From Micromonosporaceae bacterium (GTDB lineage Bacteria > Actinomycetota > Actinomycetes > Mycobacteriales > Micromonosporaceae), in NCBI GenBank assembly GCA_009380105.1, contig WHSM01000009.1, positions 1-32,634 of the forward strand: DNA of 32,634 nt, given 5' to 3'. Below the pieces are notes generated by a model. That model saw nothing but the letters and a program-made list of their open reading frames with translations. It had not been told where the DNA came from and searched no databases. Position 1 is the first letter of the stretch. The number at the start of each line of letters is the position of its first letter. The position numbers and the translations under genes were made by a program. Below, one piece after another: positions 1 through 32,634 of this stretch.

Positions 1-539
1 AGCGCCCGCAGCGCGGCGGCGTCCGGCACCGCCCGCGCGACCGCTTCCGGCGTCACCGCAAGGTAGTAGAAGCTGATGCCGCACCCGGCGACCCGGGGCG
101 GCGGCCCTGCGAAGTCGGACGCGGCGAGCCCCACGGCGGCGAGCACCGGCCCCGGGTCGAGCTTGGCGCTCACCTGTGGTGCTCCGCCGGTCAGCGTCGC
201 CTGGCCGTCGGTGACCGAGACCGGCAGCATGCCGGCGCCGCATTCCTGCACCACGTCGCCCGGACGGAGCCGGCCGAGCCGCGCCAGCGTCACCGCCGTG
301 CCGACGCTGGGATGGCCCGCGAACGGCAGCTCCTCGCTCGCGGTGAAGATCCGCACCCGGTAGTCGGCGCCCTCCGACGGCGGCAGCACGAACGTCGTCT
401 CCGACAGGTTGAACTCGCGCGCGACCGCCTGCATCTGGCCGCTGCCGAGGTCGGCCGCATCGAGCACCACAGCGAGCGGATTGCCCGCGTACGGGCGGTC
501 GGTGAACACGTCGACGATCTCGTACCGCAGCGTTTTCAT
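1..539 (-). CDS. PhzF family phenazine biosynthesis-like isomerase (3' part outside window)
   Basis: Reverse-strand reading from ATG at 539: MKTLRYEIVDVFTDRPYAGNPLAVVLDAADLGSGQMQAVAREFNLSETTFVLPP...FTASEELPFAGHPSVGTA, the PhzF N-terminal signature (GNPLAV, E-F-NLSETTFV, FAGHPS). Runs off the left edge, so absent from the ORF track. Confidence 0.9.
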   Translation of the reverse strand, partial: MKTLRYEIVDVFTDRPYAGNPLAVVLDAADLGSGQMQAVAREFNLSETTFVLPPSEGADYRVRIFTASEELPFAGHPSVGTAVTLARLGRLRPGDVVQECGAGMLPVSVTDGQATLTGGAPQVSAKLDPGPVLAAVGLAASDFAGPPPRVAGCGISFYYLAVTPEAVARAVPDAAALRA

Positions 540-694
540 ATCCGGCAACATAACGCGGCCCGCACGCCCATGCGGCAGGTACGGGGCACGGTCGTCGGCC
601 ACCTCTTTACACGCGGCCCGCACGCCCCCACTGGGCAAGTCGGCGCGCCGCGTCGAGAACCGCGGTCCTTGGTCATCAAGGGCCCCGGCTGGTG

Positions 695-700
695 TAGTAT
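695..700 (+). promoter_or_regulatory. candidate -10 (TAGTAT) for the mgtE leader transcript
   Basis: TAGTAT about 50 nt upstream of the leader ORF; TTGGTC at 669-674 could be a -35 but the spacer is long (20). Confidence 0.35.
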
Positions 701-749
701 GCCCGATGGTTCCCGCGATCGCGCATGTCGGTTTGGAGGTGGTGCTGCG

Positions 750-806
750 ATGAGCAGTGAGCCTCCTAGTAAGCCGCCGCGTCGCGCCGCCGCGCCTGGA
801 GCGTAG
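750..806 (+). CDS. putative Pro-rich leader peptide (uORF) upstream of mgtE: MSSEPPSKPPRRAAAPGA
   Basis: ATG at 750 preceded by GGAGGTGG (735-742); 18 codons, TAG stop at 804-806. Four of its five Pro codons are adjacent pairs (PP, PP). Confidence 0.55.
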   Translation: MSSEPPSKPPRRAAAPGA

Positions 807-871
807 GCAGATGGCGGGTGGCGTGCGCATCCGTGCCCGAGTCGCGCTTCCCGTCTCGCGGAGGAACCGCC

Positions 872-1084
872 GTGTCCACATCTCGCCTGCACCTGCGGCT
901 GCAGTCAGCCCTGCGTCTCCTGTGCTCCACGCCGTCCGGCGATCCCACGCCCCTGCCGTCGGAAGAGCTCGCCCGGCGGCTCCGCGCGCTCGCGGATCGT
1001 GAGCGCTGCCGGCGTTCCCGGACCCGGCGCGAGGCGCCCGACTCCGTGCGGCAGCCGCTGACCGGCGGAGGCGACCGTGACTGA
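872..1084 (+). CDS. small ORF (70 aa) overlapping the mgtE start; hypothetical
   Basis: GTG at 872 after GGAGGA (860-865); ends TGA 1082-1084, overlapping mgtE GTG at 1077. Contains SGDPTPLPSEEL. Confidence 0.45.
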   Translation: MSTSRLHLRLQSALRLLCSTPSGDPTPLPSEELARRLRALADRERCRRSRTRREAPDSVRQPLTGGGDRD

Positions 1085-2411
1085 CGAAGAAGGCCTGGCG
1101 GACCTGCTGGAGCGCAACGACCTGCGCGGCATGCAGGACTGGATGGACCAGCATCCGCCGTACGTCATCGCCGACGAGCTCGCCCGGATGGACGGGGTCA
1201 CGTCGGTGGTGCCGTTCCGGCTGCTGGGCAAGGACCGGGCCCTGGCGGTGTTCGAGGAGTTGGAGCCGGTCGACCAGCAGGCGATCCTGGCGGGCCTGCG
1301 GGACCAGGCGCTGCGGGATCTGGTGGAGGAGATGGATCCCGACGACCGCGCCCGGATGCTGGGCGAGGCGCCGGCCAAGGTCGCCAAGCGGGTTCTGGCT
1401 GGGCTCAGTCCGCGCGAACGTCAGATGACCGCCGCGCTGCTGGGCTACCCGGAGGGGTCCGTCGGCCGGATCATGACTCCGGAGACCGTGGCGCTGGGGC
1501 TCAACCTCACCGCCGAGGACGCGCTGCGCGTCGTACGAGACAAAGGCCCCGACGCCGAGACCATCTACACCTTGCCGGTGGTCGACGTCGGCCGGCGTCT
1601 GGTAGGCGTGGTGGAGCTGCGAGAGCTGGTGCTGAGCCGGCCCGAGGGCACGGTGAGCGGGCTGGTCGACACCGAGGTGCCCCGCGTGCGCGCCACCGAC
1701 CCGGCCGAAGACGCCGCCCGCCTGATGCGCGAGACCAACATCTTGGACCTGCCGGTGGTGGACAGCGAGGGCCGGTTGGTCGGCCTGCTCACCATCGACG
1801 ACGCGGTCGAGGTGATCGAGGCGGCCGACACCGAGGACGTGGCCCGGCAGTCTGGCGCGAGCCCGTGGCAGGGCCACTACATGTCGGCGAGCGTGTGGCA
1901 GCTCGCCCGCGCCCGCGCGCCGTGGCTGCTCGTGCTGATGGTCGCCGCGGTGCTCACGGTGAACGTGCTGCAGGTGTTCGAGGCGACGCTGGCCGAGGTG
2001 ACCGCGCTCGCCCTGTTCATCCCGCTGCTGGTCGGCACCGGCGGGAACGCCGGCGCGCAGGCGGCCACCGCCGCGGTCCGGGCCATCGCCGTCGGCGAGG
2101 TGCGCGGCTCCGACCTGGTGCGGGTGGTGTGGCGGGAGTGCCGCGTGGGTCTGGCGCTGGGCGGCATGCTCGCGCTGATCGGGCTCGTCGTCGGGGTGTT
2201 CGTGGTCGGCGGGAGCATCGCGCTCATCGTCGGCCTGTCACTGGTGGCGATCTGCGCCTGGGCCGCCACGGTCGGGGCGACGATGCCGCTGCTGGCCAAG
2301 CGGCTCCGGATCGACCCCGCCGTGGTGTCCGCTCCGATGGTGACGACGTTCGTCGACGCCACCGGGCTGATGATCTACTTCCTCACGGCCCGCGCGGTGC
2401 TGGGATTGTGA
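1077..2411 (+). CDS. mgtE: Magnesium transporter MgtE (N domain, CBS pair, transmembrane domain)
   Basis: MgtE_N helices, tandem CBS, C-terminal membrane part with PLLVGTGGNAGAQAAT; GGAGG at 1067-1071 before GTG 1077. Confidence 0.93.
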   Translation: MTDEEGLADLLERNDLRGMQDWMDQHPPYVIADELARMDGVTSVVPFRLLGKDRALAVFEELEPVDQQAILAGLRDQALRDLVEEMDPDDRARMLGEAPAKVAKRVLAGLSPRERQMTAALLGYPEGSVGRIMTPETVALGLNLTAEDALRVVRDKGPDAETIYTLPVVDVGRRLVGVVELRELVLSRPEGTVSGLVDTEVPRVRATDPAEDAARLMRETNILDLPVVDSEGRLVGLLTIDDAVEVIEAADTEDVARQSGASPWQGHYMSASVWQLARARAPWLLVLMVAAVLTVNVLQVFEATLAEVTALALFIPLLVGTGGNAGAQAATAAVRAIAVGEVRGSDLVRVVWRECRVGLALGGMLALIGLVVGVFVVGGSIALIVGLSLVAICAWAATVGATMPLLAKRLRIDPAVVSAPMVTTFVDATGLMIYFLTARAVLGL

Positions 2412-2420
2412 CGACCACGA

Positions 2421-2450
2421 GCCCGGCGGTGTGTGTCGGCGCACCGGGCC
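2421..2450. terminator. possible bidirectional terminator hairpin between convergent genes
   Basis: GCCCGG(CG)GTG ... CACCGGGC stem with a 2-nt bulge in the convergent mgtE / serine hydrolase gap; no U-tract. Confidence 0.35.
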
Positions 2451-2464
2451 CGCGGCCATGTCTG

Positions 2465-4282
2465 TCAGGTGGTGGCCGGCGACCACCCGTTGGCGGCGAA
2501 CGCCTTCGCCCCGTGCGGAGTCTCGGAGTTCAGCAGCACCCCGGCCGGGCCGGCGACGAGCACGCCGTCGACGTACATCCCGCGGCCCCGGGAGTTGCCG
2601 TCGGTGAGGTAGCTCCAACGCACGTGCGTGGCCCCGTCGGGCAGCGCGGCCTTGACCCAGGCCCACTGCCGTCCCTGATAACCGTGGAACTGCCCGGTGT
2701 TCGACCAGCGGTGTCCGTCCGCGACCAGCGAGTGCGGCAGCAGCGACCACGTCTCGCCGCCGTCGCTGGACACCTCGACGCGCCCGGTGTCGAACCAGGT
2801 CTCGGTGTCGTACCAAAGCGCAAAGGACAGCTCCGCGCTCCGGGCGGGACGGTCCAACGCGCCGGTGAGCGTCAACTGCGCCCCGTCCCGCTCGTCCGCG
2901 CGCCAGGCGTGCGTGCCGGCGGTCGGCCGCACCGGGGTCGCGTTGCCGAACGCGCCGGTCATGGCGCGGCGGGACGGGTTGTTGCCGCCCCAGTTGCGGC
3001 TCGGGTGCACCCGGTTCGACAGGAAGATCACGAACTGGCGCGCGATCGGGTCGATGGTCACCGTGGTCCCCGTGTACCCGGTGTGGCCGAAGCCGACCGG
3101 CGAGGAGAGCGAGCCCATGTACCAGTGCTTGTTCAGCTCGAAGCCGAGACCTCGCTGGCTGGCGGACGTGCCGATGTGGGCGTTGTAGTTCACCAGCGCC
3201 ATCCGGATGGTCCGGTCTGAGAGAATCCGGGCGCCGTTGTACGTCCCGCCGTTGAGCAGCATCTGGCTGAAGACCGCCATGTCAGCGGCGGTCGAGAAGA
3301 TCCCGGCGTGGCCCGCGACGCCGCCCAGTGACCAGGCGTTCTCGTCGTGCACCTCGCCGTGGATCATCGGACGGTTGGCCCAGGGCTGCTCTTCCGTGGC
3401 CGCGACGCGGTGGTGCAGCGAGGCCGGCGGGTTGTACATCGTGTCGGTCATTCCGAGCGGCCCCGTGACCCGCTCGGCAACCAGCTGGTCCAGCGGCTTG
3501 CCGGTCAGCTTCTCGGCGAGCTTGCCGAGCGTGATCAGGCCCAGGTCGGAGTAGATGTACTGCTTGCCGGGCGCGGCGCCGGGCTGCAGGGTCGAGGCGT
3601 ACACGGCGGCGATGCGCTCTTCCGGCGTGTCCCATCCGCTGTAGAGCGGGACCCAGGCGCGCATCCCGGAGCTGTGGGTGAACAGCTGCTTGACGGTGAT
3701 CTCGCCCTTGCCGTTGGCCGCGAACTCGGGGATGTGCGACGCGACCTTGTCGTCCAGGGCGAGCTGGCCGCTTTCGATGAGTTGCAGCACCACCACGGTG
3801 CAGAACAGCTTCGACACCGAGGCCATGTCGAAGATGGTGTCCTCGCGGGCCTCGATCCACTCCTCGCGCGGCAGCTCGACGCCGACGGTCCTGCCGTCTT
3901 CGACGCGGGTGCCGCTGTACCGGACCGCGTGGCCCACGGCGACGTGCTGCACCACGACGCCGTCCTTGGCGCCGAGCACCACAGCCCCGCTGTACGACGG
4001 GTAGTTCGGGTGATCGTCGGTCGGCTCCAGATACCGCTCGGCCTCCGTGACCATCGTGTCGATCTCGTCCGGCAGCAGCCCCACCTGCTCCGGGGAGCCG
4101 GCGCGCAGGGTGCGCGGCTGGAAGACGAGGTCGTCCGGGGTGACGGTGGGCGGCCCGGAGCGAGGCTCGACGCCGGCCGGCGAGTTGTGGGGGGCGGCCC
4201 ACGAGGCGGAAGGGGTCACGATGGTCAGGCTGGCCCCGATCAGGATGACGAGCAAGCCACGGCAGCGGGTCACTGACAACAC
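2465..4282 (-). CDS. Secreted serine hydrolase (beta-lactamase/class C PBP family) with C-terminal beta-sandwich domain
   Basis: SxxK in ASVSKLF, YSDLG, GHTGYTGT; signal peptide VTRCRGLLVILIGASLTIVTPSASWAA from GTG 4282 with upstream purine-rich SD; the track ORF starts further upstream at 4375. Confidence 0.85.
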   Translation of the reverse strand: MLSVTRCRGLLVILIGASLTIVTPSASWAAPHNSPAGVEPRSGPPTVTPDDLVFQPRTLRAGSPEQVGLLPDEIDTMVTEAERYLEPTDDHPNYPSYSGAVVLGAKDGVVVQHVAVGHAVRYSGTRVEDGRTVGVELPREEWIEAREDTIFDMASVSKLFCTVVVLQLIESGQLALDDKVASHIPEFAANGKGEITVKQLFTHSSGMRAWVPLYSGWDTPEERIAAVYASTLQPGAAPGKQYIYSDLGLITLGKLAEKLTGKPLDQLVAERVTGPLGMTDTMYNPPASLHHRVAATEEQPWANRPMIHGEVHDENAWSLGGVAGHAGIFSTAADMAVFSQMLLNGGTYNGARILSDRTIRMALVNYNAHIGTSASQRGLGFELNKHWYMGSLSSPVGFGHTGYTGTTVTIDPIARQFVIFLSNRVHPSRNWGGNNPSRRAMTGAFGNATPVRPTAGTHAWRADERDGAQLTLTGALDRPARSAELSFALWYDTETWFDTGRVEVSSDGGETWSLLPHSLVADGHRWSNTGQFHGYQGRQWAWVKAALPDGATHVRWSYLTDGNSRGRGMYVDGVLVAGPAGVLLNSETPHGAKAFAANGWSPATT

Positions 4283-4382
4283 CCTTCCTCTCGTACGGAC
4301 GTATTGAAGGAATCCTGCACCCTCGCGGCGCGTGACGGAAGCCCCAATCGAGAATCTCTTAGGCCGCCGTAGCATGGGGCGT

Positions 4383-5528
4383 ATGGCCTCACCAGCTCAC
4401 GAACTGGAATCCGCGGTACGCGAAGCGCTCACCCGCGTGCAGGACCCGGAGATCCGCCGCCCGATCACCGACCTGGACATGGTCCGCTCGGTGGACATCG
4501 ACGGCGCCGGCGCCGTGACGGTGGGTCTGCTGCTCACCGTGGCGGGCTGTCCCCTCAAGGACACGCTGCGCACCGACATCGAGGCGGCCGCCGGCGGCGT
4601 GCCGGGTGTGACCTCGGTCACGGTCGACTTCGGCGTCATGAGTGACGGGCAGCGCCGCGACCTGCAGGCGAAGCTGCGCGGCGGCGGCAGCCCGGAGCCG
4701 GTGATCCCCTTCGCGCAACCCGGCTCCCGCACCCGCGTGTACGCCATCGCCTCCGGCAAGGGCGGCGTCGGCAAGTCCAGCGTCACCGTCAATCTCGCCG
4801 CCGCGCTCGCCGAGCGGGGCCTGGACGTGGGAGTCGTCGACGCGGACATCTATGGGCACTCGGTGCCGCGCATGCTCGGCGTCGACCAGCCGCCCACCCA
4901 GGTGCAGGACATGATCATGCCGCCGCAGTCGCACGGCGTGAAGGTGATCTCGATCGGCATGTTCACCCGCGGCAACGCCGCGGTCGTCTGGCGCGGCCCG
5001 ATGCTGCACCGGGCGCTGCAGCAGTTCCTCGCCGACGTCTACTGGGGCGAGCTGGACGTGCTCCTGATGGACCTGCCGCCCGGCACCGGCGACATCGCGA
5101 TCTCCGTCGCGCAACTGGTCCCGAGCGCCGAGATCCTGGTCGTGACCACCCCGCAGCAGGCCGCCGCCGAGGTGGCCGAGCGGGCCGGCGCGATCGCCCT
5201 GCAAACCCACCAGCGCCTCGTCGGCGTGGTGGAGAACATGTCGTGGCTGGAGCTGCCGACCGGGGAGCGGATGGACGTCTTCGGCTCGGGCGGCGGCGCT
5301 CAGGTCTCCGCCGCCCTGACGAAGCTGGTCGGCGCCGACGTGCCGCTGCTCGGCCAGATCCCGCTCGACACCCGGCTGCGTCAGGCCGGCGACGAAGGCA
5401 AGCCGCTGGTGCTCACCGAGCCGGACGCGCCCGCCAGCACGGCGATGCGCAAGGTAGCCGACCGGTTGGCGGTCCGGCGCGACAGCCTGCTCGGCAAGCC
5501 GCTCGGGCTGAGCCCCGCCCGCCCCTGA
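4383..5528 (+). CDS. mrp: Mrp/ApbC/NBP35 family P-loop ATPase (Fe-S carrier), N-terminal MIP18/DUF59
   Basis: DUF59 N-terminus, ASGKGGVGKSSVTVNLA deviant Walker A, DLPPGTGD. ATG 4383 preceded by TAGCAT (4370-4375), fitting a leaderless start. Confidence 0.92.
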   Translation: MASPAHELESAVREALTRVQDPEIRRPITDLDMVRSVDIDGAGAVTVGLLLTVAGCPLKDTLRTDIEAAAGGVPGVTSVTVDFGVMSDGQRRDLQAKLRGGGSPEPVIPFAQPGSRTRVYAIASGKGGVGKSSVTVNLAAALAERGLDVGVVDADIYGHSVPRMLGVDQPPTQVQDMIMPPQSHGVKVISIGMFTRGNAAVVWRGPMLHRALQQFLADVYWGELDVLLMDLPPGTGDIAISVAQLVPSAEILVVTTPQQAAAEVAERAGAIALQTHQRLVGVVENMSWLELPTGERMDVFGSGGGAQVSAALTKLVGADVPLLGQIPLDTRLRQAGDEGKPLVLTEPDAPASTAMRKVADRLAVRRDSLLGKPLGLSPARP

Positions 5529-5532
5529 GGCG

Positions 5533-5943
5533 CTACGTGGCGTCCGCGTCGAACTTGGCGCGCTTGTGGCCGTTCGGCTTGGTCGCCCCGGCGCTGTCCG
5601 ACCCCTCGTTCGGGTCCAGGGCCGAACGCAGATCGGTGTCCGCGCCCTTGGCGACGTCTTCCATGTCGGAGTAGAGCCCGTCGAGGGGCCGCCGCAGCAT
5701 CGCCTCGTCCTCCTCGGACAGGACGTGCTTGCGCAGGAACGTCTTCGGGTTCAGGTCCTCCAACTGGACGTCCGTGCCGAGCTGGTCGCTCAGGTCAGCG
5801 GTCGCGTTGCGGGCCATCTGACGCAGCTTTCGCAGGCCGTTCATGATGTCGCGGAGCATCTTCGGCAGCCGCTCCGGGCCCAGGATGAAGAGGGCGACCA
5901 GCAGCAGGGCGAAGATCTCCTGCCAGCCCAGATTGTCGAACAT
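5533..5943 (-). CDS. tatB: Sec-independent protein translocase TatB
   Basis: MFDNLGWQEIFALLLVALFILGPERLPKMLRDIMNGLRKLRQMA: single TM plus amphipathic helix of TatA/B. Confidence 0.9.
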   Translation of the reverse strand: MFDNLGWQEIFALLLVALFILGPERLPKMLRDIMNGLRKLRQMARNATADLSDQLGTDVQLEDLNPKTFLRKHVLSEEDEAMLRRPLDGLYSDMEDVAKGADTDLRSALDPNEGSDSAGATKPNGHKRAKFDADAT

Positions 5944-6095
5944 GCCGCTCCTCCCACGCTGCCGGCGCCGCCACGATAGCGACCGCTCGCTCCGGTCGTC
6001 GCCGCCGCGTCCAACCGCCGGCACATCGTGCGCCAAGCCGTTGACCCTTGAAGGGTACGCGGAAAGCGCAGCCGGGCGGACACGGCGGCCGGTCC

Positions 6096-7337
6096 TCAGG
6101 CAGACGGGTCGAGCAGCGGCGCGGGCGCCGGCGCTTCGTACTCCGGGCGAATCCCCAGTCCGATCAGTCGCGCCGGCAGCCCTTGCAGGACCGGTAACCG
6201 GCCCACCAGCCGGATCGCCAGCGGCGCCGTCTGCTCACCGGACGTGAGCACGTCCAGGACGCCGCGCTGCATCACGCGCTGCACCAACTGGGTGCCGACG
6301 GTCGGGAGCCGCCGACGCCGACGCACCCGCTCCAGGTCGCCCTCGGTGAGTCGCCCGGCGCGCAGCGGCTCCGCGAGCAGCCTGGCGGTCGCCACCGCGT
6401 CCTGGATCGCCAGGTTCACCCCCACTCCCCCGATCGGCGACATCGCGTGCGCCGCGTCGCCGATCAGCAGCGCGCCGGGCACGTGCCAGCGCTCAAGGCG
6501 GTTGAGCTGGACGGTGAGCATCTTGACCTGCTCCCAGTCGTCGAGCTGGCCGACGCGGTCGGCCAGCGTCTCGGCGAGCTCGCTCACCGACGCGCGGAAC
6601 GCCGCCAGCCCGCGAGCCACGACCTGGTCGTATCCGCCTTTCGGGATCACGTACGCGATCTGCCAGTAGTCGCCACGGTCGATCGTCAGCATCAACCTGC
6701 CCGCGCCGGCCCGCATCATCAGGCCGTCCCCGTCGCCGGGGCGCCGGGGCAGGCGGAACCAGAGCACGTCCATCGGCGCGCCGAACTCCCGGGGAGTCAT
6801 ACGGAGCACGCGCCGCACTGCCGAGTCGCGGCCGTCGCAGCCGACGGTCAGGGCGGCGGACACCTCGACCGGCCCGTCCGGCCCCTGCGCGCGCACCCCG
6901 CGCACCGCGTCGCCGTCCCGGATCACGTCGACGACCTCCGTGGAGCGCAGCAGCGTGAAATGCGGATAGTTCGCCGCTTCGTCCGCGAGGAAGTCCAGGA
7001 AGTCCCATTGCGGGAGGAAAGCCAGATAGCGGTACGGCCCAGGCAGTCTCGTGAAGTCGACCATCTGGTACGTCCGGCCCGCGATCGTCAGGCGCAGCTG
7101 GCCCACTTTCCGGTGCGGCAGGTCGAGGAAGCCCTCGGCGAGCCCGAGTCGGTCCAGCAGGCGGATCGTGGACGGGTGCACCGTGTCGCCCCGGAAGTCC
7201 CGCAGGAAGTCGGGGTGCTTCTCCAACACCGCGACCGGCACCCCGGCCCGCGCCAACAGCAGCCCGAGCATCAACCCCGCCGGGCCGCCGCCCACCACGC
7301 ACACATCCGCCGAGATTCGGCGCATTCCGTCCGACAT
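6096..7337 (-). CDS. FAD-dependent oxidoreductase / aromatic hydroxylase-type monooxygenase (UbiH/PHBH fold)
   Basis: VCVVGGGPAGLMLGLLLARAGVPVAVLEKH (Rossmann), VGCDGRDSAVRR, GALLIGDAAHAMSPIGGVGVNLAIQDA. Confidence 0.9.
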   Translation of the reverse strand: MSDGMRRISADVCVVGGGPAGLMLGLLLARAGVPVAVLEKHPDFLRDFRGDTVHPSTIRLLDRLGLAEGFLDLPHRKVGQLRLTIAGRTYQMVDFTRLPGPYRYLAFLPQWDFLDFLADEAANYPHFTLLRSTEVVDVIRDGDAVRGVRAQGPDGPVEVSAALTVGCDGRDSAVRRVLRMTPREFGAPMDVLWFRLPRRPGDGDGLMMRAGAGRLMLTIDRGDYWQIAYVIPKGGYDQVVARGLAAFRASVSELAETLADRVGQLDDWEQVKMLTVQLNRLERWHVPGALLIGDAAHAMSPIGGVGVNLAIQDAVATARLLAEPLRAGRLTEGDLERVRRRRRLPTVGTQLVQRVMQRGVLDVLTSGEQTAPLAIRLVGRLPVLQGLPARLIGLGIRPEYEAPAPAPLLDPSA

Positions 7338-7358
7338 GACCGCCTCCCGTCGTCGTTT

Positions 7359-7378
7359 ATTTCATCGTACGATGAAAT
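7359..7378. promoter_or_regulatory. 20-bp perfect palindrome ATTTCATCGTACGATGAAAT, candidate TetR-type operator
   Basis: Perfect dyad 21 bp upstream of the FAD-oxidoreductase start codon. Confidence 0.6.
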
Positions 7379-7500
7379 CGTAGTCCACGAAACAGTCGGA
7401 CACCACGAAAAGGGCGACCGAAACGACGAGGCACAGACCGCCACCGGAGACGCAGGACCGGGGGTTCTCAAACACCTGAAGGACGTGCAGCGTCGAGGCT

Positions 7501-7584
7501 CAGATCTTCGCTGCCAAGGCCGCAGCGAGGGCCGCGTGCGGTCTTGGCACGCAACCGAGCGAGAACGCCGGCAGCGAAGAGCTG
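7501..7584. other. stem structure downstream of htrA with alternative pairing
   Basis: CAGaTCTTCGCTGCC (7501-7515) complementary to GGCAGCGAAGAgCTG (7570-7584), 14/15; TCGCTGC (7508-7514) can instead pair with GCAGCGA (7522-7528). Confidence 0.5.
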
Positions 7585-7597
7585 AGTCCGACGATGC

Positions 7598-9010
7598 CTA
7601 TTCGGTGGAGCCGGCCACGGTTACCCGGGCCTTGCGCGACTCGCCGCCACGGCGGTACTCGAGCGAGATCACCGTGCCGGGCGCGTACTTGCGGACCAGC
7701 GCCACCAGGTCGATCGCCTCGTACAGCGCGCGCTTGTTGACGCGGGTGACGACGTCGCCCTTCTCCAGGCCGGCCTTCCCGGCCGGGCCGCCCGAGTCGA
7801 CGGAGGCCAACTTCACCCCGCCGTTGGCGTCCTGGTAGCCGGTGTCGACCTGGACGCCGAGCACCGTCTCGCGGGCCTTGCCGCTCTTGATGATCTCCGT
7901 CGCGATGCGTTTGGCCTGGTTGACCGGGATCGCGAAGCCCAGCCCGATGTTCCCGCCGCTGTCGTCCTCACCCCGCTTCAGCGTGGCGATCGCGGTGTTG
8001 ACGCCGATCACGCGGCCCGCCCCGTCCAGCAACGCGCCGCCGGAGTTGCCGGGGTTGATGGCGGCATCGGTCTGGATCGCGGCGAAGGCGTCGGCGGGGT
8101 CGTCCTCGCTTCCGCTCACCGCGCGGTCCAGCGCGCTCACCACGCCGGTGGTCACCGTGTCCTGCAGGCCGAGCGGCGCCCCCACGGCGATCACCGGATC
8201 TCCGACCGCGACCCCGTCGGAGTCGCCGAACGTGACCGGCGCGAGGTCGTCGCGTTTGACCTTCAGCACCGCGATGTCGGTGTTCGGCGCGGCGGCCACG
8301 AGCTCGGCGCGGGCGGTCTCGCCGTCGTGGAAGCGCACGGTGATGTCCGCGTCGTCGCCCGCGCCTGTCGCGACGTGCGCGTTGGTCACGATGTACCCGT
8401 CCGCGGAGACCACGAAGCCGGAGCCGTTCCCGCCGCGGTCGCCCTTCCGGATGATCACCGTGACCAGGCTGGGCATGACCTGCTGCACCACGCCGGCCAC
8501 CGACTTCGGCGGCCGTTTCGCCAACGGCGGCACGTCTCCGGGAGCGGTGGCGACACCACCGCCGGAGCGGGCCGCCACCACGTATCCGAGCGCTCCCCCG
8601 AGACCCCCCGCGAGCAGCGCTGTGATGAACACCACCAGGAACACCACGCGCATCGGAGCCGTCCCGCCGCCGCTCGGCCGCTCCTCGGGCAGCGGCTCCA
8701 GCGGCGGACCGGGATCCGCGGGCCGGCCCGGCACGGTGACGGCAGCCTGGGCGTTCGGGTCGCGCCACGGGTCGTTCAGCGCATCGGTCCACCACGGGGA
8801 CGCGCCGGTCGGGGTCGCGGCGAAGCCGTTCGACGCCGGCCGCGCTGACGAGTTGACCGCAGACGCGCCGCTCTGCGGGCCTGCCTGGCACGGGCTCTGA
8901 GAGCTGCCCCGGTAGGGCACGCCTGGAGGAGCCGCAACGCTCGGCGGCGTGGAGCCGGCGTACGGCTGGCCGCTTGCCGGGCCCCCGTAGGGGTTGGCAC
9001 GGTCGGTCAC
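7598..9010 (-). CDS. htrA: HtrA/DegP-like membrane serine protease with PDZ domain
   Basis: TM segment, catalytic NAHV / TDIAVLKV / GNSGGALL, C-terminal PDZ. GTG 9010 with AGGAGGTG upstream. Confidence 0.9.
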   Translation of the reverse strand: MTDRANPYGGPASGQPYAGSTPPSVAAPPGVPYRGSSQSPCQAGPQSGASAVNSSARPASNGFAATPTGASPWWTDALNDPWRDPNAQAAVTVPGRPADPGPPLEPLPEERPSGGGTAPMRVVFLVVFITALLAGGLGGALGYVVAARSGGGVATAPGDVPPLAKRPPKSVAGVVQQVMPSLVTVIIRKGDRGGNGSGFVVSADGYIVTNAHVATGAGDDADITVRFHDGETARAELVAAAPNTDIAVLKVKRDDLAPVTFGDSDGVAVGDPVIAVGAPLGLQDTVTTGVVSALDRAVSGSEDDPADAFAAIQTDAAINPGNSGGALLDGAGRVIGVNTAIATLKRGEDDSGGNIGLGFAIPVNQAKRIATEIIKSGKARETVLGVQVDTGYQDANGGVKLASVDSGGPAGKAGLEKGDVVTRVNKRALYEAIDLVALVRKYAPGTVISLEYRRGGESRKARVTVAGSTE

Positions 9011-9152
9011 GCTTTTGAAACACCTCCTGGACAGCTTTGCTGTTATCCAGCATCGCACGGCTCCGCACACTGTCGGACGGCCAGCCTGTCCCCGCGACGG
9101 CCATCCGGGAGCGGCGCGCCAAGATTGGGTGCGGGTCGCTCACCCCGCGCCG

Positions 9153-9830
9153 GTGCTCCATGTCCTTACACTCGCCCTCAGGAGGTGCGTCATCGACAAG
9201 CCGACACTCCCACCGGCGGTGCGGGAGTTCACCGAGTCGTACGTCGCCGAGGGCCCGATCCTCACGGCCACGCGGGCGCGCGCCATCGAGGTCGGGGCGA
9301 CGCCGATCCAGTCTGGCGGAGGCGCCGCGCTGCGGCTGCTGGCCGCCGCGACCGCCGCGAAGGCCGTGGTCGAGGTCGGCACCGGCGTCGGCGTGAGCGG
9401 CCTGTGGCTGTTGAGCGGCATGCGGAGCGACGGGGTGCTCACCACGATCGACATCGAACCCGAGCACCAGCGGATGGCGAGGAAGGCGTTCCTGGAGGCC
9501 GGCCACGCTCCGTCACGCACCCGGTTGATCGCCGGGCGGGCCCTGGAGGTGCTACCCCGGCTCGCCGACGGGGCGTACGACATGGTCTTCGTCGGCGCCG
9601 ACAAGACCGAGTTCGACCGGTACGTCGCCGAGGCGTACCGCCTGCTGCGACCCGGCGGCGTGCTGGCGCTCGACAACGCCCTCGCTGCCGGAAAGGTGGT
9701 GGATCCGGCCGCCCGAGACCCGGAGTCCGTGGCGCTGCGGGAAGTGGTGAAGTCGCTGCGCGAGGTCGAGGAGTGGATCAGCGCGCTGCTCCCGGCCGGC
9801 GACGGCCTGCTGGTGGCGGTCAAGCGCTAG
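9153..9830 (+). CDS. SAM-dependent O-methyltransferase (caffeoyl-CoA OMT-like); start uncertain
   Basis: [42 protein letters not shown]...[13 protein letters not shown]. In-frame canonical start GTG 9153; best SD (GGAGG 9181-9185) points to codon ATC 9192. Confidence 0.88.
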
Positions 9831-11047
9831 GCAGTGCGCACCAGCTCGTTCTTGCCGAGGACCACGATGCCGGAGTCGGTGACCCTGTGGCGCTCCCGGT
9901 CGGCGTCGAGGTCGACGCCGAGTTGCGCGCCCTCCGGCACCTCGACGTTCTTGTCCAGGATCGCGTTGCGCACCACCGCGCCGCGGCCGACCCGCACCCC
10001 CGGCATCAGCACCGACCGCTCCACCACGGCTCCGTCCTCCACCATCACGTCCGGGGAGAGCACCGAGGTGCGCACCGTGCCGGTGACGATGGACCCGGAG
10101 CACACCAGCGACTCGTGCGCCCGCCCGTCGAGCACGAACTTCGCCGGCGGATGCGACGAGACGTGGGTCAGGATCGGCCAGTCGTAGTTGTACAGGTTGA
10201 AGATCGGGTTCACCGACACCAGGTCCATGTGGGCGTCGAAGTACGAGTCCAGGGTGCCCACGTCCCGCCAGTAGGCGCGGTCCCGGTCGGTGACGCCGGG
10301 CACGTGGTTGCCGCTGAAGTCGTACACGGCCGCCTCGCCTTTGCCGACGAGCAGCGGGATGATGTCGCCGCCCATGTCGTGCTTGCTGCCCGGGTCTTCG
10401 GCGTCGCTGCGCAGGGCCTCGATCAGGGTGTCCGCCGTGAACACGTAGTTGCCCATCGACGCGTACGCCACGCTCGGGTCGTCGGGAGTGCCGGGCGGCT
10501 GCGCGGGCTTCTCCAGGAACTGCGCGATCGTGTGACCGTCCTCCCCGGTCCCGATCACACCGAACGCCCGCGCCTCCTCCCGCGGCACCCGGATGCCGGC
10601 CACGGTCGCCCCGGCGCCGGACTCGATGTGGGCGTCGACCATCTGGCGGGGATCCATGCGGTACACGTGGTCGGCGCCGAACACGACGATGTGGTCGGGG
10701 CGCTCGTCGTACACAAGATTCAGGGACTGCAGGATGGCGTCGGCGCTGCCGGTGTACCAACGCGGGCCGAGCCGCTGCTGCGCCGGCACCGGAGTGATGT
10801 AGTTGCCGAGCAGCCCGCTCATCCGCCACGTCTGGGAGATGTGCCGGTCCAGGGAGTGCGACTTGTACTGCGTGAGCACGCAGATCTTCAGGAAACCGGC
10901 GTTGACCAGGTTGGACAGCACGAAGTCGATCAGCCGGTACTGGCCGCCGAACGGCACTGCGGGCTTGGCGCGGTCGGCGGTGAGCGGCATCAGGCGCTTG
11001 CCTTCGCCGCCGGCGAGCACGATCCCGAGCACCCGTGGCGCAGCCAT
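9827..11047 (-). CDS. glgC: Glucose-1-phosphate adenylyltransferase
   Basis: [44 protein letters not shown]; left-handed beta helix C-terminus. Confidence 0.95.
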
Positions 11048-11053
11048 GCCCCG

Positions 11054-11149
11054 ACCCTAAACCGCGCGCAGGGCGGCGGCACACCCCACGCGCGGCGCCG
11101 CCGGCTCCGCGTCACGGTCCGACTCGGCCGCGGCGCCGCGGCTTAGGGT
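11054..11149. promoter_or_regulatory. mirror-image divergent promoters for glgC/glgA (TAGGGT -10s)
   Basis: ACCCTAAaCCGCG (11054-11066) and CGCGGcTTAGGGT (11137-11149) are inverted repeats (12/13); each TAGGGT lies 6 nt from a start codon (11047, 11156). Confidence 0.55.
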
Positions 11150-11155
11150 GGGCGG

Positions 11156-12313
11156 ATGCGGGCCGCTGTGTTGACCAGGGAGTATCCGCCGGAGATCTAT
11201 GGCGGCGCCGGGGTGCATGTGGATTTTCTGGTACGGGAGCTGCGCCGCCTGATCGACGTCGAGGTGCACTGCTTCGGCGCCCCGCGCGCCGACGCGCGCG
11301 CGTACCAACCGACGCCGGACCTGGAGGACGCCAACGCCGCGCTGCGCTACCTGTCGGTGGACCTGCAGATGGCGGCGAGCGTCGGCCCGGTCTCGGCAGC
11401 GCACTCCCACACCTGGTACGCCAACCTCGCCGGTCACCTGACCAAGCTGCTGCACGGCGTGCCGCACGTGGTGACCGCGCACTCGCTGGAGCCGCTGCGG
11501 CCGTGGAAGGCCGAGCAGCTCGGCGGCGGGTACGCCTTGTCCTGCTGGGCGGAGCGGACCGCCTACCTCGCGGCCGACGCGGTGATCGCGGTGAGCGAGG
11601 GCATGCGCGCGGACGTGCTCCAGGCGTACCCGGAGATCGACCCGGGTCGGGTCCACGTGATCCACAACGGCATCGACTCCGCCCTGTACCGGCCCGCACC
11701 CGACCCGGCTGTGCTCGCGCGGCACGGCGTCGACCCCGACAGACCTTTTGTGTTGTACGTGGGGCGGATCACCCGCCAGAAAGGGCTGCCGCACCTGCTG
11801 GCCGCGGCCCACCGGCTGGCCCCTGGGGTGCAGCTGGTGCTCGCCGCGTCCGCCCCCGACACGCCGGAGATCGCCGCCGAGGTGGCGGACGAGGTGCGCG
11901 CGCTGCGCGCGGAACGGGGCGAGGCCGAGGTGATCTGGCTGCGGGACATGCTGCCGCGCGAGGAGGTGATTGCGCTGCTGTCTCAGGCCACGGTGTTCTG
12001 CTGCCCTTCGGTGTACGAGCCGCTCGGCATCGTGAACCTGGAGGCGATGGCGTGCCGGACCGCGGTGGTGGCCAGCGACGTCGGTGGGATCCCCGAGGTG
12101 GTGGCCGACGGCGAGACGGGGCTGCTCGTCCACTACGACCCCGGCGGTCCCCAGGCGTACGAGGGGGCCCTGAGCGACGCGCTGAACGAGCTGGTCGGCG
12201 ATCCGGCGCGAGCCGCCGCGATGGGAGCCGCGGGACGGGAGCGCACGGTCGCCGAGTTCGGATGGGACGCGGTCGCGGCCCGCACGGCGGAGCTCTACCG
12301 CTCGCTGCGGTGA
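11156..12313 (+). CDS. glgA: Glycogen synthase / GlgM-type glycosyltransferase (GT4-like, actinobacterial)
   Basis: MRAAVLTREYPPEIYGGAGVHVDFLVREL; VLYVGRITRQKGLPHLL; PSVYEPLGIVNLEAMAC. Confidence 0.9.
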   Translation: MRAAVLTREYPPEIYGGAGVHVDFLVRELRRLIDVEVHCFGAPRADARAYQPTPDLEDANAALRYLSVDLQMAASVGPVSAAHSHTWYANLAGHLTKLLHGVPHVVTAHSLEPLRPWKAEQLGGGYALSCWAERTAYLAADAVIAVSEGMRADVLQAYPEIDPGRVHVIHNGIDSALYRPAPDPAVLARHGVDPDRPFVLYVGRITRQKGLPHLLAAAHRLAPGVQLVLAASAPDTPEIAAEVADEVRALRAERGEAEVIWLRDMLPREEVIALLSQATVFCCPSVYEPLGIVNLEAMACRTAVVASDVGGIPEVVADGETGLLVHYDPGGPQAYEGALSDALNELVGDPARAAAMGAAGRERTVAEFGWDAVAARTAELYRSLR

Positions 12314-12364
12314 CGGGCCCCTGCCATGACCGCTCCCCGCGGTGACGGGTGCTTGCGGTGACGG

Positions 12365-13180
12365 TCAGGCGGGCAGCGCGGAGCTGGCCGCCGGCGCCCT
12401 GATCCGGATGGGAACGGCGATCGCACCGCGCTGGAGTGGCCACACCCGGGCGAAGCTGAGCGTCGCCGCACCCTCCGGCAACCTGCCAGGGAAGGTGATC
12501 ACGCCCGCCTGCGCCACACCCGGCGCCACGTCCTCCGACCAGTCACTGCGGAGGTTGTCCGGCTCCAGGGTCCGGCCGTTGGCAGCGACCAGCCGGCAGT
12601 TCTGGTACAGCGACAGACTGATCGACATGTCGTTGGAATGCTTCGCGGTGACCGCCACCTTGGTGAAATGCCGGGTGACCGTCACTTCCCGCACGGTAAG
12701 GGTGAGCGGGCCCGTTTCGCCCGATGCCCGCGCGACCAGCCAGTTCTCGCCATCCTCGTTGCCGGTGACCCAGCCGTAGCCGTACCCGACGCCATACATG
12801 GCCGCCAGGCCGCCGCCGCCGCAGAAGACCAGGAGCACAAGCAGCCCGGCAGCCAACGGGATTCCCACCCTCCTGGGCCTGGGCTGCGGGCGCTCAGGCT
12901 GCTGCCAGCCAGGTCGGGGCTGTCGCCAGCCAGGTCCGGGTTGCTGTCCGGGGATCTCAGGCTGTTGTTGCCTCTCCCCGGTGCTCTTGATCATCGCGGT
13001 GATGCCCGCCTTCGCGCCGACGATGACCAACGCGAGGGACGGCACCAGCACGAACTGCCACGTCTGAGCGGCGCTGTCCGTGACGAAGTTCGCCGCCATC
13101 GTCAGCGCCATGCCGACGACTTCGACGACCATGGCGATCAGCATCGCCTGCGCGAACAGACCGCCGGGCATCCGACGCAT
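12365..13180 (-). CDS. Hypothetical membrane protein with W/Q/P-rich linker
   Basis: N-terminal TM helices, low-complexity QQPGPGWRQPRPGWQQPERPQPRP linker, TM, then a beta-rich extracytoplasmic domain. Confidence 0.65.
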   Translation of the reverse strand: MRRMPGGLFAQAMLIAMVVEVVGMALTMAANFVTDSAAQTWQFVLVPSLALVIVGAKAGITAMIKSTGERQQQPEIPGQQPGPGWRQPRPGWQQPERPQPRPRRVGIPLAAGLLVLLVFCGGGGLAAMYGVGYGYGWVTGNEDGENWLVARASGETGPLTLTVREVTVTRHFTKVAVTAKHSNDMSISLSLYQNCRLVAANGRTLEPDNLRSDWSEDVAPGVAQAGVITFPGRLPEGAATLSFARVWPLQRGAIAVPIRIRAPAASSALPA

Positions 13181-13781
13181 AGCCGGTCACCGCCTCCAGC
13201 CGAGCCAATCGCCGCTGCGGACACTCCACGACGTGCACCCATCAACCTACATAGAGCGATCGTTTCGGAACTATCAGCTATCCATCAGTTGGACAGCACT
13301 TCCGTGGCCAGGCGCCAGCCGGATCATGCCGTACCAGCCAGGCGCGGCGTGCCGCAGGTCCACAGCACCGCGCGCCGGCGAGTCGCCTGATCCGACGGTC
13401 CTCCCGGGTCGGTGTGACGGATCGCGAGTCGCTGACGCTGTGTATCTATGTGGCAGTGGCGAGCGGGCCGATGACGATGACGCGTGCGCACCGCTTCGAC
13501 ATGACCGGTACGCCGGGAAGACCGGTCCTGTCGGAAAATTCGCCGACCGCTGCGGGTCGGGAATGAAGCGCGTCGCGCGCTCACGTCCAGCCGCCGCCGC
13601 AGCCTCAGTCGGGTCCGCCTCGGAGAGACCGGGAAACCAGCCAGTCTCCCACGAGGCGGGCCCGGCGCCGTTCCCGTCAACGCCGGGCCCGAGCCCGTCG
13701 GAGCCGATTCCGTCGCCAGCGGAGCGGTCTGGCGAAGCGCGGCTCGCGTCCGCGAAGGAACTCAAGGCAGAATCGGACCCC

Positions 13782-14552
13782 GTGTCGACCGCGTACCCCT
13801 CGAACGGCCGCCGCGCCACCCAGCGCGGCGCCCCGGCAAACACCGCGCCCACCGGCCAGTCCGAGCTGGCGGCCGACGACCTGACCGACGCCGTGTCGGC
13901 GGCGCAGCGCGGCGACGAGGAGGCGTTCCGAGCGCTGTACCGCGCGACCCAGCCACGCCTGCTCCGCTACCTGCGCACGCTCGTGCCGGATGAGGCGGAG
14001 GATGTCGCGTCGGAGTCCTGGCTGCAGGTCGCCCGGGACCTGCCGACGTTCAAGGGCGACTACGCCGGGTTCCGGGGGTGGGTGGCCACGATCGGCCGGC
14101 ACCGCGCCCTGGACCACCTGCGCAGGAAGCGGCGCAGACCGGTGGACGCGGCGGAGGAGCAGCTCGTCAACCTCCCGTCACGCGAGGACACGGAGGCGCT
14201 GGCCACGGACTCGGTCGCCACGCAGTCAGCCGTGCGGTTGATCCGCCAGTTGCCCCGGGACCAGGCCGAGGCGGTGCTGCTGAGAGCCGTGATGGGTCTG
14301 GACGCGCCAGCAGCCGGGCGGGTGCTGGGCAAGCGCGCCGGAGCGGTGCGCACGGCCGCCTACCGAGGGTTGCGGAGGCTCGCCGAGCTGTTGGAGCAGA
14401 GCGGGCACGCGATCCCGGCGCAGCGCGGGAGCAGCCACCCAGCGGTTCGTGATCATACCACCGGCGTGCCTCAGCAGCCGGCGTCGAGGGAGACGTCAGC
14501 CAACCAGCGGGTGACACGAAGGGCGGCTGCGGCGCTGAAGGAATTGAGATGA
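13782..14552 (+). CDS. ECF-type RNA polymerase sigma factor (start uncertain)
   Basis: Sigma region 2 (GDEEAFRALYRATQPRLLRYLRTLVPDEAEDVASESWLQVARDLPTFKGDYAGFRGWVATIGRHRALDHLRRKRRR) and region 4 (LPRDQAEAVLLRAVMGLDAPAAGRVLGKRAGAVRTAAYRGLRRL). Track ORF extends to 13080; GTG 13782 is a plausible start. Confidence 0.85.
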   Translation: MSTAYPSNGRRATQRGAPANTAPTGQSELAADDLTDAVSAAQRGDEEAFRALYRATQPRLLRYLRTLVPDEAEDVASESWLQVARDLPTFKGDYAGFRGWVATIGRHRALDHLRRKRRRPVDAAEEQLVNLPSREDTEALATDSVATQSAVRLIRQLPRDQAEAVLLRAVMGLDAPAAGRVLGKRAGAVRTAAYRGLRRLAELLEQSGHAIPAQRGSSHPAVRDHTTGVPQQPASRETSANQRVTRRAAAALKELR

Positions 14553-15412
14553 CCAGACACAGAGCCACCAAGCTGGACCGCGACGCCGCCGAGCGGCTGC
14601 TCGCCGGCGCCCGCGCGGCCCGCCAGTCCGCGCCGTCCACTCAGGCCGCGCCGTCCGCCCCAGGCGCGCCATCCGCCCAGACCGAGCCGCCCTCCCAGGG
14701 AGCGCCATCCGCTCAGGGCACGCCATGTGCTCAGGCCGCGCCGCTCTCCCGGGGAGCGCTGGGCGATCACCGTGGATCCGCCGAGGAGGGCGTGGCGAAC
14801 CACCGGCGCGCGTCCTTCGGTCGGGGCGTGGCCGCCCCACGGGGCGTGGAGTCGCTGGCCGCGCTACTCGCCGCGGCCGCCGCCCCGGCGCGAGGTGGGG
14901 CGATCCCGGGCGAGGAGGCGGCGTTGGCCGCGTTTCGCGCCACGCGACTCGACACGGCTCCGGCACGGAGGTCCTCGATGCTCAGAAGGCTGCTCACCGC
15001 CAAGGTCGCCGTGGGAGCCGCCGCGGCGCTGCTGGCCGCTGGTGGCGCCGCGCTCGCGGCCAACTCCGGCGCGCTGCCGGGCACAGCCGCCGAGCAGGCC
15101 GCGCCGCCCGCCTCCGCCACCTCACACGCGAGCCAGAGCGCGTCGCGTGGCTCTGCCTCGCCCTCCCCGTCGCTGCCCGGGCTGTGCCATGCGTACGACA
15201 AAGTGCGCGACAACCCCGGCAAGGCCCTCCGCAATCCCGCGTTCGGCGCGTTGATCGAGGCGGCTGGCGGCAAGGACAAGGTCGCCGACTACTGCGACAA
15301 GGTGCTGGCGGACAAGTCGGAGCGGGGACGGGGCGCCGCGCCTGACACTCGCCGCACCGGAGGCCCCAAGGACCATCCGTCCGGGCCACCCGCCAACAAG
15401 CCTGACAAGTAA
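14549..15412 (+). CDS. Putative membrane anti-sigma / sigma partner protein (no zf-HC2 motif)
   Basis: ATGA overlap with the sigma stop; N-terminal DAAERLLAG...LAALLAAAAAPARGGAIPGEEAALAAFRAT segment, one TM (VAVGAAAALLAAGGAALAA), extracytoplasmic tail. Confidence 0.65.
   Translation: MTRHRATKLDRDAAERLLAGARAARQSAPSTQAAPSAPGAPSAQTEPPSQGAPSAQGTPCAQAAPLSRGALGDHRGSAEEGVANHRRASFGRGVAAPRGVESLAALLAAAAAPARGGAIPGEEAALAAFRATRLDTAPARRSSMLRRLLTAKVAVGAAAALLAAGGAALAANSGALPGTAAEQAAPPASATSHASQSASRGSASPSPSLPGLCHAYDKVRDNPGKALRNPAFGALIEAAGGKDKVADYCDKVLADKSERGRGAAPDTRRTGGPKDHPSGPPANKPDK
14628..14760 (+). repeat. degenerate in-frame repeats encoding A/P/S/Q-rich linker
   Basis: Recurring CAGGSC/GCGCCATCCGCYCAG-like units; protein QAAPSAPGAPSAQTEPPSQGAPSAQGTPCAQAAP. 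Confidence 0.55.
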
Positions 15413-15525
15413 GCCTCTGGGCAGGCGTCTTCCCCCGTACGCCCGCCCAGATCCCGCGCCGGCCAGCGGCGACCCCGTGGGGCTACCTGGCCGGCGCGGG
15501 CTCCCAGCCACCAGCCCGGCGTGGT

Positions 15526-17067
15526 TCAGGCTGCCGTCGTGCGCAACCAGTGCAGGAGCGTCCGCACGCCCCAGCCGGTGGCGTGCTTGACCAACTCGCC
15601 ATCGGCGCTCTCCGACCACGAGGTGCTGGACATGTCGATGTGCGCCCAACGATCGCGGTAGTCGCCGAGGAATTCGCGCAGGAACAGCGCCGCGGTGATC
15701 GCGCCCGCGCCTTCCTTCGCGCCGGGCGCGTTGTTCAGGTCGGCGACGTCGCTGGCGAGCAGCTCGACGTAGTCGTCGGCGAGCGGCAGCCGCCACACCC
15801 GCTCCCCTGCGGCTTCCGCGGCGTCGGCCAACTCGGCGGCAAGAGCGTCGTCGTCGCTGAGCAGCGCCGCCGTGCGCTTGCCGAGACCGACCCTGGCGGC
15901 TCCGGTCAGCGTGGCCAGATCCACGATCACGTCGGGTTTGAGCCGCGCCGCGTACGCCAAAGCGTCGGCCAGCACCATCCGCCCCTCGGCGTCGGTGTTG
16001 AGCACCTCGGTGGTCAGCCCGCCGTAGTGCGTCACCACGTCGCCCGGCCGGTACGAGTCGGGGCCGACCGCGTTCTCGGCGAGCGGCGCGAGCGCGGTCA
16101 CCCGCACGGGAAGCTTCAGCCGAGCGGCGCCGACGATCGCGGCGCCCACGGTGGCGGCGCCGCCCATGTCCTTGCGCATCAGCGACATGCCCTCCACCGG
16201 TTTGATGCTGATCCCACCGGTGTCGAAGGTGATCCCCTTGCCGACCAGCACGACGTGGCGCTTGGCGCCGCGCGGCCGCCATGTCAACTCGACCAGGCGG
16301 GGTCCACGCTTCCATTTCGGACCACCCCCGGAGCCGACCGCGAGGATCCCGCCGAAGCCTTCGCGGGCCAGTTGCGCGGGCTCGCGCACGGTCACGACAA
16401 CGCCGTGGGGCTCCGCGGCGCGGGCCAGTCGGGCGGCGAGTCTCGCGGGCGGCTTGTCGGCGCTGGCGAGGTTCGTGAGGTCGCGGGCCAGGCAGGTCGC
16501 CTCGGCGGTGACGACGGCCCGCTCGTGCGCGCCGGCGCAGCGGTCGACGTCGTCGACGACGAGCGTGACCGCGCGCAGCTTGCGGGAGTCGTCTGGTTTG
16601 TTAGCCAACCGATACCGATACGCGGCGAGTAGCAGCCCTTCGGTCGCCGCGCCGACCGCTTCCGGGTCGATGTCGGGGGGCAGCAGCACCGCGGCGGAGG
16701 GCTGCGACATGGCGGCCCGGGCGATCGCGGCGCCCGCCGCGCGCCAGCCGGCGAGCCCGCCGTCGCCCACTCCGGCGAACACTGTCCGTGACGGAGTGTG
16801 CAGCGGCTGCGGCAGAACGTGCGTCACGCCGGCGGCTCCGGAGTGCTCGACGTCGGCCAGGAACGCCTCGGCCACCTCCGCGAGCGAGTCCGGAAGCGCT
16901 GCGGCGTCCACCGCGAGCGTCCCGGCCGCCTGCGCGCCGGAGCCCGCCGCATCCGCTGCCGCGACGGTCTCCGTGTGCGATGTGGACGCCTCGTCGGCGG
17001 CCGCGCGCACCGGCGCGACCAGCACGGCGGGCCGACCCAGGCGGGTCGCCAGGCGTACCTGCAGCAT
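15526..17067 (-). CDS. pepA: Leucyl aminopeptidase (M17)
   Basis: VGKGITFDTGGISIKP, MRKDMGGAA, NTDAEGRMVLADAL; ATG 17067 with GGAGGA upstream. Confidence 0.93.
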   Translation of the reverse strand: MLQVRLATRLGRPAVLVAPVRAAADEASTSHTETVAAADAAGSGAQAAGTLAVDAAALPDSLAEVAEAFLADVEHSGAAGVTHVLPQPLHTPSRTVFAGVGDGGLAGWRAAGAAIARAAMSQPSAAVLLPPDIDPEAVGAATEGLLLAAYRYRLANKPDDSRKLRAVTLVVDDVDRCAGAHERAVVTAEATCLARDLTNLASADKPPARLAARLARAAEPHGVVVTVREPAQLAREGFGGILAVGSGGGPKWKRGPRLVELTWRPRGAKRHVVLVGKGITFDTGGISIKPVEGMSLMRKDMGGAATVGAAIVGAARLKLPVRVTALAPLAENAVGPDSYRPGDVVTHYGGLTTEVLNTDAEGRMVLADALAYAARLKPDVIVDLATLTGAARVGLGKRTAALLSDDDALAAELADAAEAAGERVWRLPLADDYVELLASDVADLNNAPGAKEGAGAITAALFLREFLGDYRDRWAHIDMSSTSWSESADGELVKHATGWGVRTLLHWLRTTAA

Positions 17068-17286
17068 TGCTCCTCCTGCGTGACTACGGTCAGTCGCGGG
17101 CCGACATCGGCACAGCTGCGACATTCGCGGCGTGCCGGGCTATTCAAAGACGTGACAGGCCATTCAAACAGGCGCAGGCCCCGGCGTGCTCCTCCCTGCT
17201 CAGCAGTGAGGCGGGTGAACCAGGGAGATCGTCCGAGTCGAGTTTTCTCCGTGGAACCCTGCAGCCGGGGCCGTACGTCAAGCGAC

Positions 17287-17454
17287 TCAGCTCACGACGG
17301 ACTTGAGCGCATCACCAAGATCACTAGCTTCTTCGGGTGACATCTCCACGACGAGTCGTCCACCGCCCTCGAGTGGAACCCGCATGACGATGCCGCGGCC
17401 CTCCTTGGTGACCTCCAGCGGACCGTCGCCCGTCCGCGGCTTCATGGCCGCCAT
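17287..17454 (-). CDS. DUF3117 domain protein
   Basis: MAAMKPRTGDGPLEVTKEGRGIVMRVPLEGGGRLVVEMSPEEASDLGDALKSVVS, 55 aa actinobacterial family. Confidence 0.9.
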   Translation of the reverse strand: MAAMKPRTGDGPLEVTKEGRGIVMRVPLEGGGRLVVEMSPEEASDLGDALKSVVS

Positions 17455-17608
17455 GTTGTCTCCCCTCGACTCAACACCACGCCGCAGCAGATCCACGGCG
17501 ATGGGATCATTCAGATGCCGCTTGCCCGTGACGCTGGGTCCGCGGCGAGGTTCCGGATGATTATTTTCCCTGATGAGCGAGGCTGGACCCAAACTGGCCC
17601 CGGCAAGA

Positions 17609-17647
17609 TGTGACACTCGCTGGCAGTAACTGTAGATGAGTGTCACA
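17609..17647. promoter_or_regulatory. inverted repeat operator candidate (TGTGACACTC-N19-GAGTGTCACA)
   Basis: 10-bp perfect arms; the right arm overlaps the start codon region of the PaaX-like gene (17636). Confidence 0.55.
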
Positions 17648-18496
17648 CTCCATGTCGTGCAGGCGCGCTCAGCACTATTCGATCTCTACGGCGACTACCT
17701 TCGGCCACGTGGCGGGTACGCGCCGGTGGCCGCGTTGGTGAGGCTGCTGGCGCCCCTCCGCATCGCGGCGCCGGCCGTCCGCACCGCCGTGTCCCGGATG
17801 GTCCGGCAGGGTTGGCTGCGGCCGCTGCGCCTCGCCGGCAGCCCCGGCTACTCGCTCACCCCGAAGGCGGCCCGACGGGTCGACGACGCCGGCCTGCGCA
17901 TCTACCGCTCCACCGCCCCGCCCTGGGACGGCGCGTTCGACCTGCTCGTGATCCAGTCGCCCGCCAACCGCGCCGCGCGGTCACGCCTGGCGAACAACCT
18001 GGCATTCCTGGGGTACGGCCAGCTCCCCGGCTCCACGTGGATCGCCCCGCGCCCGGCGGCCGAGGTGGACACACTGCTTGCCGAGTCCGGGATCGAGGCC
18101 GACCGTTTCACCGCCGCGCCCACCGGAGGGATCGGCGCCGCGGCCGCGCTCGTGCACCGCGCGTGGGATCTCGACCGGCTTGGCGCGGCGTACCAACGCT
18201 TTGTCGAGGATCTTCGCCCCGCCACCGAGCCCGTCACCGCTGTCGGGGACGACGAGGCGGCCTTCGTCGCGCGGTTCCGCCTGGTGCACGAGTGGCGCTC
18301 GTTCCTGTTCCGCGACCCGCAACTGCCGCCGGAGCTGCTGCCCACGCCGTGGCCCGGAGCCATCGCCACCGAGTTCTTCCAGCACCATGCCGGCCGGCTG
18401 CGTCCCGCCGCGGACCGGTACGTCGACACCCGACTCCGCGACGCCGAGCGCGCCAACGCCACGTCCGTCCCGACTCTCCACCGAGGTGCCCAGTGA
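17636..18496 (+). CDS. PaaX family transcriptional regulator
   Basis: ARSALFDLYGDYLRPRGGYAPVAALVRLLAPLRIAAPAVRTAVSRMVRQGWL and PaaX-like C-terminal region. Confidence 0.87.
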   Translation: MSVTLHVVQARSALFDLYGDYLRPRGGYAPVAALVRLLAPLRIAAPAVRTAVSRMVRQGWLRPLRLAGSPGYSLTPKAARRVDDAGLRIYRSTAPPWDGAFDLLVIQSPANRAARSRLANNLAFLGYGQLPGSTWIAPRPAAEVDTLLAESGIEADRFTAAPTGGIGAAAALVHRAWDLDRLGAAYQRFVEDLRPATEPVTAVGDDEAAFVARFRLVHEWRSFLFRDPQLPPELLPTPWPGAIATEFFQHHAGRLRPAADRYVDTRLRDAERANATSVPTLHRGAQ

Positions 18497-19305
18497 CCAA
18501 TCCCGCAGACTCGTCCGCCAGCCCGCTGCTCGTCGAGACCCACGACGGCGTGACGACGCTGACCCTGAACCGGCCGGACTCGCTCAACTCACTGGACGTG
18601 GCGCTCAAGGTGGAGCTGCGGGAGGCGCTCACCGCGCTCGCCGACGACGACCAGTGCCGCGCGATCGTGCTCGCCGGCGCCGGACGGGCATTCTGCGTCG
18701 GCCAGGATCTCAAGGAGCACGTGGCGACGCTGGATTCCGGCACAGGAGATCCGCTCGCCACGGTGCGGGAGCACTACAACCCGATCACGCGGCTGCTGGG
18801 CGGAATGCCGAAACCGGTGGTGGCGGCGGTACGCGGGATGGCCGCCGGAGCCGGCGCGTCGCTGGCGTTCCTCGCCGACTTCCGGATCGGCGGGCCCGGG
18901 ACCGGGTTCCTGATGGCCTTCGCGAACGTGGGGCTGGCCGGCGACACCGGCGTGTCCTGGAGCCTGCCCCGGCTGGTCGGCTACCCGAAGGCGGCCGAGT
19001 TGATGCTGCTCGCGAAGCCCGTGAAGGCCGACGAGGCGGCGCAGCTGGGCCTGCTGACCGAGCTGGTCGACGACGACGAACGGGTGCTTCCCACCGCGCG
19101 GGAGTTCGCCGCCCGGCTCGCGGCCGGCCCGACAGTGGCGTACGCGCAGATAAAGCGGGAACTGGCCGTCGGCGCCACGGGCAGCCTCGACGAAGCCCTC
19201 GCGGCTGAGGCGGACGCCCAGGCGACCTGCGGAGCCACGGCCGACCACCGCGAGGCCACAGCGGCATTCGTCGCCAAGCGCAAACCCAGTTTCAAAGGCG
19301 CATAG
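18493..19305 (+). CDS. Enoyl-CoA hydratase/isomerase family protein (PaaG/PaaB-like)
   Basis: GTG 18493 overlapping paaX stop; TLTLNRPDSLNSL, AFCVGQDLKEH, GMAAGAGASLAFLADFRI. Confidence 0.9.
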   Translation: MTNPADSSASPLLVETHDGVTTLTLNRPDSLNSLDVALKVELREALTALADDDQCRAIVLAGAGRAFCVGQDLKEHVATLDSGTGDPLATVREHYNPITRLLGGMPKPVVAAVRGMAAGAGASLAFLADFRIGGPGTGFLMAFANVGLAGDTGVSWSLPRLVGYPKAAELMLLAKPVKADEAAQLGLLTELVDDDERVLPTAREFAARLAAGPTVAYAQIKRELAVGATGSLDEALAAEADAQATCGATADHREATAAFVAKRKPSFKGA

Positions 19306-19322
19306 CTCCCCGCTCGCGCCGG

Positions 19323-19988
19323 TCAGGCGCTGGACTGGCCCAGAGTTTCGCCCTCGCTGGCGCGCCCGCCTGAGCCGCCGCCCGAGCCGCCGTTGCCGCC
19401 GCCGGGCACGTCGCCGGCTCCCGGAACCACCTTCGAGCCGCCACCGTCGCCGCCCTGACCGCCGCCCGGATGCTCGCCACCGGGCCTGCCGCCCGGCCCG
19501 CCGCCCTCGCCGCGGCCGGCGCCGTCGCCACCGCCCGGTGCGTCGCTGCCGGAGTCTCCGCTGTCCGCGGGCGGCTGGTCCGGGCTCTCCGTCGGCGCGG
19601 GCTGCTCGCCGCCGCCCGACGGAGGCGCGTCAGCCCCAGAGTCCGTGCTGCCGCCAGAGTCACCGCCGCCAGAGTCACCGCCGCCCGCGCTGCCAGAGCC
19701 GCCGGAACCGGAGCCCGCGGAGCCGGAGTCGGTGATCTCCTCGGACCGGTCCAGGTAGCCGTCGCCGTCGTCGTCGACCCAGCGGGTGTCCATGTCCCCG
19801 TCGAAGTCGTCGTCGTACTCGGCCGAGTCGATCAGCCCGTCGCCGTCGTCGTCGTGGCCGACGAAGTCCACCGCGCCGTCCCCGTCCATGTCCGCCTCAA
19901 CGGTCACGCTGCCGTCGTCATTCTCGGTGACCTCGACATTGTCCCAATCGCCGTCGCCGTCCACGTCGACGTAGTACTCGTCGCTCAT
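19323..19988 (-). CDS. Acidic calcium-binding-type repeat protein with Gly/Ser-rich tail
   Basis: DVDGDGDWDNVEV, DMDGDGAVDFVG, DDDGDGLIDSAE, DDDGDGYLDRSEE EF-hand/TSP3-like loops followed by GGGDSGG-type low complexity; no signal peptide. Confidence 0.75.
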   Translation of the reverse strand: MSDEYYVDVDGDGDWDNVEVTENDDGSVTVEADMDGDGAVDFVGHDDDGDGLIDSAEYDDDFDGDMDTRWVDDDGDGYLDRSEEITDSGSAGSGSGGSGSAGGGDSGGGDSGGSTDSGADAPPSGGGEQPAPTESPDQPPADSGDSGSDAPGGGDGAGRGEGGGPGGRPGGEHPGGGQGGDGGGSKVVPGAGDVPGGGNGGSGGGSGGRASEGETLGQSSA

Positions 19989-20143
19989 CTCAACAGTGCC
20001 CCTCTGTGACTGCGTGCAACCCCACCCACCATAGGGTCCGGGTACCACGCGTAGAGTCCCACGTCCGTGCCAGCCCGTTTCTCGCGCCGGCTTAGGCTGG
20101 AAGCGACAGCACAGTCACACGCAGATCTTCAAGGAGTGTGCCA

Positions 20144-20707
20144 ATGCCGGCGGTGTCGTCCTTCATGGTCCCCCTGGGCAGCCCAGCACCCGACTTCGCG
20201 CTGCAGGCGATCGAGCAGACCACGGTGAGCAGGGACGACTTCGCTGACGCGCCGGCTCTGCTGGTGATGTTCCTGTCCAACCACTGCCCGTACGTGCGGC
20301 ACCTGGAGCGGGAGCTGGGCGAGGCGTTGTCCGCGTACCCGCACCTGGGCGTCGTGGCGATCTGCAGCAACGAGACGGACAACTACCCCGACGACGCGCC
20401 GCGCTACCTACGCGAGCAGCGGGCCCGGGCCGGCTGGAACTTCCCGTACCTGATCGACGAGACCCAGCAGGTCGCCAAGGACTACCGCGCCGCGTGCACA
20501 CCCGACTTCTTCCTGTACGACCGACAGGGCCGCCTGGCCTACCGGGGCGCCTTCGACCACTCGACGCCAGGGAACGGCAAACCGGTGACCGGAGAGCTGC
20601 TCCGCGCCGCGATCGACGCCGTGCTGGCCGGCGGGGCGTCGCCGGAGCCGCATCAGCCGAGCGTCGGCTGCTCCATCAAGTGGCGCCCCGAGAACGAGCC
20701 CGCATAG
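20144..20707 (+). CDS. Thioredoxin-fold (AhpC/TSA-like redoxin) protein
   Basis: PAPDFALQAIE...LLVMFLSNHCPYVRHLERELGEAL; ATG 20144 with AAGGAG. Confidence 0.87.
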   Translation: MPAVSSFMVPLGSPAPDFALQAIEQTTVSRDDFADAPALLVMFLSNHCPYVRHLERELGEALSAYPHLGVVAICSNETDNYPDDAPRYLREQRARAGWNFPYLIDETQQVAKDYRAACTPDFFLYDRQGRLAYRGAFDHSTPGNGKPVTGELLRAAIDAVLAGGASPEPHQPSVGCSIKWRPENEPA

Positions 20708-20714
20708 CGGACCG

Positions 20715-22514
20715 CTACCCGCCGAGCCCGGCGCCTTCCAGCGAGTCCGCCGCGGACAGCAGCGCCAGGTGGCTGAACGCCTGCGGGAAGTTGCCGGTCA
20801 TCCGGTCGGCCGCCGGGTCGTGCTCCTCGGCGTAGAGGCCGACGTCGTTGGCGAGTTCGAGCAGCTCCTCGAACAACGATCGGGCGTCGTCGCGCCGGCC
20901 GATCAGCGCGTACGCCCGCACCAACCAGAAGCCGCACGCGAGGAACGCGCCTTCGCCGGGCGGCAGGCCGTCCACGGTCTGGCCGTCGTGCTCGGCCCCG
21001 GTGCTGTACCGGTAGACCAGCGGGCCTTCGCGCAGCTCCCGCTCGATCGCCTCGACGGTGCCGACCACGCGGGGGTCGTCCCCTGGGAGGAACCCCAGGT
21101 GGGGCATCTGGAGCAGGCTGGCGTCGAGGCTGCGGCCGCCGTAGTACTGGGTGAACGCGCCGCGGTCGCTGTCGAATCCCGCCTCGCACACCTCGTCGTG
21201 CACCTTCTTCCGCAGCGCTCGCCACCGCTCGGCCGGCCCCGGCAGACCGAAGTCCTCCACCGCCCGGATCGCACAGTCCAGAGCCACCCACACCATCACG
21301 CGGGAGTGGGTGAAGTGCCGCTGCGGTCCGCGCACCTCCCAGATGCCGTTGTCGGGCTGGTCCCAGGTCTGCTCCAGCTGGCCGAGCAGCGCCTTCTGCA
21401 GCGGCCACGAGAACCCGTCCTCGGCGATGCCGGCCAGCCGCGCATGGTGCAGCGCGCCGAGCACCTCGCCGTAGACGTCGGCCTGATACTGCCGGTGCGC
21501 GGCGTTGCCGATCCGCACCGGAGCGGCGCCCTGGTAGCCGGGCAGCCACTCGGCGACCCACTCCCCGATCCGGCGCTCACCGGCCACGCCGTACAGGATC
21601 TGCAGGTCGGCGGGATCGCCGGCCACCGCGCGCAGCAGCCAGTCCCGCCAGCGGCGCGCCTCCTCGCGGTGGCCGGTCGCGAGCAGCGCGCGCAGCGTCA
21701 GCGCGGCGTCGCGGAGCCAACAGTAGCGGTAGTCCCAGTTCCGGGCGCCGCCCAACTGCTCCGGCAGCGACGTGGTCGGCGCCGCGACGATCCCGCCCGT
21801 CGGGTGGTACGTCAACGCCTTCAGCGTCAGCGTGGAGCGGATCACCGCGTCGGCGTACCGCCCGCTGTAGCGGCACCGGCCCGCCCAGCGGCTCCAGAAC
21901 GACTCGGTCCTGGCCAGCGCCGGCTCCAGCGGCTGTGGGCGGGGCGGCCGCTGGTGCGAGTCGTACCAGGTGAGAGAGAAGTCGAGCGTGTCGCCGGCCC
22001 GCACGGCAAAGGAGCACCGGTGCTGGTGGTCGGCGCGTTGCGGCAGCACGTCGCCGCGGAAGCAGACGGCGTCCGGGCCGGCGGTCGCGGTGATGGCGGG
22101 CTCGCCGTCGACCTCGACGCGGCGCACCCACGGAAGCACCTCGCCGTAGCCGAAGCGGATCACCAGCAGCATCGCCATCTCGACCTCGCCGTCGAGGCCT
22201 TCGACCCGGCGACGCAGGTCGATGCGCCGGTCCCGGGGCGGCATGAAGTCAGTGACCCGCACCCGGCCGGACGCGGTCGCGAACTCCGTCTCCAGGATCA
22301 TCGTCGGGCCGCGATAGCGGCGGCTGACGGAGATCACCTCGCCGGCCGGGGCGAGCCGCCAGCAGCCGTGCTCCTCGTCGCCGAGCAGCGCCGCGAAGAC
22401 GGCCGGGGAATCGAAGCGCGGCAGACACAGCCAGTCGATCGACCCGTTGGCGCCGACCAGGGCCGCCGAGTGGGTGTCTCCAAGGAGCGCGTACTGCTCG
22501 ATGGGCAAAGCCAT
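20715..22514 (-). CDS. Glycoside hydrolase family 15 protein (glucoamylase/trehalase-like)
   Basis: MALPIEQYALLGDTHSAALVGANGSIDWLCLPRFDSPAVFAALLG; NWDYRYCWLRDAAL. Confidence 0.93.
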   Translation of the reverse strand: MALPIEQYALLGDTHSAALVGANGSIDWLCLPRFDSPAVFAALLGDEEHGCWRLAPAGEVISVSRRYRGPTMILETEFATASGRVRVTDFMPPRDRRIDLRRRVEGLDGEVEMAMLLVIRFGYGEVLPWVRRVEVDGEPAITATAGPDAVCFRGDVLPQRADHQHRCSFAVRAGDTLDFSLTWYDSHQRPPRPQPLEPALARTESFWSRWAGRCRYSGRYADAVIRSTLTLKALTYHPTGGIVAAPTTSLPEQLGGARNWDYRYCWLRDAALTLRALLATGHREEARRWRDWLLRAVAGDPADLQILYGVAGERRIGEWVAEWLPGYQGAAPVRIGNAAHRQYQADVYGEVLGALHHARLAGIAEDGFSWPLQKALLGQLEQTWDQPDNGIWEVRGPQRHFTHSRVMVWVALDCAIRAVEDFGLPGPAERWRALRKKVHDEVCEAGFDSDRGAFTQYYGGRSLDASLLQMPHLGFLPGDDPRVVGTVEAIERELREGPLVYRYSTGAEHDGQTVDGLPPGEGAFLACGFWLVRAYALIGRRDDARSLFEELLELANDVGLYAEEHDPAADRMTGNFPQAFSHLALLSAADSLEGAGLGG

Positions 22515-22524
22515 GGCCCCATAC

Positions 22525-22618
22525 TGACGCACGGCCAAGGAATCCCGCGGGACGCACGGCCCTGGATCTCCGCGGGACGCGGCGCCGGACTCCGCGGGAC
22601 GCGTGGCCCCGCGGCGTC
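22525..22618. repeat. four-unit degenerate tandem repeat (~18-25 bp) carrying CCGCGGGACGC
   Basis: CCGCGGGACGC at 22545-22555, 22570-22580 and 22592-22602, embedded in RGACGCacGGCC..TCCGCG units between ycnI and GH15. Confidence 0.6.
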
Positions 22619-22624
22619 CGGTGG

Positions 22625-23368
22625 TCACTCCCCCGCGTCGTACCCCGCGGCGGCGGGCCTGCGGCCGCGGCCGCGGAGCAGCGCCGCGGCGCCGAGCGCG
22701 AGTCCCGCGAGACCGGCGACCAGGCCCGCGACAGCGAGCCACATCGGCGCGCCGGTCTCGGCCGGCGTGGCGGGGTGCTCCTTCGCGGCCGGCTGCTCGT
22801 CGCCGGCGTCGTCGGGGGCGCCGTTCTCGGCCGGCGGGGGAACCAGCCGCAGCACCGGCGCGGGGTGCTCGGGCTCGTCCCCCTCGGTGTGCTCCTCGAT
22901 CCAGCGCACCACTTCGTCGTTGTCATAGGTCTGGATCGTCTTGAAGACGAGCTGGTCGACCTCAGGCAGGGGGCCCAGCGACACCGGGAACTCCTGGAAC
23001 TCGTTCGGCTTGACCTCTGCGCCCTTGGACGCGGTCCAGGTGATCGTCCCGACCACTTCCTCGATCTTGCGACCGTGCAGGTCGAGCGGCTCGTCCAGCT
23101 TCCGCATGGCGATCTTGACGTTCCAGCCGGGCACCGGAGTGGTCAGCACCGAGGCGATCGGGTGGTCCTCCGGCATGTGCACTTCGAGCTTGACGGTGTT
23201 GGCGTTGTCGCGCTCGTTCGGCATCCGGAACGCCACCCTGGCGTATCCGCCCTGCGCGGCGTCCTGCGGATCCACGGTGACATGCGCCGCCGCTGGGGCG
23301 GCGAATCCGGCGGCTCCGACGAGCGCGGCGGCGCACGCCGCGACCGCGCCTCGGACGAACCTGCTCAT
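22625..23368 (-). CDS. ycnI: YcnI family (DUF1775) copper-associated membrane protein
   Basis: Signal peptide ending AAAHVTVDP; YARVAFRMPNERDNANTVKLEVHMPEDHPIASV; C-terminal TM. Confidence 0.9.
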   Translation of the reverse strand: MSRFVRGAVAACAAALVGAAGFAAPAAAHVTVDPQDAAQGGYARVAFRMPNERDNANTVKLEVHMPEDHPIASVLTTPVPGWNVKIAMRKLDEPLDLHGRKIEEVVGTITWTASKGAEVKPNEFQEFPVSLGPLPEVDQLVFKTIQTYDNDEVVRWIEEHTEGDEPEHPAPVLRLVPPPAENGAPDDAGDEQPAAKEHPATPAETGAPMWLAVAGLVAGLAGLALGAAALLRGRGRRPAAAGYDAGE

Positions 23369-23401
23369 GCTGTTCCCTTCCTAGGTGTGCTCACTGTGGG
23401 A

Positions 23402-25117
23402 CTAACGAACCCGGACCGTGGTCTTCACGGTGGCCTGGTCGATCTCGGAGATCCGCAGGGTGAACCGGAACACCCATCGCCCCGCCTTGGGAAGCCCGAT
23501 CCGGCCGGTGGCGTGGTCGCCGGTCACAGCGACCACTGGCACGTCGACAGCAGCGATCCCCGCGGACGGCAGCGCCGCTGTCACCTTCCATTCGAGCACC
23601 TTCAACGGCTTGCCGCCCGGCGTCGCGGCGTACAGGCGGACCTGGTTGTCGCCGACCCTGGCGGGGTCGATCTCGATCCGGAGGGTGTAGAGCTTGTGGC
23701 TGAGCTCCGCCTGGCGGCTTCCGGTCGGCTGCGCCGCGGCGTTGGCGGCTGCGTCGGTACGCGCCGGAGTGGTCTGCGTCAGCACGGCGGTCACCGCGAG
23801 CACGACAGCGGCAAGGGTGAGCTCGACGGCGACCAACCGACGCAGCGCGCCCCCGCGCGTCGGGGCCCCAGGCGGGGGATCAGGCGCCGGGGCGCCCGCC
23901 GGGCCCGGCGACGGGGCGCCACGCGCGAGGCGGCGGGCGAAGGACGCCGCCGCCAGGATCGCCGCGAGCAGCCCGGCCTTGGCCAGCACCAACAGGCCGT
24001 ACCGGCTGGTGACCAGGGCGTCCAGCGTCCGCACCTCGATCACCGCCTGAGCGACGCCGGCCAACGCCAGCACCGCGACCGCGCCCATCGCCACCTTCGA
24101 CCAGGTGCGCAGCCACGGCGGCAGGGCTTCGGCGAGCGCCTCGCGGGCGCTGCGCCGGAGCAGCAGCCCGACCAGCACCAACAGGCCGCCGAGCCAGACG
24201 CTGGCCGCGGCCAGATGCGCCACGTCCAGCAGTACCGACAGCCACGGCAGCGGCGACCCGGCCGGGTGCCCGGACAGCGGCCACGTCAGCAGCGCCGCCA
24301 CGCCGACGCCGGCCAGCAGACCCTGGTCCCGCTTGGTCGGCGTACCGCGGGACACTCGCCGCAGCAACGGCACGGCAGCCGCGAGCAGCGCGAGCCGGGC
24401 GAGGTGGGCGTAGCCGTACCGGCTGTCGACCACGGACAGCACATCGGAGCCGCGCAGGTCCGACAGGCCGCCGCCGAGCAGATACGGCGCCTGCAGCACC
24501 ACCTCGGCGACCGCTGGCGCCGCGACGAGCACGATGCCGCCGGTCGCCAGACGCCCCGGGCCACGCCGGGACAGCCGCGCGGGCCATCCGACGGCGAGCG
24601 CGCCGAGGCCACCGAGGAGGGCTACAAGCCCGGCATATCCGGCGTATCGCATCACGGCCAGCAACGTGACGACGACCGGATCGTCGCCGTCCTGGGCCTC
24701 CTGAGCCGGCGCGGCCGAGGGCGCGCCCACCGAGAACGAGAACCCTCCGCTCACCGGGTGACCGTCGGCGGAGATGACCCGGAAGCTCACCAGGTACGTG
24801 CCGCGGGGGGCGCCGGAGCGCAGCGGAATCCGCAACCGCTCGCCGGAGACGCGGGCCCCGCCCCGGTCGGCGCGGGCGCCGTTCGGGCCGATGATGCGCA
24901 CCTGGTCGGCCACCGCCTCCACCGGTTCGGAGAAGGTGAGCACCACCTGCTCCGGCGGGACCTCCACCACCGCGCCCTGGCCCGGTGACGTGCGCAGCAG
25001 CGCCGCGTGCGCCGCCGCAGGACTCGCCGGCGCCAGGGCGAGCACGATCCCGGTGATCACGCCAAGCAGCACGATCCAGCCCGGCGCGAACCAGCGCTGC
25101 GTGAGCGGGGCGCTCAT
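23402..25117 (-). CDS. CopC-CopD fusion copper resistance/transport protein
   Basis: AAAHAALLRTSPGQGAVVEVPPEQVVLTFSEPVE (CopC), VISADGHPVSGGFSFSV, then multi-TM CopD domain. Confidence 0.92.
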   Translation of the reverse strand: MSAPLTQRWFAPGWIVLLGVITGIVLALAPASPAAAHAALLRTSPGQGAVVEVPPEQVVLTFSEPVEAVADQVRIIGPNGARADRGGARVSGERLRIPLRSGAPRGTYLVSFRVISADGHPVSGGFSFSVGAPSAAPAQEAQDGDDPVVVTLLAVMRYAGYAGLVALLGGLGALAVGWPARLSRRGPGRLATGGIVLVAAPAVAEVVLQAPYLLGGGLSDLRGSDVLSVVDSRYGYAHLARLALLAAAVPLLRRVSRGTPTKRDQGLLAGVGVAALLTWPLSGHPAGSPLPWLSVLLDVAHLAAASVWLGGLLVLVGLLLRRSAREALAEALPPWLRTWSKVAMGAVAVLALAGVAQAVIEVRTLDALVTSRYGLLVLAKAGLLAAILAAASFARRLARGAPSPGPAGAPAPDPPPGAPTRGGALRRLVAVELTLAAVVLAVTAVLTQTTPARTDAAANAAAQPTGSRQAELSHKLYTLRIEIDPARVGDNQVRLYAATPGGKPLKVLEWKVTAALPSAGIAAVDVPVVAVTGDHATGRIGLPKAGRWVFRFTLRISEIDQATVKTTVRVR

Positions 25118-25770
25118 GCGGCCCGTGGTCGGACCGCGAGGCGACTGCCGCCGTCGCGACTCAATCCCCACATCAGCCCGGCCTGCAACACCACCAGGCC
25201 GTGCCCCACCTCATGCAGCAGCGTGGTGCGAGCGCTGAGCAGGTCGATGCCGCTGGTCACGGTGAGGAACGCCGCCAACACGATGGCGACCGGAGCGAGC
25301 GCCCGCGCCCGCTCCGGGAAGCGCGCCACAAGGAGGAAGCCCACCGCCACCGCGATGTCGAACGATGCGTCCTCTCGCCCTGCGTGCAGCCCGTGCCCGT
25401 GTCCGAAGTGGAGCGACGGAATCCCGAGCAGCTCGGGCACCGCGAGCACGATCTGCGTCACGGCGATCACCGCGACCGTCCAGCGCAGCCAGGTCGTCTT
25501 CGCACGCCCCCGAACGCGTGTGGCGGCGACCTGACCGGCGCCGGCGCGTGCGGCCGCGTCGGCCGACACGGCGGCGAGCACCCGCTCGGTCAGGTCCGGC
25601 GCCTCGACCGACCGCGCCCGCACCGATCGGGTCACCTGTTCGGCCCGCGCCTGCCACGCCCGGCACTCCGGGCACCCGGCGACATGCCGGATCGCCGCCT
25701 GGGCGGGCATCGGCGGATCCTCACCGTCGAGCAACGCGGACAACGCCGCACGGACCTGTTCGCATTCCAT
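25114..25770 (-). CDS. zf-HC2 anti-sigma-like multi-pass membrane protein
   Basis: MECEQVRAALSALLDGE...HVAGCPECRAW zinc-finger, several TM segments, HFGHGHGLH loop; ATGA overlap with copCD. Confidence 0.85.
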   Translation of the reverse strand: MECEQVRAALSALLDGEDPPMPAQAAIRHVAGCPECRAWQARAEQVTRSVRARSVEAPDLTERVLAAVSADAAARAGAGQVAATRVRGRAKTTWLRWTVAVIAVTQIVLAVPELLGIPSLHFGHGHGLHAGREDASFDIAVAVGFLLVARFPERARALAPVAIVLAAFLTVTSGIDLLSARTTLLHEVGHGLVVLQAGLMWGLSRDGGSRLAVRPRAA

Positions 25771-25873
25771 GCATGGATAGTCGTCACAGGAAGCGGCGCG
25801 GTTCCCGCGAGTTCGCCCATACCGGCAGCGCGGCGCTTTCCTTCGCGCGGCGGGCTACGTACCCTCGATCCTC

Positions 25874-26539
25874 GTGGCTTTGCTGGAGCACTCGGATCAC
25901 AGCGCGCGCCCCGGAGACGCCGCGGCGCCGCGCCCTCCGCGCGCTGTGGCAAACGTCTCCGCGGACACGGCGCCACCCGACCCGGCAGTGCCGGACACCG
26001 CGCGACCAGACCCGGCCGGGCGGGATGTCGGGACGCAGTGGGCCATCGCCGCCGCGCACGGCGACCCGGTCGCGCAGGCCGCGTTCGTGCGGCACACCCA
26101 GGCCGGGCTGTGGCGCCTGGCCGCGGCGCTGGTCGAGCCGTCGGCGGCCGACGACCTCGTGCAGGAGACGTACCTGCGCGCGTTTCGGGCGCTGCCGTCG
26201 TTCGAGGCTCGTGCGACCGCCCGGACCTGGCTGTTCGGGATCGCGCGGCGGGTGTGCGCCGACCATCTGCGGGCGGTCACGCGGCGGCGGCGCCTCGAAG
26301 CCCTGCTGTCCCGGCAGCGCGCCGCGACGCAGGAGCCGGATCCCGCCGGCGCGGTCGGGGCCGCCGACCTGGTCAGGGCGTTGGCCCCCGAGCGGCGCAG
26401 CGCGCTGGTTCTCACCCAGGTGATCGGCTTGTCGTACGAGGAGGCCGCCACTGTGGAGGGCGTGCCGATCGGCACGATCCGGTCCCGGGTGGCACGCGCC
26501 CGCGCAGACCTGATCAAGGCGTTGGGCGACACCCGCTGA
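25874..26539 (+). CDS. ECF sigma factor, SigC-like
   Basis: AADDLVQETYLRAFRALPSFEARATARTWLFGIARRVCADHLR; LVLTQVIGLSYEEAATVEGVPIGTIRSRVARARADL. Confidence 0.9.
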   Translation: MALLEHSDHSARPGDAAAPRPPRAVANVSADTAPPDPAVPDTARPDPAGRDVGTQWAIAAAHGDPVAQAAFVRHTQAGLWRLAAALVEPSAADDLVQETYLRAFRALPSFEARATARTWLFGIARRVCADHLRAVTRRRRLEALLSRQRAATQEPDPAGAVGAADLVRALAPERRSALVLTQVIGLSYEEAATVEGVPIGTIRSRVARARADLIKALGDTR

Positions 26540-26594
26540 ACGCCCGGGCAACCCGAGCCTTGATCACCAGCGGTGGGCGACGCGCGGGGGGCCG

Positions 26595-27437
26595 TTACTG
26601 GCTGTGGCGCGGGCGCCAGACGGTGAGGTAGCACGACGCGGTGACCGTGATCTCGCTCGGCAGCTCCGCGATCCGCGCGGCCAGGGCCCCGGGCGCGGCG
26701 TGCCACGCGCTCGGCCCCATCCTGACCAGCGCGGCCACGGCGTCGTGGTCCAGGCGCAGTGTCCGGTCCCGGAGCGACCGGCGTTGGAAGAAGAAGCAGT
26801 CGCCGAGCGTCTCCGCCAGTCGGCGCTCCTTGGCCTCGTCCACAGTCAGCAGATCCAGCAGGTCGACCAGTTCGGCGAGATGGCGGTCGGTCGGCGTCAC
26901 CGTCAGCAGTCGGCCGCCCGGCGCGAGGATCCGGCGGAACTCCCCGCAGTTGCGGGGCGCGAAGACGTTCAGCACGAGAGCCGCGGCCCCGTCGGCGACC
27001 GGCAACGGCCGCCAGAGATCGGCGCCGACCGCGCCGATGCGGGGGTGGGCGCGGGCGGCGCGGCGGAGCGCGTACGCCGAGGAGTCCAACGCGACGCCGC
27101 TCGCCGCGGGGCCGAGCCGGTCCAACACGGCCGCCAGGTAGAACCCGGTGCCGGAGCCGGCGTCCACGACGCGCCTCGGAGACCGCCCGACGTCCGCGGC
27201 CTCCTCGGCGACCGACTCGGCGAGCCAGTCGTAGTGCCCGGCGCCGAGGAACTCCTCCCGCGCGGCGACCATCGCGCCCGTGTCCCCGGGCGCCGCGAGG
27301 CCGGAGAGCAGCGTGACGTAGTCCTGCTTCGCAATGTCGTACGAGTGCCCGACCGGGCACCGCAGGGCCTGCCCGTGCCGCGTCAGCGGCCCCGCGCAGA
27401 TTGGGCACCTCAACGCGTCAGCCACGTCGTCAAGCAT
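26595..27437 (-). CDS. 23S rRNA (guanine-N1)-methyltransferase, RlmA/TlrB-like
   Basis: LRCPICAGPLTRHGQALRCPVGHSYDIAKQDYVTLL zinc motif plus VVDAGSGTGFYLAAVL. Confidence 0.87.
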   Translation of the reverse strand: MLDDVADALRCPICAGPLTRHGQALRCPVGHSYDIAKQDYVTLLSGLAAPGDTGAMVAAREEFLGAGHYDWLAESVAEEAADVGRSPRRVVDAGSGTGFYLAAVLDRLGPAASGVALDSSAYALRRAARAHPRIGAVGADLWRPLPVADGAAALVLNVFAPRNCGEFRRILAPGGRLLTVTPTDRHLAELVDLLDLLTVDEAKERRLAETLGDCFFFQRRSLRDRTLRLDHDAVAALVRMGPSAWHAAPGALAARIAELPSEITVTASCYLTVWRPRHSQ

Positions 27438-28308
27438 CCACGCCTCGCGCGGCGCTCCGCTGCGCGGGGTCCTCGGCCGCGCCGCGGGTGGAGTCCTCGA
27501 GCGCGCCGCGCGCGGTCAGCTGGGACGCCGCCAGCGCCGGGTCGAAGCCGTACGGCAGCTCCAGCCGGTGCGCGGCCAGCAGCGCGGTGTCGGCGAGCAG
27601 CGACCCAGTCGGCCCGTCGGCGACGATCCGCCCTTCGTCGAGGATCACCGACCGGGGGCACAGCTCCAGCGCGTACGGCAGATCGTGGGTGACCATCAGG
27701 AGCGTCACCGGCAGGTCGCGCAGGATGTCGGCGAGCTCCCGGCGACTGGCCGGGTCGAGGTTGCTGGAGGGCTCGTCGAGCACCAGGATCTCCGGCCGCA
27801 TCGCGAGCACCGTGGCGACGGCGACCCGCCGCCGCTGCCCGTACGAGAGGTGGTGCGGCGCCCGGTCGCGGTGCTCGTGCATGCCCACCGAGCGCAGCGC
27901 CTCGTCCACGCGCGAGTCCAGGTCGGCGCCTCGCAGGCCGAGGTTGGCCGGCCCGAACGCCACGTCCTCTGCGACCGTGGGCATGAAGAGCTGGTCGTCG
28001 GGATCCTGGAAGACGATCCCGACCCGGCGCCGGATCTCGGCCAGCTGCGCCTTCTCGACCCGCAGGCCCGCCACCTCGACACGACCCGGATCGTCGCCGG
28101 GCGCGCCGGCGGCCCCAGCCCCGCCGGCAGAGCCGGCCCCGCCCAGGATTCCGTTCAGGTGCAGCACCAGCGTGGTCTTGCCGGCGCCGTTCGGCCCCAG
28201 CAGCGCCACCCGCTCCCCCGGCGGGATCGTCAGATCGACGCCCCGCAGCGCCACGTGACCGTCCGGGTACGCGTAGCTCACCCCTTCGACGAGCAGCGAG
28301 GCGGTCAT
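27430..28308 (-). CDS. cbiO: Energy-coupling factor / metal ABC transporter ATPase (CbiO)
   Basis: LLGPNGAGKTTLVLHLNG, LSYGQRRRVAVATVLAMRPEILVLDEPSSNLDPASR. Confidence 0.93.
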   Translation of the reverse strand: MTASLLVEGVSYAYPDGHVALRGVDLTIPPGERVALLGPNGAGKTTLVLHLNGILGGAGSAGGAGAAGAPGDDPGRVEVAGLRVEKAQLAEIRRRVGIVFQDPDDQLFMPTVAEDVAFGPANLGLRGADLDSRVDEALRSVGMHEHRDRAPHHLSYGQRRRVAVATVLAMRPEILVLDEPSSNLDPASRRELADILRDLPVTLLMVTHDLPYALELCPRSVILDEGRIVADGPTGSLLADTALLAAHRLELPYGFDPALAASQLTARGALEDSTRGAAEDPAQRSAARGVDA

Positions 28309-29081
28309 GACATGAATACTGCCCTGCCCGCGGCGACGGCGAGCACGAGCCCCGCCGCGACGGGCAGCGCCAGCGCGGCCGACCACTGCGCGAGGCCGGG
28401 GCCGGGGCCGTACAGGGCGGGCAGCCGACCGGTGTACCCGCGCGAGACCATCGCCAGATACACCCGCTCACCGCGCTCGAAGGCGCGCAGGAACAGCGCA
28501 CCGGCGCCGACCGCGAAGCCACGGGCCTGCCACAGGAATCGCGGCGAGTCGCCGCGGGAGATCCGGGCGATCCGCATCCGCCGTGCTTCGGCGGCGAGCA
28601 CTTCGGCGTACCGCAGCATGAATGTCACGATCTGGGTCACGACGGCGGGGCACCGCAGCCGGTCCAGGCCGAGCACGAGGTCGCGCATCTGGGTGGTGGC
28701 CGCCAGCAGGAGTGACGACAGCACGCCCAGAGTGGCCTTGGCGACGATGTTCCAGGCGCCGAGCAGGCCCTCGACGGAGAGCGAAAGCCCCAGCCAGTCC
28801 ACGCGCGGCCCGGAACCCAGGAACGGCAGCAGCACGGCCAGCACCACGAACGGCGCCTCGATCAACGAGCGGGTCGCAAGCCACCACGGGGAGACCCGGG
28901 CGGCGAAGGCCACGCCGAGGAGCAGCAGCAGATAGACCCCGAAGGCCCAGAACTCGGTCCGCGGTGTGAGCACCATCAGCACCGTGAAGCCGACGGACGC
29001 GACGATCTTCACCTCGGGCGCCAGCCGGTGCACAGGCGACGACTGGTCCAGGTACAGCGGATGGCTGTGCCCGCCGGCCAT
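28305..29081 (-). CDS. cbiQ: Metal ECF transporter T component (CbiQ)
   Basis: HRLAPEVKIVASVGFTVLMVLTPRTEFWAFGVYLLLLL; EARRMRIARISRG. Confidence 0.92.
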   Translation of the reverse strand: MAGGHSHPLYLDQSSPVHRLAPEVKIVASVGFTVLMVLTPRTEFWAFGVYLLLLLGVAFAARVSPWWLATRSLIEAPFVVLAVLLPFLGSGPRVDWLGLSLSVEGLLGAWNIVAKATLGVLSSLLLAATTQMRDLVLGLDRLRCPAVVTQIVTFMLRYAEVLAAEARRMRIARISRGDSPRFLWQARGFAVGAGALFLRAFERGERVYLAMVSRGYTGRLPALYGPGPGLAQWSAALALPVAAGLVLAVAAGRAVFMS

Positions 29082-29452
29082 CAGCGCGACGCTTCCGCGC
29101 GCTCGGCGTCGGTCTCGCGGCGCGGCTCGGGTCGCCGTCGCGCCAGCCGGAACACCACGGCGCCGATCCCGAACACCAGCAGCACCCCGACCACCCCGGC
29201 CAGGCCGGTGGACAGGCGCGGGTTGTCGATCCCGGCGACGCCGTAGTCGGCCAGCGGCCCGCCGACCTCGTGCTCCCGGGCGTCACGCGCCATGCACTCC
29301 CCGCCGGCGATCTCGTCGCCGGAGTAGCGGCAGCCTTCCCTGGTGACGCTGTCCAGGCCGTCGGGATCGGAGGACGCGAGGTTGCTCGCCAGTCCCGCGA
29401 GCAGCAGCGACACCAGCAGACCGGCGAGCAGGAACCATCGGGTCCGGCTCAC
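29081..29452 (-). CDS. PDGLE domain protein (CbiN-like component)
   Basis: GTG 29452: VSRTRWFLLAGLLVSLLLAGLASNLASSDPDGLDSV..., two TMs. Confidence 0.87.
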   Translation of the reverse strand: MSRTRWFLLAGLLVSLLLAGLASNLASSDPDGLDSVTREGCRYSGDEIAGGECMARDAREHEVGGPLADYGVAGIDNPRLSTGLAGVVGVLLVFGIGAVVFRLARRRPEPRRETDAERAEASR

Positions 29453-30165
29453 GACGCGCTCCCCGCGCCCACCGCGACAGGAGCCTTTTCGGGGGTACGC
29501 CAACCAGCCTGACGCAGCGCGTGCACCAGATCGGGTCGCACCCGGGCCACGGCGACCACAGTGATCGCGGTGATGAGCCCTTCGCCGATCCCGATCAGCA
29601 GATGCGTGCCGCCCACGGCGCCGGCCACCCAACCCAACGGCATCGGGGCGACGCCGCCCAGGGCGTACTGAAGCACGAAGCCGAACGCCGCCGCCACCAC
29701 GCTGAGCAGGCCGGCGACGAAGGCGGTCACGGACAGGCCGGCGATCGTGCGCGGCAGCACGCGCAGCAGCAGCGCGATCACGCCGTAGGCGGCGACCGTG
29801 CCGACCAGGGCCATGTTCCCGATGTTGAGGCCGAGCGCGGTCACGCCTCCGTCCGCGAACACGAACGCCTGCACGATCAGCACGATCGACACGCAGAGCG
29901 CGCCGGCCCAGGGGCCGACCAGCAGCGCCGCGAGCGCGGCGCCGAGCAGGTGCCCGCTGACGCCGGGAAAGACGGGGAAGTTGAGCATCTGCACCGCGAA
30001 GATGTACGCCGCGACCAGGCCCGCCATCGGCGCGAGCCGCTCGTCGAGGTCACGCCCTGCCCGCTTGACGCAGACGACGAGCGCCACCACGGCGATGCCG
30101 AGGTACGCCAGCCAGACCGGCGCGTTCACGAGGCCGTTTGCGATATGCAGCGCCACCGGATCCAT
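29449..30165 (-). CDS. cbiM: Cobalt/nickel ECF transporter S component (CbiM/NikM)
   Basis: MDPVALHIANGLVNAPVWLAYLGIAVVAL...MLNFPVFPGVSGHLLGAALAALLVGPWAG. Confidence 0.92.
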   Translation of the reverse strand: MDPVALHIANGLVNAPVWLAYLGIAVVALVVCVKRAGRDLDERLAPMAGLVAAYIFAVQMLNFPVFPGVSGHLLGAALAALLVGPWAGALCVSIVLIVQAFVFADGGVTALGLNIGNMALVGTVAAYGVIALLLRVLPRTIAGLSVTAFVAGLLSVVAAAFGFVLQYALGGVAPMPLGWVAGAVGGTHLLIGIGEGLITAITVVAVARVRPDLVHALRQAGWRTPEKAPVAVGAGSAS

Positions 30166-30195
30166 GGACCGAAGCCTATTACCGGTGACTTGCTC

Positions 30196-30212
30196 TTGCA
30201 AAGAGGTTGCAA
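30196..30212 (-). promoter_or_regulatory. Nur-type box TTGCAA-AGAGG-TTGCAA over the cbiM -35
   Basis: On the minus strand -35 TTGCAA (30201-30196), 17-nt spacer, -10 TAGGCT (30178-30173), 7 nt, ATG 30165. Confidence 0.65.
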
Positions 30213-30286
30213 CAAGCCCTCCCGTGGTTGTGTCGCGCCACCTCCTCGCGCGCCCTGTCGTCGGGAGGGCTCGCTACGCTGCCGGC

Positions 30287-30769
30287 ATGACCGAGACTGC
30301 TCCCGTCCGCCTCGCCGAAGGTGACGCGGCCCCCGATTTCACACTTGCCACCGACTCCGGCGACACCCTGCGCCTGGCCGACCTGCGAGGTCGCACGGTG
30401 CTGCTGTACGCGTACCCCGCCGCGATGACGCCCGGCTGCACCAAGCAGGCGTGCGACTTCCGCGACTCGCTGGCCTCTCTGAAGGCGCAGGGGTACGAGG
30501 TCGTCGGCATCTCCCCCGACAAACCGGAGCGGCTGGCGACGTTCCGCGAACGGGACTCGCTGACGTTCCCGCTGGTCTCCGACCCGGACAAGCAGGTGCT
30601 GACGGCCTACGGCGCCTACGGCGAGAAGATGAACTACGGCCGCAAGACCATGGGCGTGATCCGCTCCACGTTCGTGATCGGTGAGGACGGCAGGATCGCC
30701 AAGGCGATGTACAACGTCAAGGCCACCGGCCACGTGGCGAAGCTGCGCCGCGACCTCGGCCTGGACTGA
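30287..30769 (+). CDS. bcp: Thioredoxin-dependent peroxiredoxin (BCP)
   Basis: GDAAPDFTLATDSGDTLRLADLRGRTVLLYAYPAAMTPGCTKQACDFRD. Confidence 0.94.
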   Translation: MTETAPVRLAEGDAAPDFTLATDSGDTLRLADLRGRTVLLYAYPAAMTPGCTKQACDFRDSLASLKAQGYEVVGISPDKPERLATFRERDSLTFPLVSDPDKQVLTAYGAYGEKMNYGRKTMGVIRSTFVIGEDGRIAKAMYNVKATGHVAKLRRDLGLD

Positions 30770-30784
30770 CACCGCGGCTGTCAC

Positions 30785-30801
30785 CGCGACGAGGCGTCGC
30801 G
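30785..30801 (+). terminator. hairpin downstream of bcp (CGCGACG-AGG-CGTCGCG)
   Basis: 7-bp perfect stem 15 nt after the stop codon; no U-tract. Confidence 0.4.
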
Positions 30802-30837
30802 CTCCTGGCACAATGTTCGAGGGCGCGCGACGCCCAG

Positions 30838-30912
30838 GGGGCCGTAGCCCAACTGGCAGGAGGCACGCGGTTTAGGTCCGCGACAGTGCGAGTTCGAGTC
30901 TCGCCGGCCCTA
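30838..30912 (+). tRNA. tRNA with UAG anticodon (nominal Leu) but short variable loop
   Basis: Acceptor GGGGCCG/CGGCCCT, D arm GCC..GGC, anticodon arm CGCGG-TTTAGGT-CCGCG, variable loop ACAGT, T arm GCGAG-TTCGAGT-CTCGC, discriminator A, CCA not encoded. Confidence 0.8.
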
Positions 30913-30967
30913 CTAAAGATTCCTGGCAGGGGTTGTAGGTTGACCCTCTTGCTGTGAAGGAGTCTGT

Positions 30968-31080
30968 GATGCCCGTCCCCAGCGATCCCGGTCGAGGTGA
31001 AGGCCCGGGTCGTGCTCAGCGTGTTCGCCGGTGAGACGACCGTGGCTGAGGCGGCTGGCCGGACAAGGTCTCTGAGAGAC
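30968..31080 (+). pseudogene. frameshifted N-terminal transposase/HTH remnant
   Basis: MPVPSDP then, in another frame, PVEVKARVVLSVFAGETTVAEAAGRTRSLRD, which reads like the start of a transposase HTH domain. Confidence 0.5.
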
Positions 31081-31148
31081 TGTCGGGTAACTGGTTTACC
31101 ACGCGGCGATGATGCTTTCGAATGGTGCGGCGGCGCGCGGCTTCGCGC

Positions 31149-31574
31149 TCAGGCGTGTTGCTCCACCGGGTGGTGTGGGCGGTCATCGGCGCACGGAGCC
31201 TCCGGCATAGGCGCGTCGGGGTTGAAGACGGCTCGTACGGCGGCTTCATCGCCTTCGATGTCGACGAGCCCACGGGTGTCGTCAAGGCTGAGCACACCCG
31301 CTGCCAGCCCGAGAACGATCGAGGCGTCAGCGCGCACCACGGCATCGAGATCGCGGCCATCATGCGGGCTCACATCGAAGCCCGAGCGTGTCGTCCGAAC
31401 CTGGAGCAGGTGACCGTCGACCGCGATACCCACCGTCGATGGCCGGCGTGCGGCCGGCTTGTCACCGAGCAAGGCTGGGAGGGCGACGACGAGCCATTCG
31501 GCGCGGAAGCGGTCGCCGCCTGGCCCGCGCGCCATGAGCGGCGTGGACCAGCGGATGAGGCCCTCGACCGGTTC
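31149..31574 (-). pseudogene. 5'-truncated HxlR-type regulator with SCP2-like C-terminal domain
   Basis: EPVEGLIRWSTPLMARGPGGDRFRAEWLVVALPALLGD...DAVVRADASIVLGLAAGVLSLDDTRGLVDIEGDEAAVRAVF; no winged-helix sequence upstream. Confidence 0.6.
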
Positions 31575-31669
31575 GCGGCAGCGATCCGCGACTGGCGGTT
31601 CGCGCCCGGCGGGCGACGCACACCCCCGGCTCGCGGGGACGTCCAGCGGACAACGCCAAGAGAGTCGTA

Positions 31670-32014
31670 GTGGCCTACGACGTGCACCTGGCCGACCGTG
31701 TCCGGGAGCTGCTGGTGGACAGCTCGCCCGTGACCGAACAGATGATGTTCGGAGGACTCGCCTTCCTCGTCGCCGGCAAGGTGGCAGTGGCGGCAAGTAG
31801 TCAAGGCGGCCTTTTGGTGCGGGTCGGTCCCGCACGCGCCGACCGTCTCCTCGCGACCACCAACGCGCGGCCGATGGAGATGAAAGGTCGATTGGTTCAG
31901 GGTTGGCTGCACGTCAACGGCGCCGACCTGCGCACCAAGCGTCAGCTGTCCCATTGGATCGCCGTTGGCACAGCCACCGCCAGAAACGTTCCCGCCACGG
32001 GACTGAATCGATGA
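31670..32014 (+). CDS. TfoX N-terminal domain protein
   Basis: GTG 31670: AYDVHLADRVRELLVDSSPVTEQMMFGGLAFLVAGKVAVAASSQGGLLVRVGP...MEMKGRLVQGWLHV. Confidence 0.85.
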   Translation: MAYDVHLADRVRELLVDSSPVTEQMMFGGLAFLVAGKVAVAASSQGGLLVRVGPARADRLLATTNARPMEMKGRLVQGWLHVNGADLRTKRQLSHWIAVGTATARNVPATGLNR

Positions 32015-32108
32015 CGGACACCCCATGCCCCAGGCGAGGCCCAGACTCTGACGCCCAGGAGGTGCTGACACGGTCCCGGCTGCGACGCACAGTGGCGCAC
32101 CCGACACC

Positions 32109-32330
32109 ATGGCCCAGGCTCGTGCGGCGTTGCGGGACGTTGTCCCCAGCCTCGTCACACTTGTGCGGAGCGTCCCTGACGACGACGTCGCGTCGCGTTC
32201 GCGAGCAGCCACCATCGATTGGCTGCAAGGTGCCCCCCTGCCGCCTTCGGCGGTGGCGTGTCACCTGCTCGGGCCAAGCGAGGCGTCCACCCAGGGCCGA
32301 GAGCGGTCGGTACCCGAGCAGACTTAGGTG
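32109..32330 (+). pseudogene. possible remnant of a DinB/maleylpyruvate isomerase N-terminal domain
   Basis: ARAALRDVVPSLVTLVRSVPDDDV resembles that family's first helix; the rest does not continue. Confidence 0.3.
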
Positions 32331-32383
32331 GTCACGGATGAACCGGACGTAGATCGTCCGGAACTGGTCCTAGTGTGATGTCC

Positions 32384-32634
32384 ATGACCGAGTTCCGCGA
32401 GCAGGACCTCACCGGAGCACGCTTCGAGCGCGTGAGCCTCCGGGGCCACCTTCACCCGGGTGTTCCTCAATTGACGCCCGCATGCGCGCAGTCGACTTCA
32501 CCGGGGCGCAGGTACGCGGCGCCCTGTTCAACGAGAGCCGCATGCTCGGCGTCGAGTTGGTCGACGTCGAGATCTACGGCGAGCTACAGAACGTCGTTGT
32601 GAACGGCGTCGACATCGCACCGCTCGTCGACGCC
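32384..32634 (+). pseudogene. pentapeptide-repeat protein with two frame disruptions, runs off right edge
   Basis: MTEFREQDLTGARFERVSLRG (frame 0), ATFTRVFLN (frame 1), DARMRAVDFTGAQVRGALFNESRMLGVELVDVEIYGELQNVVVNGVDIAPLVDA (frame 2). Confidence 0.75.

What the first reader, a model, noticed from the sequence alone, without database searches (positions are those of the whole stretch)
30838..30912. Class-I tRNA carrying a Leu (UAG) anticodon
Full cloverleaf with 7-nt loop TTTAGGT (anticodon TAG, G37), but the variable region is only ACAGT; bacterial tRNA-Leu are class II with a long variable arm. A15-U48 Levitt pair and TTCGA T-loop look functional. It might be mischarged, used outside canonical translation, or a mobile-element tRNA decoding the rare CUA codon.
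Basis: partly seen in the sequence, partly recalled or inferred. Interest (0 to 1): 0.75.

Follow-up and report, generated by a model that had tools for sequence, protein, structure and literature searches.

The report
Short-armed leucine tRNA replacing the standard one
[quoted passage not shown] it repeatedly swaps places with the normal form in the chromosome, and close relatives of it are common in phages.

Summary
Window 30838-30912(+) is a sound tRNA with anticodon UAG and a 5-nt variable region (ACAGT). It is not a pseudogene, a mischarged oddity or a solitary mobile-element relic. Stems covary: 17 of 20 pairs change on both sides. Complete genomes that have it lack the class II tRNA-Leu(UAG), and the reverse. 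In 61 species of one genus each genome has exactly one: 12 class I, 49 class II. Both forms sit behind bcp, and class switched at least 8 times within that genus, with flanks 93-96% identical in sister species. CUA still aligns to Leu (34 of 35 conserved sites). Every genome checked has one LeuRS over the family cut-off, and no LeuRS residue tracks tRNA class. The E. coli leucine determinants (A73, A14, A15-U48, G18G19, A20a) are present. In six genomes of three families UAG, UAA and CAA are all class I. Relatives sit in phages of hosts from several phyla. A 2023 review says only animal mitochondria lack the long arm in tRNA-Leu/Ser; this contradicts it by sequence. Charging and expression were not tested.

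The parts
30838..30912 (+). class I tRNA-Leu(UAG) gene
   Evidence: ARAGORN, Rfam RF00005 50.7 bits, homologues and covariation
30873..30875 (+). anticodon TAG (reads CUA)
   Evidence: sequence, ARAGORN position 36; anticodon loop TTTAGG kept in class I UAG homologues (the scans were by that motif)
30883..30887 (+). 5-nt variable region ACAGT, in place of the class II long arm; ends in U48
   Evidence: sequence; CAGTG almost invariant in the family alignment
30847..30865 (+). D-arm GCCCAACTGGCAGGAGGCA with A14, A15, G18G19, C20 A20a, the determinants reported for E. coli LeuRS
   Evidence: sequence compared with PMC9976931
30912..30912 (+). discriminator A73
   Evidence: sequence; invariant in the alignment
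30287..30769 (+). bcp (AhpC/TSA peroxiredoxin), conserved upstream neighbour marking the locus
   Evidence: Pfam PF00578 E 8.9e-39; upstream on the same strand in 73 of 146 class I and 4 of 7 class II tRNA-Leu(UAG) calls

Best explanation
This is a working chromosomal tRNA-Leu(UAG) of class I shape. The cell's ordinary LeuRS charges it with leucine through A73, the A15-U48 pair and the D-loop/T-loop hinge, without needing a long arm, and it is the cell's only tRNA dedicated to CUA. It belongs to a distinct family of short-armed leucine tRNAs (anticodons UAG, UAA, CAA, also GAG, CAG, AAG) found in phages and in Actinomycetota chromosomes. In Actinomycetota it repeatedly replaces the class II tRNA-Leu(UAG) gene as a whole cassette behind bcp. 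Shown computationally: family, covariation, one gene per genome, the swap, CUA=Leu. Inferred: LeuRS charging, expression, phage or lateral donors.
For: Homologues in order-mates and across Actinomycetota. Structure kept by two-sided changes. Exclusive presence: 16 complete or near-complete genomes and 61 species of one genus. Own genome: class II Leu CAA, TAA, GAG, CAG found, UAG only as class I. Same place behind bcp for both classes. Switches within a genus: 6 for 6 class I taxa on a 1.4-kb tree, 9 on a bcp tree with at least 8 forced by starred branches. Sister pair L259/L261: flanks 92.7% and 96.4% identical around a replaced cassette. CTA sites are Leu 34/35. One LeuRS over the cut-off per genome, no separating column. 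Six genomes with class I UAG+UAA+CAA (class II Leu listed for G038 and G039). Leucine determinants and dispensability of the long arm in E. coli (PMC9976931).
Against: No direct evidence of transcription, charging or decoding in any of these genomes. The leucine determinants were worked out in E. coli, and actinobacterial LeuRS could differ. The window's assembly is fragmented (632 contigs, 94% complete), so absence of a class II UAG gene there is weaker than in the complete relatives. The ancestral class in Actinomycetota and the donor of the class I gene are not settled. The LeuRS comparison is small (15 vs 8 genomes).
Confidence: 0.87

Rival explanations
1. CUA is reassigned: the short-armed tRNA is charged with another amino acid, as with tRNA-Thr(UAG) in yeast mitochondria.
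For: Precedent for CUN reassignment in yeast mitochondria with an unusual UAG tRNA (PMC7609411).
Against: Conserved CTA sites in class I genomes align to Leu in 34 of 35 cases, like CTA in other genomes (16 of 18). No G3-U70, normal 7-nt anticodon loop, A73 and A15-U48 kept. Species with class I and class II are nearest relatives.
Confidence: 0.02
2. It is an extra or decaying tRNA left by a mobile element, with a normal tRNA-Leu(UAG) elsewhere.
For: Relatives in phage arrays and beside an integrase on a Tsukamurella plasmid record. In a Mycobacterium tRNA cluster a short-loop tRNA-Leu(TAG) coexists with the normal one (PMC6582537). Downstream of the window's tRNA there is no intact known gene.
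Against: One-per-genome exclusivity in complete genomes, covariation, conserved place behind bcp. No duplicate of the tRNA 3' end in the window.
Confidence: 0.05
3. The chromosomal swaps are driven by selection against tRNA-targeting nucleases (VapC type, PrrC type, colicin-like), so the short form is a resistant tRNA rather than a neutral variant. This adds a cause to the best explanation rather than replacing it.
For: Phage tRNAs are proposed to evade anticodon nucleases (PMC10264068). M. avium tRNA arrays are called putative antidefence units (PMC12803027). Very frequent switching at one locus.
Against: The anticodon loop UUUAGGU is the same as in many class II tRNA-Leu(UAG) genes, so enzymes that read only the loop would not be evaded. 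No nuclease was linked to the class here.
Confidence: 0.3

Closest known systems
Bacterial class II tRNA-Leu(UAG)
   Same: anticodon, A14, A15-U48, G18G19, D-loop AAYNGGCAGA, A73, and in many genomes the same place behind bcp
   Different: long variable arm replaced by 5 nt; D-stem GCC/GGC instead of GCG/CGC; different acceptor stems; A9 instead of G9
Animal mitochondrial tRNA-Leu
   Same: leucine tRNA without a long variable arm, recognised through A73 and A14 (PMC9976931)
   Different: organellar; here a full bacterial cloverleaf used beside class II isoacceptors by one LeuRS
Cluster-encoded tRNA-Leu(TAG) with a short variable loop in the Mycobacterium mucogenicum clade (PMC6582537)
   Same: same unusual shape and anticodon as described
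   Different: there an extra copy in a tRNA cluster beside the normal class II gene; here the only UAG isoacceptor. I did not align their sequence
tRNA-dependent lysogeny, phage Gaia with tRNA-Leu-CAA (PMC10865867)
   Same: a phage tRNA-Leu takes over from a host tRNA-Leu gene
   Different: Gaia's tRNA-Leu is class II (84 nt), and it sits in an integrated prophage rather than being a clean gene swap

Membership tests
tRNA (RF00005) | cloverleaf scoring over the family cut-off | tested here: met
   50.7 bits against 29
Class II tRNA-Leu | long variable arm of 10 nt or more | tested here: not met
   variable region ACAGT, 5 nt
LeuRS substrate (E. coli rules) | A73, A14, A15-U48, G18G19, A20a | tested here: met
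   sequence against PMC9976931; A14, A15, G18, G19, A20a, U48, A73 invariant in 30 homologues
LeuRS substrate (E. coli rules) | leucylation by the cell's LeuRS | not testable with these tools
   needs purified enzyme or acid gels
Functional Leu-inserting tRNA | CUA codons occupy leucine positions | tested here: met
   34 of 35 strongly conserved CTA sites are Leu
Pseudo-tRNA | broken pairing, no conservation | tested here: not met
   99.5% of cells paired, 17 of 20 pairs with two-sided changes
Allo-tRNA (8/4 or 9/3) | 8/4 or 9/3 acceptor/T-stem lengths | tested here: not met
   7-bp acceptor and 5-bp T-stem
tRNA array unit | gene lies in a cluster of many tRNAs | tested here: not met
   only Rfam tRNA in the 32.6-kb window

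The most novel reading that the evidence does not exclude
A phage-borne class of short-armed leucine tRNAs has repeatedly invaded actinobacterial chromosomes, displacing class II tRNA-Leu for UAG, CAA and UAA, so that in some families three of five leucine isoacceptors are class I. The swapping is kept up by conflict with phages, integrases or tRNA-cutting toxins.
Probability: 0.35. Interest if true: 0.85.

Novelty: new variant of a known kind. Interest (0 to 1): 0.7.

Why it matters
The long variable arm is treated as a fixed mark of tRNA-Leu and as an annotation check; a recent review says only animal mitochondria lack it in tRNA-Leu and tRNA-Ser (PMC9976931). Here a large part of a bacterial phylum uses short-armed leucine tRNAs as sole isoacceptors. 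That gives a natural experiment on how LeuRS recognises tRNA, a caution for isotype models that would flag these genes, and a case of an essential tRNA gene exchanged wholesale between near relatives and shared with phages.

Tried and rejected
First GTDB pattern scan found nothing because I had one base too many in the anticodon stem; corrected. Viral-contig scans failed three times with a machine error, so phage spread rests on the annotated phage collection. First CTA script timed out; redone with one frame per region. Extra pattern hits G386:C4:1799604 and G492:C1:1249235 are not tRNAs. Att-like duplicates of the tRNA 3' end in the window: none. Phage Gaia as proof that a class I Leu tRNA can replace the host gene: rejected, its tRNA is class II. 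A LeuRS residue that tracks tRNA class: none found. The Moraxella phage hit examined turned out class II. Literature searches gave no paper describing class I tRNA-Leu as the sole isoacceptor; the library lacks most subscription journals.

Full report
What is there. The window carries at 30838-30912(+) a complete tRNA with anticodon UAG and a five-base variable region. The gene starts 68 bases after the stop of bcp (AhpC/TSA).

It is conserved and structured. A DNA search of 61 relatives gave class I tRNA-Leu(UAG) in about two dozen genomes, with 84-93% identity; weaker hits were class I Leu tRNAs with GAG, CAG or CAA anticodons, several in tRNA arrays. In 30 diverse members, 99.5% of cells form standard pairs and 17 of 20 pairs change on both sides; shuffles and slid controls are far lower. 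Acceptor stems differ widely (GGGGCCG, GCGCCCG, GCCGACG, GCACCTC) with matching partners, while the D-arm TAGCCCAA-GGCAG-AGGC and CAGTG stay fixed; the scan pattern itself selects for these motifs.

It is the only CUA reader. In the window's own genome the other Leu tRNAs are class II CAA, TAA, GAG and CAG; UAG is present only as class I. Eight complete or near-complete genomes with class I have no class II UAG gene at one mismatch. Eight without class I have a class II UAG gene: seven from the pattern loci (G001, G003, G004, G014, G024, G032, G048) and G010 from its fetched locus.

It changes places with the class II gene. Both classes lie behind bcp. On a tree of bcp plus 900 upstream bases, six class I species need six switches; on a bcp tree of 39 rows, nine, at least eight forced by starred branches, which is about what random labels give. 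The sister species behind L259 (class II) and L261 (class I) have flanks 92.7% and 96.4% identical up to 466/150 bases before and from 28/47 bases after the tRNA, so a cassette of roughly 0.3-0.6 kb was exchanged. I infer recombination; the donor is unknown.

CUA means leucine. With CTA masked, strongly conserved CTA sites in class I genomes align to Leu in 34 of 35 cases; the controls TTA, TTG and CTT also come out mainly as Leu. Each of 24 genomes has one LeuRS over the family cut-off (matched in two pieces in all), and no alignment column separates 15 class I from 8 class II genomes. E. coli LeuRS depends on A73, A15-U48, G18G19 and A20a, and truncated tRNAs without the long arm stay active (PMC9976931). 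All of these bases are invariant here. So charging by the normal LeuRS is the simplest reading, but it is an inference.

It is wider than UAG. A covariance model separates class I Leu tRNAs (72 bits and above) from all other tRNAs (about 62 and below) in 15 genomes. G037, G038, G039, G052, G053 and G054, from three families, each have three: UAG, UAA and CAA. For G038 and G039 the class II Leu tRNAs found were only GAG and CAG. G034 has class I UAG and CAA.

Phages carry the same kind. 208 phage records match the UAG form, a few of them class II. Class I Leu tRNAs were confirmed by ARAGORN in phages GodonK, Finemlucis, Gabriela, BeanWater, Manuel, Francob, F2M1E (Enterobacter), SunLIRen (Erwinia), Moogle (Citrobacter), LpeD (Lactobacillus) and BUCT-ZZ01 (Synechococcus), often with the same TAGCCCAAYTGGCAGAGGCA core. 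Host chromosomes outside Actinomycetota gave only one, odd hit in the scan (L091). Phages may therefore be the reservoir, but direction was not tested.

Known or not. [quoted passage not shown] PMC6582537 noted a short-loop tRNA-Leu(TAG) in a Mycobacterium cluster beside a normal one. tRNA-dependent lysogeny (PMC10865867) shows a phage tRNA can take over for a host tRNA gene, though Gaia's Leu tRNA is class II. I found no report of class I tRNA-Leu as the standard isoacceptor; subscription papers could not be searched.

Noticed in passing
window 2775-2864: ARAGORN calls a 90-nt tRNA-Asp on the minus strand inside likely coding sequence; Rfam gives nothing there, so it is probably false.
   Followed up: partly
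window 30985-31080: Just after the tRNA a frame reads like the start of a transposase helix-turn-helix (EVKARVVLSVFAGETTVAEAAG), apparently a remnant; no Pfam hit among ORFs downstream.
   Followed up: partly
G039 (L232, L240), G038, G037, G052, G053, G054: Three leucine isoacceptors (UAG, UAA, CAA) are all class I in these complete or near-complete genomes.
   Followed up: yes
L316 1497-2019; L317 1-671; L364 1-200; phage Sixama NC_070762.1: HNH endonuclease genes lie beside or near class I tRNA-Leu in several phages, perhaps homing endonucleases.
   Followed up: no
L364 607-678: ARAGORN reports a tRNA of undetermined type with a four-base anticodon (tttg) in Lactobacillus phage LpeD.
   Followed up: no
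L091 3001-3100: A class I Leu-like tRNA in a Sphingobacteriales MAG has extra bases in the T-arm region; ARAGORN does not call it.
   Followed up: partly
L242 5128-9600: About 4.4 kb lies between the class I tRNA and the conserved downstream sequence in G386, absent in its genus-mates compared.
   Followed up: no
L294 (G426), L288 (G052): Two genomes have a LeuRS clearly set apart on the tree (816-905 aa; KMSKS seen in G426) from the long form of the others; unrelated to tRNA class.
   Followed up: partly
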